Of a stretch of 64,000 bases of DNA, positions 1 through 64,000 are shown piece by piece (the stretch's first letter is position 1; every line of letters starts with the position of its first letter). The DNA lies in NCBI GenBank assembly GCA_019163175.1, contig JAFLKN010000004.1, positions 1-64,000 on the forward strand. The letters run 5' to 3'. Made by a program: the position numbers and the translations under genes. Below the pieces are notes generated by a model. That model searched no databases. It was not told the DNA's origin and saw only the letters and a list, made by a program, of their open reading frames with translations. This stretch comes from Prolixibacteraceae bacterium. Its GTDB lineage: Bacteria > Bacteroidota > Bacteroidia > Bacteroidales > Prolixibacteraceae.

Positions 1-371
<371 letters not shown>

Positions 372-387
372 TTCAGAAAATCTAAAA

Positions 388-1383
388 ATGTTTTCAAACT
401 CAAAAATAGCAATTGTCGGAAGTGGAAGTTGGGCTACAGCATTAGCAAAAATACTTTTGCACAATGTTGAAAGTATCAATTGGTATTTCCGGAATGCAGA
501 CAATATTGAACAGTTTAACCGCTTTAAACACAATCCAAGCTACCTGAGGGGAGTTGAGTTTGATGTTAGTCGGCTTAATTTTTTTACCGACATTAATAAA
601 GCAATTGAAGATGTTGATATTGTAATACTTGCCATTCCATCGGCTTTCCTTAAAGATGCTATGGCCAACCTCAAGGTTGATCTTACTTCTAAATTTATTG
701 TATCAGCCATTAAAGGAATTGTGCCTGAAGATAATCTGATCGTTGGGCAATATCTTCATCAATATTTTAATATTCCTTACGAGCGGATTGGTGTTATTGC
801 AGGCCCGTGCCATGCAGAGGAAGTTGCACTTGAACGTTTGTCTTACCTGACGATAGCTTGTCCGGATGTTAAAAAAGCAAGAGCATTTGCGTTTCGGCTC
901 GAATGTCCATACATACGCACACATGTTTCCGACGATATTTACGGAACAGAATATGCTTCAGTACTAAAAAACATTGTGGCCATTGCTTCAGGAATTGTGC
1001 ATGGATTGCGTTACGGCGATAATTTTCAGGCCGTGCTGATTTCGAATGCTATTCAGGAGATTAAACGTTTTGTCGATAAAGTTCATCCGATTACCCGCGA
1101 TATTAAAAGCTCAGCTTATCTTGGCGATCTGCTCGTTACGGCTTATTCTCAGTTCTCGCGTAACCGTACTTTTGGAACCATGATTGGTAAAGGTTATTCG
1201 GTGCGGACGGCCCAACTCGAAATGCATATGATTGCCGAAGGATATTATGCGGCCAAATCTATTAAGGAAATAAACGAGGAATTCCGGGTAAATATGCCCA
1301 TTGCCGAAGCTGTTTATAATATTTTGTACGAAAATATTTCCCCCGCCATCGAAATTCGATTGTTAACCGAACACCTTAGATAA
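388..1383 (+). CDS. gpsA: Glycerol-3-phosphate dehydrogenase [NAD(P)+]
   Basis: Reduces dihydroxyacetone phosphate to sn-glycerol 3-phosphate, the backbone precursor for phospholipids; cytoplasmic. At 331 residues it has normal family length. The N-terminal Rossmann motif is GSGSWATALA (residues 11-20, a variant of GxGxWGTA). The conserved AGPCHAEEVA block lies at about 138-147, and the likely catalytic lysine is K194 in EYASVLKNIVA. The C-terminal helical domain carries the usual SSAYLGDLLVT block. The gene sits between lysS and pgi with 16- and 19-base gaps, which suggests one transcript. Confidence 0.96.
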   Translation: MFSNSKIAIVGSGSWATALAKILLHNVESINWYFRNADNIEQFNRFKHNPSYLRGVEFDVSRLNFFTDINKAIEDVDIVILAIPSAFLKDAMANLKVDLTSKFIVSAIKGIVPEDNLIVGQYLHQYFNIPYERIGVIAGPCHAEEVALERLSYLTIACPDVKKARAFAFRLECPYIRTHVSDDIYGTEYASVLKNIVAIASGIVHGLRYGDNFQAVLISNAIQEIKRFVDKVHPITRDIKSSAYLGDLLVTAYSQFSRNRTFGTMIGKGYSVRTAQLEMHMIAEGYYAAKSIKEINEEFRVNMPIAEAVYNILYENISPAIEIRLLTEHLR

Positions 1384-1402
1384 ACACATAGATTAAAGTA
1401 AA

Positions 1403-2746
1403 ATGGAAAAGATTTCTTTAAATTTTAATAAGACTTTTGATTTTATTTCAAAAGACTCGATTTTCTCATACAAAGAAGAGATCGAGAATCATAACCGTGC
1501 CCTTTTCAATAAAACAGGAAAAGGAAACGACTTTTTAGGATGGACAAACTTGCCAACTTCGATTACAGAAGCAGAACTGGTTGATTTTGAATCGACGGCT
1601 TCGAAACTGGTTTCCAAAGACATCGATATTTTTGTCGTGATCGGAATTGGTGGTTCGTATCTTGGAGCCAAAGCTGTGGTTGATGCACTTTCGGATAGTT
1701 TTGCCCACCTGAAAACACGTAAAAATCCGTTCATCCTGTTTGCCGGACAAAACATCAGCGAAGATTACCTGTTCGAACTGCGCGAACTGTTGAAAAACAA
1801 AGAGTATGCGATGGCTGTAATTTCCAAATCGGGGACTACTACCGAACCTGCGCTGGCTTTCCGTTTGCTAAAACAGGATATTGAAGAGAAATATGGTAAA
1901 GCCGAAGCAAACGACCGTATTGTAGCAATTACCGATGCCAGTAAAGGTGCGTTGCGCTCCCTGGCAACAACTGAAGGCTACAAAACATTCGTTATTCCTG
2001 ACGATGTAGGTGGTCGCTATTCGGTGCTGACCCCGGTAGGATTATTAGCAATAGCTGTTGCCGGATTCGACATTCGTGCTTTGGTTCAGGGTGCTGTTGA
2101 TATGCAAAATGCAACTGGAGTTGACGTGCCTTTCGAAGAAAATCTTGCTGCTCAGTATGCTGCTGTTCGCAACGAATTGTATAAAAGCGGCAAGAAAGTT
2201 GAAATCCTGGTGAACTACAATCCGAAACTTCATTTTCTGGCTGAATGGTGGAAACAACTTTACGGCGAAAGCGAAGGAAAAGACGGTCTGGGCATTTTCC
2301 CGGCTGCTGTCGATTTCTCATCAGACCTGCACTCTATGGGACAATACATTCAGGAAGGTGAACGCACCTTGTTCGAAACTGTACTTTCAATTGCCAGCCC
2401 CGATCGTGAAGTTCGCATCCCAAGCGATTCAGCCGATTTGGACGGACTTAACTTCCTCGCTGGAAAACGTGTGGACGAAGTGAATAAAATGGCCGAACTG
2501 GGGACCATGCTGGCCCATGTTGATGGTGGAGTCCCAAATATCCAGATTGTTCTTCCTAAACTGAATGAATACTTCCTCGGACAACTAATTCAATTCTTTG
2601 AACTGGCATGCGGATTAAGCGGATATACTTTGGGTGTAAATCCATTCGATCAGCCCGGAGTTGAAGCCTACAAAAAGAACATGTTTGCTCTGCTCGAAAA
2701 ACCAGGTTTCGAAGAAGCTACAAAAGCGATTAAAATGAGACTGTAA
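1403..2746 (+). CDS. pgi: Glucose-6-phosphate isomerase
   Basis: Interconverts glucose 6-phosphate and fructose 6-phosphate in glycolysis and gluconeogenesis. At 447 residues it belongs to the short bacterial PGI type. Two SIS folds are recognisable: the sugar-phosphate loop [12 protein letters not shown] at about 81-92 and [13 protein letters not shown] at about 141-153. The C-terminal part has the usual [11 protein letters not shown] segment with the conserved late lysines. It is the last gene of the likely lysS-gpsA-pgi transcript: a strong hairpin with a T-run follows 25 bases after the stop. Confidence 0.97.
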
Positions 2747-2771
2747 TCCAAAAAATACAATAACTTTCGAA

Positions 2772-2807
2772 AGAGAAATCTCCCTTGTTGAGGTTTCTCT
2801 TTTTTTT
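2772..2807 (+). terminator. Rho-independent terminator after pgi
   Basis: Stem AGAGAAATC / GGTTTCTCT (one G-T pair) around an 11-base loop, followed directly by a run of eight T. It lies between pgi and the start of the next gene at 2816. Confidence 0.88.
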
Positions 2808-2815
2808 ATACAATT

Positions 2816-3745
2816 ATGGCTGAAAATCAATCGGAAAAATGGAAAGGTTATGTTTGGGCGCTGGTCGGAACCATATCCTTTTCAAGTTTATATGTGTTTA
2901 GTAAAGCAGGACTTAATCAGGTTGACCTGGCCCAGTTTGGCCTTTACTATTTTGGCATTGGATTTCTGATCAACTTACTGTTTGTTGTTATTTCCGGAAA
3001 AATAAAAGAAATACGCCAACTTTCGAAAAAGGTGGTGCGCTTCCTTATTTTAATTGCAGCCATCGATCTGGGCTCAAACATTACTTTCTTTCTGGCCATC
3101 CGCACCATTCCTGATCCTTCGGTCACCTCGTTTTTAGGCAATTTATTTCCGGTATTTCTTACTGCTTTATCCATCATCTTTCTGAAAGAGCGGTTTTCTG
3201 TTCTGGAAGCGCTAGGCGGATTATTGGCTATTGCCGGAGCCTTTGTGATCAGTTATACCGGCAATCTCGATTGGCATAAGTTTTTTATTGCCGGAACCGG
3301 AATGGTAGTCTTGAACACTTTTCTGGCGGCTACATTTTCAGCCATTGTAAAAAAGAATGTACATAAAGCAAGTCCCGAAGTGTTTAACCTGAACTCGGTA
3401 ACCTGGATATTTCTATCGTTTTTAGGGTATTTTATCTGGAGTGGACAGCCGATGAAAATTCCGGTGAATGCACTACAGAATATTGCATTGGGGGCCTTCT
3501 TTGGCGCCTTCCTCGGACTGTTGTCTTTTTATTATTCCTACCGCTATATCGAGGCATCGCGCTCATCGATCATTCAAAGCTTAAAGGGAATTTTTGTGTT
3601 GATAATAGCTTACTTTTTCTTTGGAAATTTCCCCTTGGGCATTCAGCTTTTGGGCGGAGGAATAACTATTTCAGGAGTTATTGTGATGACACTTTCACAA
3701 GCCGGAATTATAAGGTTTGGAAAGCCAAAGCAATCAGCGCGTTGA
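2816..3745 (+). CDS. DMT-family transporter (two EamA domains)
   Basis: Inner-membrane protein of 309 residues with about ten hydrophobic segments arranged as two repeats of the EamA type, as in drug/metabolite exporters. The first repeat opens with VWALVGTISFSSLYVFSK. Each repeat contains the typical glycine- and proline-rich patch (IPDPSVTSFLGNLFPVF in the first, EASRSSIIQSLKGIFVLI in the second). The tail is basic (RFGKPKQSAR), as expected for a cytoplasmic end. The substrate cannot be read from the sequence. The gene starts just past the pgi terminator and is convergent with the downstream kinase. Confidence 0.88.
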   Translation: MAENQSEKWKGYVWALVGTISFSSLYVFSKAGLNQVDLAQFGLYYFGIGFLINLLFVVISGKIKEIRQLSKKVVRFLILIAAIDLGSNITFFLAIRTIPDPSVTSFLGNLFPVFLTALSIIFLKERFSVLEALGGLLAIAGAFVISYTGNLDWHKFFIAGTGMVVLNTFLAATFSAIVKKNVHKASPEVFNLNSVTWIFLSFLGYFIWSGQPMKIPVNALQNIALGAFFGAFLGLLSFYYSYRYIEASRSSIIQSLKGIFVLIIAYFFFGNFPLGIQLLGGGITISGVIVMTLSQAGIIRFGKPKQSAR

Positions 3746-3768
3746 TGATCTGGAATAGTAATCTAAAT

Positions 3769-4695
3769 TTACTGATGGAAACGTACTGAGTTCCGGTTGT
3801 GTGGAATAATCATAAAATCCAGAATCTCTTGTTTACTGATGGGTGAGGTTGCGCCAGTTGTAGTAGCTACCAATGCACCGGCGGCATTTCCAAATCGAAG
3901 GGAATCATCAATAGCATATCCATTCATGTAATAATGCACAAAGCCTGCCGAAAAAGCATCTCCCGATCCAACAGTATCGCCGAGGCTAATCTGGTATCCT
4001 GAATCGTAATAGAAAACCTCTTCATTGGTTAAGCAGAAAGCCCCATTCGAACCAAGTGTACAAAGAATAATGTCGAGTTTATATTTTTCAATGACTTCAA
4101 GAGCCAGTTCTTTCAGCGTTTCACCCTCCAATCCCAGAAGTTCCTTCGTTATCAAAAGCTCCTCGTCATTGGTTTTCAAAATATTTGCCATGATCAGACT
4201 GTCTTCTATTGAAGCGGCTGTATAACATTTCTTCCGGAGATTGATATCGAGAAATTTAACCACATTGGGCGATTCGTGAATCAGTTCGCGCAATGTGTTT
4301 TTTGAAATTCCATACCGTTGAACCAAAGTACCGAAACAGACACAGTCAGCTTCACTGAAAGCATCAATCATTTCCGTATTAATTTCGATATGATCATAGG
4401 CAACGTCAGTAATAATATTGAAATCAGGATTCCCATCGGCATCAATTTTTATCTTGACCGAGCCTGTAGGAAATTCAGTATCTGTTTGAATATTTTCATC
4501 AGAAACGCCCAGATTTCGAAGGGCTAAACGGGCTTCCCTGCCTGCTTTATCGTCGCCCACTTTACTGAGCAAGGTCCCTTCATCGCCGAAAGAATTTATC
4601 CGGTAAATAAAATTGGCAGGCGCTCCGCCCAGAACTTTCCCATTAGGAAGCAGGTCCCACAATAATTCACCAAATGCTGCAATTTTTTTCGGCAT
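3769..4695 (-). CDS. PfkB-family carbohydrate kinase (fructokinase-like)
   Basis: Predicted cytoplasmic sugar kinase of the ribokinase/PfkB fold, 308 residues. The N-terminal GGAPANFIYRINSFG segment corresponds to PfkB signature 1. Signature 2 is GDTVGSGDAFSAGF, with D246 as the likely catalytic base. The GELLWDLLPNGKVLGGAP opening is typical of fructokinase-like members, so phosphorylation of fructose to fructose 6-phosphate is the best guess; other sugars are possible. It is alone on its strand, convergent with the DMT transporter, with no sugar transporter nearby. Confidence 0.85.
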   Translation of the reverse strand: MPKKIAAFGELLWDLLPNGKVLGGAPANFIYRINSFGDEGTLLSKVGDDKAGREARLALRNLGVSDENIQTDTEFPTGSVKIKIDADGNPDFNIITDVAYDHIEINTEMIDAFSEADCVCFGTLVQRYGISKNTLRELIHESPNVVKFLDINLRKKCYTAASIEDSLIMANILKTNDEELLITKELLGLEGETLKELALEVIEKYKLDIILCTLGSNGAFCLTNEEVFYYDSGYQISLGDTVGSGDAFSAGFVHYYMNGYAIDDSLRFGNAAGALVATTTGATSPISKQEILDFMIIPHNRNSVRFHQ

Positions 4696-4858
4696 AACTT
4701 CAATTAAAAATCGGCGAAAGATAGGAAAAATTCAAAAATCATTAGTCCGGAAAACTGTTTTCTTGTCAACCAACAATTAACATCTTTGCTTGTTATTAAC
4801 CGAAACCCGGAAAGTTTGCGTGCATGAAATGTCAATTACAAATTAATCAGCTTTTTAT

Positions 4859-5455
4859 ATGAATTATCTGGCACATCTATATTTGTCAGGCGATTCAGAC
4901 GAAATCAAACTGGGTAATTTTATCGGTGATTTTGTGAAAGGAAATAAGTATCTGGATTATCCGGAGCAGGTGGCTTTTGGTATTCAGCTTCACCGGAGCA
5001 TTGATTCGTTTACTGATAGTCATGCCGATGTAAAGGAGTGCATCAATCTTTTGAGGCCCGGCTATGGCAGGTATTCCGGAATTATAGCCGATGTATTTTT
5101 CGATCACTTTCTTGCAGCCAACTGGAACGAATATTCTGTATATACACTGCGCCAGTTTTCGAAGCATGCACATGCTGTTTTTTTATCCAATTTTCTTTTG
5201 CTTCCCATGCGGGTTAAGCAATTTCTGCCCTTTCTCATTCAGCATAAACGACTCGAATCGTATGCTCAGCGCGAGAATTTATTTCAGGTTTTGGAAATAA
5301 TGTCGCGCCGTACATCACTGCCGGCAAACAGCGAATGGGCCATGGCTATGCTTCATCAGGAATACCATCAGTTCGAAGCGCTGTTCCGAAGTTTTTTCGC
5401 TGAAATGATCGATTATGTAGAGACGGATTTTGGCTTACGTATTTCGAACCCGTAG
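4859..5455 (+). CDS. Acyl carrier protein phosphodiesterase-like protein (AcpH/DUF479)
   Basis: 198 residues matching the AcpH family throughout: opening MNYLAHLYLS, then LGNFIGDFVKG and GIQLHRSIDSFTDSH, and the DVFFDHFLAANW block. The conserved Asp and His residues form an HD-like metal site. E. coli AcpH removes the 4'-phosphopantetheine group from acyl carrier protein. Many Bacteroidota homologues are untested, so the activity is inferred from family. It is a monocistronic gene convergent with rodA, 19 bases from the rodA stop. Confidence 0.82.
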   Translation: MNYLAHLYLSGDSDEIKLGNFIGDFVKGNKYLDYPEQVAFGIQLHRSIDSFTDSHADVKECINLLRPGYGRYSGIIADVFFDHFLAANWNEYSVYTLRQFSKHAHAVFLSNFLLLPMRVKQFLPFLIQHKRLESYAQRENLFQVLEIMSRRTSLPANSEWAMAMLHQEYHQFEALFRSFFAEMIDYVETDFGLRISNP

Positions 5456-5474
5456 AATTGGAATTCCTGATTTT

Positions 5475-6902
5475 TTAGAAACTCAACTGTTCAAATCTAC
5501 TGGCATCAAGTCTGATGAAAACAAACAACAAAAGGGTAAACGACCACAACGAGGAGCCGCCGTAGCTAAAAAAGGGCAGAGGTATCCCAATTACCGGTGC
5601 AAGACCAATTGTCATCCCGATATTCACAGCAAAGTGAAAGAACAGAATAGTGGCCACACAATAGCCATACACCCGGCTGAATTTCGACCGGTTGCGCTCT
5701 GCCAGAAAAATAAGGCGCATCAACAGTCCCATGAATAGTCCGATAACAGTCATTGTGCCTAAAAATCCCCATTCCTCACCAACGGTACAGAATATAAAAT
5801 CGGTGCTTTGTTCAGGAACAAAATCGAACTTGGTTTGGGTTCCCTGAAGAAATCCCTTACCAAAGAATCCACCTGATCCTATGGCTATTTTGGATTGATT
5901 GACGTGATATCCAGCACCATGTAAATCGGACTGAATGCCGAGTAACTCATTTATCCGGTCGCGCTGATGCTGTTCCATGATGTTATGGAAAACGTAATCC
6001 ACCGAAACGGCAAACAAAACGCTGCCGAGGTAAATAGCAATCATGATCATCAGGCTTCTTTTGCGGAGAACAAAGGCCCATATAAATGTTAATGCTGAAG
6101 TGAGAATGGCTGCAATCAAAAGAAAATATACAGGTTTAATTGTTCCCTGAAGCAGATAGTTGATTAAATACAGAATTCCGAAAATGCCCAGAAATAAACC
6201 TGCTGCAATTAGGGTTCGCTGTATTTTTTTCTTCATCAGGTGGTTAATAACCAATACCGCAATAGTCAGTATGCTGACTGTTATAATCGGATCGAGCACC
6301 ATGGTTAATATAAATACCAACGCAATCAGAAAACTGAAAAATAAGACAATCCCATTTAATCCTTCACGGTAAAGTACCAGCAGGAATACGCCAAAAACAA
6401 GTGCCGAGCCGGTATCGTTCTGTAGAAAGATGAGGCCAACGGGAACAAGAATAATACCAGCTAAAGTCAGCAATGACTTGTAACTGTGCATTTTGAAGTT
6501 GTATGAGCTGATGTATCGGGCGAGAGCCAGCGAAGTGGCCATTTTCATAAATTCAGATGGCTGAAGTAAGAAGCTCCCAATCTGTATCCACGATTTAGCG
6601 CCATTTATGGTTGTACCTATAAGTGGAACAAGCATTAGTATAAAAATGATGATGACATAAATGGGAAAGGCAAACGATACGAAAAACTTGGAGTCGGTAT
6701 TAATCATCAGCATGGCAATGAAAAGGGCTGCCCCAATCCACATGAGCTGTTTTCCATATTGCTGGGTCATGTCAAAAATGCTTTTGTGCTCTTCGTTATA
6801 CACAGCAGCATAAATGTTTATCCAACCAATAAACATCATGGCCAGATAAATGGAAATCGTAATCCAATCGACATTTGCCCAAACGTTGCTTTTCTTCTCC
6901 AC
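5475..6902 (-). CDS. rodA: Rod-shape peptidoglycan polymerase RodA (SEDS family)
   Basis: Multi-pass inner-membrane glycosyltransferase that polymerises lipid II during cell elongation with PBP2. The SEDS signatures are near the C-terminus (GGFFGKGFLQGTQTKFDFVP, EEWGFLGT, and PLPFFSYGGSSL). At 475 residues it is longer than the 370-430 usual in Proteobacteria. The extra length lies roughly in residues 200-300, where additional hydrophobic segments flank the basic patch MKKKIQRT. It is the last gene of the mre operon, 7 bases after mrdA, which matches its partnership with PBP2. Confidence 0.95.
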   Translation of the reverse strand: MEKKSNVWANVDWITISIYLAMMFIGWINIYAAVYNEEHKSIFDMTQQYGKQLMWIGAALFIAMLMINTDSKFFVSFAFPIYVIIIFILMLVPLIGTTINGAKSWIQIGSFLLQPSEFMKMATSLALARYISSYNFKMHSYKSLLTLAGIILVPVGLIFLQNDTGSALVFGVFLLVLYREGLNGIVLFFSFLIALVFILTMVLDPIITVSILTIAVLVINHLMKKKIQRTLIAAGLFLGIFGILYLINYLLQGTIKPVYFLLIAAILTSALTFIWAFVLRKRSLMIMIAIYLGSVLFAVSVDYVFHNIMEQHQRDRINELLGIQSDLHGAGYHVNQSKIAIGSGGFFGKGFLQGTQTKFDFVPEQSTDFIFCTVGEEWGFLGTMTVIGLFMGLLMRLIFLAERNRSKFSRVYGYCVATILFFHFAVNIGMTIGLAPVIGIPLPFFSYGGSSLWSFTLLLFVFIRLDASRFEQLSF

Positions 6903-6909
6903 TTTAATG

Positions 6910-8745
6910 TTACTTTTTTACTTGAACAACATTCCTTAAATCGGTTTCGATTAATCGTTGCTCCAAGTCTTTTCTTTTTGGAACAATCGAATCGTTTAAA
7001 TATTTTTCAATCAGCAATCCGGCAATCGGAGCAGCATAAGTTGCTCCAAAATTACCGGCATTTTCAATAAACACAACAATTGCAATCTTCGGATTGTCGC
7101 GTGGAGCAAACCCAACAAAAGCCGAATGGTCGGCCCCATGTGGATTCTGAACGGTCCCCGTTTTTCCGCAAATAATAATATTGTCCAAATGTACAGTTGC
7201 TCCAAGAGTTCTGGTTTCGTCGACCACTGCCTGCATACCATCAATTACAGTAGTGAAATGTTCCGGACTGATAGCAACTACTTTTTTATCAAATTTAAGT
7301 TCGCGGTAAACACGGTTCGTATCCTGAATGGCTTTAACAATATGGGGCGTAATGTAATACCCGCGATTGGCAATCATGGCACATAAATTAGCCATTTGCA
7401 GTGGTGTGGCTTCTATTTCACCCTGCCCAATGGCCAGTGAGCGGATAGTCATTGAAGTCCAGTGCCCCGGAGTGTACCATTTGTCGTAAAGCGAAACTTC
7501 AGGAATATTGCCTTTTACCTCAGACGACAATTCCGGATTAAGCTTTTGTCCAAATCCAAAGCTGGTTATATAATCTCGCCAAATTTGGTACGATTCAGCC
7601 GAAGTTGATTTGTAGCTCATGATTTCCCTGAAGGTATTCCAGAAGAATGAGTTGCATGATTCGCGAATTCCCTCGCGTACCGCCAGTGGACTGACATGAC
7701 TGTGCGTACATGAAATTGGTTTTGTGCCTTTCCCTGAACAGGAAAACCGGTCGAAAGGAGTGATGGCATGTTCTTCTAAAGCAATTAGGGCATTGGCCAA
7801 TTTAAACGTTGACCCGGGAGGATAGCGGCCAATTACGGCTCTGTTCCACATCGGTTTGTTTATTGAGTCGCGGTCAAGTATGCCATAATTTGTGCTGCGT
7901 TGACGACCAACCAGCAAGTTGGGGTCGTAAGTTGGGGCACTCACCATTAAAATGATTTCGCCGGTAGCAGGTTCGATGGCAACAATCGCCCCTCTTTTGT
8001 TGGTCATTAGCAATTCAGCGTAGGCATGGAGATCAGCATCGAGTCCCGTCATCAGGTTTTGCCCCAGGATGGCAGTGGTATCTTCAACACCCTCGTTGTA
8101 TTTTCCTTTTATTCGGTTGTGAACGTCAACCATTGATTTGGTTATTCCTTTTATTCCCCGCAATTCTTTTTCGTAAGCTTTCTCAATTCCGCTAACTCCA
8201 ATGTAGTCGCCCGAGCGGTAATATTTGTCTTCATCAATTATTCGTTGGTTAACCTCACCCACAAACCCAAGAGTCTGGGCAGCGCTTTTGCTTGGGTATT
8301 CCCGGAGTGTTCTCGACTGTACGAAGAATCCCGGGTATTTGTATAATTTTTCCTGAAGTGGGGCATAAATGTCCGGAGAGATTTGGCCTACAACAATAGA
8401 TGGTTTGTAATACGAGAATTGTTTGGCTTTTTTAATGGCATCTCTTAAGTCTTGTCTTTCGAGTTGCACAATGCGGCAAAGTTCGGTAGTGTCGAGCGAT
8501 TTTACTTCGCGCGGAATAATCATCAGGTCGTAGGCCGCCTTGTTGTACACTATAAGTTCATTGTTGCGATCATAGATCAAACCACGCGCAGGGAAAGTGA
8601 TAATCTTCCGGAGCACATTCCGAGTTGCAAATTGCTTGTAAGTTTTATTGGTAATTTGAATGGAAAAGAGCCGGAGAATAAAAATGGCTGCAATTCCAAG
8701 CATGATGCCTGCAATAATGAATTTGCGCTTCGAGAAAGTATCCAC
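6910..8745 (-). CDS. mrdA: Penicillin-binding protein 2, elongation transpeptidase
   Basis: Class B PBP of 611 residues, anchored by one N-terminal membrane helix (residues 9-27), that crosslinks peptidoglycan in the elongasome. The dimerisation domain is at about 50-220. The transpeptidase motifs are intact: SxxK as STFK with nucleophile S312, SCN at 363-365, and KTGT at 528-531. It lies 5 bases after mreD and 7 before rodA, so translation of the three is probably coupled. Confidence 0.96.
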   Translation of the reverse strand: MDTFSKRKFIIAGIMLGIAAIFILRLFSIQITNKTYKQFATRNVLRKIITFPARGLIYDRNNELIVYNKAAYDLMIIPREVKSLDTTELCRIVQLERQDLRDAIKKAKQFSYYKPSIVVGQISPDIYAPLQEKLYKYPGFFVQSRTLREYPSKSAAQTLGFVGEVNQRIIDEDKYYRSGDYIGVSGIEKAYEKELRGIKGITKSMVDVHNRIKGKYNEGVEDTTAILGQNLMTGLDADLHAYAELLMTNKRGAIVAIEPATGEIILMVSAPTYDPNLLVGRQRSTNYGILDRDSINKPMWNRAVIGRYPPGSTFKLANALIALEEHAITPFDRFSCSGKGTKPISCTHSHVSPLAVREGIRESCNSFFWNTFREIMSYKSTSAESYQIWRDYITSFGFGQKLNPELSSEVKGNIPEVSLYDKWYTPGHWTSMTIRSLAIGQGEIEATPLQMANLCAMIANRGYYITPHIVKAIQDTNRVYRELKFDKKVVAISPEHFTTVIDGMQAVVDETRTLGATVHLDNIIICGKTGTVQNPHGADHSAFVGFAPRDNPKIAIVVFIENAGNFGATYAAPIAGLLIEKYLNDSIVPKRKDLEQRLIETDLRNVVQVKK

Positions 8746-8750
8746 CCGTT

Positions 8751-9257
8751 TTAGTTTTTAAAGATGATGAATTGACTGGCCAGAATAATCACAATTGAAA
8801 AGACACTGCTGAGCACCCAGCGTGCCAGCGTTTCCAACAGGTCTCCAAAAGAAAAAGTCTCAGCAAAAAAGAGGAACAGGTGATGTATTACTACTGATAT
8901 AACAACATATTTCAGGAAACTTGCAAAACCAAGTTGGGTCATATTGGGCGTGCTGCCTTTCTCGATAATCTCGCGTGATGAGATAAGCTGGGCAATTCCG
9001 GGTCTCAAAAAACCAAGTAAAACCGTTGCTCCGGCATGTATTCCGGGCGTATTGCTAAAAATGTCGATCGAAATTCCGAGTAAAAATGAAATGCCAAGCA
9101 GGAAATAGCCCGGAATGGTAAAAGGCAGTAACAAAATGAACAAGATATAGACATAAGGATTGATCAGCCCGCTCACCTGAATGTTATTCAGAATAAGTAC
9201 CTGTACCAAAACCAGTAATATAAACATGATCACATATTTACCGAAGTCTTTTATCAT
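8751..9257 (-). CDS. mreD: Rod shape-determining protein MreD
   Basis: Small integral membrane protein, 168 residues, with about five to six hydrophobic helices. The family is poorly conserved in sequence; the call rests on size, hydrophobicity, segments such as PFTIPGYFLLGISFLLGISI, and its position between mreC and mrdA. Its start overlaps the mreC stop by four bases (ATGA), suggesting translational coupling. MreD bridges MreC to the membrane elongation complex. Confidence 0.9.
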   Translation of the reverse strand: MIKDFGKYVIMFILLVLVQVLILNNIQVSGLINPYVYILFILLLPFTIPGYFLLGISFLLGISIDIFSNTPGIHAGATVLLGFLRPGIAQLISSREIIEKGSTPNMTQLGFASFLKYVVISVVIHHLFLFFAETFSFGDLLETLARWVLSSVFSIVIILASQFIIFKN

Positions 9258-10084
9258 TCTTTAATGTTGTTTGATTCCAGCTTGATTAGTTCGGCCCGCT
9301 TGGTATTTTGAACGATCTCGACGTATTTCAGCGTCTTAAAATTGGTCGATAGCTCTACTTTAATGTCGTAAAAGTTGGTTCCGCTTATGGCATCAAATTT
9401 TTTGATCTTTCCAATCATTATCCCATCTGGAAAAATATTTGAATATCCGCTGGTAACAACTGTGTCGCCTACATTCACAATTACGTGGAACGGAATTTCT
9501 TTCAAATCGGCAGTATTGTAATGTTCACCATCCCAGACCAGCGAACCAAAATAATTGTTGGTTGTGATCTTGGCCGGAATAAGCAATCGTTTATTTAGCA
9601 ACGACAAACCTGTGGAGTAATTTTGCGAAACGTTTGTAATCACTCCAACTACGCCATCAGCATTAATAATTCCCATATCTTGTTTAATGCCGTGTCTTGA
9701 CCCTTTGTTCAGGGTAATGTAATTGAATTGTTTGTTTACCGAGTTGCTTATTACTTTGGCTGAAGTAAAAACGTAAGCGGGCGCATCAACAGTATCGGGT
9801 CGGTTTATCGGGTAGTTCTCCTGATTTTTAACACGCATATACAATTGTTTGCGCAGCGACGCATTCTCTGCAGCCAGGCGCGCATTGGTGCGCCCCAGGC
9901 TGAAATAGTCGTCGAGGTTACTAAATCGCTCGTAAACAGATCCAAACAGATTATTGCTCGAGTTGAAGAATGTTACCCGCTGGTAATCATTGAAACTGAC
10001 CATCAAAGTCAACGAAATGGCTTCGAGAGCCAGAAACATCATCAAAAAATAATTTCGCAGTAAGAAACGAAATAAACTTCTCAT
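9254..10084 (-). CDS. mreC: Rod shape-determining protein MreC
   Basis: 276 residues: a short cytoplasmic N-terminus, one membrane helix at about 10-30, a coiled-coil stretch with a NARLAAENASLRKQL heptad pattern at about 62-85, then the two-lobed beta-rich periplasmic domain. MreC forms periplasmic filaments that activate PBP2-RodA. It follows mreB by 32 bases on the same strand and overlaps mreD by four bases. Confidence 0.94.
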   Translation of the reverse strand: MRSLFRFLLRNYFLMMFLALEAISLTLMVSFNDYQRVTFFNSSNNLFGSVYERFSNLDDYFSLGRTNARLAAENASLRKQLYMRVKNQENYPINRPDTVDAPAYVFTSAKVISNSVNKQFNYITLNKGSRHGIKQDMGIINADGVVGVITNVSQNYSTGLSLLNKRLLIPAKITTNNYFGSLVWDGEHYNTADLKEIPFHVIVNVGDTVVTSGYSNIFPDGIMIGKIKKFDAISGTNFYDIKVELSTNFKTLKYVEIVQNTKRAELIKLESNNIKE

Positions 10085-10116
10085 TAGCCGGAAGGTTTAC
10101 TCCTTCTGTTTCAGTT

Positions 10117-11139
10117 TTATCTGATCAGGAAAGAGAATTTATTTACATTCTTAAGCGCGATACCGGTTCCGCGGGCCACCGCACGCAACGGATCTTCAGC
10201 AACATGAAATTGAATATTGATTTTATCCGTGAATCGTTTGGCTAATCCGCGCAACAGAGCACCACCACCGGCAAGCCAAATACCGCGGGTTACGATATCC
10301 GAATACAATTCAGGAGGAGTTTGTTCCAGTGCACTGAGGATTGCAGTTTCTATTTTGGTAATTGATTTTTCCAGACAATGTGAAATTTCCTGGTACGAAA
10401 CCGGAACTTCAATCGGAAGAGCAGTCATTTGGTTCGGACCCTGAATAACGTAGTCAGCGGGTGGATTTTCGAGCTGCGAAAGAGCCGATCCAACATTGAT
10501 CTTAATCTCTTCTGCGGTGCGCTCGCCAATTTTAATGTTGTGCTGATGACGCATATATTCCATGATGTCGGCTGTTAAATCATCACCCGCGATACGGATA
10601 GATTTGTTGGTTACCAAACCGCCCAATGAAATAACTGCGATTTCAGTTGTTCCACCGCCGATGTCAACAACCATGTTTCCTTCCGGTGCTTCCACATCCA
10701 GACCAATCCCAATAGCGGCAGCCATTGGTTCGTAAATCATGTACACGTCGCGTCCTCCGGCATGTTCAGCCGAGTCGCGTACTGCACGGATTTCAACTTC
10801 GGTCGATCCTGAAGGGATACAAACGACCATCCGGAGTGAAGGTGCAAAAAACCTCGACTTGGGATTCATCATTTTGATCATTCCCCTGATCATCTGCTCC
10901 GCCGCGTTAAAGTCGGCAATAACTCCATCACGAAGGGGGCGGATGGTTTTCAGGTTCGAATGGGTTTTCCCCTGCATCTGGCGTGCTTTTTCGCCAATGG
11001 CAACAAGCTTTTCGGTTTTCAGGTCAATCGTTACGATCGATGGTTCGTCAACAACAATTTTATCGTTGTGGATAATAATGGTGTTGGCTGTTCCAAGATC
11101 GATAGCTATTTCCTGGGTTAAAAATGAAAATAATCCCAT
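10117..11139 (-). CDS. mreB: Rod shape-determining actin homologue MreB
   Basis: Bacterial actin of 340 residues that polymerises under the inner membrane and directs elongation. Nucleotide-binding actin motifs are clear: IDLGTANTIIIH (phosphate 1), DIGGGTTEIAVI (phosphate 2) and GGGALLRGLAKR (adenosine). The N-terminal MGLFSFLTQE is a short amphipathic-like membrane anchor. It is the first gene of the five-gene mre operon. Confidence 0.97.
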   Translation of the reverse strand: MGLFSFLTQEIAIDLGTANTIIIHNDKIVVDEPSIVTIDLKTEKLVAIGEKARQMQGKTHSNLKTIRPLRDGVIADFNAAEQMIRGMIKMMNPKSRFFAPSLRMVVCIPSGSTEVEIRAVRDSAEHAGGRDVYMIYEPMAAAIGIGLDVEAPEGNMVVDIGGGTTEIAVISLGGLVTNKSIRIAGDDLTADIMEYMRHQHNIKIGERTAEEIKINVGSALSQLENPPADYVIQGPNQMTALPIEVPVSYQEISHCLEKSITKIETAILSALEQTPPELYSDIVTRGIWLAGGGALLRGLAKRFTDKINIQFHVAEDPLRAVARGTGIALKNVNKFSFLIR

Positions 11140-11194
11140 TTGTATGTTTTTTCTTTGTTTATACTGATTGAATTAACCGGATTGACTCTTAAAA

Positions 11195-12781
11195 TCAATG
11201 TTTGAAATGGCGTACTCCGGTGAAAACCATTGCAATACCGAACTCGTCACAGGCTGCGATCACTTCTTCGTCGCGAATACTGCCTCCGGGTTCTACAATG
11301 TATTTAATTCCGAATTCGTTGGCAGCTTCAACACTGTCGCGGAATGGGAAGAAAGCGTCTGAAATCAAAACCGAATCTTCAATTTTAATACCTTCTTTCA
11401 GGTTGAACCGCGGAATGGTTAACTGGCGTAAACTATCGAGCCGGTTGGGTTGCCCCATTCCTGCTCCGGTAAGCCAGAACGATCCGTCCTGATTTTGGGT
11501 TACCAACGCAATGGCATTGCTTTTCAGATGCTTGCAGGCGGTAATGCCGAATTTCGACAGGTTCATTTTTGAGCTGTCGAACTGTATTTGTGTTACATTT
11601 TTAAATTCTGTTTCCAATCCTTCGTCCTCATCCTGAATAAGTAAACCCCCACTGATGGAGCGGTAAAGTTTCTCGCCGGTAATTTCGGGTTTTACAGGAG
11701 TTTCCAAAACCCGGAGGTTCTTCTTCTTAGCTAGAACGTCTAAAGCTTCAGAAGTGTATCCGGTTGCGATAATAATTTCAACAAAACGTTTGTCGAACCA
11801 TTCGGCAATGGTTTTATCAACCTCTCCGGTAAAGCAAATGATACCTCCGAAAGCACTTACCGGATCGCCGGCCCAGGCCAGTTCCAGCGATTTCATGATG
11901 TTGTCAGTAACTGCCAATCCGCATGGATTAAGGTGTTTAACCACCGATACAGCTACTTTGTTTTCGATGTGCGTAACAGCATGATAGGCGTCGCTGGCCG
12001 ATTTCCAGGCTGCATCAGCATCGAGCATATTGTTGTACGAAAGCGCTTTGCCTTGCAGTACCTTAGCGTTCGACAGGGTAATGTCGGAATTGCTGTTGTT
12101 GAATTTGAAGAAAGAAGCTGATTGATGCGGGTTTTCGCCATAACGCAAAACCTGGCCATCGTTTACGCTGATACGGGCTTCTTCTGCTTTATCCTGATTG
12201 AAATAGTTGAAAATGGCACTGTCGTAATGTGATGAGGTGGCAAATGCCAGACGGGCAAATTCTTTGCGGTCTTCCAATGTGCTGCCTTCTTTTTCGATGA
12301 GCAAATCGAGCAAGGTCTGGTATTGCGTGCGTGACGACACGATAACTACATCGTTGAAATTTTTTGCTGCTGCACGAATCAGCGAAATGCCGCCAATATC
12401 TATTTTTTCGATGATGTCTTCATCGGATGCTCCTGATGCTACTGTTTCTTCGAATGGATAAAGATCGACAATAACGAGGTCGATTTCAGGAATTTCGAAT
12501 TTGGCAATTTGTTGCTGGTCTCCGGCATTGTCTCTGCGGTTGAGAATACCACCGAAAACTTTCGGATGAAGAGTTTTTACACGTCCTCCTAAAATAGAAG
12601 GGTAGCTGGTCAATTCTTCAACAGGGATAACCGGTGTTCCCAATTCTTCGATAAACGATTGTGTTCCTCCGGTTGAATAGATTGTAACGTTTAATTCATC
12701 TAATTTTTTGACAATCTGATCTAACTTATCTTTGTGATATACTGAAATTAAGGCCGATTTTATTTTTTTTAAGTCGCTCAT
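11195..12781 (-). CDS. purH: Bifunctional AICAR transformylase / IMP cyclohydrolase
   Basis: Carries out the last two steps of purine synthesis: formylation of AICAR with 10-formyl-THF, then ring closure to IMP. Residues 1 to about 190 form the MGS-like cyclohydrolase domain (STGGTQSFIEELG, GGRVKTLHPKVFGGIL). The rest is the AICARFT domain with VKHLNPCGLAV, the expected catalytic K-H pair, and the terminal GIAMVFTGVRHFKH. At 528 residues it is complete. It precedes mreB by 55 bases on the same strand; joint transcription is possible but not shown. Confidence 0.97.
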   Translation of the reverse strand: MSDLKKIKSALISVYHKDKLDQIVKKLDELNVTIYSTGGTQSFIEELGTPVIPVEELTSYPSILGGRVKTLHPKVFGGILNRRDNAGDQQQIAKFEIPEIDLVIVDLYPFEETVASGASDEDIIEKIDIGGISLIRAAAKNFNDVVIVSSRTQYQTLLDLLIEKEGSTLEDRKEFARLAFATSSHYDSAIFNYFNQDKAEEARISVNDGQVLRYGENPHQSASFFKFNNSNSDITLSNAKVLQGKALSYNNMLDADAAWKSASDAYHAVTHIENKVAVSVVKHLNPCGLAVTDNIMKSLELAWAGDPVSAFGGIICFTGEVDKTIAEWFDKRFVEIIIATGYTSEALDVLAKKKNLRVLETPVKPEITGEKLYRSISGGLLIQDEDEGLETEFKNVTQIQFDSSKMNLSKFGITACKHLKSNAIALVTQNQDGSFWLTGAGMGQPNRLDSLRQLTIPRFNLKEGIKIEDSVLISDAFFPFRDSVEAANEFGIKYIVEPGGSIRDEEVIAACDEFGIAMVFTGVRHFKH

Positions 12782-12806
12782 CTATAATCCTTTTGTAATT
12801 TGGGCT

Positions 12807-12814
12807 CAAAGATA
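12807..12814 (-). promoter_or_regulatory. Putative -7 box of purH
   Basis: On the minus strand this reads TATCTTTG, an exact match to the Bacteroidota TAnnTTTG element. It lies 25 bases before the purH start codon. I see no good -33 TTG at the usual distance. Confidence 0.5.
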
Positions 12815-12876
12815 ATAAAACAGCTTGATTTTTTCCCCTAAGAATCTTACTAATTAAGCTTATTGTAACATTAGAA

Positions 12877-12946
12877 TTCAGAAATATTTTCAGAGATTTC
12901 AGAAAAATCTGTAATCATTTCAGAAATTCGTAACTAATTTTTCAGA
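12877..12946 (+). promoter_or_regulatory. Five TTCAGA repeats upstream of the FtsX-type permease
   Basis: TTCAGA occurs at 12877, 12889, 12898, 12919 and 12941, in a strongly A/T-rich stretch just before the permease start at 12985. The spacings (12, 9, 21, 22) are close to multiples of a helical turn. No known regulator site is claimed. Confidence 0.3.
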
Positions 12947-12984
12947 TTCCGAATTGTTTCAATTTATTTTTCAAAACGAAGGAT

Positions 12985-14238
12985 ATGCTTTTAACCAGAT
13001 TAATATTGGAGAGTTTTTCGTTTGCCTTTGGTTCTCTTAAAGGGAATAAGCTCCGGACGTTTCTTTCTCTGCTGGGTATTACCATTGGTATTTTTGCCAT
13101 TATCTCGGTTTTTACCGTTATCGATTCGTTAGAGAATTATATCCGAAATAGTCTTAACTCGCTGGGCAGTAATATGGTTTACATTCAGAAATGGCCGTGG
13201 GCACCGCCCGAAGGTGAATCGGAATATCCGTGGTGGAAATACCTGAACCGCCCGGTTCCAACGATGGAAGAGACTGAAGAGCTGGTTCGCCGCTCAAAAA
13301 ATATTGAAGATGCCGTGTATTTTTTTGGCTTTAACCGTACTGTGCAGTTCGACAACAGTAAAGCCGAAAACACCGAAATTTTAGCTACTACGCACGACTT
13401 GATCAACACCTGGAGCCTCGAAATTGAGAAAGGGCGGTACTTTACCGAGTCGGAGTCGAACTCGGGCGCAGCGATTGCCGTTTTGGGGAGCGAACTGGCC
13501 ACCAAACTGTTCGATCAGGCAAACCCGATTGGCAAGATGATCAAATTTCAGGGGCACCGGTTTCTTGTAATTGGGGTGTACACCAAAAAGGGAACCGATA
13601 TGTTCGGGACCAGCATGGACAAACGGGTACATATTCCGGTGGTTTATGCCATGAATATGGTTGATGTGCGCGACCGTGATCAGGGGCAGACCATTAATGT
13701 GAAGGCGAAGGCTGATGCCGATCGTGACGAATTCGTGGCCGAACTGGAAGGTATTATGCGCTCGTTACATCGGCTGAAACCAATGGAAGAAAATGATTTT
13801 GCCATCAACGAAGTGAGTCTGATTTCGAACCGTTTCGATGCCTTTTTCAAAGTGTTTAATTTTGCGGGCTGGATTATCGGTGGCTTCAGTATTTTGGTTG
13901 GTGGGTTCGGAATTGCCAACATCATGTTTGTTTCAGTGAAAGAACGGACCAAAATTATCGGGATACAAAAAGCCATTGGCGCTAAAAAATATTTTATTCT
14001 GCTCCAGTTTATTTTCGAAGCGGTGGTGCTTTCGATGCTGGGCGGAATTATCGGCCTGATACTTATTTTTATTGGCACACTCATATTTAGTTACGTGGCC
14101 GATATGTCCATTGGGCTGACCATGGCCAACATTGTTTTAGGCCTTACTATTTCGGGTGTAATTGGTGTGTTGGCTGGTTTCATTCCTGCACTTTCGGCTT
14201 CCCGGCTCGATCCGGTTGATGCGATGAACAGCGTTTAG
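12985..14238 (+). CDS. ABC transporter permease, MacB/FtsX type
   Basis: 417 residues with the MacB-like layout: one N-terminal membrane helix (about residues 20-45, after ESFSFAFGSLKGNKLRTFLSL), a large periplasmic MacB_PCD-like domain (about 50-270), then three C-terminal helices of the FtsX domain with the hallmark FVSVKERTKIIGIQKAIGAK. Such permeases work with a separate MacB-type ATPase in tripartite export or mechanotransmission; no ATPase or adaptor gene is adjacent. It is divergent from purH and ends at a strong bidirectional terminator. Confidence 0.88.
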   Translation: MLLTRLILESFSFAFGSLKGNKLRTFLSLLGITIGIFAIISVFTVIDSLENYIRNSLNSLGSNMVYIQKWPWAPPEGESEYPWWKYLNRPVPTMEETEELVRRSKNIEDAVYFFGFNRTVQFDNSKAENTEILATTHDLINTWSLEIEKGRYFTESESNSGAAIAVLGSELATKLFDQANPIGKMIKFQGHRFLVIGVYTKKGTDMFGTSMDKRVHIPVVYAMNMVDVRDRDQGQTINVKAKADADRDEFVAELEGIMRSLHRLKPMEENDFAINEVSLISNRFDAFFKVFNFAGWIIGGFSILVGGFGIANIMFVSVKERTKIIGIQKAIGAKKYFILLQFIFEAVVLSMLGGIIGLILIFIGTLIFSYVADMSIGLTMANIVLGLTISGVIGVLAGFIPALSASRLDPVDAMNSV

Positions 14239-14258
14239 TAGTTCGTTAAAAAAGATAT

Positions 14259-14294
14259 TAATCAGGGTTTCACTCCAAAGTGAAGCCCTGATTA
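14259..14294. terminator. Bidirectional terminator hairpin
   Basis: A 16-bp stem (TAATCAGGGTTTCACT and its complement, one G-T pair) with a 4-base loop, lying between convergent genes ending at 14238 and 14342. TTTTT follows on the plus side. Confidence 0.8.
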
Positions 14295-14341
14295 ATTTTT
14301 GAGAGGAGCATTGCAAATTAGTAATATGCAATAAACAAATT

Positions 14342-14803
14342 TCAATTTGAGGAGTGTGATTTATTATACATATAATACCTAAACAGAATATTGTAGTTTA
14401 TCAGATAAAGAATAAGTACTCCTGATGAAACAATAAAAATTGCTAGCCCATAAATCAGGAGTATACACAAAATCCACAAAGCCAGGGTAATAAATAAAGA
14501 ATTATATAGTGCTTTTACCCTGAACAAATCCAATAAGTCTGATTCATTTTTTTCTTTTGAAAAGGAAATAATAGTTATTCCCGCAATTAGAAATACAGCT
14601 GCTAATTCATCCAGAATATTGGTTTGGGCCCAAACAAAATATCTTGTTTCAATGTAGGCGCTCACGATTGCAAAAATCCTGATGTTGAAGATGTCCGGTT
14701 TTCCTCCCCAGAAATACAGCCAGGCACAGGCCAATGAGACCAGAATTAAAATCAGGCCGTAAAATCTTGTGCGATGCGGAAACAAAAATAATTTGAATTC
14801 CAT
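14342..14803 (-). CDS. Hypothetical four-helix membrane protein
   Basis: 153 residues with about four hydrophobic segments (near 15-33, 58-80, 97-118 and 119-140) separated by charged stretches such as SKEKNESDLLDLFR. I do not recognise a family. It lies 11 bases after the lipoprotein gene on the same strand, so the two probably form one transcript facing the membrane-anchored regulator upstream. A role at the envelope is likely, but no function is assigned. Confidence 0.7.
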   Translation of the reverse strand: MEFKLFLFPHRTRFYGLILILVSLACAWLYFWGGKPDIFNIRIFAIVSAYIETRYFVWAQTNILDELAAVFLIAGITIISFSKEKNESDLLDLFRVKALYNSLFITLALWILCILLIYGLAIFIVSSGVLILYLINYNILFRYYMYNKSHSSN

Positions 14804-14814
14804 TTATTCCATCA

Positions 14815-15456
14815 TCAGTTTTGGTTGGTGCTTGAAACTCCAACCGTCTTTGATGTGCCGTCTTCAAACGAAACTTTTAGTCCGACAATTCCAAATTTGT
14901 GATTAAATACAAATTCAATATTTGAAACTCCAGGGATATTTCTTCCGGTTTCTTTAACTTTTATGGTTTTAATATACATTCCTCCCCAAGAGTAATCATC
15001 TTGTGTCGAAACTGCAGTGACTTCTCTACGTAAAGTTGTCGAGCCTCGTTTCAAGGTATACGTGTCACCAACTTTGGCGTCGTATTTTACAAGTGTTAAA
15101 TTTCCTTCAGGATAAACGCTTTCCATTCCTTCCGAGGTGATTCTGTAATTTCCTTCCCTTTTAATAGTGCTGCCGGTTACGTTAACATCTGTCATAGAAC
15201 TGGCCATACCTAAGTATGTAGAGTTGGTAATGGTGGCCGAGTAAGTAACGGTTGATTTGCCATCTGCGAGATTAGTTACTTTGGCAGAAAGACCAGAAAT
15301 GCCAGTTGGGACCCCGGATAGCTGGAATGTATTGTTTACACTTCCAATGGCTGATTGTGTCCCTCCAAGTGAACCTGAATTATCCTCCTTTTCGCAGGAA
15401 ATAAATATTGCAAAAACACAAAGCAGGGTAATAAGTGATAAAACTTTTAATTTCAT
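14815..15456 (-). CDS. Hypothetical lipoprotein
   Basis: 213 residues starting MKLKVLSLITLLCVFAIF with a lipobox ending in ISC at about residue 20, followed by EKEDNSGS, a charged and flexible linker. The rest is beta-rich and glycine/threonine-rich, resembling small outer-membrane-attached lipoproteins of Bacteroidota. The frame stays open upstream to 15600, but the lipoprotein signal only makes sense from the ATG at 15456, and the extension would run over the intergenic region. I do not recognise a domain. Confidence 0.72.
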   Translation of the reverse strand: MKLKVLSLITLLCVFAIFISCEKEDNSGSLGGTQSAIGSVNNTFQLSGVPTGISGLSAKVTNLADGKSTVTYSATITNSTYLGMASSMTDVNVTGSTIKREGNYRITSEGMESVYPEGNLTLVKYDAKVGDTYTLKRGSTTLRREVTAVSTQDDYSWGGMYIKTIKVKETGRNIPGVSNIEFVFNHKFGIVGLKVSFEDGTSKTVGVSSTNQN

Positions 15457-15614
15457 AGCAATTGAATTTTGATTGTTGTTTTTTTGTATTGATAGTATGT
15501 TTACTTTTGAGATAAAATTAGTTTCAGTTGGATTACGGACGGGTTCAAATGAACAAAAAGAACGGTTCAAATCGTAAAAATCAATACTAGGGAAACTCAT
15601 ATGGGCTTTAAATT

Positions 15615-16748
15615 ATGGATCATTTAAAACTGACTTTATTAATTTCGTCGTTTATAATTCCTTTGATACTGTCAATTACATTGTTTGTTTCTTCGAAGAA
15701 TAATAAGTCGAAAAAGATTATGGGTTTTGGATTGTTAAACGCCTTTTTTGTTTTTTTTGCCAACTACATTTATTTTCATAAATTATTCGATACCTACTCA
15801 AGTATACATAGTTTGCACATTGCCACTGTTCTTTGGATTTTTCCTTTTATATATATCTATATCAAATCGATTGTTGAAAGTGAAAAGCAGTTGAAGAAGG
15901 AGTTTTTGCATTTTCTACCGGGACTTATTTTTGGACTAACTTCAGTTATTCTTTTTGGGCTGTTATTGAGCCACGATGAAAAAATTTATTACCTGTCGAA
16001 TTACAGGAGCGGAGTTCAATTCGAGAGTCAAAACATAAAAATGGTTTCTGTTTTTCGTTCCACAGATGTTTTGCTCATTGTAGGCCAAGTAATTTATTAT
16101 TCAATATTATTTATACGTATCCCGAATAAATATCAGCGCGAATTAAATGAGGAGTATTCGAATATCGAGAATTTCTCCATTAATTGGCTGAAATGGTTCA
16201 ACGCCTCATTTGTTTCAATTGGCCTTTTAAGCATCTCGTTTTACATGTTCAACCCATTTCAGAAAAATAATGACTTTTTTCTGGTCCTGTTTCTGTTTTC
16301 TATTTCAGCTTTTATTTGGGTTCTTGGTATTTGGTCGTTTAAACAGAAAAAGCCGCAAGTTGCGTTTGTTTCAATTTCTGAAATAAATACGGAAGAACAT
16401 GACTCTTTGAAAATTAAAGAAGAAGAGTTGGCTAAAAGTTTGTTGGCCTATTTTGAAAAAGAAAAGCCTTATTTACAACCCGATCTCAATCTTACAACCG
16501 CAAGTAAGGTCATTGGTACGAATCGTACTTATCTTTCGGCGGTTATCAACAGTACTTTTGGTGTAAATTTCAATGTTTTTGTGAATCAGTTTCGGATTCG
16601 CTATATTGAAGATTACCTGAAACAGCACCCAAAAACATCGAAGGATGAATTGGTTAATATTGGTGGGTTTGGATCTGTCAGTTCGTTGAAGAGGGCTTTA
16701 AACAAACAGAAACCAACACCTGAACCGGAAAGTGAAACTCAGCCTTAA
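15615..16748 (+). CDS. Membrane-anchored AraC-type transcriptional regulator
   Basis: 377 residues. The N-terminal half (about 1-240) has seven hydrophobic segments, the layout of sensor domains fused to AraC regulators in Bacteroidota. The C-terminal part (about 275-365) is an AraC-like HTH region: LNLTTASKVIGTNRTYLS is the first helix-turn-helix, then FNVFVNQFRIRYIEDYL. The second HTH (VNIGGFGSVSSLKRAL) is shortened against the classical pattern. It is divergent from the lipoprotein gene (about 160 bases apart), which makes that pair its most likely target. Confidence 0.85.
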   Translation: MDHLKLTLLISSFIIPLILSITLFVSSKNNKSKKIMGFGLLNAFFVFFANYIYFHKLFDTYSSIHSLHIATVLWIFPFIYIYIKSIVESEKQLKKEFLHFLPGLIFGLTSVILFGLLLSHDEKIYYLSNYRSGVQFESQNIKMVSVFRSTDVLLIVGQVIYYSILFIRIPNKYQRELNEEYSNIENFSINWLKWFNASFVSIGLLSISFYMFNPFQKNNDFFLVLFLFSISAFIWVLGIWSFKQKKPQVAFVSISEINTEEHDSLKIKEEELAKSLLAYFEKEKPYLQPDLNLTTASKVIGTNRTYLSAVINSTFGVNFNVFVNQFRIRYIEDYLKQHPKTSKDELVNIGGFGSVSSLKRALNKQKPTPEPESETQP

Positions 16749-16807
16749 TTTTGAGTGCAATTGGTAAATAAATCTATTGACTTTGCCCAAGCTCACAAAG
16801 ACAGTAT

Positions 16808-16844
16808 AAAAAAAGAGATTTCATCTTTTTAAAAAGGTGGAATC
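16808..16844 (-). terminator. Rho-independent terminator of mgtE
   Basis: On the minus strand a 14-bp hairpin with two G-T pairs (core GATTCCACCTTTTT) is followed by CTC and a run of seven T. It lies just beyond the mgtE stop at 16878. Confidence 0.72.
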
Positions 16845-16877
16845 CCTATTTAAATTACCAACTTGGTTTTTAATATC

Positions 16878-18236
16878 TTAAATCACCTCAAAAAACATCC
16901 TTGCCACGGTCATGTAAATCAGGAGACCAAGAATGTCGTTGGTAGTGGTTATAAACGGGCCGGTAGCAACTGCAGGGTCAATTTTTAGTTTATTTAGCAC
17001 CATCGGAATAACAGTTCCGAACAGCGATGCAAAAATCATTACAATAAACAGGGTGATGCTCACCGAATACGTGAGTCGCATGTTGCCGGTAAAAAAGAAG
17101 TTATACAGGAAAATAAGCGTTGCAAACAATAGCGCAATGCTAAATGCCACCGATATTTCTTTAATCAGTTTCCGGCCAATAGAATCGAAATTACGGTTCC
17201 CGCTGGCCAAACTTTGCACAATGACCGACGACGACTGCACGCCAACATTTCCGGCCATAGCGGCAATAAGCGGAATAAAAAAGGCCATTGCCGGAATTTG
17301 TGTGAGTTGCGACGAATTCGAACCAAGCACTCCGGCGCCCACAATGCCCCCACACATGCCTATAAACAGCCACGGAATTCGAGTCCATGCACGCCGGAAA
17401 ACATTGTCGCCGGCATCAACATCGCCCGAAATACCCGAAGCCATCTGGTAATCTTTGTCGGCTTCTTCGCGAATAATGTCCACCACATCGTCGATCGTAA
17501 TCCGACCTTTCAGCCGCCCAATCTGATCGACAACCGGAAGCGCCACCAGGTCGTATTTTTCCATCACTTGGGCCACTTCTTCCTGGCTGGCATCGGTGCG
17601 CACGAAATGCGCATCTTCGGTCACCAGGCTTTTGATGGGCGTGTGTGTCGGTTTCATAATCAGCTTCTTCAGCGAAAGCACACCTTTAAGGATACGATTG
17701 TCGTCGACCACATACACGTAATAAATCTCGTCGATATCTTCAGCTTGTGTGCTGATTTCCTTCAGGCAGGTTTGTACGGTCCAGTTTTCGTTTACGGCCA
17801 CCAACTCTGTCGCCATAATCCCCCCGGCCGTGTCCTCATCATATTCCAGCAAGTCGGCAATGTCGCCAGCCTGTTCCTTGTCATCCATCTGCTGCAAAAC
17901 CTCGTCCTGAATGTCGTCGTCGAGTTCAGCCATAACGTCGGCAGCATCATCCGATTCCATAAATTCGATGAACCGGTGGGCAATCACATCAGGAGGTAAA
18001 GCTTTCAGGAAACGTTTTCGGTCATTCTCCGGAATTTCGATTAAAACGTCGGAAGCCAATTCTCCGTCGAGCAGCAAAAACAGGTATTGCGCTTCATCCG
18101 AATCGAGTTCTTCCATGATCTCGGCAATGTCGGCCGCATGAAATTCACTGATGGTCTGTATAATCGCCGGATCAGCCTTCTGATCTATCAACTGGATCAG
18201 TTGGTCAATAAATTCCCTGTTCAGTTCAATTTTCAT
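16878..18236 (-). CDS. mgtE: Magnesium transporter MgtE
   Basis: 452 residues in the standard order: N-domain of helical MgtE repeats (about 1-130, acidic and rich in DDAADVMAELDDD-type motifs), two CBS domains (about 135-255) that gate the channel by Mg2+ binding, the plug helix, then five membrane helices. The filter region GNVGVQSSSVIVQSLASG corresponds to the conserved GNxGxQ motif. It imports Mg2+ across the inner membrane. The gene is 90 bases downstream of rsmA on the same strand. Confidence 0.95.
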   Translation of the reverse strand: MKIELNREFIDQLIQLIDQKADPAIIQTISEFHAADIAEIMEELDSDEAQYLFLLLDGELASDVLIEIPENDRKRFLKALPPDVIAHRFIEFMESDDAADVMAELDDDIQDEVLQQMDDKEQAGDIADLLEYDEDTAGGIMATELVAVNENWTVQTCLKEISTQAEDIDEIYYVYVVDDNRILKGVLSLKKLIMKPTHTPIKSLVTEDAHFVRTDASQEEVAQVMEKYDLVALPVVDQIGRLKGRITIDDVVDIIREEADKDYQMASGISGDVDAGDNVFRRAWTRIPWLFIGMCGGIVGAGVLGSNSSQLTQIPAMAFFIPLIAAMAGNVGVQSSSVIVQSLASGNRNFDSIGRKLIKEISVAFSIALLFATLIFLYNFFFTGNMRLTYSVSITLFIVMIFASLFGTVIPMVLNKLKIDPAVATGPFITTTNDILGLLIYMTVARMFFEVI

Positions 18237-18326
18237 AACACCTTCGAGTTACGGTTAACGTATTCCTTGATTTGACAATCATTTAAGCAAACGACTACAA
18301 ATACAATTAAAAACCCAAATTGTTGT

Positions 18327-19124
18327 TTATTGTAGCTGATCTGCTCTTTCGGGCTGTCCTCCAATCAGCCTTACAATCAGTTCAAATTCGGCAACGCCCA
18401 TTTGTTCCGGACGTTTATCGAAGATCGGGTTTGCTTTAAGTTCATCGTTTAAGATCACACTTTTCAGCGAGTTCCGCATGGTTTTCCGCCTTTGGTTGAA
18501 GGCCATTTTTACGATTCCGGTAAAAAGTTTTTCGTCGCAGTTGAGGTGTGAGGTTTGGTTTCGGGTTAAGCGTATCACTCCCGATTTTACTTTGGGCGGT
18601 GGCGAAAATACATCTTCGTTCACGGTAAACAGGTATTCAATGTTGTAATACGCCTGAAGAAATACGCTGAGTATGCCATAGGTTTTTGATCCCGGACCGG
18701 CAGCCAAACGTTCGGCCACTTCTTTTTGAAGCATTCCGACCACTTCGGGAACCAAATCGCGGTATTCGAGCACTTTAAAAAATATCTGCGACGAAATGTT
18801 GTAGGGAAAATTGCCTATGATGGCAAACGGTTCCTGATAATGTTTGTGCAGGTTGAGCCGCAAGAAATCAGCCGAAATAATCCGCTCCTTCAACTCCGGA
18901 TAATGTTGATTGAGGTAGTCGACCGATTCGCGGTCAATCTCAACCACCGAAGTTTCGTAGGCTTTGTTCTGAAGCAGAAATTGGGTCAGAACTCCCATCC
19001 CGGGGCCAATTTCCAAAACTTTGCTCACCTGGTTTGCCCGAAGACTTTCAACTATATTTTTTGCAATATTTTTATCGTTCAAAAAATGCTGCCCTAAATT
19101 CTTTTTTGCTCTTACTGTTGCCAT
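18327..19124 (-). CDS. rsmA: 16S rRNA (adenine1518/1519-N6) dimethyltransferase
   Basis: KsgA/RsmA, 265 residues, dimethylates two adjacent adenines near the 3' end of 16S rRNA during 30S maturation. It opens with RAKKNLGQHFLND. SAM motif I is EIGPGMGVLT (about 41-50), and motif IV is NFPYNIS, the NxPY of N6-adenine methylases. The C-terminal helical domain holds MAFNQRRKTMRNSLK. Length and all motifs are normal. Confidence 0.97.
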   Translation of the reverse strand: MATVRAKKNLGQHFLNDKNIAKNIVESLRANQVSKVLEIGPGMGVLTQFLLQNKAYETSVVEIDRESVDYLNQHYPELKERIISADFLRLNLHKHYQEPFAIIGNFPYNISSQIFFKVLEYRDLVPEVVGMLQKEVAERLAAGPGSKTYGILSVFLQAYYNIEYLFTVNEDVFSPPPKVKSGVIRLTRNQTSHLNCDEKLFTGIVKMAFNQRRKTMRNSLKSVILNDELKANPIFDKRPEQMGVAEFELIVRLIGGQPERADQLQ

Positions 19125-19196
19125 GGTTATTGTTAAGGTTTCACGATCCGGTTTTTAAATTGTACCTAAAAACCGGCCCGAATTAAAACAAATCTG

Positions 19197-19204
19197 TATT
19201 TTTG
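19197..19204 (+). promoter_or_regulatory. Putative -7 box for the flippase-like gene
   Basis: TATTTTTG matches TAnnTTTG. It would give a leader of roughly 110 bases before the TTG start at 19320. No clear -33 element is seen. Confidence 0.4.
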
Positions 19205-19319
19205 CCTCTAATGCAATGTGCCGGTTTAGAGCTAAATTAGTCGCTCCGGATTACCGAAACAAAAGTAAGTTAAATTCATTGTGAATTGCATAGACTAATT
19301 CATCATTAAATAGATCGTC

Positions 19320-20336
19320 TTGAAACAAAAAGTCGTCAAAACCCTCAAATTTTCCTCTTTCTTTTTGCTCGGGATTCTGATATTCTGGATGGTGTACAAA
19401 GATCAGGATATCAATCGCATCAAGAGCATTTTAAGCAACGACGTAAATTATTTCTGGATTGTAGTTTCGCTTTTCCTTGGTTTGATTAGCCACATCAGCC
19501 GGACTATCCGGTGGAACCTGATGATTGAGCCGCTTGGCCATAAGCCCCGTGCGCTCAATACTTTTCTGGCCGTAATGATTGGTTACCTCATGAACCTAGC
19601 TTTACCGCGTATGGGCGAAATTTCCAGATGCGGTGTGCTGGCCCGGTACGAAAAAATTCCATTTACCAAGCTGGTCGGAACGGTTGTTCTCGAAAGGCTT
19701 ATTGATATGCTGGTGCTGCTCCTGTTGCTGCTTGTGGTGATGGTTACCCAATTCGGGCAAGTGTTGGAATTCCTGAATAACAATCCGCAAGTGAAAGAAA
19801 AGCTGGAAAAAGTAATGTATTCCCCGGTTTTACTGGGTGGCTTGCTTGTATTTCTGCTGATTGTCTGGTTTTCGCGTCACAAGATTCTCGGAAGTTCGTT
19901 TGTGAAAAAAATATTGGGATTTGTCGGTCAGTTTGTCGAGGGATTCCGCAGTATACTGAAGTTGAAAAGGGTTGGCGTTTTTATATTCCATTCATTTTTC
20001 ATCTGGATTTTATACTATTTGATGCTGTATTGTGTTTTCTTTTCTTTCGGCTTCACTTCCCATTTGTCGGCTTTAGCTGGTCTGACGGTTTTTGTACTGG
20101 GCAGTTTCGGAATGGTGGCGCCGGTTCAGGGTGGGATAGGAGCCTGGCATTTTATGGTGATTGAAGGCCTTGCCCTTTATGGCGTCGATCGGGTTGACGG
20201 AAAAATATTTGCGCTGTTGGCACATGGTAGTACAACCATTATGCTGATTGTTCTGGGGCTGATCTCGCTTTTGGTTTTGCCTTTTGTGAATGAACGCAGC
20301 GAAGAAAACGGAGAATTGGCAAGTGAAAATATATAG
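19320..20336 (+). CDS. Flippase-like integral membrane protein (UPF0104/LPG-synthase membrane domain)
   Basis: 338 residues with about eight membrane helices, matching the lysylphosphatidylglycerol-synthase membrane-domain family: VSLFLGLISHISRTIRW near the start, MNLALPRMGEISRCGVLARYE, and the APVQGGIGAWHFMVIEG block with conserved glycines. Members move lipid-linked substrates or modify lipids; this one lacks the soluble aminoacyltransferase domain. The start is a TTG: the frame is closed by TAG three codons upstream and no ATG lies between. The next gene is 186 bases downstream across a cloverleaf repeat. Confidence 0.85.
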   Translation: MKQKVVKTLKFSSFFLLGILIFWMVYKDQDINRIKSILSNDVNYFWIVVSLFLGLISHISRTIRWNLMIEPLGHKPRALNTFLAVMIGYLMNLALPRMGEISRCGVLARYEKIPFTKLVGTVVLERLIDMLVLLLLLLVVMVTQFGQVLEFLNNNPQVKEKLEKVMYSPVLLGGLLVFLLIVWFSRHKILGSSFVKKILGFVGQFVEGFRSILKLKRVGVFIFHSFFIWILYYLMLYCVFFSFGFTSHLSALAGLTVFVLGSFGMVAPVQGGIGAWHFMVIEGLALYGVDRVDGKIFALLAHGSTTIMLIVLGLISLLVLPFVNERSEENGELASENI

Positions 20337-20373
20337 AAGTAATTAACCCAATATAATGTCATATTTTATTTTC

Positions 20374-20460
20374 ACTCACCCCGAAGACCGAAGACTCGGT
20401 CTTTTCCCCTCTCTACACGTAGAGAGGGGGAAGAGCATCGAACGATGCGATGGGGTGAGT
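20374..20460. repeat. Cloverleaf-shaped palindromic repeat element
   Basis: An outer perfect 9-bp inverted repeat (ACTCACCCC / GGGGTGAGT) encloses three consecutive hairpins: 20384-20403 (8-bp stem AAGACCGA), 20406-20429 (10-bp stem CCCCTCTCTA) and 20435-20448 (stem GCATCG). The whole folds as a four-way junction. It lies between two co-directional genes, contains no ORF, and is of the size and shape of REP/REPIN-like elements. Confidence 0.8.
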
Positions 20461-20522
20461 CAGGATTTTGACCAATACCATATGCAACATTATTCCATTC
20501 TTTTAACTTAGATTAGCTCACG

Positions 20523-21776
20523 TTGAATACAAACCTCTACATAGCACGACGAATTTTTTCGGCTAAGGAAAACCGAAACAACCCCTCGCACCGGATTGTG
20601 AATATTGCCCTTTTCGGCATTGTTCTGGGTTTGATTGTGCTGATTTTAGCCGTGGCCATTGTTACCGGTTACAAAACGGAGGTTGGCCGCAAGGTCATCG
20701 GGTTCGGATCGCATTTGCAAATTGTAAACCTCGACTCGAACCAGTCGTACGAAACTACACCAATCAGTGAGGACCAACCGTTTTTAACTGATCTGAAAAA
20801 TATTGAAGGGATTCGTCATGTGCAGGTTTTCGCCACACAGCCGGGTATTATTCGCACCGACGATGAAATTCATGGCGTTGTGCTGAAAGGAATCGGATCC
20901 GATTTCGATTGGTCATTCTTTCAGGAAAATAAAGTGGCCGGCGAGGTATTTCAGGTTCAGGATACCATCCGCAGTAACAAAGTATGGGTTTCGAAACAAA
21001 TGGCCGATCTCCTTAAACTTAAGCTTGGCGACGATCTGGTCATGTTTTTTATTCACGAGTCAGAAGCTATTCCCCGCCAGCGGAAATTTCAACTTGCCGG
21101 TATCTATAAAACCAGTCTCGACGAGTTCGATCGCATGTTTGTTTTGGTTGACATCAACCACATCCGCCGGTTGAACAACTGGAAAGCTAATGAGGTGAGT
21201 GGATTCGAGATTTTGGTCAACGATTTTAAAACACTTCCGGAGCAGGAAAATGCGGTGCACAATTTATTGCTTCGCAATACCAGTGCCGATCGTCCGGTGC
21301 TGCAGGTGGTGAGCATTAAAGAAAAATACCGGCATATTTTCGATTGGCTCAGCCTGCTCGATATGAATGTTTGGGTCATTCTGGTGCTTATGGTTTTGGT
21401 TGCCGGGTTCAATATGGTTTCCAGCCTGCTGGTAATTATTCTGGAACGCACCCAAATGATCGGTATTCTGAAAGCGATGGGTGCCCGCAACTGGAGTATC
21501 CGGAAAGTATTTATGTATTTTTCGGTGATGCTTATCCTGAAAGCTTTGGTTTTGGGCAATATTCTGGGGATTGGCATTTGCCTGATTCAGCAATACACGC
21601 ACATTTTAAAACTCGACTCCACTTCGTATTACCTCGAATATGTTCCGATCAACCTGAATGTCGGATACCTGATTTTGCTGAATGTGGGAACCCTGACCAT
21701 TACCATGCTGATGCTTCTTTTGCCTTCGTATTTTATTGCCAAAGTTTCTCCTGAAAAAACCATTCGTTTTGAGTAA
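20523..21776 (+). CDS. Lipoprotein-releasing ABC permease (LolC/LolE type)
   Basis: 417 residues: N-terminal helix after LYIARRIFSAKENRNNPSHR (the typical LolC/E opening), a large periplasmic domain (about 50-270), then three helices with LVIILERTQMIGILKAMGAR, the FtsX signature. In the Lol system such permeases extract lipoproteins from the inner membrane for delivery to the outer membrane. No LolD ATPase is adjacent. The start is TTG: a TAG lies three codons upstream and there is no in-frame ATG. NUDIX follows after 9 bases, so they are likely cotranscribed. Confidence 0.88.
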   Translation: MNTNLYIARRIFSAKENRNNPSHRIVNIALFGIVLGLIVLILAVAIVTGYKTEVGRKVIGFGSHLQIVNLDSNQSYETTPISEDQPFLTDLKNIEGIRHVQVFATQPGIIRTDDEIHGVVLKGIGSDFDWSFFQENKVAGEVFQVQDTIRSNKVWVSKQMADLLKLKLGDDLVMFFIHESEAIPRQRKFQLAGIYKTSLDEFDRMFVLVDINHIRRLNNWKANEVSGFEILVNDFKTLPEQENAVHNLLLRNTSADRPVLQVVSIKEKYRHIFDWLSLLDMNVWVILVLMVLVAGFNMVSSLLVIILERTQMIGILKAMGARNWSIRKVFMYFSVMLILKALVLGNILGIGICLIQQYTHILKLDSTSYYLEYVPINLNVGYLILLNVGTLTITMLMLLLPSYFIAKVSPEKTIRFE

Positions 21777-21785
21777 ATTTAAGGT

Positions 21786-22409
21786 ATGTATTCCGACACC
21801 AAAACATATTTAAAAACTGTTCTGCAAGGCGATTTGCCTGGCATTGAGGCTCATCAGAAAATGCTTCCTCCGGGCAGGCGATTGAAGTCGCTTGATCACG
21901 AAAAGGAGTCGGTAAAACTGAGCAGCGTTCTGGTTTTGATTTTTCCGGTCGGCGATAAGCTTTTTACCTGTTTGACCAAACGTCCATCGACCATGAAATA
22001 CCATCCGGGACAGGTAAGTTTTCCTGGAGGTAAAGTGGAAAAGGAGGATGCCTCGGCTGAAATGGCTGCGTTGCGCGAGGCGCGTGAAGAAGTTGGAATC
22101 GATACTTCGGCGATCGAAGTTTTAGGAAAATTGTCAGATTTTTACCTGGAAATCAGTCGGTTTTCGATTCAGCCGTTTCTGGCCTGGACGAATGCAGAAC
22201 CTCAATTCGGGGTAAATTACGAAGAGGTTGATGAACTGATTTTATTCCCACTCTCGGATTTTGTCGAAAACGAACTTATTCAGGAAACCGAACTGCAAAC
22301 CATGTCGGGGATACTTCCCGTAAAATACTTTCCTTTCAATGACCAGATCATCTGGGGAGCCACTGCCATGATTTTGTCGGAGCTGATCGAAATCCTGAAG
22401 CGCCGGTAG
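21786..22409 (+). CDS. NUDIX hydrolase, CoA pyrophosphatase-like
   Basis: 207 residues with a complete Nudix box, starting at FPGGKVEKED and ending in LREAREEVGID. The preceding TKRPSTMKYHPGQVSFPGG matches the NudL/CoA-diphosphatase motif (LLTxRxxxLxxHxGQVxFPGG). The expected reaction is hydrolysis of CoA or related nucleoside diphosphates to 4'-phosphopantetheine and 3',5'-ADP. It is the second gene of a probable pair with the Lol-type permease. Confidence 0.9.
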   Translation: MYSDTKTYLKTVLQGDLPGIEAHQKMLPPGRRLKSLDHEKESVKLSSVLVLIFPVGDKLFTCLTKRPSTMKYHPGQVSFPGGKVEKEDASAEMAALREAREEVGIDTSAIEVLGKLSDFYLEISRFSIQPFLAWTNAEPQFGVNYEEVDELILFPLSDFVENELIQETELQTMSGILPVKYFPFNDQIIWGATAMILSELIEILKRR

Positions 22410-22455
22410 ATAAATTCAAGTCAAATTTGGGAACTAAACACGAAGCTGTCGAAAG

Positions 22456-24459
22456 CTAATCGTAGAACGACCATGCAATGCCAATCCGGTAAGTACGCCG
22501 ATAGTAGGCATAGTCGGGAGCTACATAGTAGTTGTTTCCGGCTAATCCGGAGGCCGCATTCATGAGCACAAAGAAGAATCGGGTTCGTTTTAGTTTCAGG
22601 TTAGCATGCAAGTCTACAAAAGGGAAATTGCCAATCCGCTGTTCATTCTGCAGATAATACCGTGCAGTGGCAGGCTCGTAGGCATCGGCATAGAAAGCTG
22701 AATTGTAGCGGGCATCAACTCCAAACTGAGTGTACAATACTTTCGAAACGATGGTGCGGTAATTCATACTTACATACCCTGCAAAAGCGGGCAAATGAAT
22801 GTAGTTGTCGTTACTCGCTTTCTGAACAAGCAACTGTGCTCTAACCAGCCAGTGTTTTCGGTCGTAATCTTTGTTCAGGTAGGCCGATAAAATCATTAAT
22901 TCGGTGCTGGTTTGTGCAGGCAAAGCCTCGGCATTGTTGTAGATGTAGTTTCCAATCAGCGAATAGTTTGCACCAACAGTTGTTTTGTAGGCCTGCGAGT
23001 GAATGTTCGCCCGGAGATTAATTTGGTTGATGTTGTCGAAGTTATTCGTCCATTGGTAATGGTTGGAATAAAAGTACTGGTCAAAGTATTCCGGAACCAG
23101 TGTCTTCAGGCTACCTTCAATACGCAAGCTAGTCGTGTCTCTCCCGATTTTCAAGGGTTTATTCACAAATCCGTTTACTTCAGTTTGTCCGGCGCGGTAT
23201 CCCGTCAGGTAAATGCGTCCGTCGGCTTCCCATTGCCAGAATTTTCCTTCGTTCCGGAAGATTCCTCCTCCCACGAAGGTGTTTGTGAATTGTGTAGGTA
23301 TGTTTATGTTCCGGATTGCCATTCCATTCCAAATGGATGACGAGTGGAACCACAAATTGTCGTGACCAATGTATGCACGTTTGCCGAAAGTGAATTTCCG
23401 GTCGGGCGCTTCGTAAAACTTGATTTGAAACAGGTTGGTCAGCCGGGAATATTTTACGCTGTCGTTAGTTTCGTTTGCGTTGATGTTTATATGATGGAAA
23501 AAGCTTGACGGATCTTCTTTGGTAAATTTCCGTTTATTGCCCGAATACTCAAACTCGTGAATAAATCCCACACGCGGAATGAATGTCTCAGTTATATATC
23601 CGGCAGTATCAGGTTCCGATTCAATCGTTTTACCTACCCGATATTCGTTAATAGTGTTTATGTTATTGTTCTGAAGTTTATTGATGGCATCGTCAGAAAT
23701 CTTTACAGTTAGATAGTTGGTTTCATTTTGTACAAAATCCTGCCCGGGGTCAAGTCCGCCATTTTCCTGCCCTTGCAAGCGGTTGAAAATAATGTTTGAA
23801 TGAGAAAGAAACCGGTCTGATTTGTACGAAGTAACAAATCCAATGTTGTGAAATTTGTTTTCCTGATTCAGGTACTGACCACTGGACCGGGTCTGATTGT
23901 AGATTAATTCGAAATTCAGATTTTTATTAACGTTTTGAGAGTGAAAAACATTGAACCGGGTTTCGTTGTGCGTCATCCTGTTTTCACTTTGACTGTAATC
24001 GAGTATAGTATACGGTGTAGTCGAGTTGTAATATTTGAGTTGCGATGGATATAACCAGTAGGCATCGAACGAGCGGGCAAAGTAAAAATCTGAATTGTAG
24101 TTACGTTTAAAAAAATCGTTAGAAATGTAGGCGCCTCCGTTGTTGCCAGTAAAGGTGTTGCTTATACTTACCTGGTTGAACGGAAGATAATTATGGAAAA
24201 ACCAAAGGGTGGTATCCAATTCGGTTTTCCTGATCATCGAGCCATGATCACTAACCTGCCAAACTTTAATGAGCGAGGGTATTTTCTTCTTTTCTTCCTG
24301 CTCAGAATCCTTTCCGTCCGAAGGGTTTTCGGGGTCTACGCTGCTGTTTTGGCTGCCCGTTTGCCGGCTGCTGCCCGAACCTGTCGGTCTCAATTGGGCA
24401 TTGGCCTGAATAACAACCAGAAGGGTTGCAATAACTATATAAATATACTTTTTCAACAT
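22456..24459 (-). CDS. Putative outer-membrane porin (Bacteroidota type)
   Basis: 667 residues with a signal peptide (MLKKYIYIVIATLLVVIQANA, cleavage near residue 21), a low-complexity Ser/Gly/Asp/Glu linker (about 25-55), and a long beta-strand-rich body ending in an aromatic residue pattern (YRIGIAWSFYD) typical of outer-membrane barrels. It resembles the large putative porin family of Bacteroidota, with no TonB box or plug domain evident. Substrate unknown. It is convergent with the NUDIX gene. Confidence 0.8.
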   Translation of the reverse strand: MLKKYIYIVIATLLVVIQANAQLRPTGSGSSRQTGSQNSSVDPENPSDGKDSEQEEKKKIPSLIKVWQVSDHGSMIRKTELDTTLWFFHNYLPFNQVSISNTFTGNNGGAYISNDFFKRNYNSDFYFARSFDAYWLYPSQLKYYNSTTPYTILDYSQSENRMTHNETRFNVFHSQNVNKNLNFELIYNQTRSSGQYLNQENKFHNIGFVTSYKSDRFLSHSNIIFNRLQGQENGGLDPGQDFVQNETNYLTVKISDDAINKLQNNNINTINEYRVGKTIESEPDTAGYITETFIPRVGFIHEFEYSGNKRKFTKEDPSSFFHHININANETNDSVKYSRLTNLFQIKFYEAPDRKFTFGKRAYIGHDNLWFHSSSIWNGMAIRNINIPTQFTNTFVGGGIFRNEGKFWQWEADGRIYLTGYRAGQTEVNGFVNKPLKIGRDTTSLRIEGSLKTLVPEYFDQYFYSNHYQWTNNFDNINQINLRANIHSQAYKTTVGANYSLIGNYIYNNAEALPAQTSTELMILSAYLNKDYDRKHWLVRAQLLVQKASNDNYIHLPAFAGYVSMNYRTIVSKVLYTQFGVDARYNSAFYADAYEPATARYYLQNEQRIGNFPFVDLHANLKLKRTRFFFVLMNAASGLAGNNYYVAPDYAYYRRTYRIGIAWSFYD

Positions 24460-24679
24460 GTCGGCGCAAAGATAATTAAATCTGAAACCTATGTCAATAA
24501 TCGGAAAATTATTCCCGACAGAACATAACTTTCAGGGAATGAACCTGTAAACGAAACGGATAAAAGGCCAGATTATGATTTTATTTTCCTCTTTTTAAGG
24601 TTTTTTGTGAATAAGTTTTCAACTATTAGTTGTTAGTTAATGTCGGGTCAGCGAGACACCAATCCACCTCGCTTTTCTT

Positions 24680-24687
24680 TATATTTG
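24680..24687 (+). promoter_or_regulatory. Putative -7 box of parE
   Basis: TATATTTG matches TAnnTTTG exactly. With this box a transcript would begin near 24694, which argues for the ATG at 24707 rather than the in-frame TTG at 24695. Confidence 0.5.
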
Positions 24688-24706
24688 TTGCAAATTGGAA
24701 AATAAA

Positions 24707-26539
24707 ATGATGCCGAATTACGATGAAGGTTCAATAAAAACGCTTGATTGGCAGGAACATATCCGGAAAAGACCCGGAATGTATATCGGCAAGTTGGGCG
24801 ATGGCTCGGCGAGCGATGATGGAATATATGTTTTGCTGAAAGAAGTGATGGATAACTCCATCGATGAGTTTATGATGGGGAACGGACGAAAGATAGAAGT
24901 TCGTGTCAGCAATGAATTGGTTTCAGTACGCGATTTTGGCCGTGGAATCCCATTGGGCAAGTTGCTTGATGTGGCTTCTAAAATGAATACCGGGGCTAAA
25001 TACGACTCCGAAGTGTTTAAAAAGTCTGTGGGTTTGAATGGGGTTGGTATTAAAGCTGTAAACGCTTTGTCCAGCCATTTCCTGATTAAATCATTCCGCG
25101 AAGGCGAAGTGAAAGAGATCAATTTCAGCGAAGGGGTAGTGGTGTCGGAACAAGAAGTGGTGCCTTCTGATCAGCCTAATGGAACCTATGTGGCTTTTAC
25201 TCCAGATGTTAATGTGTTTAAATCCTACCATTACATTGACGACTATGTGGTCAATATGATGAAAAACTACTCGTTCCTGAATGCTGGTCTTACGCTGGAA
25301 TTCAACGGCGAGAAATTTCATTCCAAGAATGGGTTAAAAGATTTGCTTGAAGAAAATCAGGAAGCCGAGGCACTTTATCCGGTTATTCACCTGAAAGGAA
25401 CTGACATTGAAGTAGCCATTACCCACGGAAACCAATATGGCGAAGATTACTACTCGTTTGTAAACGGACAACATACTACGCAGGGTGGAACTCATTTGGT
25501 GGCTTTTCGTGAAGCTATCGTAAAAACCATCCGCGATTTCTACAAAAAGGACTTTGATCCTTCCGATATTCGGGCCTCAATTGTGGCAGCCATCAGCATA
25601 AAAGTTGAAGAGCCGGTATTTGAATCTCAGACCAAAACGAAACTCGGATCAAAGGATATTGGTCCGGAAGGCCCAAGTGTGCGGAATTTTGTGGCCAACT
25701 TTGTACAAAAGGAACTCGACAATTACCTGCATAAGAATCCGGATGTGTCAGAAGTGTTGCTTCGCCGCATTCAGGAGTCGGAACGCGAACGCAAGGCCAT
25801 TTCAGGAATAAAGAAACTGGCCAAACAGCGTGCTAAAAAGGCCAACCTGCACAACCGCAAACTGCGCGATTGCCGGGTGCATCTCAACAGTACGCATGAG
25901 GTCCGCGAGAATTCATCGATTTTTATTACCGAAGGGGATTCGGCCAGCGGATCGATCACCAAGTCGCGCGATGTAAACACACAAGCCGTATTCAGTTTGA
26001 AAGGTAAACCGCTGAATACGTATGGCTTAACAAAGAAAGTGGTGTATGAAAACGAAGAATTCAATCTTCTGCAAGCCGCGCTGAACATCGAAGAAAATAT
26101 GGATGACTTGCGCTACAACAAAGTAATTATAGCTACCGATGCCGACGTCGACGGTATGCACATCCGCCTGTTGCTCATCACATTCTTCCTGCAATTCTTT
26201 CCGGAAATTATTCGCAGAGGTCACCTGTTTATTTTTCAGACTCCGCTTTTCAGGGTTCGGAATAAAAAGGTGACTTACTATTGCTACTCCGAAGAGGAGC
26301 GGGTTTCAGCCATTCAGAAATTGGGAAAGACAGCCGAAATTACCCGGTTTAAAGGTTTAGGCGAAATTTCTCCGGATGAGTTTAAGAATTTCATTGGCGC
26401 AGATATTCGTCTCGATCCGGTTCAAATGAAAAAACATGAATCGGTAGCCAACATGCTCGAGTTTTACATGGGCAAAAATACACCTGAACGGCAGGATTTT
26501 ATCATCGAAAATCTGTATGTCGAAAAAGATGACTTTTAA
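24707..26539 (+). CDS. parE: DNA topoisomerase IV subunit B
   Basis: Type IIA topoisomerase ATPase subunit, 610 residues from this ATG. GHKL ATPase motifs are at the N-terminus ([33 protein letters not shown]). The TOPRIM domain is complete: acidic ITEGDSASG with E409 and DADVD at 478-482. With ParC it decatenates chromosomes. The frame extends to a TTG at 24695, but that lies only 8 bases past the -7 box. parC follows after 56 bases. The other type II enzyme, gyrase, is not in this window. Confidence 0.94.
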
Positions 26540-26584
26540 TTGAGTCAGCCAGATTTAAAATACGCACCAACCATATTTGATTGC

Positions 26585-26590
26585 AAGGAG
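26585..26590 (+). promoter_or_regulatory. Shine-Dalgarno-like site deciding the parC start
   Basis: AAGGAG lies five bases before the ATG at 26596. Such sites are rare in this window. It favours that ATG over the in-frame TTG at 26581. Confidence 0.6.
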
Positions 26591-26595
26591 CAAAA

Positions 26596-29238
26596 ATGAC
26601 AGAAGAAAACATCAATAAGGAAGAATTCCAGAAAGAAGAAAAAAAGGATGGAATCACCTATTTGTCGGGAATGTACCAGCAATGGTTTTTGGATTATGCC
26701 TCGTACGTAATTTTAGAGCGCGCCGTTCCTTATGTTGAGGATGGAATGAAGCCGGTTCAGCGAAGGATTATGCACGCCATGAACATGATGGATGATGGCC
26801 GTTTCAATAAAGTGGCAAATATCATCGGGCAAACCATGCAGTACCATCCTCATGGCGATGCATCAATTGGTGATGCATTGGTTCAGCTGGGGCAAAAGGA
26901 TTTGCTGGTCGATTGCCAGGGAAACTGGGGAAACATACTTACCGGCGATGGTGCGGCTGCTCCACGTTATATCGAAGCACGTTTATCGAAATTTGCTCTT
27001 GATGTGGTCTTCAATCCAAAGACTACCCGCTGGAAATTGTCGTACGATGGTCGTAATCGCGAACCAATTGCTTTACCGGTTAAGTTTCCGCTGTTATTGG
27101 CTCAGGGCGTTGAGGGTATTGCAGTTGGCTTAGCCTGTAAAATACTTCCGCACAACTTTATCGAATTGATTGATGCCGCCATTTCGTATCTGAAAGGTGA
27201 AGACTTTGTTTTGTATCCTGACTTTCCAACCGGCGGATCGGGTGACTTTGCCCGGTACAATGACGGAATCAGGGGTTCGTCGATTAAGGTTCGTGCAAAA
27301 ATTGAAAAGAAAGACAGCAAAACTTTAGTGGTTACAGAGGTTCCGTTCGGAAAGACAACGGCTTCACTCATTGAGTCGATCATTAAAGCCAACGATAAAG
27401 GCAAAATCAAGATCAGGAAAATTGACGATAATACTTCGGACAAGGTTGAAATTATGATCCACCTGGTTCCGGGAATGTCTTCCGATAAAACCATTGACGC
27501 ACTTTTTGCTTTTACCGATTGCGAGGTTTCAATATCGCCTAACAGCTGCATTATTGAAGACGATAAGCCGAAATTTATTGGTGTCAGTGAAATCCTGAGA
27601 ATCAATACTGATCAGACGGTTGCCCTCCTGAAACTGGAGTTGGAGATCAGACGAGGAGAGTTGGAAGAAGCCTGGCATTTTTCGTCGCTCGAAAAAATAT
27701 TTATTGAAGAACGCATTTACAAGGATAAAGAGTTTGAAGATTCGGCCAATATGGACGAGGCTGTAAGCCACATCGACATGCGCCTCGAACCTTGGAAACC
27801 TATGCTTAAACGCGAGGTTACCAAAGAAGATATCCTGAAGCTGATGGAAATCCGGATGGCGCGAATCCTGAAATTCAATACCGATAAAGCCAACGATCAT
27901 TTGCTGGCGATTGAGGATGAGATTGAGGACATCAACAACAAAATTGAAAACATCATTCCGTTTACCATCGAGTGGTTCGAACGGCTGAAAACCAAATATA
28001 GCAAAGGTCGTGAGCGTCGTACCGAGATCAGGAATTTCGAAAATATTGTGGCTTCGAAAGTGGTGATTGCCAACGAAAAGCTCTATGTTGACCGCATTGA
28101 GGGTTTCATGGGAACGAGCCTGAAAAAAGCAGAATATGTTTGCGATTGCTCGGATATGGATGACGTGATTGTTTTCCGCAAGGATGGCACATACATCGTT
28201 TCCAAAGTTTCAGAAAAAGCCTTTATCGGGAAAAATATTCTACATATCGCCATTTTCAAGAAAAACGATAACCGAACCATTTATAACATTGTGTATCGCG
28301 ATGGCAAAAACGGTTTTGTCTTCATGAAACGTATGGCCGTAACCGGAGTTACCCGCGATAAAGAATATGACCTGACTCAGGGAACACCAGGTTCGCGGGT
28401 CATGTATTTTAGCGAAAATCCGAATGGTGAAGCCGAAGTACTCCGGGTTACATTGAAGCCCAAACCGAGAATCAAAAAACTCATTTTTGAAGTCGATTTC
28501 AGCGAGCTGGCCATAAAAGGTCGGTCGTCAATGGGGAATATCCTGAGCAAGTTCGAAATTCACAAAATTGCCCTTAAAGAAAAAGGTGTTTCAACTTTAG
28601 GTGGCCGCAAAATCTGGTTCGACGAAGATGTGTCGAGGCTAAATTCTGACAACCGGGGCAAGTATCTGGGCGAATTTAGTGGAGACGATATGATTCTGGT
28701 TATTTACAAATCGGGTGAATATATGCTTTGCAACTTCGATTTGTCGAACCATTTTGATGCAGGAATTCTACTCATCGAAAAGTTTAATCCAAAGAAGGTG
28801 CTTACTTCCGTGTATTTTGATGCCGAACAAGGATTTTACTACGTGAAACGTTTCGAGCTGGAAGATGTGCCCAACCGAAAAGTTGGCTTTATCGGTGAGT
28901 TCCCCGAAAACAGGCTGATCTGTTTTACCTGGGTTGGTCATCCGCGCTTCGAGCTTCTGTTTGGCGGCAAAAATGAAGGACGTGAACCCGAAATTGTTGA
29001 AGTTGATGAATTTATCGGCGTAAAATCATATAAAGCTAAAGGGAAACGACTTTCGATTTATGAAATCAGTCAGATCAATGAACTTGAACCTACCGTGATT
29101 GACGAAGTGGTTGAGGAAGTTCCGGCAGAAGAACCAAGTACCGAAATCGTAATTCCTGATATTGAAGATCTTTTGTTTGGCCTGGATAAACCCAACGATG
29201 GGGAAGAACCGCCAAACCAAATGACACTTGAGTTTTAA
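26596..29238 (+). CDS. parC: DNA topoisomerase IV subunit A
   Basis: 880 residues. The breakage-reunion domain opens with YASYVILERAVPYVEDGMKP and has QRR at 55-57 and the catalytic tyrosine Y125 in PRYIEARLS. A long coiled-coil stretch lies at about 410-490. The C-terminal DNA-wrapping region (about 500-830) is followed by an acidic tail (EEVPAEEPSTE). The subunit cuts and rejoins DNA with ParE. Its place directly behind parE and the divergence from classical GyrA blades support ParC rather than GyrA. Confidence 0.93.
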   Translation: MTEENINKEEFQKEEKKDGITYLSGMYQQWFLDYASYVILERAVPYVEDGMKPVQRRIMHAMNMMDDGRFNKVANIIGQTMQYHPHGDASIGDALVQLGQKDLLVDCQGNWGNILTGDGAAAPRYIEARLSKFALDVVFNPKTTRWKLSYDGRNREPIALPVKFPLLLAQGVEGIAVGLACKILPHNFIELIDAAISYLKGEDFVLYPDFPTGGSGDFARYNDGIRGSSIKVRAKIEKKDSKTLVVTEVPFGKTTASLIESIIKANDKGKIKIRKIDDNTSDKVEIMIHLVPGMSSDKTIDALFAFTDCEVSISPNSCIIEDDKPKFIGVSEILRINTDQTVALLKLELEIRRGELEEAWHFSSLEKIFIEERIYKDKEFEDSANMDEAVSHIDMRLEPWKPMLKREVTKEDILKLMEIRMARILKFNTDKANDHLLAIEDEIEDINNKIENIIPFTIEWFERLKTKYSKGRERRTEIRNFENIVASKVVIANEKLYVDRIEGFMGTSLKKAEYVCDCSDMDDVIVFRKDGTYIVSKVSEKAFIGKNILHIAIFKKNDNRTIYNIVYRDGKNGFVFMKRMAVTGVTRDKEYDLTQGTPGSRVMYFSENPNGEAEVLRVTLKPKPRIKKLIFEVDFSELAIKGRSSMGNILSKFEIHKIALKEKGVSTLGGRKIWFDEDVSRLNSDNRGKYLGEFSGDDMILVIYKSGEYMLCNFDLSNHFDAGILLIEKFNPKKVLTSVYFDAEQGFYYVKRFELEDVPNRKVGFIGEFPENRLICFTWVGHPRFELLFGGKNEGREPEIVEVDEFIGVKSYKAKGKRLSIYEISQINELEPTVIDEVVEEVPAEEPSTEIVIPDIEDLLFGLDKPNDGEEPPNQMTLEF

Positions 29239-29272
29239 TTTAGACTTTGTACGCATTACTTTTGTTTGATTT

Positions 29273-29782
29273 ATGAGAATATTCCTGATTGGTTTTATGG
29301 GCTGTGGAAAATCGACTATGGGACGTGCGCTGGCGGCTTCATTAAACCTGACTTTTATTGATTTGGATACTTTTCTGGAAGAACGTTATTTCAGAACAAT
29401 TCCCCAGATTTTTGCTGAAGAAGGAGAGGATAATTTCCGGCGAAAGGAGCGCAAAGTTCTGGAAGAAGTTGCTTCATTCGATAATGTAATTGTTGCCACC
29501 GGTGGCGGTGCTCCTTGCTTTTTCGACAATATGGATCTGATGAACCGCTCTGGTTTTTGTGTTTTCCTGGATGTAGAAATTGATTCATTGGTTGGACGTC
29601 TAATTCACGCTAAAACCGAACGGCCATTGATAAAAGGAAAATCTCCTGAAGAATTGCGTCATTTCATCGGAGAACTGATGCAGAAAAGAAGGCCATTTTA
29701 TGAAAAGGCGCACTACATCCTGAAAGGGAAAGATATCCTTCCGGAACAGGTTCTCGAATTAGTCAGAATGGAAAATAAATAA
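29273..29782 (+). CDS. aroK: Shikimate kinase
   Basis: Phosphorylates shikimate at the 3-hydroxyl, a step of chorismate and aromatic amino acid synthesis. The 169 residues contain Walker A GFMGCGKST (about 7-15), the shikimate-binding DLDTFLEERYF with the catalytic Asp, VVATGGGAPCF (GGG motif) and the lid RPLIKG. It starts 34 bases after parC on the same strand. Confidence 0.95.
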   Translation: MRIFLIGFMGCGKSTMGRALAASLNLTFIDLDTFLEERYFRTIPQIFAEEGEDNFRRKERKVLEEVASFDNVIVATGGGAPCFFDNMDLMNRSGFCVFLDVEIDSLVGRLIHAKTERPLIKGKSPEELRHFIGELMQKRRPFYEKAHYILKGKDILPEQVLELVRMENK

Positions 29783-29828
29783 TTGGCTTCGCTTCTGACC
29801 TGAATAAAAAATCAATTAAACTGGTATC

Positions 29829-30653
29829 ATGATCGAAATTTGTGCATTGGCTTCGGGCAGTAATGGGAATTGCTATTATATAGGCAATGAACGCGATGCG
29901 GTGTTGGTCGACGCGGGAGTTTCAGCCAAACAAATCCTTATGCGGATGAGTGATGCCGGGTTGGATGCTTCGAAAATCAGAGGAGTTTTTATTAGCCACG
30001 AGCATACCGACCATGTTAGCGGAGTTCGTGTTCTGGTTAAACGTTTGGGTGTAAAGGCATGGTTTAGTCAGGGTACTTTCGATGCTCTTCGAGAAACCGA
30101 ACGACCTGAACAATTCGGATTTTTTAAGCCCGGAAAATCCATGCAACTCGGTTCATTTATAATTCACCCTTTTCTCAAAAATCATGATGCCGCAGAACCT
30201 TGTTCATTTCGGATTGAGCACGACGGCTGGCACATTGGAGTATTTACCGACATTGGCGAAGCCTGCGATCAGGTCAGGCAACATTTGCGGAAATGTCACG
30301 CTTTGTTTCTCGAAACCAATTACGACGAAAAAATGCTTTGGGAAGGTTCATACCCTTACCTGCTTAAACGAAGAGTGGCTTCTTCTCATGGGCATTTATC
30401 CAACGATCAGGCTTTTGAATTAATTCGTGAGCACGCTGGTCCTGAATTGGTGCATGTATTTTTGAGTCACTTGTCAGGCGAAAATAACCGGCCAGAATTG
30501 GCAGCTGAGCGGTTTGTTACTTTGACTGAGCGGTTTGAGGTGAAACTCACTTCTCGTCATACATTCAGTGAGTTGTGCCGGTTGAGAAAATCCCTGGATA
30601 ATAGGCAAAAGAAAAGCCCTGCAAATATGCAGAGCTTCGTCTTTAAATCTTAA
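29829..30653 (+). CDS. MBL-fold metallo-hydrolase (YycJ/WalJ-like)
   Basis: 274 residues with the metallo-beta-lactamase metal motif SHEHTDHVSG (about 57-66), GSNGNCYYIGN near the start and FLETNYDEKML, all characteristic of the YycJ/WalJ nuclease-like branch. Firmicute homologues are reported 5'-3' exonuclease-like proteins; here the activity is inferred. The tail of about 20 residues is basic (RKSLDNRQKKSP) and its coding sequence overlaps a terminator hairpin. Confidence 0.85.
   Translation: MIEICALASGSNGNCYYIGNERDAVLVDAGVSAKQILMRMSDAGLDASKIRGVFISHEHTDHVSGVRVLVKRLGVKAWFSQGTFDALRETERPEQFGFFKPGKSMQLGSFIIHPFLKNHDAAEPCSFRIEHDGWHIGVFTDIGEACDQVRQHLRKCHALFLETNYDEKMLWEGSYPYLLKRRVASSHGHLSNDQAFELIREHAGPELVHVFLSHLSGENNRPELAAERFVTLTERFEVKLTSRHTFSELCRLRKSLDNRQKKSPANMQSFVFKS
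30614..30637 (+). terminator. Terminator hairpin overlapping the end of the MBL gene
   Basis: AAGCcCTGCA / TGCAGaGCTT with one mismatch and a 4-base loop, then TCGTCTTT. It is inside the last codons of the MBL hydrolase gene, so the 3' end of the coding region probably doubles as the terminator. Confidence 0.55.
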
Positions 30654-30667
30654 AAATATTAGACTAC

Positions 30668-30859
30668 TTATGCTAGTTTAACATTTACTGCGTTTAATCC
30701 TTTTCTTCCTTCTTGAAGTTCGTAAGTTACTTCATCGTCTTCTCTGATTTGGTCAACCAAACCTGAAACGTGAACGAAGTATTCTTTATCAGATTCACTG
30801 TCTTTAATAAAACCGAATCCTTTAGATTCGTTGAAAAATTTAACTTTACCTGTTTTCAT
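30668..30859 (-). CDS. Cold-shock protein, CspA family
   Basis: 63-residue single OB-fold nucleic-acid-binding protein. RNP1 is KGFGFIKD and RNP2 is YFVHVSGL, with the usual start KTGKVKFFNESKGF. It acts as an RNA chaperone or antiterminator. The linker LVDQIREDDEVTYELQEGRKG is a common Bacteroidota variant. The gene stands alone, convergent with the MBL gene. Confidence 0.95.
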   Translation of the reverse strand: MKTGKVKFFNESKGFGFIKDSESDKEYFVHVSGLVDQIREDDEVTYELQEGRKGLNAVNVKLA

Positions 30860-30890
30860 AATAATTAATAAAAAAATTGAAATATTGTTG

Positions 30891-30898
30891 CAAATATA
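30891..30898 (-). promoter_or_regulatory. Putative -7 box of the cold-shock gene
   Basis: Reads TATATTTG on the minus strand, an exact TAnnTTTG match 31 bases before the start codon. This implies a short leader of about 25 bases, unlike the long leader of E. coli cspA. Confidence 0.55.
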
Positions 30899-31245
30899 GT
30901 CAAATTAGAATGCAAACATTAAACGGTGTTAAAAAAATGCTGATTTTGAATAAAATAAATACTTCGACCCTACGTTATGTGCCCGCGAACAAAGCATAAA
31001 ATGCTTCTCAACCTGAGGTCGTGAGTGAAAACAGCAAAAGCTCAACTGCGCAAAATAAAGGCTAAAGTCTTCCTTATTCCTAATTTTCCGTCGTTCATTC
31101 ATCCGGCAAGTCTCCTCTTTCAGTAAATTATTTTCGTGACTTTTAGCAATTTTTATCCCGATTAGCAGATCATTGTATCAGACCTTTTTTTTATTTTTTA
31201 GCTTGATTTGATGCCGGATAAACTGGTTGATCGATAGGTAAAAAG
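30899..31245. other. Intergenic region, no gene seen
   Basis: About 350 bases between the cold-shock promoter and the lysC terminator. There is no ORF of credible composition and no strong hairpin. A short stretch around 30970-30990 (CTACGTTATGTGCCC) looks like relic sequence, but I cannot assign it. Confidence 0.5.
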
Positions 31246-31283
31246 AAAAGCTTCCGGCCACAAGAAGTAATCGGAAGCTTTTT
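31246..31283 (-). terminator. Rho-independent terminator of lysC
   Basis: An 11-bp perfect stem (AAAAGCTTCCG and its complement) with a 15-base loop, 20 bases past the lysC stop. On the minus strand T-rich sequence follows. Confidence 0.82.
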
Positions 31284-31302
31284 ATAGAGCCGAAGCTTTA
31301 TT

Positions 31303-32619
31303 TTATGAGTTAAGCAGGTTGTTGCTCAGTGCCTGAAGTGTTTGCTTTTTGAGTTCAGTTTTTACAAGTACAGAAATGTTGTGACGGCTTCCTCCGTATG
31401 AAATCATCCGGATTGGAATTTCCTTGAGTGCTGTAAATACATTGGCAGCAAAACCAGTTTCTTCGGCAATCAGGTCGCCAACAATACAGGCAATCGTCAA
31501 ATCGTAATCCACTTCCACTTCGCCGTATTCTTTCAGTTCCGAAACAATTTCATTCAGATGTTTGGTATTGTCTATGGTGAGCGAAACTGCAACTTCCGAA
31601 GTCGAAATCATGTCGATAGGAGTTTTGAAAAACTCGAAGATTTCGAAAATATTTTTCAGGAAACCGTAGGCGTTTAACATGCGGTACGAGCGGATTTTAA
31701 TAGCTGTAATGCCATCTTTTGCGGCAACTGCTTTAATTCCGTGACTGCTCGATTCAGCTGTAATCAGGGTTCCGGCATCGCTGGGGTTCATGGTGTTTTT
31801 CAAACGAACCGGTATGTTTTGCAGTTTAGCCGGAAGTACGGTTTGCGGATGAAGAATTTTTGCACCGAAATAGGCCAGCTCTGCAGCTTCGTCGAACGAA
31901 AGCTGATCGATCTTTTTAGTGTTTTCTACAAAGCGCGGGTCGTTGTTGTGGAACCCATCAATGTCGGTCCAGATTTCTACTTCTTCCGAATCAATGGCAG
32001 CGCCGATCAATGTGGCAGTATAATCGCTTCCTCCGCGTTGAAGATTGTCAATGTTTTCATCAGCATTGCGGCAAATAAATCCCTGAGTGATGTAGTAATC
32101 TGCTGATTCTGTTTGCTTCAGGATTTTTGCAATGTTCTCGCGGATGAAATACGAGTCAGCCGCTTTGTCGCTATCGATTTTCATAAAGTCGAGAGCCGGA
32201 AGATAAACCGTTTTGTATCCGTTTTCGAGCATCAGTTCGGCAAAAAGTGCTGTCGAAAGCAATTCTCCCTGGGCGACAATGGTATTTTCGCCAACTTCGT
32301 TAAATTCTCCGGAGGTAAATGATTTTATAGTCTGGAAGATGTCGGAAACGATAGTTTTACCCTTTTCCTTCTTCTCCCCGGTGGTGTATAAATCGTTAAC
32401 TACTTTGTAGTACTTCTGTTCCAATTGACTGATGACTTGCCTGGCCGAGTCCTTGTTCTTTTTCTGAAGGTAGTTGGCAATTTCAACCAGTGAGTTTGTC
32501 GTGCCCGACATGGCCGACAAAACAACTAATTTTTGATTTCCATCGGTAATCAGCTGCATCACAGCGCGCATATTCTCTACCGATCCTACGGAGGTGCCTC
32601 CAAATTTTAATACTTTCAC
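31303..32619 (-). CDS. lysC: Aspartate kinase (monofunctional)
   Basis: First step of the lysine, threonine and methionine pathways: phosphorylation of L-aspartate. 438 residues: kinase domain with KFGGTSVGSVENM at the N-terminus and the FNEVGENTIVAQGE and RGGSDYTATLIGAAI blocks, then two ACT domains (about 305-438) for allosteric control. No homoserine dehydrogenase domain is fused. The start codon is GTG, inside an 11-bp inverted repeat with the leader. Confidence 0.95.
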   Translation of the reverse strand: MKVLKFGGTSVGSVENMRAVMQLITDGNQKLVVLSAMSGTTNSLVEIANYLQKKNKDSARQVISQLEQKYYKVVNDLYTTGEKKEKGKTIVSDIFQTIKSFTSGEFNEVGENTIVAQGELLSTALFAELMLENGYKTVYLPALDFMKIDSDKAADSYFIRENIAKILKQTESADYYITQGFICRNADENIDNLQRGGSDYTATLIGAAIDSEEVEIWTDIDGFHNNDPRFVENTKKIDQLSFDEAAELAYFGAKILHPQTVLPAKLQNIPVRLKNTMNPSDAGTLITAESSSHGIKAVAAKDGITAIKIRSYRMLNAYGFLKNIFEIFEFFKTPIDMISTSEVAVSLTIDNTKHLNEIVSELKEYGEVEVDYDLTIACIVGDLIAEETGFAANVFTALKEIPIRMISYGGSRHNISVLVKTELKKQTLQALSNNLLNS

Positions 32620-32668
32620 GAGAAAATATTTAAGTTATTAAATTGATTATCTGTGTGTTCTCGTGAAA
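32614..32668 (-). promoter_or_regulatory. Inverted repeat burying the lysC start codon
   Basis: In the mRNA sense, TTTCACGAGAA (32668-32658) pairs perfectly with TTCTCGTGAAA (32624-32614), with 33 bases between. The GTG start (32619-32617) lies in the middle of the 3' arm, so folding would block initiation. A 7-codon ORF (MKFREYK, 32738-32715) lies upstream in the leader. No known riboswitch consensus was recognised. Confidence 0.5.
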
Positions 32669-32983
32669 CCCCACGCAATGAGGCTCGCACTTCCCACTTT
32701 ATACTTTATTGTTTTTACTTATACTCCCTGAATTTCATCCGACGAATGTTTGTATCGCAACGAAAACTCTTTAAATAAAAGGAGTTAAATGAAATTTTAT
32801 AAGTGTGGCAAAGATGTGATTTTTTTTTGAAATCGTTGACTCGATTTACGATTTAGAAGTAAAAATTGGATTTTATTTAAGAATTCGTCTTTTTTGTGGG
32901 CTGAATAGGGTGAATTCCTTTCAGATTATAAGTTGAGCTGGTTTTGGAGATGTCCGGCTTTGCTGTCCATAACGGCATAAAAC

Positions 32984-33025
32984 AACGAAGCACAGGATTG
33001 AATAGAGATCACCCTGTGCTTCGTT
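32984..33025 (-). terminator. Terminator after the GH3 gene
   Basis: A perfect 13-bp stem (AACGAAGCACAGG and its complement) with a 16-base loop, 18 bases past the GH3 stop, followed on the minus strand by GTTTTAT. Confidence 0.78.
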
Positions 33026-33042
33026 CTTCTGAAACTGGTCGT

Positions 33043-35256
33043 TTATTTAACCTGAACCGGCAGTGTAAATTTCACATCACCTGCGGAGGTGGCCAGATTC
33101 AGCACAAATTCGCCCGAATCTACTTTCCAGTTGCTTGTTTTTTCATCCCAGTAGGCCATATCTTCTACTTTTACCGGAATCGTTAGGGTTTGTTGCTCAC
33201 CGGCTTTCAGGAATACCTTTTTAAAGCCTTTCAGCTCTTTTGTCGGACGCAAAACCGGTGCATTTTTCTGGGTCACATAAACCTGTGCAATTTCTGCTCC
33301 TGCAAGTTTTCCGGTATTCTGAACAGTAAAGTTCAGTTTTACGACTTCATTCTTTTCGTAGGTTTTTTTATCGGTTTGTGGCGCCGAAATTGTAAAATTG
33401 GTATAGCTCAGTCCGTAGCCGAAAGCAAATAATGGCATGATCTTTTTGGTGTCGTGCCAGCGGTAACCCACCAGAATGTCGTCTTTATAAACTTCGCGGA
33501 TGCTGTCGCCCGGATAGCAAAGCTTGTCGAAGGAGTGGGCGCTGTTATCGCTGAGTTTGACAGGGAAAGTAAACGGAAGTTTTCCGGAGGGGTTTACATC
33601 GCCTGAAAGTACCGATGCGATGGCATTTCCTGCTTCAGAACCCAGATACCAGGCCTGAACCAAGGCCTGCACGCGGTCAATCCAGGGCATAGCAACTGCA
33701 TTGCCGGTAATTAGAACTACCACCACATTTTTATTCACCTTCAGAATTTCGTTGAGTAGCTGATCCTGGCCAAACGGAAGATTGTACGACAAGCGATCAC
33801 CGCCTTCACAATCCTGATTGTGATTTTTATTCAGGCCGCCAACGAAAATAACCACATCGGCAGCACCCGCCACTTTTACAGCCTCGGTGCGCACTGAGTC
33901 GGCATTGAGTTTCGACGGAATGGCTCTTCCATAAGCTGGTGGACCTGATGCATAACCCATGGCATAGTTAATTTTACTGCCGTATTTGGTTTGTAATCCT
34001 TTCAGAGGCGAGATTTCCAGATGCGGTTTCAGATTCGAACTTCCGCCGCCGGCTGACATTTTGCGTGTGGCATTTTCTCCGATCACCGCTATCTTTTGGT
34101 ATTTTGACGCATCAAGTGGCAATAAATTCCCGGTATTTTTCAGCAGAACAATTCCTTCTTCGGCTACTTTTCGGGCTACCTTTGCGTGTTCAGGAGAGGC
34201 AAAGCTACCGATTGGGCGTTTCGAATTCATGGCTGTGCGGAAAATCATACGAAGTATCCGGCTGGCTTTGTCGTTCACTACACTTTCCGGAACAGTTCCT
34301 TTTTTTAACTCATCCAGAAAAGGAAGTGCCAGATAATAATTGTCGTACGCATTTTTTACTGATCGTGTCATGCCGTCGGTACCTGTTCCCATTTCAATGT
34401 CAAGGCCATTCAGTGCGGCCTGCATGGTGTTGTGGGCTCCGCCCCAGTCGGTAATTACCGTGCCATCAAAGCGCCATTCCTGTTTCAGAATTTTGTTCAG
34501 GAGTATATCGTTATGACAGCAATGTTCACCCCGAAATTGATTGTATGAACCCATTACCGACCAGACTTTGGCCTCGGTAACTGCTGCTTTAAACGCCGGA
34601 AGGTAGATTTCGCGCAGGGCACGGTCGCTCAGTTCTACGTTAATATGTCCGCGCCAGATTTCCTGGTTGTTGAGGGCGTAATGTTTTACGCAGGCAGCAA
34701 CTCCGTTTTTTTGAACTTCCACAATGTACGGAACCACCATGCGCGAGGCCAAATAAGGGTCTTCGCCCATGTATTCAAAGTTACGTCCGTTCATCGGGGT
34801 GCGGTAAATATTGACACCCGGCCCGAGTAAAACTGATTTGTTGCGGTAGCGGGCTTCTTCGCCAACAGCCTTGCCGTAGATAGCCGACATTTCAGGATTC
34901 CATGTGGCGGCCAGGCAGGTCAGTGCCGGAAATGCTGTACAGGAGTCGTTGGTCCATTTAGCCTCGTTCCAACTGTCCCACAAAATTTCTTCGCGTACCC
35001 CGTGAGGTCCATCGCTCATCCAGACTTCGGGTATTCCCAGGCGAGGTACCCCCTTGCTGCTGAATTTCGACTGGGCATGGCAAAGCGCCACTTTCTCTTC
35101 GAGCGTCATTAGCGAAAGAGCATTTTTTACACGTTCTTCCAGCGGATGATTCTCATCCATATAGAATGGCTTTACAGGCTGAGCATGAAGTACAAGCGTT
35201 CCGGTCAAAAGAAGGACTGGAAAAAGCATGAGCATACGATAAATTCGTTGATACAT
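33043..35256 (-). CDS. Beta-glucosidase-like glycoside hydrolase family 3
   Basis: 737 residues: signal peptide (1 to about 25, ending LVLHAQ), GH3 N-terminal barrel (about 40-340) with nucleophile D270 in TVITDWGG, GH3 C-terminal alpha/beta domain (about 380-600), and a C-terminal fibronectin-III-like domain (about 640-737). Likely a periplasmic enzyme releasing beta-linked glucose (or xylose) from oligosaccharides. No SusC/SusD genes or transporter are adjacent, so this is not an obvious polysaccharide utilisation locus. Confidence 0.92.
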   Translation of the reverse strand: MYQRIYRMLMLFPVLLLTGTLVLHAQPVKPFYMDENHPLEERVKNALSLMTLEEKVALCHAQSKFSSKGVPRLGIPEVWMSDGPHGVREEILWDSWNEAKWTNDSCTAFPALTCLAATWNPEMSAIYGKAVGEEARYRNKSVLLGPGVNIYRTPMNGRNFEYMGEDPYLASRMVVPYIVEVQKNGVAACVKHYALNNQEIWRGHINVELSDRALREIYLPAFKAAVTEAKVWSVMGSYNQFRGEHCCHNDILLNKILKQEWRFDGTVITDWGGAHNTMQAALNGLDIEMGTGTDGMTRSVKNAYDNYYLALPFLDELKKGTVPESVVNDKASRILRMIFRTAMNSKRPIGSFASPEHAKVARKVAEEGIVLLKNTGNLLPLDASKYQKIAVIGENATRKMSAGGGSSNLKPHLEISPLKGLQTKYGSKINYAMGYASGPPAYGRAIPSKLNADSVRTEAVKVAGAADVVIFVGGLNKNHNQDCEGGDRLSYNLPFGQDQLLNEILKVNKNVVVVLITGNAVAMPWIDRVQALVQAWYLGSEAGNAIASVLSGDVNPSGKLPFTFPVKLSDNSAHSFDKLCYPGDSIREVYKDDILVGYRWHDTKKIMPLFAFGYGLSYTNFTISAPQTDKKTYEKNEVVKLNFTVQNTGKLAGAEIAQVYVTQKNAPVLRPTKELKGFKKVFLKAGEQQTLTIPVKVEDMAYWDEKTSNWKVDSGEFVLNLATSAGDVKFTLPVQVK

Positions 35257-35349
35257 ATTGGGTTCTTTTTAATTCAAAAAAAATCGAAAAATTCCATAGG
35301 TGCTGACTATACTGAATGTGTTTCGGAGTCACCGGTTCTTTCGAAAATG

Positions 35350-35381
35350 CAAATGTATTTGTTAATTGACTGGCTGTTCAA
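35350..35381 (-). promoter_or_regulatory. Putative promoter of the GH3 gene
   Basis: On the minus strand TTG (35381-35379) is followed after 21 bases by TACATTTG (35357-35350), a TAnnTTTG match. It would give a leader of nearly 90 bases. Confidence 0.4.
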
Positions 35382-35920
35382 GCCGTGCCGAATTCGTGCT
35401 ATTAATGGGCTTTTTGTGATACTGAAATGAAGGAAATGGAAAATAATTAGAATAAGAATCTTGTCCAGATAAGGGATTGGAGGTAGGATGACAGAATTAT
35501 TAAAAAGTTAATGTGAATAGATATTTTGCAGTCTAATTTAGATTTTTATAATAGCTTCATTTTTGGCTATAATTTTTAAGTGGCATATTATCAGTATTTT
35601 AAGCTTTTTTGGTTAAGGGTTTTGTTAATAAGTCAACTGTTTTTTGTTTATAAGTTTTTATGCGAAAGCTTGATTCGTATTAAAAGCGAGCTAGTTTTGG
35701 TATGCAAATCGTTTATAGACAAAGGTTTAGTTTTAGGTTCGTATTATTGCACATAAAGTCCGGAAGATTTCTTCCGAATTTTAGTACAATTAGAATTTGG
35801 TTAACATACCTTTTAAGTAAACGATTTAAGTGCTTCGGCTTTAAAGGAGATAGAACGTTGTGGAGGTAGATTAAAAGCAAGGGCAGAAAAATAGTATGAA
35901 ATTGATTTAACTCAATAGAT
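35382..35920. other. A/T-rich intergenic region, no gene seen
   Basis: About 540 bases upstream of the small secreted protein. It is strongly A/T-rich with a short hairpin at 35761-35776 (CGGAAG/CTTCCG). The minus-strand frame 35713-35997 is not credible: it lacks a family match and overlaps the real gene. Confidence 0.5.
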
Positions 35921-36286
35921 ATGAAAATTCTTTTCAGCTTGCTCATTTGTTTATGTTTTTTGTCGTTTCGTCCATCTACCGGAAAGACTGAAAGCACGAT
36001 AAGACAAGGTTTCTATATTCACGTTCAAGATCATACTGATCGTACCTTTCATAAATTTATCGTTGAGTCAAAAGATTCGGTCGATAATATTTTTGAAAGA
36101 TTTTTTGACGCTGAACTTGATTTGGGTGAAGTTGACCGCCCGATTACAATTTTCAACGGAAAGCGTGATTTTTATATCGCACGGGTTACAGTTTTTGAAA
36201 CTCCGGATGGAAAGAAGAAGTTCAAAAACCTGAAATACTCGAGTGTGTATGTAAAACGTGCGAAGCTAAAACCCGTTACGCTCTAA
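35921..36286 (+). CDS. Small secreted hypothetical protein
   Basis: 121 residues with a signal peptide (MKILFSLLICLCFLSFRPST, cleavage near residue 20). The mature part (about 100 residues) alternates charged and aromatic residues and looks like one small alpha/beta domain; it ends VYVKRAKLKPVTL. I do not recognise the family. Coding use and a clean signal peptide make it a real gene. It stands alone. Confidence 0.65.
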   Translation: MKILFSLLICLCFLSFRPSTGKTESTIRQGFYIHVQDHTDRTFHKFIVESKDSVDNIFERFFDAELDLGEVDRPITIFNGKRDFYIARVTVFETPDGKKKFKNLKYSSVYVKRAKLKPVTL

Positions 36287-36420
36287 TAACCTGGTCGTAT
36301 TGTGGGCTTGTTTAATTGATTGAATGCTTTTCAATCCGAGGTTCTTGTCGTATTTCTGCACGTAAACAGATTTATCCAGAAGGGATAAACGGTTTGTAGC
36401 TATGATGCGCTACAGCATTC

Positions 36421-37584
36421 TTACCAAACCAGCGTTCGGGAATCTTCGGTTACAATTTCTTCTTTTTTTACCGGCAGCGAAAAGAATACCTGAGTTCCTA
36501 CTCCCGGAGTACTTTCTATCCAGATTTTACCACCACTTTTTTCAATAAAATCCTTGCACAGCTTCAGCCCAAGTCCGTTACCGCTTTCTTTGTTGAGGCC
36601 AACTGTAGAGTAGTAAACATTCGGGTCCAGAATTTTGTCGATCACATCCTGAGGTATTCCCTGACCGGTATCTGAAACGCTCACAACAATAGTCTGATCT
36701 TCGATAACCGAATTAAAGGAGATGGTTCCGTTGGTAGCGGTAAATTTTATGGCATTCGAAAACAGGTTTCTGATCACCGTTTTGATCATGTTGAGATCGG
36801 CGAAAATTACATGCTCGGGGTCGATGTTAATGTTGAGCTTTATGTTTTTGCTGTTTAAACCGGCCTGATAAAGGTTAACGATACTCACTACAGCCTCTTT
36901 CAGTTTTAGGTTTTCAGGGATATTGGCCAGTGTACCACTTTCGGCCGATGCCCAACTCAGTAGGTTTTCGAGCAGCGAAAAAACTTCGTCGGTGGTGCGG
37001 AGCAAATCCGCAACAGTTTTTTTGTACTGGTCGCCTTTAGTGGGGTCGATAATACCCTTCGACATAAATTCGAGCACCATTTTTACATTGCCAATTGGGC
37101 TGCGTAAATCGTGACCAATAATCGAAAACAGGCGGTCTTTCACCTTGTTCAAATCCTTCAGCGTTTGGGTAGTTGCCAGCAGGCTGTCGCGCGTGAGCTT
37201 CAGTTCAAAATGAGTTTTGATCCGGAGCATGATTTCTTCTTTGCGAAAAGGCTTGGTAACGTAATCAACTCCTCCGGCTTCGAAACCATTGATGATAAAT
37301 TCAATTTCGTCGGCGGCAGTGATAAACAGCACCGGAATATCCTTGAAATAATCGTCTTCTTTCAATATACGGCAAACCTCAAACCCGCTCATGTCGGGCA
37401 TTACCACGTCAAGCAAAATCATGTCGGGGCGGTATTCGCGGGCCATTTCAATAGCCATTTTTCCACAGTCGGCATAATAAACCTGATATTCCTGGTATTT
37501 GAACATGCTTCGCATTACCATCAGGTTCATTTGGTTATCATCAACGGCCAGAATGGATAGCTTGTCAGTTTTTGGTTCGCTCAT
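36421..37584 (-). CDS. Response regulator-histidine kinase hybrid (REC-HisKA-HATPase)
   Basis: 387 residues in the order receiver then kinase. The REC domain (about 10-127) has acidic DD at 15-16, phospho-acceptor D59 in LLDVVMPDMSGF, T89 in FITAAD and K111 in VTKPF. A short coiled coil leads to the HisKA H-box IGHDLRSPIG with H158. The HATPase_c domain has NLFSNAIKFTA (N), DTGQGIP (G1) and GNGLGLKLC (G2). There is no membrane segment and no output domain, so it is a soluble kinase probably controlled through its own receiver. Confidence 0.92.
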   Translation of the reverse strand: MSEPKTDKLSILAVDDNQMNLMVMRSMFKYQEYQVYYADCGKMAIEMAREYRPDMILLDVVMPDMSGFEVCRILKEDDYFKDIPVLFITAADEIEFIINGFEAGGVDYVTKPFRKEEIMLRIKTHFELKLTRDSLLATTQTLKDLNKVKDRLFSIIGHDLRSPIGNVKMVLEFMSKGIIDPTKGDQYKKTVADLLRTTDEVFSLLENLLSWASAESGTLANIPENLKLKEAVVSIVNLYQAGLNSKNIKLNINIDPEHVIFADLNMIKTVIRNLFSNAIKFTATNGTISFNSVIEDQTIVVSVSDTGQGIPQDVIDKILDPNVYYSTVGLNKESGNGLGLKLCKDFIEKSGGKIWIESTPGVGTQVFFSLPVKKEEIVTEDSRTLVW

Positions 37585-37946
37585 TTTGCATTATATTAAT
37601 ATTCCTTAAAACCTATAATGAGTAAGGAAAATAAATTCAAAAAGTATTCTTTTTGGTGTAGTAAAGAAACTGAAAAAATCAATAGGTATAAATATTTGTA
37701 TCTGTCGGATAGCATAATTTAACACAAAAAAACAACAAATATTTCGTGTGCAATTGAACTGACCGGTTGACGGATTTTGCTTTCCTGCTGGAAGTTCTCG
37801 CGCTTTTGCGGCCTCCTGAATGCAAAGCCGCTGAAGTTTAGGCTGTCTCCAATTCGTGTGCATGTAAAAAGTTGGAATAATTTGTTGACCGAACTGAACT
37901 TTTTCTATCTTCGCACCTTTATATTGATATATGTAGATTAATAGAT
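37585..37946. other. Intergenic region between divergent genes
   Basis: About 360 bases separating the histidine kinase and the rhodanese gene. It contains the promoter of the latter and a 10-base direct repeat (TTCGTGTGCA near 37745 and 37854). No gene seen; the minus-strand frame 37606-38007 overlaps the real gene and has no support. Confidence 0.5.
37881..37913 (+). promoter_or_regulatory. Putative promoter of the rhodanese-thioredoxin gene
   Basis: TTTGTTG (37881-37887) is followed after 18 bases by TATCTTCG (37906-37913), one base off TAnnTTTG. The start codon is 33 bases further on. Confidence 0.45.
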
Positions 37947-38663
37947 ATGAAAAATTTGATTTTGATTTCGATTCTTTTGGTTGCGGTATGGAGTGAAGTA
38001 AATGCACAGGCTTTGCAGAACGTCGACGCCCTAAAGTTTAAAGAGTTAATCGGCAAAGAAGACGCCATTTTGCTCGATGTACGCACGCCCGGCGAATATT
38101 CGCGCGGACACATTGCCGGATCGACTTCCATTGATATTTCGGACCCTGCTTTTGTGTCGCGGATAAATTTGCTGCAAAAAGATAAAACCATTTTAATTTA
38201 CTGTTTGAGCGGTAGCCGAAGTGAGGTTGCAGCCAATTACATGGTTAAAAACGGGTTTAAAAAAATATACAATCTGAGAGCTCCGGCATTGATGGAATGG
38301 AACCAGCGGGGTTTTGCCCTTGAACAAAGCAGCCAGATGGTTGCCAGCACAGCCACCAAATATACAGGCCAAAGTTTCGACAAGCTGCTGAAAGACAACA
38401 AAGTTGTTCTGGTCGATTTTCATGCGGTGTGGTGTGCACCCTGCAAGGCGATGAATCCGGTGCTAGACAAGGTTTCGACCAATTTTAAAGGAAAAGCACG
38501 GGTTGAAAAAGTAGATGTTGAAGCCAATAAAGAAATTGCTGCAGCCTACCAGGTGCAGTCGGTGCCCGGATTCCTGATTTTTAAAGATGGCAAAAAAGTA
38601 TGGAGCCACAACGGAACCATCAGCTACGACGAACTGACCCTTGCCTTGAAGAAATTTTTGTAA
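37947..38663 (+). CDS. Periplasmic rhodanese-thioredoxin fusion
   Basis: 238 residues: signal peptide (1 to about 20, ending SEVNAQ), a rhodanese domain (about 22-125) with active-site C86 in IYCLSGSRSE, and a thioredoxin domain (about 135-238) with WCAPCK (C163 and C166) and the cis-Pro region SVPGFLIFKDGK. Predicted to be a periplasmic protein joining sulfur transfer (persulfide on C86) with thiol-disulfide exchange. The substrate is unknown. It stands alone, convergent with the helicase gene. Confidence 0.92.
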   Translation: MKNLILISILLVAVWSEVNAQALQNVDALKFKELIGKEDAILLDVRTPGEYSRGHIAGSTSIDISDPAFVSRINLLQKDKTILIYCLSGSRSEVAANYMVKNGFKKIYNLRAPALMEWNQRGFALEQSSQMVASTATKYTGQSFDKLLKDNKVVLVDFHAVWCAPCKAMNPVLDKVSTNFKGKARVEKVDVEANKEIAAAYQVQSVPGFLIFKDGKKVWSHNGTISYDELTLALKKFL

Positions 38664-38716
38664 CCTCCTGTATTAGGAAACATTTCAATCAAAGAGATAC
38701 AAAATTTAGGAAGCCT

Positions 38717-40750
38717 TTATTCTATAACATCAAATCCGATCTCTTTCAAATATTCAAAAGTTGAATTGTAATAATCTGGATTTCTTGTTGGATCTTCAAT
38801 ATCACCAGAAGGAACCACAATTACCATTCCTTGCCTTGCTCGTGTGAGCAAAACTCGATAGGCATTCTTTAAATAGAGTTTCCTTTCAGGTTTATGAATA
38901 TGATTCCATTTTGATCCTACAAAAGAAAATTGTTCCCATCCGTTAGAAGAATATCGAAAATCACCGTCCCAAGCAACACAAGCCCAATCAAGTTCTAACC
39001 CTTGAACGTGAAATTCAGTAGCAACATCTTCAAGATAATAAGAAGAACGGACGTCTTCCTTACCATCTAAAAACCAATGAATTGGATCAATTGGTGATTT
39101 AACATCAATTGCATATGGTTTTAATCGCTGTGCTTGCGATGAAACTACAATTCCATAGCGTTCGCTTCCACGAGCTTTGGATTTCAACCATTGTTTCGCT
39201 TTAGTCAAATTGCGAGTGATAACAATTGGATATTTGTCGTTCAATTCCTTCAGCGTAAGTTTAGCATTTTCAATATCTAAATCAAGGATTTGCTTTACTA
39301 ACAATGACACATTTTCGGCTCTGAATGAACGCATCGAAACAGATAAATGTAACGAATCAGAATATTCAACATTGGATCGATGCTTGATTTTTTCTAGAAT
39401 ATCTTTGGCATTGTATTCACTATCTGTTAATTTATTTGAAATGTAGATTTTCCAATCAGGAAAAGAACGTTCAAGTGATTCAATCCATTCGCTTATGCCT
39501 GCCTCCCCTGTGTTTATTTCTTGGCCTCCACCTACCAAACAAACTACAACAGCCCAATCTGGATGCCGGTCCAAACAAGAAATAAGGAATTCAGGCTCTG
39601 ATTTATCAAAATTTAGTTCATCTTTCTTCTCACGCATGAATTTGGCTGTCTGCTCTAATGTCCAAGCTCGTTGAGCTTCATCAAAAAGAGCCACATGCTC
39701 AACCGGTGGTTTATTTTTATCCCCAATACCCTCATCCCTGAAGTTATGTACATTTTGTATGAAAGATTTAATAACACTCCTTGCGGATCCAATCTTCAAA
39801 AATTTTTTCAAATCATTATCTAATATTTCAATCTTCTCTTTTTTATAATTTTCAGTAATACTTTTGATTTGCTTGACCTTATCTCTTGCAAGAGCTTCAA
39901 TTAGTACTTTAACAAGTGGGCCATTTCCAGATAAAAATACGCTATAAAGCTTATCACTCATATTAATGTGAGTTGTTGCAATATTTAATCCAACCAATGT
40001 TTTGCCTGCGCCCGGAACACCAGTCACAAAGCAAATTGCCTTTTCCGATTTTTCTTTCGAATAACGAATGATCTCAGAAACTGCTTCAGAAGTTTGGCTG
40101 AGGTTTATTGCACTGGCATCACTTCTAGAAATATTGGCAACCGAATGATTGTTATATAAAGCCATTGCAGCTTCAATAATTGTTGGAGTTGGTTGATAAC
40201 GGCCTTTTTCCCAATTTTGAATGTTTATAGATTCATCATCTTTACAGAAATCCAATACGCTTTGAATTGTATTCAATAATGATTCCGAATTGCTTAATAT
40301 TGGAATAAGCAATTGATCATTTTGAGGTGTAATAGATATTGTGGAATACGGCCTTTTAGCCTGAGTTGCAATTAATATTGGTGCTATTAATTTATCGTGG
40401 CTTGTTTCATGAAAGTTTTTCAAATCCAATGCATAATCCCAGACCTGATCAATTGAGTAGGAATGAAACTCCTTTTCACCTACTTTAAATTCAAGAATAA
40501 AAATCACTGATTGAATTACTAGGAGGACATCAATTCGCTTTCCCATTCTAGGTATAGAATATTCAAAATAGATTGAACCATTGTACCCGTTGAGGATATT
40601 TTTTAGAATTATTATCTCTTCTTTCCAAGCGGACTTTTGTGCCGTTTCATCAGAGAACTCGCTATTGCTGGAAAGTGCTCCTATAATTTCATTTTCAGAA
40701 CTATTTAAAAATATTGAAATTGGATTGGAATAATAAGCGCGGTTCATCAA
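38717..40750 (-). CDS. Nuclease-SF1 helicase fusion (DUF2075 type)
   Basis: 677 residues. The N-terminal part (about 40-130) carries a PD-(D/E)XK-like pattern, [10 protein letters not shown] then ILEFKVG (D74, E87, K89). The helicase core follows: Walker A GVPGAGKT (244-251), Walker [11 protein letters not shown], and motif [18 protein letters not shown]. This matches the DUF2075/Schlafen-related helicases. Composition is more A/T-rich than its neighbours and the flanks are gene-poor, which suggests acquisition. A defence role is an inference only; no partner gene is present. Confidence 0.83.
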
Positions 40751-41130
40751 TCAGATTTATGGTTAAGCAAATATGCAAAAAAACTTCGATTATCCGGCTC
40801 ATGTTATAACTCCGTATTTCGGTACTGTGCACGTCGGTCATGGCTTAAAATTACGAAAAACTGGCTCTGCTTTTGCCGGTTAATCTGCTGTTTTTACTTT
40901 CCGGAGCATTAAGCTAAGCTGCTGTTCCCGAACAAGTTTTGACTTGGATTGTTGTTTGTGGGTTGTGCGGATAGTTGCAGAACCAAAATTTCAGTACAGG
41001 TTTCTTCCGTCAGCCAACAGATGATTTTCTGATTTTTCACACTCCTTTCAGTGTCGGGTAGAACAGAGAAATCGGGATCAATGAAATTTAAACAGTTGCT
41101 TATACTTCAAACAAAAAATAGCTCAGACCA
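40751..41130. other. Gene-free region upstream of the helicase gene
   Basis: About 380 bases between divergent genes. It holds GTTATAAC near 40804 and scattered short inverted repeats but no ORF, and looks like relic sequence of an insertion locus. Nothing further can be supported. Confidence 0.4.
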
Positions 41131-42570
41131 ATGGAATCCAGGTTTATCGATTTGCACCTTCATCCGGCTATCAAGCCAATGGGGAAAAGTTTTAGCGCAA
41201 CACCGGGCGTAAACCATCCGAACAAGAACCATGTGAACAGCATCTGGAATTACGATCCGCCTGGCCCTTTGGATAAAATTACCAACATTGTGAGCAGCCT
41301 GACTAAATTCAGGCAGGCCGATTTTACTGCGCTGGCCAAGGGTGGGGCAGAGGTGGTTGTGGTTTCGCTGTGCGGACTCGAAAAGAGTTTCGTGATGACA
41401 AAGCTGGGAACCAAACTGGTGGGCGACGTGCTGAGCGATCTGGTGGCTGGTGTTGGCTTAAAGCGGATCAATCATATTCAGAAAATGAACGGTTATTTTG
41501 CCGATCTGGAGATGGAATACGAATTCTACCGCCAGCTCGACGGCGAAAAGGTAAGGATTGACGGACAGTGGCATCAGTACAAACTGGTGTCGTCTTTTCA
41601 GGAAATTGCAAACCAATTGGACAATACTGTCCGGACGATTTATGTGATTCTGACGATTGAAGGCGGGCATGTTTTCGACTGCGGACTGGAAATGATGAAC
41701 CGAAAGGCTGATCCGGAGCATGTTCTGGCCAATGTTGATCGGGTGAAACAATGGAAAACGCGGCTGTTTTTTATGGGATTGACGCATCATTTCAACAACG
41801 AACTGGTGGGCCACGCGCAAAGCCTCAGCGGCTTGGTGGGCAATGTGTGCGACCAGCGTGAGGGAATGAACGAAGGTATTAGCGATTTGGGATGGAAAGT
41901 GATCCGCAAATTACTCGACAACACTACCGGGCGCAGGGTTTTGATCGACCTGAAACACATGAGCGTAAAGTCGCGCAACGACTATTACGGCTTCCTTAAA
42001 AACGAATATCCCGACGCAGTTATTCCGCTGCTGGTGAGTCATGGCGCATTGACCGGCCTGAAATCGCACCGTGAACTGGTGGAAGATGGTTTCCAGAACT
42101 CCGGAAAGTTCCAGACAAACGACATCAATTTTTACGACGACGAAATCATCCGGATTGCTGAGTCGGGCGGACTGTTTGGTGTTCAGTTTGACGAACGCAG
42201 GCTGGGCAGCCGGCAGGAAATCAGGGAGTCGGGAATGAGCCTGAGTCGCAGAAAGATGCTTTTCAAAAAGTCGAAGTTAATCTGGAATCAGATTCAGCAT
42301 ATGGCCGAGGTACTCGACCGCAACAACCTGTTTGCCTGGGGAATTCAATGCATTGGCTCCGACAACGATGGCATGGTAAATCCGTTAAACGGCTACTGGA
42401 CCGCCGAAGAAATGCCGATACTCGACAGCTACCTCGAAAAACACGCCTGGAACTTTATTACTTCTCGTGAAGCCCGGAATCTGAAACCCTACAACAAGCT
42501 TTCTGCCGACGGAATTGTTGAACGGTTTATGCACACCAACGCCTGGGAATTTCTGAAACGGAATTTTTAA
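41131..42570 (+). CDS. Membrane-dipeptidase-like metallohydrolase (peptidase M19 fold)
   Basis: 479 residues in an amidohydrolase-like barrel: metal-binding DLHLHP at about 8-13, TIEGGHVFDCG, MGLTHHFNNELVGHAQ, VLIDLKHMS, and VSHGALTGLKSHREL. These match the M19 (renal dipeptidase) family in order, but the protein is longer than the usual 330-400 residues, with extra loops around 250-380. There is no signal peptide, so it is probably cytoplasmic. Exact substrate unknown. Confidence 0.78.
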   Translation: MESRFIDLHLHPAIKPMGKSFSATPGVNHPNKNHVNSIWNYDPPGPLDKITNIVSSLTKFRQADFTALAKGGAEVVVVSLCGLEKSFVMTKLGTKLVGDVLSDLVAGVGLKRINHIQKMNGYFADLEMEYEFYRQLDGEKVRIDGQWHQYKLVSSFQEIANQLDNTVRTIYVILTIEGGHVFDCGLEMMNRKADPEHVLANVDRVKQWKTRLFFMGLTHHFNNELVGHAQSLSGLVGNVCDQREGMNEGISDLGWKVIRKLLDNTTGRRVLIDLKHMSVKSRNDYYGFLKNEYPDAVIPLLVSHGALTGLKSHRELVEDGFQNSGKFQTNDINFYDDEIIRIAESGGLFGVQFDERRLGSRQEIRESGMSLSRRKMLFKKSKLIWNQIQHMAEVLDRNNLFAWGIQCIGSDNDGMVNPLNGYWTAEEMPILDSYLEKHAWNFITSREARNLKPYNKLSADGIVERFMHTNAWEFLKRNF

Positions 42571-42637
42571 AGGGGTGTTTAACCGCAGAGAGCACGGAGC
42601 AATCGTAAAGGGAAAATAATTTATGAGAATGAAAATA

Positions 42638-42742
42638 AAAGCGTCATTGCGAACGACTGTAAGGAGTGTGGCAATCTGATAATCACAACAGATTGCTTCA
42701 TTTCGTTTCCGTTACACTCCAACTCTTTCGCAATGACGCTTT
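42638..42742. repeat. MITE-like palindromic repeat (GCGTCATTGCGA family), copy 1
   Basis: Perfect 16-bp terminal inverted repeats (AAAGCGTCATTGCGAA and complement) enclose a nested hairpin with arms GGAGTGT/ACACTCC (42663-42669, 42714-42720) and GCAATCTG/CAGATTGC (42671-42678, 42689-42696). It is related to the shorter copy at 59068-59130. It lies between convergent genes. Confidence 0.82.
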
Positions 42743-42777
42743 GAATGCGGCAGTAGCCTTTCAGTGAGAAATTTCCC

Positions 42778-44823
42778 CTACTTCATCTTTGCCACCGCTC
42801 CTTCGGCGGCTTTCAGAATCGCTTCGTTCGACAGCGGTGTGCCAACAGCCTGTTTCATCCATTCGTTTGGCGTGAGTTGTCCGAGGGCATAAATGCGCAA
42901 CACTTCGGGAGCAAACTCGTGTGTTTTAAAATGCTCTTCCAACTGGAAATGTATGAGGTGACCGAAAGCATAATTGGGCAGGTACATGGGCGAATTGATC
43001 ATGTGCGAATAAATACCCAGGATAGTCTGGTTTTTCATTCCGAAAACCGGTGCGTAATAGGCATTCCAGATGTCCTTGCTTATTTGCAGCACGGCATCGC
43101 GCAACTCAACCGCAGTGGCATTTGGATTGGCATACAGCCATTGCCACATTTTCATGTCAACCATCGACACGCCCATAATTTCGTACAGCGACCAGAAAAT
43201 ATCGAGTGTTTTCGTGTATTCTTTCTCCGGATTGTTGTCTTTCATGTTCAGTAAAAACAAATCTCTTTCCTGAAATACAAAGGCAAGTGCTTCGGTGAAT
43301 GCGGTATTTGGCACACCGTTGATCATGTAATTGGGTACATCGTTCAGCGAAATGGTTTGTTCTACATTGTGTCCGAATTCGTGAATGGCAATGTTGTAGC
43401 CTTTGTAATTCATGCCGGTTGCCGGAATGCGGGTGCGCAGGTGCGCTTTTTCGGCTTTCATCGATGCTCCCCAGGCATGTCCCGAACCGCGCGCCGGATC
43501 GACCGAAATGCGGGAGGCCAGAAACGTAGCTTTTTCTTTGGTGAAACCCAGTTTCAGCAGCAGGTTTTCCAGATCGGCTTCCAGCGCTTTGGCATTCGGG
43601 TATTTCTTTTCGGTCATCGCATTCAGCATATCTTCGTTGATCGAACTGCGGGCTTTGAATCCGTCGTACCAAATGTCCCAGGGCGAAAGGTCTCGGCCCA
43701 GACGTTTTTTGATGATTCCGGCTACATCCTGAATAAGCGGTGAAGCTAAAAATTCGGTGAACAGTTTTTCTACTTCAGGTTGAGGTATTTGCATTCCAGC
43801 CGAGAATGCACGCTGAATAGCAGTTGGCATGGCCGGATTGTAGGCATCGAACGATTGATATACATGAAAGTTGTTCAGGATTTGCTGGTAGCGGCCATCG
43901 GTTTCGGCAGCACTTTCTGTTTTGGCGCCGTCGGTAAATACTTCGTTGGTTACCGGATTCCAGTCTACTTTTCCGGAGTTGATAACAGTTTTTGGGATCG
44001 ACTGGTCAACAATCCGCTGCATCACCTGGTAAATCATTCCCTGTTTTTCAAAACCCACTTCCTTGTTGGCATAGTTAGCCTTAATTTCGTCGCGCAGGTT
44101 CCAGTGGCTTAGCAAAACCATGTTTTCCGGAAATAATTTTTTGCTGTCTTTATTCAGTAAATGACCCATGTAAATGTTGTAATCGGCAATGTAGGCATCG
44201 CCTTCGGCCGAAACTTTAGAAGCCTGTTGAACCAGTTCGGAAGGTTCGCGCGAACTGAATACATCACCCAGGCGGGCATATCCCCATTCCAGCGAAGTCC
44301 AGTTTGCTGCAAGTTGATTCTTTTCTTCGGTTGAATAATACGGAAAGTTGAGGGCCACGATAAAGGCTATTTTGTTGCCGTAGAAGTCGTTCATAAGGTG
44401 AGCGCCGGGATTGTAGGCCGCAAACAGCGGATCAATCGGCAGCACATCGCCTTTGTTCAGTTGTACGTTTTCCTGCATGTCGAGTGTCAGCTTGTTGAAA
44501 TGGCCGTACAGCGATTCCAGGTATTCAGAGAATCGTTTGAACGAAGCTTCTTTTTGTGCAGGATCGGCTACAAAATTTTCAGCGCAGAACGTTACGAATT
44601 CATCCTGAGTTCCATCAGCTTCGCGCCAAAGCGAGGCGGCATGTTTTACACCTTTTTCAATCAGGGCAACATTGCTGCCTGCAAACTTTTCGGTAATGGC
44701 CTTAACGGCATTGTTTACAGTGGTTTCGGAAATTCCGACAGGTGCGCTTTGTTTCTTTTCGGTGGGCTGACAAGCTGAAATCATAACAAAACAAGCTAAA
44801 ATGAAAATTAAATTTTTGGTCAT
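42778..44823 (-). CDS. Lipoprotein zinc metallopeptidase (HEFGH, gluzincin-like)
   Basis: 681 residues. The signal is MTKNLIFILACFVMISAC with the lipobox cysteine at about 18, so the protein is lipid-anchored. The body is mostly helical. The zinc motif HEFGHNVEQT (HExxH at 481-485) is followed by a glutamate at 511 in FTEALAFV, the layout of gluzincins such as families M3 and M32; I cannot place it in a named family. No membrane helix besides the signal. It lies alone between two convergent repeats/genes. Confidence 0.8.
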   Translation of the reverse strand: MTKNLIFILACFVMISACQPTEKKQSAPVGISETTVNNAVKAITEKFAGSNVALIEKGVKHAASLWREADGTQDEFVTFCAENFVADPAQKEASFKRFSEYLESLYGHFNKLTLDMQENVQLNKGDVLPIDPLFAAYNPGAHLMNDFYGNKIAFIVALNFPYYSTEEKNQLAANWTSLEWGYARLGDVFSSREPSELVQQASKVSAEGDAYIADYNIYMGHLLNKDSKKLFPENMVLLSHWNLRDEIKANYANKEVGFEKQGMIYQVMQRIVDQSIPKTVINSGKVDWNPVTNEVFTDGAKTESAAETDGRYQQILNNFHVYQSFDAYNPAMPTAIQRAFSAGMQIPQPEVEKLFTEFLASPLIQDVAGIIKKRLGRDLSPWDIWYDGFKARSSINEDMLNAMTEKKYPNAKALEADLENLLLKLGFTKEKATFLASRISVDPARGSGHAWGASMKAEKAHLRTRIPATGMNYKGYNIAIHEFGHNVEQTISLNDVPNYMINGVPNTAFTEALAFVFQERDLFLLNMKDNNPEKEYTKTLDIFWSLYEIMGVSMVDMKMWQWLYANPNATAVELRDAVLQISKDIWNAYYAPVFGMKNQTILGIYSHMINSPMYLPNYAFGHLIHFQLEEHFKTHEFAPEVLRIYALGQLTPNEWMKQAVGTPLSNEAILKAAEGAVAKMK

Positions 44824-45103
44824 ATCGTTTAATTGAGTTTGTAGTCGAAATTGAAGTGCCTAAAATACCCAAAAATAGATGATTAAACTTATGATGTTTG
44901 GCAGAGAAAGAAAATGCGAAAAGAGAAATAGGGTGATTTTAAACTTTGACGGATGATGAATGTTTATAGCTCAAACATAAATAATGTGTTGAATTTCAAA
45001 TTGTGATTTTATTGACTTACCTCCTGACACACCGACAATCAGAGGGCGAGTAAAGAATAAAATACGACAATAAATTGTTTCACTTACTTTTAAAATCAAA
45101 CCT

Positions 45104-45499
45104 ATGAAGAATTTGAATCGTTTTTTCACTCTTGTGCTTGTTGCAGCAGCTTTGCTGGCTTTTCTTGCAGTGCCGGTTAGTGCTTACAGTCAGAAAAAAA
45201 CAAAGCAGGAAACACTGGCTTTGTTCCCCGACAATGTTTCTCCTATATTCAACAGTTCGTGCATCGGATGTCATTCTGATCAGAGCAATGGCAAGGCAAA
45301 AACGTTTCTGAATTTTTCGGAGTGGGATAAGCTTGATGCAAAAGATCAAGCCAAAACAGCAAAGCAAATTCGTAAAGTAGTATCCAAAGGAGCCATGCCA
45401 CCTGCGGGTTTCCTGAATAAAAAGCCTGAAGCAGCTCTTTCAGCAGAACAGGTTGCAAACATTTTTGCCTGGTCGAAAACGGTTAAAAAGGGGCATTAA
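45104..45499 (+). CDS. Secreted heme-binding (cytochrome c-like) protein
   Basis: 131 residues with a signal peptide (1 to about 28, ending VSAYSQ) and one CxxCH heme site, CIGCH at 53-57. A possible axial methionine is in SKGAMPPAGF at about 98. The sequence fits the small haem-binding domain of Bacteroidota secreted proteins. Likely periplasmic electron carrier or sensor; partner unknown. It is convergent with the GH5 gene across a repeat element. Confidence 0.85.
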   Translation: MKNLNRFFTLVLVAAALLAFLAVPVSAYSQKKTKQETLALFPDNVSPIFNSSCIGCHSDQSNGKAKTFLNFSEWDKLDAKDQAKTAKQIRKVVSKGAMPPAGFLNKKPEAALSAEQVANIFAWSKTVKKGH

Positions 45500-45521
45500 G
45501 AAATACAAATGAGGTAATAAG

Positions 45522-45654
45522 TTAGGCTGTCTCAAAAGTCATTGATCCAGTCATCCTGAACTGGTTTCAGGATCAAAACGCATTGTATCGCAGATCCCGA
45601 AATAAATTCGGGAAGACTAGATTTGCAATCATTCTGACTTTTGAGGCAGCCTTA
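45522..45654. mobile_element. MITE-like element with 20-bp terminal inverted repeats
   Basis: The left end TTAGGCTGTCTCAAAAGTCA (45522-45541) and the right end (45635-45654) match as inverted repeats in 18 of 20 positions. The 93-base interior holds smaller palindromes (around CATCCTGAACTGG...CAGGAT and CCCGAAATAAATTCGGG) and no ORF. The TIR resembles ends of transposase-encoded elements, so it is a non-autonomous derivative by inference. Confidence 0.75.
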
Positions 45655-45666
45655 TGTTTTTTTGTC

Positions 45667-46764
45667 TTATTTTCGGATCACTTCCTGAATCATAGCTTCA
45701 TTTTTAACACCATCGCCATTCAGCAAACCAAACGAACCACTTTTGTAGTTCCAGTTAGCCGATGCAATTCCATTTTTATTGAAGACTGAAATCATATCGT
45801 TGTACCACCGGATTTTGTCGGCATCAGGAGCGCTGTCAATTACGCCATATTCGCCGCAATACAAAGGGAGTCCCAGTTCTTTCGACTTTTGAAGCGGCAA
45901 CTGCATCATTTGTTCCAGTTTTTCTATGTTCCATTCCACACCAACCCAATCTTTGGCAATAGCTTGCTGGTCGGGCGCCAAAGCATCAAATTCTTCTTTG
46001 GAAAGCAGAACTCCCGGATAATGAACCGGCCCTGAGTAATTTTTGATGTAAGTCCAGCTGGCTAAATGGTGCGTGAGCGGGAAGGGCTCGTAAAAATGGA
46101 AACTCAGGATAATGTTTTTATCAGCCGGAACTTTCAGCACATCAAAAGTATTGGCCGATTGCCATTTGTTGGAGCCAATCACAATAATACGCTCCGGTTC
46201 AGTTACACGAATTGTTTGCATGGCTTTGGCCAGTAGTGTATTCCACTGCTCCGGATCGTCGGCTACAGCTTCGTTCATCAGTTCGTAAGCCACATCGCTC
46301 AGCGAGTAGTCCTTCATTACCGATGAAAGATCGACCCAAAGCCTGTAGAATTTTTCCTGCTCTTTGGGATCTGTCCACAATGGTTTTACTTCGGCGTTGA
46401 AATGGTGCGAGCGCAGAATGTGCAAATCAACAATCACTTTCAGCTGATGTTTTTTGCACCAGTCGAGGCAGTTGGTCATTAGCTTGAACGCATCTTCGTG
46501 GCGCACACCGTTTTCATCCCACATTTGTTCTTCGTCAATAGGTAAGCGCAAATGATCGAAGCCCAGTGATTTGATCAAGGCTACATCTTTTTCCTGAAAG
46601 AAACTATCGCGTTCGGCACCGCGGGCCTCCGATTGCGAAAGCCAGTGAGCCACATTCGTTCCTTTAAATAGTTTAAAATCAGCAGGTGATCCGTTGGGGG
46701 TCGGTTTAGATTGGCAGGAGGCCAGCAGAATGACAGCCAAAGCAATAAACAGCAGGTTTTTCAT
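45667..46764 (-). CDS. GH5-like cellulase-family lipoprotein
   Basis: 365 residues with a lipoprotein signal (MKNLLFIALAVILLASC, cysteine at 17). The (beta/alpha)8 barrel has the GH5 acid/base E165 in VAYELMNEAV, H115-containing VIVDLHILRSHH, and the nucleophile E305 in LYCGEYGVID. A beta-1,4- or 1,3-glucanase or mannanase activity is plausible but the specificity cannot be read. It is not next to other polysaccharide genes. Confidence 0.88.
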   Translation of the reverse strand: MKNLLFIALAVILLASCQSKPTPNGSPADFKLFKGTNVAHWLSQSEARGAERDSFFQEKDVALIKSLGFDHLRLPIDEEQMWDENGVRHEDAFKLMTNCLDWCKKHQLKVIVDLHILRSHHFNAEVKPLWTDPKEQEKFYRLWVDLSSVMKDYSLSDVAYELMNEAVADDPEQWNTLLAKAMQTIRVTEPERIIVIGSNKWQSANTFDVLKVPADKNIILSFHFYEPFPLTHHLASWTYIKNYSGPVHYPGVLLSKEEFDALAPDQQAIAKDWVGVEWNIEKLEQMMQLPLQKSKELGLPLYCGEYGVIDSAPDADKIRWYNDMISVFNKNGIASANWNYKSGSFGLLNGDGVKNEAMIQEVIRK

Positions 46765-46847
46765 CGGTGTTGGTTTTATTGGTTTGTAAAAGTTTATGGA
46801 ATGGGAAAGTTATTATTTTTTGAGCAAAAGCCAAAGCCTTGAGATAG

Positions 46848-46892
46848 GCTTCCCTTCCATACGCCTAACAGCTACTCATGGAACGTCGCTTC
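46848..46892. repeat. Decayed copy of the GCTCCCTTCGA repeat family
   Basis: The stretch matches the repeat hairpin at 50182-50216 with several substitutions: CTTCCCTTCCATACGCC then CTACTCATGGAACGTCGCTTC. It lies upstream of iorA and shows that the repeat family extends beyond the GIY-YIG locus. Confidence 0.6.
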
Positions 46893-46978
46893 TGACTTCA
46901 GCCTTTTCACTCCCTTTTTCTCCGCTTTTTAGAACCAGTCTAAATACGCACAATTCGGGCAAAACAAGACTTTTGCAG

Positions 46979-47008
46979 TTGTTTTCCGACCCGAATCAGC
47001 TATTTTTG
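46979..47008 (+). promoter_or_regulatory. Promoter of iorA (-33 TTG, -7 TATTTTTG)
   Basis: TTG at 46979-46981 is followed by a 19-base spacer and TATTTTTG at 47001-47008. This matches the Bacteroidota primary-sigma consensus in both elements and spacing. The start codon at 47039 is 30 bases downstream, which also argues against the longer frame that begins at 46796. Confidence 0.7.
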
Positions 47009-47038
47009 GTGTCGATTTTGAAATTTAATAAACTGATT

Positions 47039-48634
47039 ATGCAAAAGCATTTGTTTCTGGGAGTTGAGGCTATCGGGCAGGGCGCCATTGATGGCGGAAT
47101 GTCGGGCGTTTATTCCTATCCCGGCACACCTTCCACCGAAATTACCGAATTTATTCAGGAAAATCCGCTTGCTGAAGAACGCAATATACACCGGACATGG
47201 ACGGCCAATGAAAAAACAGCTTTGGAAACAGCGTTGGGCATGTCGTATGCCGGAAAACGTGCCATGTCGTGCATGAAACATGTTGGACTGAATGTGGCTG
47301 CTGATGTGTTTATCAATGCGGCTATGACTGGCGTAAATGGAGGCCTGATTGTGACTGTAGCGGACGACCCGTCGATGCACTCCTCGCAAAACGAACAGGA
47401 TTCACGCTTCTACGGAAAATTTGCTATGGTACCGGTACTCGAACCTTCTTCACAGCAAGAAGCTTACGACATGGCTCGTGATGGATTTGCATTGTCGGAA
47501 CTGACGAAAGTCCCGGTGATGTTGCGTATTACTACCCGTTTGGCACATTCACGTGCTGGAGTTGCCCGAAAAGATGTGCTGCCCGAAAATCCACTGTCGA
47601 TGCCTGCCAATCCGCGCCAGTTTATTCTGCTTCCGGCCATTGCCCGCCGCAAATACAAAGGCTTGCTCGAAAGTCAGAACCTTTTTCTGAAACTTTCGGA
47701 AGAATCAATATACAACCGGTACGAAGAAGGCGCTGAAAAAAGCCTTGGAATTATCGCCTGTGGAATTGCTTACAACTACCTGATGGAGCATTATCCAAAC
47801 GGAACTTGTCCCTATCCGGTGGTAAAAATATCGCAATATCCGCTTCCTGAAAATCACATCAACCGAATGGATCAGGAATGCGACGAAATACTGGTGCTCG
47901 AAGAGGGCGCTCCCATGGTGGAAGAAATGCTGAAAGGCTTCTTTGCCAAAGGAACACCAATAAAAGGACGTCTGGACGGAACTTTACCACGAGATGGTGA
48001 GCTAAATCCGGATTTAATTGCCAAAGCTCTCGGAAAAGAAATGTTCAGTGGTTATGCTATTCCTGAAGTGGTTGCCAACCGCCCGCCAGCATTGTGTATG
48101 GGTTGCGGTCATCAGGATGCTTATGTGGCTATGAATGAAGTGTTGGCTGATTATTCGAAAGGCCGTGTATTTTCGGATATTGGCTGTTATACGCTGGGTG
48201 CTTTGCCGCCATACGAAACGATTTTCTCCTGTGTTGACATGGGCGCTTCCATCACCATGGCTAAAGGCGCTGCCGATGCCGGTTTGATTCCTGCTGTGGC
48301 CATGATCGGCGATTCCACTTTTGCCCATTCCGGAATAACCGGTTTACTCGATGCGGTCAACGAAAAATCGAGCATAACTGTAGTTATTTCCGACAACGAA
48401 TCTATTTCTATGACCGGAGGACAGGATTCATCAGCATTTGGTAAAATTGAATCCATTTGTATCGGTTTGGGAGTCGATCCGGCACACATTCACACTATTG
48501 TTCCGCTGAAAAAGAATCACGAAGAAATGGTTCGCCTGTTCCGCGAGGAATTTGCTTACAATGGCGTTTCTGTAATTATTCCGCGTCGCGAGTGCATTCA
48601 GCGCGCCAGCAGCCGGAAGAGGAATAAAGGGTAA
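47039..48634 (+). CDS. iorA: Indolepyruvate:ferredoxin oxidoreductase, alpha subunit
   Basis: Oxidatively decarboxylates aryl pyruvates from aromatic amino acids to aryl-acetyl-CoA, reducing ferredoxin. 531 residues: the N-terminal pyruvate-ferredoxin oxidoreductase domain (LGVEAIGQGAIDGG, YPGTPSTEI) and a C-terminal TPP domain (MGCGHQDAY, GDSTFAHSGITG, ISDNESISMTGG). The 4Fe-4S ferredoxin tail of archaeal and many other IorA is missing: the protein ends at IIPRRECIQRASSRKRNKG. The open frame reaches 46796, but the promoter and homology give the ATG at 47039. Confidence 0.93.
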   Translation: MQKHLFLGVEAIGQGAIDGGMSGVYSYPGTPSTEITEFIQENPLAEERNIHRTWTANEKTALETALGMSYAGKRAMSCMKHVGLNVAADVFINAAMTGVNGGLIVTVADDPSMHSSQNEQDSRFYGKFAMVPVLEPSSQQEAYDMARDGFALSELTKVPVMLRITTRLAHSRAGVARKDVLPENPLSMPANPRQFILLPAIARRKYKGLLESQNLFLKLSEESIYNRYEEGAEKSLGIIACGIAYNYLMEHYPNGTCPYPVVKISQYPLPENHINRMDQECDEILVLEEGAPMVEEMLKGFFAKGTPIKGRLDGTLPRDGELNPDLIAKALGKEMFSGYAIPEVVANRPPALCMGCGHQDAYVAMNEVLADYSKGRVFSDIGCYTLGALPPYETIFSCVDMGASITMAKGAADAGLIPAVAMIGDSTFAHSGITGLLDAVNEKSSITVVISDNESISMTGGQDSSAFGKIESICIGLGVDPAHIHTIVPLKKNHEEMVRLFREEFAYNGVSVIIPRRECIQRASSRKRNKG

Positions 48635-48635
48635 A

Positions 48636-48737
48636 CAGTGGGCAGTCGCAGTTGGCAGGGAAAAGTCGGAAGACCGGAGTCCGAAGACAGAAGTCAGAAG
48701 CTACGATCCCTGAGTAACGAAGCGTATCGAAGGGAAC
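48636..48737. repeat. Spacer repeats between iorA and iorB
   Basis: A G/A-rich stretch with repeated GTCGGAAG/GTCCGAAG/AAGTCAGAAG words (48664-48700) is followed by the palindrome CCCTGAGTAACGAAGCG... (48708-48734), a short member of the TCGAAGG family. It separates two genes of one operon. Confidence 0.55.
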
Positions 48738-48773
48738 TTGAATTTGAAATTTTGAACTTGAAACTTATTGAAA

Positions 48774-49355
48774 ATGAAATCAGACATTATACTTGCAGGT
48801 GTTGGCGGACAGGGGATTTTATCCATTGCTACCGCATTGGGCGAAGCAGCTTTGGCCGATAATCTGCTCATCAAACAGGCCGAAACCCACGGAATGAGTC
48901 AGCGGGGTGGAGCGGTCTACTCACATATGCGCATTTCCGATCAACCTATTTCGTCCGATCTAATTCCGGGCGGAGCGGCAGACTTGATTTTGTCGGTTGA
49001 GCCGATGGAATCATTGCGCTATCTGCCTTATTTGTCGGAAACTGGTTATTTGGTTACCAACATCACTCCATTTGTGAATATTCCGAACTATCCGGATATT
49101 GAAAAAGTGATGGAAGAAATTCGCAAGTTGCCCCGTTTCATTGCCATTGATGCCGATACCATTGCCAAAGAAGTGGGCAGTACCCGCGCCTCAAATATGG
49201 TTATGTTGGGAGCAGCTTCGCCATTTATTGACATCGAATTTTCAAAAATTGAAGATGGCATTCGCACTATTTTTGGGCGAAAAGGAGAAGCGGTAGTCAA
49301 CATGAATCTCGAAGCCCTGCGCCGCGGAAGGCAGTTTGCCGAAGAAAATAAATAG
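48774..49355 (+). CDS. iorB: Indolepyruvate:ferredoxin oxidoreductase, beta subunit
   Basis: 193 residues of the pyruvate/ketoisovalerate oxidoreductase gamma-type fold: DIILAGVGGQGILSIATALGEAA at the N-terminus and KQAETHGMSQRGGAVYSHMRI, the conserved block of the family. With IorA it forms the active oxidoreductase. The start is the ATG at 48774; a TTG two codons earlier is less likely. It lies 139 bases behind iorA across a repeat and is followed by a terminator. Confidence 0.93.
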   Translation: MKSDIILAGVGGQGILSIATALGEAALADNLLIKQAETHGMSQRGGAVYSHMRISDQPISSDLIPGGAADLILSVEPMESLRYLPYLSETGYLVTNITPFVNIPNYPDIEKVMEEIRKLPRFIAIDADTIAKEVGSTRASNMVMLGAASPFIDIEFSKIEDGIRTIFGRKGEAVVNMNLEALRRGRQFAEENK

Positions 49356-49375
49356 CAATCAATTCGTCTACAATA

Positions 49376-49411
49376 AACAGATCCGGTGAAAGTGAATTCA
49401 TCGGATTTGTT
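49376..49411 (+). terminator. Terminator-like hairpin after iorB
   Basis: Stem AACAGATCCG / CGGATTTGTT (one G-T pair) with a second inner TGAA/TTCA stem. It is followed by TGCTTTAAAT, so the T-run is weak. Confidence 0.5.
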
Positions 49412-49455
49412 GCTTTAAATGGGGAATATGCTCCCTTCGATACGCCTTCATCAAT

Positions 49456-49599
49456 GCTCCCTTCGACTGCTTCGCGCTCAGGGAGCGTCGCTTCGAATTA
49501 CTTCATCTGTTCGCAAAAGCCTGAAAACACAAATGATCAAAAAAGCAAAAACTTTCGCACACCTGCTGCCTGAGCAGCCGTCAGGCGTGTCGAAGGCAG
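49456..49599. repeat. Composite palindromic repeat unit A
   Basis: A left hairpin GCTCCCT...AGGGAGC (49456-49486), an A-rich spacer with GCAAAAGCCTGAAAACACAA and TCAAAAAAGC, and a right hairpin with arms CTGCCT/AGGCAG (49566-49599) containing GTCGAAGG. The inner 49460-49482 is the exact reverse complement of 50143-50165 in unit B. A partial left end, GCTCCCTTCGATACGCC, lies just before it at 49430-49446. Confidence 0.75.
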
Positions 49600-49666
49600 A
49601 AGGCTGTTCGTAAAAACCGAATAGTGAACGCAAAAATGAGCAAACCGAAAATTCATCGTAATTCCC

Positions 49667-49674
49667 TAAATTTG
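49667..49674 (+). promoter_or_regulatory. Putative -7 box directly before the GIY-YIG start
   Basis: TAAATTTG matches TAnnTTTG and ends only three bases before the ATG at 49678. If functional, the mRNA would start at or next to the start codon, giving a leaderless transcript. Confidence 0.4.
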
Positions 49675-49677
49675 GGT

Positions 49678-49974
49678 ATGAAAGGTTATCTCTACATTTT
49701 ACTTTGTGCCGATGGAAGTTTTTACACAGGAAGTACCAACGATTTGGAACGACGCCTCGAAGAACACCAAAAAGGTGAAGGTGCAAACCATACCCGCAAA
49801 CGGCTTCCGGTTGAATTGGTTTATATCGAAGAGTATGACCGGATTGATGAAGCGTACTATAGAGAAAGACAAATCCATGGTTGGGGCCGTGATAAAAAGA
49901 TCGCGTTGATTGAAGGACGAAATGAAGATTTGCCGGGGCTGGCAAAAAGCTACTGGAGAAAGAAGAAAGGATGA
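49678..49974 (+). CDS. Single-domain GIY-YIG nuclease family protein
   Basis: 98 residues from this ATG. The GIY-YIG fold is clear: YLYILLCADGSFYTGSTNDL carries both tyrosine motifs (YIL, YTG), then RLEEHQKGEGANHTRKRLP with the conserved arginine and the basic H-T-R patch, and DEAYYRERQIHGWGRDKK with the catalytic-type glutamate and RE-Q-W motif. The frame extends to GTG at 49624, but family members begin at MKGY. The gene lies between repeat units A and B, so it is a candidate for their processing or spread (inference). Confidence 0.88.
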   Translation: MKGYLYILLCADGSFYTGSTNDLERRLEEHQKGEGANHTRKRLPVELVYIEEYDRIDEAYYRERQIHGWGRDKKIALIEGRNEDLPGLAKSYWRKKKG

Positions 49975-49997
49975 TGAATTTACTTCTTTTGGAGAAT

Positions 49998-50167
49998 GCT
50001 CCCTTCGACACGCCTATCGGCTGACTTCGGCGTGAGCTCAGTCGAACGCTCAGGGAGCGGCGCTTTGAATAACAGTTTAGCTTTGCAAAAGCTTAAAAAC
50101 GGAAACGCTCAAAAAAGCGAATAACTATGCACGACTCCGAGGCCTGAGCGCGAAGCAGTCGAAGGCT
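49998..50167. repeat. Composite palindromic repeat unit B
   Basis: A left hairpin with arms GCTCCCT/AGGGAGC (49998-50058) contains the 23-bp module also found at 53092-53114. An A-rich spacer (GCAAAAGCTTAAAAAC, CTCAAAAAAGC) aligns with that of unit A. The right end (50143-50165) is the exact reverse complement of the core in unit A. It starts 24 bases after the GIY-YIG stop. Confidence 0.75.
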
Positions 50168-50181
50168 GGATCTTCATCAAT

Positions 50182-50324
50182 GCTCCCTTCGATACGCCTT
50201 CGGCTACTCAGGGAGCGACGCAATGAACAGCGATATATTTTAGTGAAATCAAAAAACACAAATCTCCGGAATTGAGAGCTTATCAGCGCTGCACCGAGGC
50301 CTGAGCACGAAGCAATCGAAGGCC
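50182..50324. repeat. Composite palindromic repeat unit C
   Basis: A left hairpin (50182-50216, arms GCTCCCT/AGGGAGC), a more diverged A-rich spacer, and a right hairpin with arms GGCCT/AGGCC (50298-50324). It follows unit B after 14 bases. The 21 bases at the left start are identical to those of unit A (CTTCATCAATGCTCCCTTCG then A). Confidence 0.7.
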
Positions 50325-50339
50325 GACTATTAAAAGACC

Positions 50340-50376
50340 AAAGCCCCCGCCATCCTTCCTGACGACGAGGGCTTTT
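50340..50376 (-). terminator. Terminator of the E2-E3-E1 operon
   Basis: AAAGCCC / GGGCTTT stem with a G/C-rich inner loop, 30 bases past the E1 stop. On the minus strand TCTTTT follows shortly after. Confidence 0.6.
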
Positions 50377-50405
50377 CTATTCTTATGAAACACACCTCTC
50401 CGTAA

Positions 50406-52874
50406 TTACACCCCAAGTTTATTTCTTCTGATCTGCTCAGCGCTGGTAAAATTATTTTTCACCACGTGACCTTTCAGCGGAACAATCTTTTCGTGGATGG
50501 CATCGATCATCCATTCTGCACAAGGGAAGAATGAATCTTCGAGTTCGTAGGCTGGGGTAATCCAGTTACGCGAACCAACTACTACCGGTGGAGCGTCCAG
50601 ATCGTCGAAGGCCAGTTCCGAGATGGTTTGTGCCATTTCTTTCATAAACGAACCACGCGATGAAGCGTCGCCAGAAATGATGATACGACCGGTCTTTTTC
50701 ACCGAAGCCAAAACCAGTTCGTAGTTAAACGGACTCAAACTGCGGGCGTCAATCACCTCAGCCGACATTCCGTATTTTTCCTGAAGGATGTCAGCAGCTT
50801 CAAGCGCACGGTACAAAGTTGCACCAATGGTCAGGATTGTTACGTCTTTTCCTTCGCGTTTGATATCAGGTTCGCCAATGGCAATTTCGTAGTAACCTTC
50901 AGGCACACCACCTTTGTGGAATTGCTCGCCGATGTCGTACAAACGCTGGCTTTCGAAGAAAATCACCGGATCGGTTCCCTGCAAAGCAGCATTCATCAAA
51001 CCTTTGGCATCGTATGGAGTAGCCGGGAAAACAACTTTCAGTCCGGGGATTTGGGCAGTCAATGCAGTCCAGTCCTGAGAGTGCTGCGCGCCGTATTTCG
51101 AACCTACCGAAACGCGCAACACCACTGGCATTTTGATCACATTACCACTCATGGCTTGCCATTTTGGAAGCTGGTTGAACACCTGATCGCCGCAACGTCC
51201 GAGGAAGTCGCAATACATGATTTCAGGAATTACACGGCCACCGCACATGGCGTAACCAATGGCAGTTCCCACAATCGAAGCTTCCGAAATCGGCGAGTTG
51301 AACAAACGGTGATACGGCAACGCTTCGGTCAGACCGCGATACACGGCAAATGCGCCGCCCCAGTCGCGGTTTTCTTCTCCGTAGGCAATCAGGGTCGGAT
51401 CTTTGTAAAAACGATCAACAATCGCTTCGAAAATTCCGTCGCGGTAAGCGTAAGTTTTTATTTTTGAGTGTGCTTTGCCATTTTCGTCGAAAGCAAAACG
51501 TTCTTTTTTAGCCAATTGCTGAACACGGGCATTTTCGGCCATCGGGTGATTCACGTCCGGAGTGCGATCTTCCATACGGTCAACCGACTCGTTCGAGAAC
51601 ATCATTTCACCAATCAGGTTCGGGTATTTGGCCATGTCCATTCTTGGAGAAACCTTATCGTCGATCGCCAGTTTCATGCTCGATTCCATCAGGCTGATGG
51701 TGTCGCCTTTAATTCCGGTCAACTGATCTTCGGTAGCAACACCGGCTTTTACCAGTTCGCGACCAAACCAGGCAATAGAATCCTGAGCTTCCCATGCTTC
51801 CACTTCTTCTTTCGAGCGGTACGACGACGCATCCGAAGGCGAGTGTCCGCTATATCGGTAAGTCAACACGTCAAGTAAAACCGGTCCACGCTTTTCTTCC
51901 AGAATTATGCGTTTGCGTTTATACGCGTCAATTACGGCCAGCGGATTGTACCCGTCAACACGTTCGGCATGAAGCTGATCGGCATTAACACCAGCACCGA
52001 TACGGGCAGCAATGTTGTAGCCCATCGTTTCGCCGCAGGTTTGTCCGCCCATCCCGTATTGATTATTCATGATGTTGATGATCAGCGGAAGTCCGCCTTT
52101 CATATCGCCTTCCCACAATTCATTGAACTGATCCATGGTTGCGAAAGCCAGTCCTTCCCAAACTGGTCCGCAAGCCATCGAAGCATCGCCAATATTGGCA
52201 ACTACAATTCCTGATTTGCGGTTTACCTTTTTGTAGAGTGCTGCACCAACAGCAATGTCGCCCGAACCACCTACGATGGCGTTGTTCGGATACACTCCGA
52301 AAGGCGTAAAGAAAGCGTGCATCGAACCGCCCAATCCCTTGTTGAAACCGGTTTCGCGTGCAAATATTTCAGCCAGCGTTCCGTAGATCAGGAATTTAAT
52401 GGCCAGTTCTTTTACTGTTCCTGAATGTCCGTTTTTTACGGGAGCGAAAGTGATTCCGTCAAAATGACTTTCCATCACCTGCATCAGTTGTTCGTCGCTG
52501 AGTTTAGCGATGGCTGATAAGCCTTTGGCCAGAATTTCGCCATGCGAGCGGTGCGATCCGAAGATAAAATCCTCCACACCCAGCGTGTAAGCCATACCAA
52601 CTGCAGCAGCTTCTTGCCCGATCGACAAGTGAGCCGGTCCCGGATGATCGTAGGCAATACCGTTGTAATCGCCACGGATTTTGATCAGGTTCAGCATGGT
52701 TTCAAACTCGCGGATTACCACCATATCGCGGTAAATACGCAGCAAATCTTCGTTCGAGAAGTTTGCTTTTTCTTCTTCAACAGTTTTGTTGTACTGGTTT
52801 ACAGGAATCGGATTGAATGTAATTTCACCAGCTTTCCTGACTTCTGATGGATCAATAAATTGTGATTTGGGCAT
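50406..52874 (-). CDS. 2-oxoacid dehydrogenase E1, fused alpha and beta chains
   Basis: 822 residues. The N-terminal alpha part (about 30-440) has the TPP block NIGDASMACGPVWEGLAFA and YRYSGHSPSDAS. The C-terminal beta part (about 480-815) has YGEENRDWGGAF, FNSPISEASIVGTAIGYAM and ISGDASSRGSFM. It decarboxylates a 2-oxoacid (branched-chain, pyruvate or acetoin cannot be told apart) and transfers the acyl group to lipoyl-E2. It is the last gene of the E2-E3-E1 set, with 275 bases of repeat sequence between it and E3. Confidence 0.9.
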   Translation of the reverse strand: MPKSQFIDPSEVRKAGEITFNPIPVNQYNKTVEEEKANFSNEDLLRIYRDMVVIREFETMLNLIKIRGDYNGIAYDHPGPAHLSIGQEAAAVGMAYTLGVEDFIFGSHRSHGEILAKGLSAIAKLSDEQLMQVMESHFDGITFAPVKNGHSGTVKELAIKFLIYGTLAEIFARETGFNKGLGGSMHAFFTPFGVYPNNAIVGGSGDIAVGAALYKKVNRKSGIVVANIGDASMACGPVWEGLAFATMDQFNELWEGDMKGGLPLIINIMNNQYGMGGQTCGETMGYNIAARIGAGVNADQLHAERVDGYNPLAVIDAYKRKRIILEEKRGPVLLDVLTYRYSGHSPSDASSYRSKEEVEAWEAQDSIAWFGRELVKAGVATEDQLTGIKGDTISLMESSMKLAIDDKVSPRMDMAKYPNLIGEMMFSNESVDRMEDRTPDVNHPMAENARVQQLAKKERFAFDENGKAHSKIKTYAYRDGIFEAIVDRFYKDPTLIAYGEENRDWGGAFAVYRGLTEALPYHRLFNSPISEASIVGTAIGYAMCGGRVIPEIMYCDFLGRCGDQVFNQLPKWQAMSGNVIKMPVVLRVSVGSKYGAQHSQDWTALTAQIPGLKVVFPATPYDAKGLMNAALQGTDPVIFFESQRLYDIGEQFHKGGVPEGYYEIAIGEPDIKREGKDVTILTIGATLYRALEAADILQEKYGMSAEVIDARSLSPFNYELVLASVKKTGRIIISGDASSRGSFMKEMAQTISELAFDDLDAPPVVVGSRNWITPAYELEDSFFPCAEWMIDAIHEKIVPLKGHVVKNNFTSAEQIRRNKLGV

Positions 52875-52937
52875 GATATGTAAATTTTAATTTGTTTTTC
52901 GTTGTTATAGCTCCACTTTAAAAGCTGCAATCTAATA

Positions 52938-53147
52938 CCCCAAAGGGGTTAAATCAGAATAACCGCCGGTGAAACCGGTGGAAAAGAACTCTATGAAATC
53001 CTCAACCCTGAAGGGGTTGAATTAATTATATCCTAAATATTCAACCCTTTCAGGGTTGGGGCATTGTTTTTCTTATTCCGTGGGTTTCACCGTTCGACTG
53101 AGCTCACGCCGAAGCCCACGGTTATTCTGATTAAGTCCTTTCAGGAC
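52938..53147. repeat. Large inverted repeat with an inserted 23-bp module
   Basis: Two arms of about 95 bases face each other. The best-matching segments are AATCAGAATAACCG (52952-52965) against 53119-53132, and CAACCCTGAAGGGGTTGAAT (53003-53022) against 53039-53058 (19 of 20). The right arm has a hairpin CCGTGGG/CCCACGG (53078-53084, 53115-53121) whose loop holds a 23-bp sequence (53092-53114) that is the exact reverse complement of 50025-50047 in unit B. Confidence 0.75.
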
Positions 53148-53149
53148 TT

Positions 53150-54508
53150 TCAAAACTGAAAGATTGTCTCTTTTATAATCTCACTCACGGTCGGGTGGGG
53201 GAAAACGATTTCTTCAACATCCTGAACACGCAATTGCGCTTCGATGATGGCACAGGCGCCCCAGATCATTTCGGAACAAGCTCCGCCTACCATGTGGATT
53301 CCGAGGATTTCACGGTATTTTTTGCCAACAATTACTTTACAGAATCCGTCTTTGCCTTCGTTTTCGGCAACAAACCTTCCGGCATAAGCCATCGGCAGTT
53401 GTTTCACTTCCACTTCAATGCCTTTTTCTTTAGCCTGCCCTTCGGTTAAACCAACACCTGCAATTTCGGGATGAGTATAAACCACACCAGGAATAGCATC
53501 ATAGCGCATTACATCTTTGCGGCCGAACATGTGGTTCACGGCCACTTCGCCTTCGCGACTGGCGGTGTGAGCCAGTAATGAAAAACCGGTAATGTCGCCC
53601 GCAGCATATACATTGGGTACATTGGTGCGACAGTTCTGATCGATTTTTACACCTTTTGGAGTAAATTCAACGCCAATATTTTCGAGACCGATTCCGGCCA
53701 CATTGACTTTTCGTCCAACTGAAAGCAAAACCTGATCACCAGTGATTTTCATTTCCTGACCATCTTTTTCGAACACCACTTCTTTGCCATTCAGTTTGGT
53801 CACGCGGGCTTTTAGGTGAAATTCAACCCCTTTCTTCACAAATTCTTTGCGAACAAAAGCAGCAATTTCTTCGTCAACGCCGGTTAAGATCTCAGGTAGC
53901 ATTTCGATGACAGTGACTTTGGTTCCCATTGCGTTGAAGAAATCGGCAAATTCAGTTCCGATCACTCCACCACCAATGATGACGAGACTTTCAGGCTTTT
54001 CTTTGAGCTGAAGGATTTCACGGTTAGTTAAAATCTGCGAGGCATCCAATCCCGGAATGGGTGGAACGGCAGCTTCCGATCCGGAGCAAACCAACAATCG
54101 GTTCGCCTGATAATCCTGACCATCGGCTTCGATGGTAATCACTTCGCCACGTTTTTCCTTGATCGTTGCTTTGGCCATTACCACATCGGCTTTGGCATGT
54201 TTCATTTTGGCACCGATTCCGGCTACCAGTTTTCGAACCACCTTGTCTTTGCGGGCCATGATTTTTTTGAAATCGATGGAAATGTTTTCCACATTGATTC
54301 CGTATTTCCCGGCTTCCTCGGCATATTCGAGCACTTTGGCCGAATTCAGAAGCGTTTTGGTCGGGATGCAACCTTCGTTCAGGCAAACACCGCCAAGCGA
54401 ACGCATGTCGAAAATGACCACGCTCAGGCCTTTGGCTCCGGCACGTTCGGCTGCGACATAACCCGCAGGGCCTCCGCCTATAATTGCTAAATCGTATATT
54501 TCGGTCAT
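53150..54508 (-). CDS. lpdA: Dihydrolipoyl dehydrogenase (E3)
   Basis: FAD flavoprotein of 452 residues that reoxidises the lipoyl group of E2 with NAD+. FAD motif GGGPAGYVAAERA (11-23), redox disulfide GGVCLNEGCIPTK with C42 and C47, NAD-binding GGGVIGTEFADFF, the TNVPNVYAAGDITG segment, and the C-terminal HPTVSEIIKE with the active-site His-Glu. The encoding gene lies between E2 and E1 on the same strand. Confidence 0.96.
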   Translation of the reverse strand: MTEIYDLAIIGGGPAGYVAAERAGAKGLSVVIFDMRSLGGVCLNEGCIPTKTLLNSAKVLEYAEEAGKYGINVENISIDFKKIMARKDKVVRKLVAGIGAKMKHAKADVVMAKATIKEKRGEVITIEADGQDYQANRLLVCSGSEAAVPPIPGLDASQILTNREILQLKEKPESLVIIGGGVIGTEFADFFNAMGTKVTVIEMLPEILTGVDEEIAAFVRKEFVKKGVEFHLKARVTKLNGKEVVFEKDGQEMKITGDQVLLSVGRKVNVAGIGLENIGVEFTPKGVKIDQNCRTNVPNVYAAGDITGFSLLAHTASREGEVAVNHMFGRKDVMRYDAIPGVVYTHPEIAGVGLTEGQAKEKGIEVEVKQLPMAYAGRFVAENEGKDGFCKVIVGKKYREILGIHMVGGACSEMIWGACAIIEAQLRVQDVEEIVFPHPTVSEIIKETIFQF

Positions 54509-54617
54509 TTTTTATTTGAATTAATCATTTTGAATAACATCAATTCTCTTTCGTCCTAAACAAGACATTCTCTTCTATCTACATTCTCTCGCGGACGACT
54601 CTTCTTTGCTTTTCGTT

Positions 54618-54730
54618 CCCGGGGTTGCACTCCTTCGTTGTTTACCCCGGGTTATTGAGATTTTGCCCCTTCAGGGCAAGTACAATCGCGAATCACTGAA
54701 ACTTGGAACTTGAATCCTGAAACTTGGAAC
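54618..54730. repeat. Repeat cluster between E2 and E3 genes
   Basis: A hairpin with arms CCCGGGGT/ACCCCGGG (54618-54625, 54644-54651) and an 18-base loop, a second hairpin TTGCCC/GGGCAA (54663-54679), and a 14-base direct repeat CTGAAACTTGGAAC at 54696 and 54717. No gene. Confidence 0.65.
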
Positions 54731-54732
54731 TA

Positions 54733-56049
54733 CTATATTTCCAGGTTTTCAATCTGTTCTTTAATCTCTCTCAGGAACAGCGTTGCTTCGCCACCATCGA
54801 GGGCCTGATGGTCATAGGTCAGCGACAAACCCATCATCGGAACAAAACCGTATACGCCATCGCCTAAATCTTTTGGACGGGGAACAATGGTACAAACGCC
54901 CAAAATGGCTGTCTGCGGTATGTTGATCACCGGTGTAAACATTTCGACACCGTAGTTTCCAAGGTTGGAAATGGTGAACGTAGCGGCTTCAGGAGCCAAT
55001 AACTCCGGACTCACATTTCCTTTGCGGCATTGTCCGGCGATTGACTGCATTTGTCCGGAAAGACCTTCTAGCGAAAGATCATCGGCATTTTTAATGGCTG
55101 GAACCATTAAACCACGATCGGTATCAACTGCCAGTCCAAGGTGAACTTTCTTGAACCAGCGCATTGAATCACCAATAAAATGGGTATTTACCTGAGGGAA
55201 TTTCTTCAATGCTTTGATCACGGCAAAGCAAACCAAATCGTTGATGGTAATGTTCTGCGAGATTTGTCCGGCGTCGAGTGCCTTCTTATATTTTTTGCGC
55301 AAGGCCATAATGGTGCGGGCATCGGCGCTCATGTGGTGAGTTAATTGAGCCGAATTTTGCAGTGAAGTGTGCATGGCTTTGGCGATCAGCTTCCTCATGT
55401 TCGTGAGTTTTTTCACTTCGAAATCGTCGCTGTAAACCGGATTGTACGAAATCAGGTCTTTCGCAATAGCTTTTCCGCCCAATCCTGTGGCTGCTTCTCC
55501 AGCTTTCAGGCCTTCTGCCTTGGCTTTTTCCTGTGCCAGCGGAGTGAGTTTTGGCAGTACCTGAGCGGCGGCTTCAATGTCGCGCTCGATAATACGACCT
55601 TCAGGACCAGAACCTTGAAGTTGCTGATAAGCAACACCTGACTTTTCAGCCAGATTTTTGGCACGGGGAGAAATTTTTACTTTTCCTGTGGGTTCAGCAA
55701 CCGTTTTTACTTCAGGAGCAATCAACTTTTCTACAACTACTTCACTAGCAGCAACAGTTTCAGCTAATGGAACAGCCTGCCCGCCCGGACGGAATTCGTC
55801 AACCGATTCACCGGCAGCACCGATTACGGCAACATTTACCAATACCGGAACTTCATCGCCCTCAGCAAAAAATATGTCGAGCAAAATGCCATCGGCTTTG
55901 GCATCTTCCTCGAACGACGCCTTGTCTGTTTCATACGAAAAAAGGATGTCGCCTACTTTCACAGCGTCACCCTTCTTCTTCACCCATTCACCTAAAATAC
56001 AGGTCTCAACTGATTGCCCCTGACGAGGCATAATTACCGGAATTGCCAT
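54733..56049 (-). CDS. Dihydrolipoamide acyltransferase (E2)
   Basis: 438 residues in the usual E2 order: one lipoyl domain (1-80) with the lipoyl lysine K43 in YETDKASFE, an Ala/Val/Pro-rich linker, a peripheral subunit-binding domain (about 127-163, ISPRAKNLAEKSGV then GPEGRIIERDIE), and the catalytic CAT domain ending in LTYDHQALDGGEATLF, where the DHxxxDG active site reads DHQALDG. It transfers the acyl group to CoA. It is the promoter-proximal gene of the set and divergent from gntR. Confidence 0.94.
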   Translation of the reverse strand: MAIPVIMPRQGQSVETCILGEWVKKKGDAVKVGDILFSYETDKASFEEDAKADGILLDIFFAEGDEVPVLVNVAVIGAAGESVDEFRPGGQAVPLAETVAASEVVVEKLIAPEVKTVAEPTGKVKISPRAKNLAEKSGVAYQQLQGSGPEGRIIERDIEAAAQVLPKLTPLAQEKAKAEGLKAGEAATGLGGKAIAKDLISYNPVYSDDFEVKKLTNMRKLIAKAMHTSLQNSAQLTHHMSADARTIMALRKKYKKALDAGQISQNITINDLVCFAVIKALKKFPQVNTHFIGDSMRWFKKVHLGLAVDTDRGLMVPAIKNADDLSLEGLSGQMQSIAGQCRKGNVSPELLAPEAATFTISNLGNYGVEMFTPVINIPQTAILGVCTIVPRPKDLGDGVYGFVPMMGLSLTYDHQALDGGEATLFLREIKEQIENLEI

Positions 56050-56077
56050 ATCTGATTTGTTTTAACAACTTTAGTCA

Positions 56078-56093
56078 ACTTGTAAACACAACT
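56078..56093. promoter_or_regulatory. Possible weak operator in front of E2
   Basis: ACTTGTAAACACAACT shares the left half and most of the middle of the palindrome at 56177-56192. It is 29 bases upstream of the E2 start. Support is only sequence resemblance. Confidence 0.3.
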
Positions 56094-56176
56094 ATAAACA
56101 ATACTGTCGCTTAAATCCTTATTAATTCAATAGTTAAAGCTTAACATTGTTTGACGCATCAAAACTATATTTTTAT

Positions 56177-56192
56177 ACTTGTATTTACAAGT
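56177..56192. promoter_or_regulatory. Candidate GntR operator upstream of gntR
   Basis: A 16-bp palindrome, ACTTGTATTTACAAGT (arms ACTTGTA/TACAAGT around TT). It lies just upstream of the promoter of the GntR gene, in the region shared with the divergent E2 gene, as expected for an autoregulated HutC/UTRA-type regulator. Confidence 0.5.
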
Positions 56193-56196
56193 TAAA

Positions 56197-56227
56197 TTTG
56201 AAAAATGATTTTTATTTTTTACTTTTG
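56197..56227 (+). promoter_or_regulatory. Promoter of gntR (-33 TTTG, -7 TACTTTTG)
   Basis: TTTG at 56197-56200 is followed by exactly 19 bases and TACTTTTG at 56220-56227. It fits the Bacteroidota consensus in both elements. The start codon at 56246 is 19 bases on, so the upstream ATG at 56147 would precede the promoter and is rejected. Confidence 0.75.
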
Positions 56228-56245
56228 ATTCAAATTCATACCGTT

Positions 56246-56962
56246 ATGGCTGAAGAAAACAAGGTGCCGCAGCATAAAAAAATCTACGAGATTCTCCGGA
56301 AGCACATTCTTTCAGGAGTTTACGAGGAAGGAAGTTTATTGCCATCGGAAAATGAACTTTGCGCTGTGCACAACATCACCCGGCCAACCGTTCGTCAGGC
56401 CCTGGAAGCATTGGTAAAAGATGGTTTTATCTCTAAAAAACAAGGAAAAGGTAGCATCGTGCGGAAACCGCCGCAGGATATTGGTATTTTGAGTATTTCA
56501 GGAACGGCTTCGGCCATTGGAAATCAATACCTGCAAACTCAAATTCTGCAAAAGCCGCAAATTAAACCCTGGCCTGAGAAATTTCCATTTGAATTGTCGA
56601 ATATTGAACGTGAATCGGGCTGCATTTATATGGAACGGCTACGATTGGTTGACGAACAGCCTGTATTTTACGATATCAACCACATTCCAAATATTAATCT
56701 GCCTCGGTTTTCAAGCCGTTCGTTAGAGAATAAATCCCTGTTTGAAACTTTGCGGACAAACTATCAGATTGAAGTGAAGGGCGGAGAACAAAAGCTGAAA
56801 GCGATTAAGGCCGACCAGCTTATAGGTCAGTTGCTTGGGCTAAAGATAGGAGAACCTGTTTTAAGTATAGAACGAAAATTAAATACCAACCGGGAAGGAT
56901 TCCACATTTATTCCACAATCTGGTTTAATTCGGCCAAGCACTCGATATTTGGGACATTCTAA
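56246..56962 (+). CDS. GntR-family regulator, HutC/UTRA type
   Basis: 238 residues: N-terminal winged helix (about 10-75; KIYEILRKHILSGVYEEGSLLPSE, then ITRPTVRQALEALVKDGFI) and a UTRA ligand-binding domain (about 90-235). HutC members usually bind small sugars, amino sugars or carboxylates. The most likely targets are the divergent E2-E3-E1 set and its own gene, and possibly the sugar-phosphate operon that follows. The effector is unknown. Confidence 0.9.
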   Translation: MAEENKVPQHKKIYEILRKHILSGVYEEGSLLPSENELCAVHNITRPTVRQALEALVKDGFISKKQGKGSIVRKPPQDIGILSISGTASAIGNQYLQTQILQKPQIKPWPEKFPFELSNIERESGCIYMERLRLVDEQPVFYDINHIPNINLPRFSSRSLENKSLFETLRTNYQIEVKGGEQKLKAIKADQLIGQLLGLKIGEPVLSIERKLNTNREGFHIYSTIWFNSAKHSIFGTF

Positions 56963-56986
56963 ACAATCATCAATTCGTTAATAATA

Positions 56987-57022
56987 AAAGCCGTTAGACA
57001 GTAATTTCTGTATAACGGCTTT
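56987..57022. terminator. Bidirectional terminator between gntR and the FSA gene
   Basis: AAAGCCGTTA / TAACGGCTTT 10-bp stem with an inner ACAG/CTGT stem. T-runs follow on both strands (TTTCTCTT and TTTTATTATT). Confidence 0.85.
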
Positions 57023-57046
57023 CTCTTATTAACTGTATGGGGGAAT

Positions 57047-57712
57047 TTAAAACTCAATATCGTAAAGCCCTTCAGCGTCAATTTCAAATTGTTTTACGCC
57101 GATGTCTGTCATCGGATGTTTAATAAGCTGATAAAGCAATTCAGGACTAATGGTTGCAGAATGAGCTCCAGCCATGCTTGTGCGGTAAATCTGGTCAACA
57201 GTCTTGAAACTGGCCGCCAACACTTTGCCATTCAGGTTGTACAGTGCAATGTTTTCAACAATATCACCCACTACTTCAATTCCATGCGACGAAATGTTGT
57301 CGAGACGACTAACATACGGCGCCACAAAATCAGCACCGGCTTTCATCGCCACCAAAGCTTGCTGCTGCGTAAAAATGGCTGTGGCGGTAACGTTGATTCC
57401 GGCATCTTTCAGAATTCGCATGGCACGGTAACCATTGGCTGTAACCGGAATTTTGGCATAAAAATTATCACCAAAATCAAAATAACTGCGGTACTTTTTT
57501 GCCTCACGAACCATATCTTCCGATTCGGCTGAAATCATTTGCACATGCACCATTCCGGTTCCAACTAATTCCTGAATACCTTCAATAGCAACAGAAAGTT
57601 TATATCCGGAATGAAGTAAAATCGTTGGATTCGTGGTAACACCTTCCAAAGGAAAAAATTTGTACAGTTTCCGGAGTTCCTCCAGATCAGCTGTATCGGC
57701 CATGTATATCAT
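57047..57712 (-). CDS. fsa: Fructose-6-phosphate aldolase / transaldolase-like protein
   Basis: 221 residues from the ATG at 57712, matching the short transaldolase subfamily (FSA/TalC). DTADLEELRK opens it; EGVTTNPTILL is the conserved block; the Schiff-base lysine is K87 in AKIPVTANGY; APYVSRLDN corresponds to the PYVxRxDD motif. It reversibly cleaves a ketose phosphate to a C3 pair. The frame extends to 57757 but that stretch is the palindrome at 57727-57754, so the shorter start is chosen. Last gene of the operon. Confidence 0.88.
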   Translation of the reverse strand: MIYMADTADLEELRKLYKFFPLEGVTTNPTILLHSGYKLSVAIEGIQELVGTGMVHVQMISAESEDMVREAKKYRSYFDFGDNFYAKIPVTANGYRAMRILKDAGINVTATAIFTQQQALVAMKAGADFVAPYVSRLDNISSHGIEVVGDIVENIALYNLNGKVLAASFKTVDQIYRTSMAGAHSATISPELLYQLIKHPMTDIGVKQFEIDAEGLYDIEF

Positions 57713-57726
57713 ATTTTTTGTTTTTT

Positions 57727-57754
57727 GTAGGGACGTTGCATGCAACGTCTCTAC
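57727..57754. repeat. 28-bp palindromic repeat
   Basis: A near-perfect palindrome, GTAGGGACGTTGCA joined to TGCAACGTCTCTAC (one mismatch pair). It sits between the Zn dehydrogenase and FSA genes and overlaps the extended open frame of the latter. Confidence 0.72.
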
Positions 57755-57759
57755 CATTT

Positions 57760-59019
57760 TTAATTCGCCAGCAAATATTCCTCAGCCTCAACCGACCACA
57801 AACCCTGATGACGATCGCAGATCTCGGCCAGTTTCGCAAATAAAGGTTCTGTTTTTCCCTTTTCTGCAAAATCCGAAATGGCAATCAAAGGCATTTCCAG
57901 ATGCGTGTAAATCAGTTTTTTTCCACCCGGAATCTGCGGAAGGTGAAGCGTGGTTTCAATCACGGCATTCAGTCCGCCAATGTGTGTTACCAATCCGGCA
58001 GGATCGAGTCCAGCAGTCATCACTTCCAGCGCCTCTTTCATGTCGTCGGTATTTCCTCCTGATGTTCCCACAATGTGTGTGTAGGCATAATGCACATTGT
58101 AAAAATTCATTTTGGCCTGAAGATTTTGATCAGACGGACCTGCAAAGAAATTCAAACAACCATCGAAAGCAAGGATTGCATCGCCTTGCTCAATAACCGG
58201 AGCGACCGGAGCAAACACAAACACATCGTCATAACCGGTATCTCCGGAAAGATGTTTCAGTTCGGCTACCGGATCTTCAATCTTCGTATTCAGATAAATT
58301 AATTCAATGCCGCGCTGGGCTGCTTCCTCAACGGTATAAATCGAAGCAGCGCGATCCAAACGGGTTTGATCGATATCGGTAACTACGCATAAGCTTGGTT
58401 TGCGGTCTGAACGGTGAATCACATAATTGATGGCAGCCAAGCCCATTGGGCCAACACCTGCGAGAATGGCCATTTTGCCATCGGCTACAATTTCCATATT
58501 GTGTATGTACGAACCTGGAGTGGTGTGGTAGTTGGCATGCATGGCGCCAATCACGCACGAAAGCGGCTCGGCCAGCGAGGCGGGATAAAAACCCGGACCA
58601 TCGTAAGCCAGCAAACAATCCTGAACCAGCACATCTTTCGGGATGATTACGTAAGTGGCGTCACCACCGATAAACTGGTACGAATATCCCGGAGCACTCA
58701 ACACGCCTACCGGACCTTCTTCGTAATAAATGGCCGGTTGAATCGAGAATTTTTGTCCGGCTTTGAATTTGTGTTTCCAGTTTTCGCCAATTTCAACCAA
58801 CTCGCCGCTAAACTCGTGACCAATGATGATCGGATTTTCGGCCACATCATTCGGAACACGTTTGTGATCGGTAGCCTGTTTGGCTGCCTTGTATGATGAC
58901 ATGCAAATGCTGTCGGAAACAACTTTTGCCAAAATTTCATCGGCTTTGATTGCCGGAAGTTCAAACTCTTCCAGTCTCAAATCTTCTTTTCCGTATAAAC
59001 GAACTGCTTTTGTTTTCAT
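57760..59019 (-). CDS. SorE-like zinc-binding dehydrogenase
   Basis: 419 residues of the zinc alcohol dehydrogenase superfamily. The N-terminal catalytic domain has IIIGHEFSGELVEIGENW and SDSICMSSYKA. The Rossmann domain follows, with ILAGVGPMGLAAINYVIH. The length and spacing resemble L-sorbose-1-phosphate reductase (SorE), which turns a ketose 1-phosphate into a hexitol 6-phosphate; this is a resemblance from memory, not a search. The open frame reaches 59037 but the ATG at 59019 is the natural start. Confidence 0.82.
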   Translation of the reverse strand: MKTKAVRLYGKEDLRLEEFELPAIKADEILAKVVSDSICMSSYKAAKQATDHKRVPNDVAENPIIIGHEFSGELVEIGENWKHKFKAGQKFSIQPAIYYEEGPVGVLSAPGYSYQFIGGDATYVIIPKDVLVQDCLLAYDGPGFYPASLAEPLSCVIGAMHANYHTTPGSYIHNMEIVADGKMAILAGVGPMGLAAINYVIHRSDRKPSLCVVTDIDQTRLDRAASIYTVEEAAQRGIELIYLNTKIEDPVAELKHLSGDTGYDDVFVFAPVAPVIEQGDAILAFDGCLNFFAGPSDQNLQAKMNFYNVHYAYTHIVGTSGGNTDDMKEALEVMTAGLDPAGLVTHIGGLNAVIETTLHLPQIPGGKKLIYTHLEMPLIAISDFAEKGKTEPLFAKLAEICDRHQGLWSVEAEEYLLAN

Positions 59020-59030
59020 ATCTTTTCTTT

Positions 59031-59168
59031 TTAACACAAAGGCACGAAGACACTAAGTATTTAGTTTCGTCATTGCGAGGAACGAAGCAATCTCATGCAG
59101 ACAGATTGCTTCACTTTGTTCGCAATGACGCAATTTCGAACATTTCTTCTTAGTGCCTTAGTGTTTAA
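59031..59168. repeat. Nested repeat: imperfect inverted repeat holding a CGTCATTGCGA element
   Basis: Outer arms 59031-59049 (TTAACACAAAGGCACGAAG) and 59149-59168 match as inverted repeats in about 17 of 19 positions with one gap. Between them lies the second copy of the CGTCATTGCGA family (59068-59130) with 11-bp terminal arms and an inner 10-bp stem GAAGCAATCT/AGATTGCTTC (59084-59093, 59103-59112). No gene. Confidence 0.78.
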
Positions 59169-59178
59169 TTTTTCTTTT

Positions 59179-61149
59179 TTAATTCAACATATTTTGACCA
59201 CCGGTTACGGGTACTGCCTGGCCGGTTTCGTATTCCTGTTCGATGATGTAATACACGGCACGCATCACATCAAGCGGTGTGCAGCCTCTTCCGGCCGGAA
59301 CCTGTGCCACGTAAAAACGTTTCACGTCTTCAATGGTTTTTGCTCCCGGTACTTTGCCTGCGTTCAGGTATTGTACAAACAATCCTTTCTCCGGATCAGC
59401 CCATAGCGGACCATCATAGAAATTGCCAGGACAAACTGAGTTGACCTTGATTTTGGCTGGCATCAGCTCCATAGCAAACGACTGTGTGAGGCCGATTCCA
59501 CCGAATTTACCTCCGGCATAAGCAAAATTTTTGTTACTGCCTTTCAATCCTGATTTGGAATTGATCTGGATGATATCGGTAAAATGATCGGCTTTAAATT
59601 TGTTCTGAAGTTTCATAACTGCCGAAGCATATTTGGCACACAGGAAGTAGGCCGAATAGTTCACTTTGGTCATCAGTTCGAAGGTTTCCGGAGTCATTTC
59701 ATCCAATCCGCCTGCACGTAAAATACCGGCATTGCTGATGAAAATATCCAGTCCGCCAAATTCGCAAACAGTTTGGAAAATCAGGTTCTCCACCGAAGCT
59801 GCATTCGACACATCGGCTCTTACAAAGAAGGCTTTGTTCTTGCCTTTTCCACCATTCAGCGATTCGGCAAATTTCACTCCCAGTTCTTCGTTCAGATCGG
59901 CAATCACCACATTGGCGCCATTTTCCATCAGGTTCTCCACGATTCCGGCACCAAAACCCTGAGCACCTCCGGTGACAATCGCAATTTTGCGATCGACACG
60001 TCCGGCGGTTGCTCCCATTGCAATGGCGCTGCGATATTGTTCCACTTCCCAGGTATCGATAAAATTCACCTGTTCAGCCGTCATTGGGCTTTGCCCTCCA
60101 AATTTTTCGGAGTACAAACTTACCAGGCAAGTGTCCATCATCACATCTTCCAATGTGGCAACAGCCTGCGCATTGTCGTTGGCCAAAATACAACCGATGC
60201 CTTTAATGCAAATGATTTTCGGTGTTTTAGGCTGCGTTTCGGTGTATGTTTTAATTTTTACTGAAAGGTCATTCAGCAAAGCATCCGCATCGCCAGCAAA
60301 TTCAGCATAAACGAATGACGAATTGCAATACACGATTCCGTCAGGAATAAATGGCAAAGCTATTTTCTGAAATTCAGCTTCTGAAGAAAGGAACCTTTCG
60401 TAGTAGGAGTTATTAATGACTTTCAAGGTTTTCAATTCCTTTCTGGAAAGCATCATGCGGATGGCCGGAACAATTCTCGCAGCAGCAGGATCAACCGGCA
60501 AACTGACGACTGGCTCAACTTCGCCAATGGCACCATTCAGCAAACTGATCACTTCGGTATAAATTTCGCGGATTTCGGCAGTGGTATCAGCAGCCACAAA
60601 AATTCCGTGATTCTGCAGTAAAATTACTTTCGGCTCTTCTCCTGTGCGGGCGCGGTATGCATTGATCCGTGTTTCCACTTCCTTGTACAAAATGTATCCC
60701 GGATCGACATACGGCACATAAACCACATTGTCTCCAAATAATACAGTGGTCAGTCGTTCGGCATTCGCGCTGCACATTAGTCCGTTGACCTTTGTGCTGT
60801 GGGTATGCACCACGAAGCGGAAAGCGATGAGATCGTGTAGCGAGGTTTCGACCGATGGGCGCTGTCCTTTTTCAGGATGAACACGCGAATTCAACAGGTC
60901 ATTTTTGATCTGGCTTTCGCGTTCCATCACATCTTCGGAATAAGTTTTCCCGGCAATCAATTGTAGTCCTTTTCGATCGAGTTGGGCAAAACCATCTTCG
61001 CCAATGGTTGCAAGGCTGTGTCCGCTAGCCTTGATGTAAATATGGTTTTCGTCTTTGTACGAAGTGTTGCCACCACCGGCAATGACGAAGTCTTTCTGCT
61101 TTCCGTAGAACTGTGATATTTCGATTAACTCCTGAATTTCTGATTTCAT
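59179..61149 (-). CDS. Bifunctional class II aldolase / short-chain dehydrogenase
   Basis: 656 residues, two domains. Residues about 1-390 form a class II (adducin-like) aldolase: GGGNTSYKDENHIYIKASG, a likely catalytic glutamate E101 in SVETSLHD, metal ligands H115 and H117 in VVHTHSTK, and QNHGIFVA. Residues about 395-656 form an SDR: TGGAQGFGAGI and the YAGGK active site (Y544, K548). The SDR end (PAGRGCTPLDV, VPVTGGQNMLN) recalls sorbitol-6-phosphate dehydrogenase, and the layout recalls RhaEW-type fusions. The substrate is unknown. Confidence 0.88.
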   Translation of the reverse strand: MKSEIQELIEISQFYGKQKDFVIAGGGNTSYKDENHIYIKASGHSLATIGEDGFAQLDRKGLQLIAGKTYSEDVMERESQIKNDLLNSRVHPEKGQRPSVETSLHDLIAFRFVVHTHSTKVNGLMCSANAERLTTVLFGDNVVYVPYVDPGYILYKEVETRINAYRARTGEEPKVILLQNHGIFVAADTTAEIREIYTEVISLLNGAIGEVEPVVSLPVDPAAARIVPAIRMMLSRKELKTLKVINNSYYERFLSSEAEFQKIALPFIPDGIVYCNSSFVYAEFAGDADALLNDLSVKIKTYTETQPKTPKIICIKGIGCILANDNAQAVATLEDVMMDTCLVSLYSEKFGGQSPMTAEQVNFIDTWEVEQYRSAIAMGATAGRVDRKIAIVTGGAQGFGAGIVENLMENGANVVIADLNEELGVKFAESLNGGKGKNKAFFVRADVSNAASVENLIFQTVCEFGGLDIFISNAGILRAGGLDEMTPETFELMTKVNYSAYFLCAKYASAVMKLQNKFKADHFTDIIQINSKSGLKGSNKNFAYAGGKFGGIGLTQSFAMELMPAKIKVNSVCPGNFYDGPLWADPEKGLFVQYLNAGKVPGAKTIEDVKRFYVAQVPAGRGCTPLDVMRAVYYIIEQEYETGQAVPVTGGQNMLN

Positions 61150-61165
61150 GATATTTTGTTTTCCA

Positions 61166-61218
61166 ACACAAAGACACTAAGTCATGATGAAAATTATAAA
61201 AACTTGGTGTCTTTGTGT
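61166..61218. repeat. Inverted repeat ACACAAAGACACTAAG
   Basis: ACACAAAGACACTAAG (61166-61181) faces CTTGGTGTCTTTGTGT (61203-61218); 15 of 16 positions pair. It is related in sequence to the outer arms at 59031-59168. It lies between two genes of the operon. Confidence 0.7.
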
Positions 61219-61234
61219 CTTCGTGTTTATATTT

Positions 61235-62470
61235 TTAATTGATAAAATGTGATATAACTGCCTTTCCTAATTCAACAAACAAATCGTATTCTTTTGTTTT
61301 GGCGTCTCCGTCGGCATTCAGGTAACCTTGTTCGCCTTTGGCAATCAGGTATTGATGAGCCGCAATGATGCAGGCACCTTCGAAGCCGATTTGTTCCAGT
61401 TCTTCGTCCAGATCAACACCGCCGCTGCACGAAACTTTAATCGGATCGAGCTGTGGGGTATTGTGTTCAGTACCGAAAGTGATCAGAAAATTCTTCGAGC
61501 GGAAGAAGGTCACAAAGTCTTTCAGCACAGCGAATGTGTTACGTCCGGGAATCAATTCCAGACTATACACGCCTTTGCTTCGGAGAGTTTCGTAAAGCTT
61601 CACGAAATCGCCTTCGTAATCGGTAAAGTTCCCTTTGGCATCGTCGAGCAAAACCGGATAACAAGGAATTCCACCAGCAGTGATGATTATGTCTTTCACC
61701 TGTTCGAGACTCAGAAATGCTTTCGGATCTTCAGGAACAAATGCCCGACCTCCGGCTTTCAGAAGGTTTCCACGGATTTCGTTTTCCAAACCGGACACAT
61801 CGGTCAGTTTCGATTTCACTTCTTTTCCGGAGAAAACCTGTGTATAGAATGCTCTTGTATCTTCAGGATTACTGAATTTTTCGTCGATGGCAATGCGCAA
61901 CGCTTTGGCAATATGGCGTTCGCGCAGCATGTTTTTGGCATAGTTGGCTTTTAGTTCATCGAAGTTGAAGCTGAAACCTGCGTTAAGTTCGGCCAGCAAT
62001 TCATTCAATTTATTTACCATTTCGGCAGTTTGTAAATTGCTTTCGTGCTGAACCTGCTCCAACAAACTCAATTGTTCACCGCCCAAAATAAGCGGACTTG
62101 TCAATCCTTTTCCGGAAAAATAGGTGCGGCCCGGATTGGCAGGATCGTTAACCCGAACTCCCGCCTCCTGTAAATCTTTCTGCAAAGACATGAATTCGAT
62201 GTTGAACAGTGGGAAGATTTTATATTTCAGGGCTAATTCAGCAAACTCGGCATAGCCATCGGTGGTATAAAAATCGTTGATTCCGAGAACCTGAACACCT
62301 TCGGCTTCGGCCAGTTGAAATGGTTGCTCAATTTCGGTGAATGCGCTGAATGAGAACGGCGTATGGAAATGACCGTTAACCAAAAGTGTATTCAGCCCGC
62401 CCTTCTTTCTCAGTTCATCAAGCAAAACCTGTTTGCCCGGGAAATTGGTAAATATTGATTGAGTGTTCAT
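61235..62470 (-). CDS. PHP-like metal-dependent protein of the sugar operon
   Basis: 411 residues. The N-terminal NGHFHTPFSFSAF (H34, H36) resembles the first HxH metal motif of PHP phosphoesterases; INDFYTTDGYAEF, FNIEFMS and FGTEHNTPQ stand where further metal ligands are expected. I do not recognise the exact family, and these motifs are off-consensus. It is the first gene of the four-gene operon, 85 bases before the aldolase-SDR, so it may dephosphorylate or otherwise process an intermediate. Confidence 0.68.
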   Translation of the reverse strand: MNTQSIFTNFPGKQVLLDELRKKGGLNTLLVNGHFHTPFSFSAFTEIEQPFQLAEAEGVQVLGINDFYTTDGYAEFAELALKYKIFPLFNIEFMSLQKDLQEAGVRVNDPANPGRTYFSGKGLTSPLILGGEQLSLLEQVQHESNLQTAEMVNKLNELLAELNAGFSFNFDELKANYAKNMLRERHIAKALRIAIDEKFSNPEDTRAFYTQVFSGKEVKSKLTDVSGLENEIRGNLLKAGGRAFVPEDPKAFLSLEQVKDIIITAGGIPCYPVLLDDAKGNFTDYEGDFVKLYETLRSKGVYSLELIPGRNTFAVLKDFVTFFRSKNFLITFGTEHNTPQLDPIKVSCSGGVDLDEELEQIGFEGACIIAAHQYLIAKGEQGYLNADGDAKTKEYDLFVELGKAVISHFIN

Positions 62471-62668
62471 TGTATATCTATTTTTAAGTTAATTCTGAAT
62501 TTCGGAATAAAGTAACAAAAATATAGCTCGATTGGCATCCTTTGCTATCCTGTTTATGGCGGAAATTACTTAGAATGAATTCTTCAAACAAGCATTGCAG
62601 AACTCGATGATATTCAGATTATTTAATAATTTTACGAAGTCAATTTATATTTATTAAATCAAAGGCTT

Positions 62669-63220
62669 ATGAAGACTTCGCATTATCTGATTATCGCAAT
62701 CTTGTTTCTAATGTTGGGCTGTGCAAAAGAAAAACCAGTTGAAAATGAATTCTTAACACTGAAAAAGGCCAATTTGCCAATTCCTATGCAATTTGATTTT
62801 TCAGCAACCCCAGATATCACTGTTCCTTTCACAACTTGTGCCCCAACTGAATTGAAAGTTTCTTTACCGGGTAAACTCTGGCTGAATGGTACGACTTCTT
62901 ATTTTGGTAAAATCGATGAGAAGAAAAGCTATGTCCTGAATAATAAGTGTGAATTAATTGACGGTAAGATTGTCAAAGAAAATTTTGCAGGCTTGATTAC
63001 TACTGCTGATGGAGATAATTTTAGTTTTACCGGTTGGATTCAGATAGATATTTCAAATGCTGTTAAAACACTATCGGCACCGGTTGTTGGTGAAATTCTT
63101 ATTACAAGTGGAACCGGAATTTTTGATGGTGTTGGTGGGACTATTACAATTTCTGGTACAGCCGACTCTGCAAACGGATCTATCGATTGGAATGGCGATG
63201 GTACAATGAAGTATAATTAA
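62669..63220 (+). CDS. Hypothetical lipoprotein
   Basis: 183 residues with a lipoprotein signal (MKTSHYLIIAILFLMLGC, cysteine at about 18) followed by AKEKPVENE. The mature part is beta-rich, with repeated Gly/Asn/Thr turns (GTGIFDGVGGTITISGTADS) like small beta-barrel or beta-sandwich lipoproteins. I do not recognise the family. It ends in a strong terminator and is convergent with ilvA. Confidence 0.7.
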   Translation: MKTSHYLIIAILFLMLGCAKEKPVENEFLTLKKANLPIPMQFDFSATPDITVPFTTCAPTELKVSLPGKLWLNGTTSYFGKIDEKKSYVLNNKCELIDGKIVKENFAGLITTADGDNFSFTGWIQIDISNAVKTLSAPVVGEILITSGTGIFDGVGGTITISGTADSANGSIDWNGDGTMKYN

Positions 63221-63243
63221 GCAAAAAAGGATTCTATAATAAT

Positions 63244-63286
63244 AAAATGGCCATCATTAAAGTTTTTCTTTAATGATGGCCATTTT
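63244..63286. terminator. Bidirectional terminator
   Basis: A perfect 18-bp stem (AAAATGGCCATCATTAAA and its complement) with a 7-base loop, between convergent genes ending at 63220 and 63319. Confidence 0.9.
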
Positions 63287-63318
63287 GTTTGAAAGAATAT
63301 TGCATATTAAAATTCAGC

Positions 63319-64000
63319 CTAGATCAACAGTTGGAATAAATCTGGGCGGTCATTAATGTACTCATAAACAAAGCCGTTTTCTTCCATGCGAAGCAACAAG
63401 CCACTGTAATCTTCCTTATCCTGAAGCTCAATTCCAATGAGTGCCGGACCTTGTTCCCTGTTGGTCTTTTTTGAGTATTCGAACATCGTGATATCATCAT
63501 TGGGACCTAAAACTTTATCAACAAAATCGCGCAAAGCCCCGGCACGCTGCGGAAATCTGACGATGAAATAATGTTTCAACCCTTCGTATAACAGTGATCG
63601 TTCCTTGATTTCTTCGGTACGCGTAATGTCGTTGTTGCTCCCCGAAACCATACAAACCACGTTTTTACCTTCAATCTGCTCCTGATAAAAATCGAGCGCT
63701 GCAATCGCCAATGCCCCGGCCGGTTCAACAACAATCGCATCCTGATTGTACAATTCGAGAATAGTGGTGCAGACTTTTCCTTCTGGAACAATTACAATAT
63801 CATCAATAACTTGCTGGCATACTTTAAAAGTAATGTCACCCACACGCTGGACTGCGGCGCCATCAACAAACTTATCGATATCTTTCAGCGGAGTAACTTC
63901 TCCTTTTTCAAGACTAATTTTCATTGATGGTGCACCGGCAGGCTCAACGCCAATGATCTTTGTCGTCGGGCTGATCTGTTTGAAATAAGCGCCAACTCCT
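63319..64000 (-). CDS. ilvA: Threonine ammonia-lyase, C-terminal part (5' end outside window)
   Basis: Deaminates threonine to 2-oxobutyrate for isoleucine synthesis. The last 227 codons are here and the frame is open to the right edge; the ATG at 63924 is internal, since GVGAYFKQISPTTKIIGVEP precedes it. The PLP-domain blocks VEPAGALAIAALDFY and CMVSGSNNDITR (glycine-rich phosphate loop) are seen. One short ACT-like domain (about the last 85 residues, from FIVRFPQRAGALRDFV) remains, as in the single-ACT type. Confidence 0.95.
   Translation of the reverse strand, partial: GVGAYFKQISPTTKIIGVEPAGAPSMKISLEKGEVTPLKDIDKFVDGAAVQRVGDITFKVCQQVIDDIVIVPEGKVCTTILELYNQDAIVVEPAGALAIAALDFYQEQIEGKNVVCMVSGSNNDITRTEEIKERSLLYEGLKHYFIVRFPQRAGALRDFVDKVLGPNDDITMFEYSKKTNREQGPALIGIELQDKEDYSGLLLRMEENGFVYEYINDRPDLFQLLI

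Follow-up and report, generated by a model that had tools for sequence, protein, structure and literature searches.

Introduction

Does a small nuclease gene that lies among palindromic repeats belong to those repeats, or does it stand there by accident? The question is raised by a locus in the draft genome (5.92 Mb) of a Prolixibacteraceae bacterium, where a gene for a GIY-YIG nuclease is found between composite repeat units; the window, as the whole stretch of DNA analysed is called here, comprises positions 1–64,000 of its contig (64,000 nucleotides). A precedent is offered by the REP/RAYT (TnpAREP) systems, or REPtrons, and their REPINs, in which, according to excerpts of two accounts, short intergenic palindromes form inverted pairs, the hairpin has a conserved stem irregularity, a nuclease gene sits amid its hairpins, and the repeats outlive the gene (PMC8266576, PMC8049555).

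The locus and its composite units

The initial annotation had described three composite units, A, B and C, with a 98-residue GIY-YIG gene between A and B, and all of these are present where it placed them. Hairpins are named here by the strand that reads GAG...CGA (for example GCTCCCTGAGCGCGAAGCAGTCGAAGGGAGC for the head of A and GAGGCCTGAGCACGAAGCAATCGAAGGCC for the tail of C). The features are as follows, in window coordinates:

48707..48735 (about), plus strand: lone hairpin CCTGAG-taacgaagcgta-TCGAAGG, upstream, between two indolepyruvate/pyruvate oxidoreductase subunit genes (hairpin caller)
49430..49447, minus strand: partial left arm GCTCCCTTCGATACGCCT before unit A (direct repeat D2)
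49456..49486, minus strand: head hairpin of unit A, stem GCTCCCT/AGGGAGC, core GAG...CGA on the minus strand
49487..49566, no strand: spacer of unit A, A-rich, alignable with the spacer of unit B
49567..49600, plus strand: tail hairpin of unit A, CTGCCTGAG...TCGAAGGCAG (hairpin caller)
49678..49974, plus strand: GIY-YIG nuclease gene, 98 aa (PF01541; conserved Y6, Y16, R26 and E63; model pLDDT 81.8)
49998..50058, minus strand: head hairpin of unit B, with a long nested loop, stem GCTCCCT/AGGGAGC (direct inspection of repeats)
50059..50140, no strand: spacer of unit B (direct repeat D1)
50141..50167, plus strand: tail hairpin of unit B, GGCCTGAGCGCGAAGCAGTCGAAGGCT (repeat comparison, hairpin caller)
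50182..50216, minus strand: head hairpin of unit C, stem GCTCCCT/AGGGAGC (hairpin caller)
50217..50297, no strand: spacer of unit C (from the coordinates of unit C)
50298..50324, plus strand: tail hairpin of unit C, GGCCTGAGCACGAAGCAATCGAAGGCC (direct repeat D4, hairpin caller)

The gene runs from an ATG at 49678 to a stop at 49974 and matches PF01541 at 68.2 bits. A 23-base core recurs exactly in inverted orientation (49460–49482 versus 50143–50165), and the likeness reported between the spacers of A and B is borne out by an alignment of the two units over 86 nt at 73%. The common plan of a left and a right hairpin also holds, but these are not two separate kinds of hairpin: the right hairpin repeats the left core as its reverse complement and differs in its outer stem, which makes each unit an inverted pair, a minus hairpin and a plus hairpin around a spacer. 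Spacers resembling that of unit A adjoin the gene in two relatives (L015 and L016, by eye).

Across the 64 kb the hairpin caller gives 12 matches, seven of them in 48707–50324, and the remaining five look like chance; at the head of unit B it recovers only the nested hairpin at 50029–50050 and misses the long head. In the same genome, five of the six places that match the strict head pattern are not near any GIY-YIG match. Low-complexity strings of the form agtcggaagaccggagtccgaagacagaagtcagaag adjoin lone hairpins in the window (48640–48700) and in another locus (L008), and form a further class of repeat, found with some of the isolated hairpin copies.

Structure of the hairpins

The hairpin core consists of a covarying stem and a conserved GAG...CGA, which would pair as tandem G.A/A.G plus G-C; one base is usually bulged, and a GNA triloop is frequent. 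Both GNA loops and tandem G.A pairs are stable elements in DNA. Covariation was assessed in 109 distinct instances from 37 loci (out of 134 instances in all), fixed only by CTGAG...TCGAA, with long, nested and repeated hairpins left out. The inner pair is Watson-Crick in 102 of the 109 (C-G 76, G-C 22, T-A 4), where shuffling reached 74 at most, and the second and third pairs in 99 (shuffle maximum 58) and 98 (68); the fourth pair, a position with little variation, is Watson-Crick in 75 (73) and the fifth in 72 (51), and beyond the fifth pair the 109 instances show no clear Watson-Crick excess. When one instance per locus was used, the inner, second, third and fifth pairs still lay above every shuffle. 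In other clades the outer T-A is replaced by C-G with pairing kept, or the bulged T by C (by eye). GNA triloops are found in 42 of 49 five-base cores and 26 of 51 long cores (32 of 57 if the re-fetched loci L067 and L068 are included), and ten more long cores have AAA.

Folding energy was considered as proof of the hairpins and rejected: z-scores ran from −2.55 to +1.80 over 12 strand folds, which is unremarkable, and nearest-neighbour folding does not single the hairpins out. No Rfam family reached its gathering score in the four sources scanned. A sister class, TCATYCTGAG..CGAAGRATCT, often without the bulged T, was seen beside more distant GIY-YIG genes (L240, L245, L258, L259, L269), one of them carried by a plasmid of Planktothrix and flanked by MmeI and DISARM genes.

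The GIY-YIG protein

By sequence and predicted fold, the 98-residue protein belongs among the UPF0213/Slx1-like GIY-YIG nucleases and has a single domain. The Pfam scan, for which a 116-aa frame beginning 18 codons upstream of the ATG at 49678 was used, gave only GIY-YIG (PF01541) and an overlapping T5orf172 match, and the sole NCBIfam match of the protein was to TIGR01453, below its cut-off. In a profile search against the PDB, 1zg2 was recovered (6e-24) and also 1ywl; the structure model (pLDDT 81.8, pTM 0.71, the last nine residues being poor) led in a fold search to 1zg2 and 1ywl first and then to Slx1 chains, the latter at E > 0.001. An alignment of 67 proteins, the one in the window included, has invariant Y6, L8, C10, Y16, R26, T39, L47, E63, K73, K74 and L77, among which we take Y6, Y16, R26 and E63 to be the expected catalytic residues of the GIY-YIG fold. 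A GIY-YIG fold with conserved candidate catalytic residues, as expected of UPF0213/Slx1-like nucleases, is thus predicted; for no member of the subfamily is a tested substrate known to us.

The likeness to UPF0213/COG2827 proteins (1zg2, 1ywl; E. coli YhbQ, B. subtilis YazA) and, more weakly, to Slx1 extends over sequence and fold. In an excerpt of one account, YhbQ and YazA are placed in the Slx1 family and Slx1-Slx4 is treated under structure-selective nucleases (PMC7017083). Unlike Slx1, the present protein lacks a C-terminal zinc-finger domain, for which 98 residues leave no room.

Association of the nuclease subfamily with the hairpins

A first set of 52 loci with protein relatives was drawn from a scan of public genomes, and a larger set adds loci among the matches listed in searches of the family and the phylum, the subfamily being defined by more than 70 bits in tblastn; the bit scores of the phylum-genome survey and those behind the hairpin count at loci come from different programs. 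A hairpin lies within 500 bp of the subfamily gene in 77 of 82 loci (window included, two re-fetches removed), and on both sides in 48. With L067 and L068, two re-fetched stretches that lie inside L015 and L016, the count is 79 of 84, and a check for identical 400-nt stretches found no duplicates besides these two. Among the five loci without a hairpin (L029, L041, L052, L074 and L156), L029 reaches the edge of its contig, L041 matches only in part and an in-frame stop interrupts L074. Weaker matches (70 bits or less), which are other GIY-YIG genes and some fragments, have a hairpin within 500 bp in 4 of 25 loci; seven of the 25 are short fragments (fewer than 70 aa aligned), one of them with a hairpin, and fragments L059 and L060 look like pieces of the subfamily. 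Random windows contained a called hairpin in 465 of 6560 cases, and the background of the caller is 0.10 per kb.

The association was also seen with the motif TTCGA-N3..20-CTCAG, taken from the window, whose density is 3.06 per kb up to 400 bp from the gene (36 of the 52 loci have it there) versus 0.070 per kb beyond 1 kb; for the reversed motif the densities are 0.076 near and 0.014 far. A placement test was possible on the 49 loci of sufficient length: 35 have the motif, whereas random placement puts it in 1.7 on average and in 7 at most. In an unbiased scan of every trinucleotide pair inside 5-bp stems, GAG/CGA (with its complement) ranked first of the 1592 pairs seen near genes and was 70-fold enriched beside the gene, with 112 occurrences in 39.6 kb near it (39 of 52 loci) versus 28 in 703 kb far from it. 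Outside open frames of at least 90 aa the densities are 7.75 versus 0.24 per kb, a 32-fold difference, and 9 of 162 far intergenic gaps of at least 150 nt hold a GAG/CGA hairpin. Orientation is biased, in that the nearest upstream hairpin is on the plus strand in 38 of 57 cases and the nearest downstream hairpin on the minus strand in 51 of 68, and arrays of up to nine hairpins were called on one side of the gene (L017).

The same hairpin plan was found in Ignavibacteriae (L024, L047), in Agitococcus (L032) and in another gammaproteobacterial MAG (L037). Eight plasmid relatives were found and five fetched: those of Sphingomonas, Methylobacterium and Planktothrix are flanked by hairpins, that of Sinorhizobium has no hairpin, and that of Shinella only chance-like matches. 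The Methylobacterium bullatum relative (L267) has long-loop hairpins TCATCCTGAG...CCTCGAAGGAGG on either side, some 60 bp before the start of the match and 314 bp beyond it. Phage records with protein relatives number 19.

The comparative counts are the strongest evidence for a link to one nuclease subfamily beyond chance. That the subfamily is paired with GAG...CGA hairpins is close to certain. The claim of the initial annotation that gene and palindromes belong together is well supported (77 of 82 versus 4 of 25, with hairpin class following the protein tree), and its overall reading finds partial support.

Hairpin class and the protein tree

The protein tree has 77 rows and few columns, with 37 of 73 inner branches left open; partial loci (L041, L054, L055, L057, L169) and the re-fetches L067 and L068 were dropped. 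With eight class-less rows uncounted, hairpin class changes 19 times on this tree, versus a mean of 38 and a minimum of 30 in 300 shuffles (69 rows, kinship of hosts ignored). This fit shows either shared descent or shared specificity.

A match of hairpin class to the gene throughout the genome was also considered; it failed in G071 and G116 and was weakly positive in 10 loci. Away from the gene, the dominant gene-side class was found in two of six hairpins in 800 kb of G071 and in none of four in 400 kb of G116, so the resident gene need not be the source of the dispersed copies. In 10 loci of the public-genome set, class matches the gene in 15 of 22 hairpins, a value reached in 59 of 5000 shuffles.

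Repeats in genomes with and without the gene

The subfamily, at more than 70 bits, is present in 43 of 296 genomes of the phylum, and at least one pattern match in 252 of the 296, chance matches included. The repeats are not distributed independently of the gene: at least ten pattern matches (raw counts, tallied by hand from tables) occur in 21 of the 43 genomes with the subfamily versus 35 of the 253 without it (one-sided Fisher 1e-6), several gene-bearing genomes counting as repeat-poor because the pattern misses long-loop T-A classes. The gene itself is patchy, with a match of at least 51% identity in 8 of 60 genomes of the family, the present one included.

Repeat-rich genomes without such a gene, which the initial annotation had named as evidence against a link, do exist. 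G011 has 73 copies on one contig, and its only PF01541 match falls in a frame of 608 aa, taken to be UvrC; G061 has 214 copies on one contig and no match to the subfamily profile. In E. coli, REPINs persist without a RAYT according to an excerpt of one account (PMC8049555), and for that reason genomes of this kind weigh little against the link. In G061 the copies form REPIN-like pairs about 44 bp apart, with both hairpins in 16 of 20 fetched regions, seven of which had been chosen as pairs. Three other sampled members of the genus of G011 have 0, 0 and 1 pattern matches; in the repeat-rich regions of G011 itself (L176–L188) the hairpins are accompanied by short tandem repeats and by dispersed ones.

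Thirty-one repeat-rich genomes that lack a close gene (30 of the 35, plus G011) were searched with the profile; 20 have some GIY-YIG and 11 no match (G011, G061, G104, G336, G187, G319, G062, G067, G081, G089 and G221). Thirty GIY-YIG loci were fetched from repeat-rich genomes, and nine have a hairpin within about 500 bp, of which at least L256 is chance-like. Several diverged gene copies in these genomes still lie beside hairpins; among copies with in-frame stops, L237, L247 and L262 keep hairpins and L244 is without them.

The locus in relatives

In L014, L015, L016 and L041 the gene is on the same side of the dehydrogenase gene that begins at window position 50406, with other open frames between, and the upstream sequence is unrelated in L015, L016 and L041 (all by eye); from its constant side the gene seems to have been inherited in place in this clade. 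The number of called hairpins upstream and downstream is 2 and 4 in the window, 4 and 6 in L014, 0 and 4 in L015, and 0 and 6 in L016. L028 is about 140 bp longer than the near-identical L027, and the extra stretch includes one hairpin pair; this unit lies between direct repeats, so that loss by recombination explains the difference in length equally well.

No clean empty site for the window locus was found among 17 congener loci. In these the upstream oxidoreductase gene is present, the fetched flanks (up to 1.5 kb) contain no GIY-YIG, and no hairpin was called outside the oxidoreductase gene (L226 and L229 have one inside); the neighbouring dehydrogenase gene is also absent, and the place is therefore rearranged. 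No counterpart of the lone hairpin at 48707..48735 was called in the 17 loci, in one of which the spacer reads N (L231) and another of which is short (L232). Between the two oxidoreductase genes, the spacer varies too much among congeners for a clean alignment. Another dispersed-looking repeat (about ctctccccagccctctccaaaggagaggg) occupies it in L226, L229, L234 and others, so that the spacer resembles a hot spot for repeats of different kinds.

Discussion

The arrangement described here resembles that of REP/RAYT in its short intergenic palindromes in inverted pairs, its irregular stem, a nuclease gene flanked by the repeats, and repeats without the gene. In particular, a strand-specific irregular hairpin is indicated, at the sequence level, by covarying stems, GAG...CGA and GNA loops on the same strand, and dispersed REPIN-like inverted pairs are found in G061. 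The two differ in the enzyme, which is a GIY-YIG protein here and a HuH tyrosine transposase in RAYT, so that the gene among the repeats is a PF01541 gene and not a Y1/HuH gene, and in the stem irregularity, GAG...CGA here versus an AA/GC mismatch in E. coli REP; the tags of REPtrons are rare near the core (GTAG within 14 nt 5′ in 3 of 134 instances, CGTC in 8 of 134). A RAYT as the true partner of the hairpins was rejected, since none is bracketed by them among the 30 loci fetched of 42 Y1_Tnp matches listed (9 of 11 genomes); the hairpin motif occurs in four of these 30 loci, each time more than 800 bp from the match. The module is thus not a member of the REP/RAYT family, by enzyme and by hairpin signature, and REP/RAYT is its working analogue.

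Within the GIY-YIG proteins, the present subfamily is set apart by its tie to hairpins, which weaker GIY-YIG matches mostly do not share. Some GIY-YIG homing endonucleases, of the phage Seg type, are free-standing. The present gene is like them a stand-alone, mobile-looking nuclease gene in intergenic DNA, but its product has no second domain by Pfam apart from the overlapping T5orf172 match, and it has a dispersed hairpin partner.

On balance, the module probably works like a REPtron in which the enzyme is a single-domain GIY-YIG protein related to UPF0213 and Slx1, by analogy with REP/RAYT; the differences in unit number between relatives count in its favour. The protein would recognise the hairpin on the GAG...CGA strand, in single-stranded or cruciform DNA, and would cut in or beside it; repair or recombination after the cut could then multiply units locally and, more rarely, elsewhere, the gene and its flanking hairpins might travel between genomes as one small unit, and dispersed hairpin pairs, as non-autonomous derivatives, would persist after the gene is lost. 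An action of the protein on the hairpins is likely, while the case for its spreading them is finely balanced and leans slightly towards doubt. A bolder version is tentative: a minimal mobile element, found in several phyla, whose single-domain GIY-YIG enzyme would recognise the tandem G.A hairpin as single-stranded DNA and spread its own gene and derived short hairpin pairs independently of HuH, DDE or recombinase enzymes.

Repeats without the gene, and a gene that is patchy, would both be expected if a free-standing homing-type endonuclease had parasitised older repeats, the hairpins being cut sites that owe their spread to another agent, with the gene lodging there through repair. Repeat-rich genomes without the gene, its presence in 8 of 60 family genomes, and the dispersed classes of G071 and G116, which mostly differ from the gene-side classes, agree with this. 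However, in relatives the gene again has entire composite units next to it, their spacers being alike (by eye), which together with the class that follows the protein tree suggests a shared history and not only targeting, and no other driver was found, Y1_Tnp being the only family searched (30 loci fetched of 42 matches listed); we consider a parasitic origin unlikely.

The Slx1-like fold and the larger number of repeats in gene-bearing genomes would also suit a host function, in which the nuclease removes repeat hairpins on single-stranded DNA, protects repeat-bearing genomes, and lies in the repeats for no mechanistic reason; such a function is improbable, as it leaves unexplained both the bracketing of the gene in nearly every genome and the repeat-rich genomes without it. 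Least probable is a role of the hairpins as bidirectional terminators of transcription, or as sites of RNA processing, that border a small gene by accident. The hairpins are intergenic stem-loops and a terminator-like site (50340–50375) lies just past unit C, but this strong site falls outside the hairpins, which moreover go with one nuclease subfamily (weaker GIY-YIG 4 of 25, far intergenic gaps 9 of 162), stand in arrays of up to nine on one side of the gene, and have no Rfam family at threshold.

In the open-access literature, among the matches listed and with subscription papers and preprints outside the scope, no paper was found that ties GIY-YIG to dispersed bacterial palindromes and no enzyme is assigned to the CTTCGA...CTCAG palindromes; the repeat strings themselves gave nothing related. 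This suggests that a nuclease of this kind paired with its own DNA hairpins is undescribed. If the reading of the module as a REPtron-like system is true, a second, unrelated enzyme family would be added to REP-like systems, and the little-studied UPF0213-like proteins would gain a testable DNA substrate. CTTCGA...CTCAG palindromes are common in Bacteroidota, and a cognate GIY-YIG nuclease would then be the first handle on their origin.
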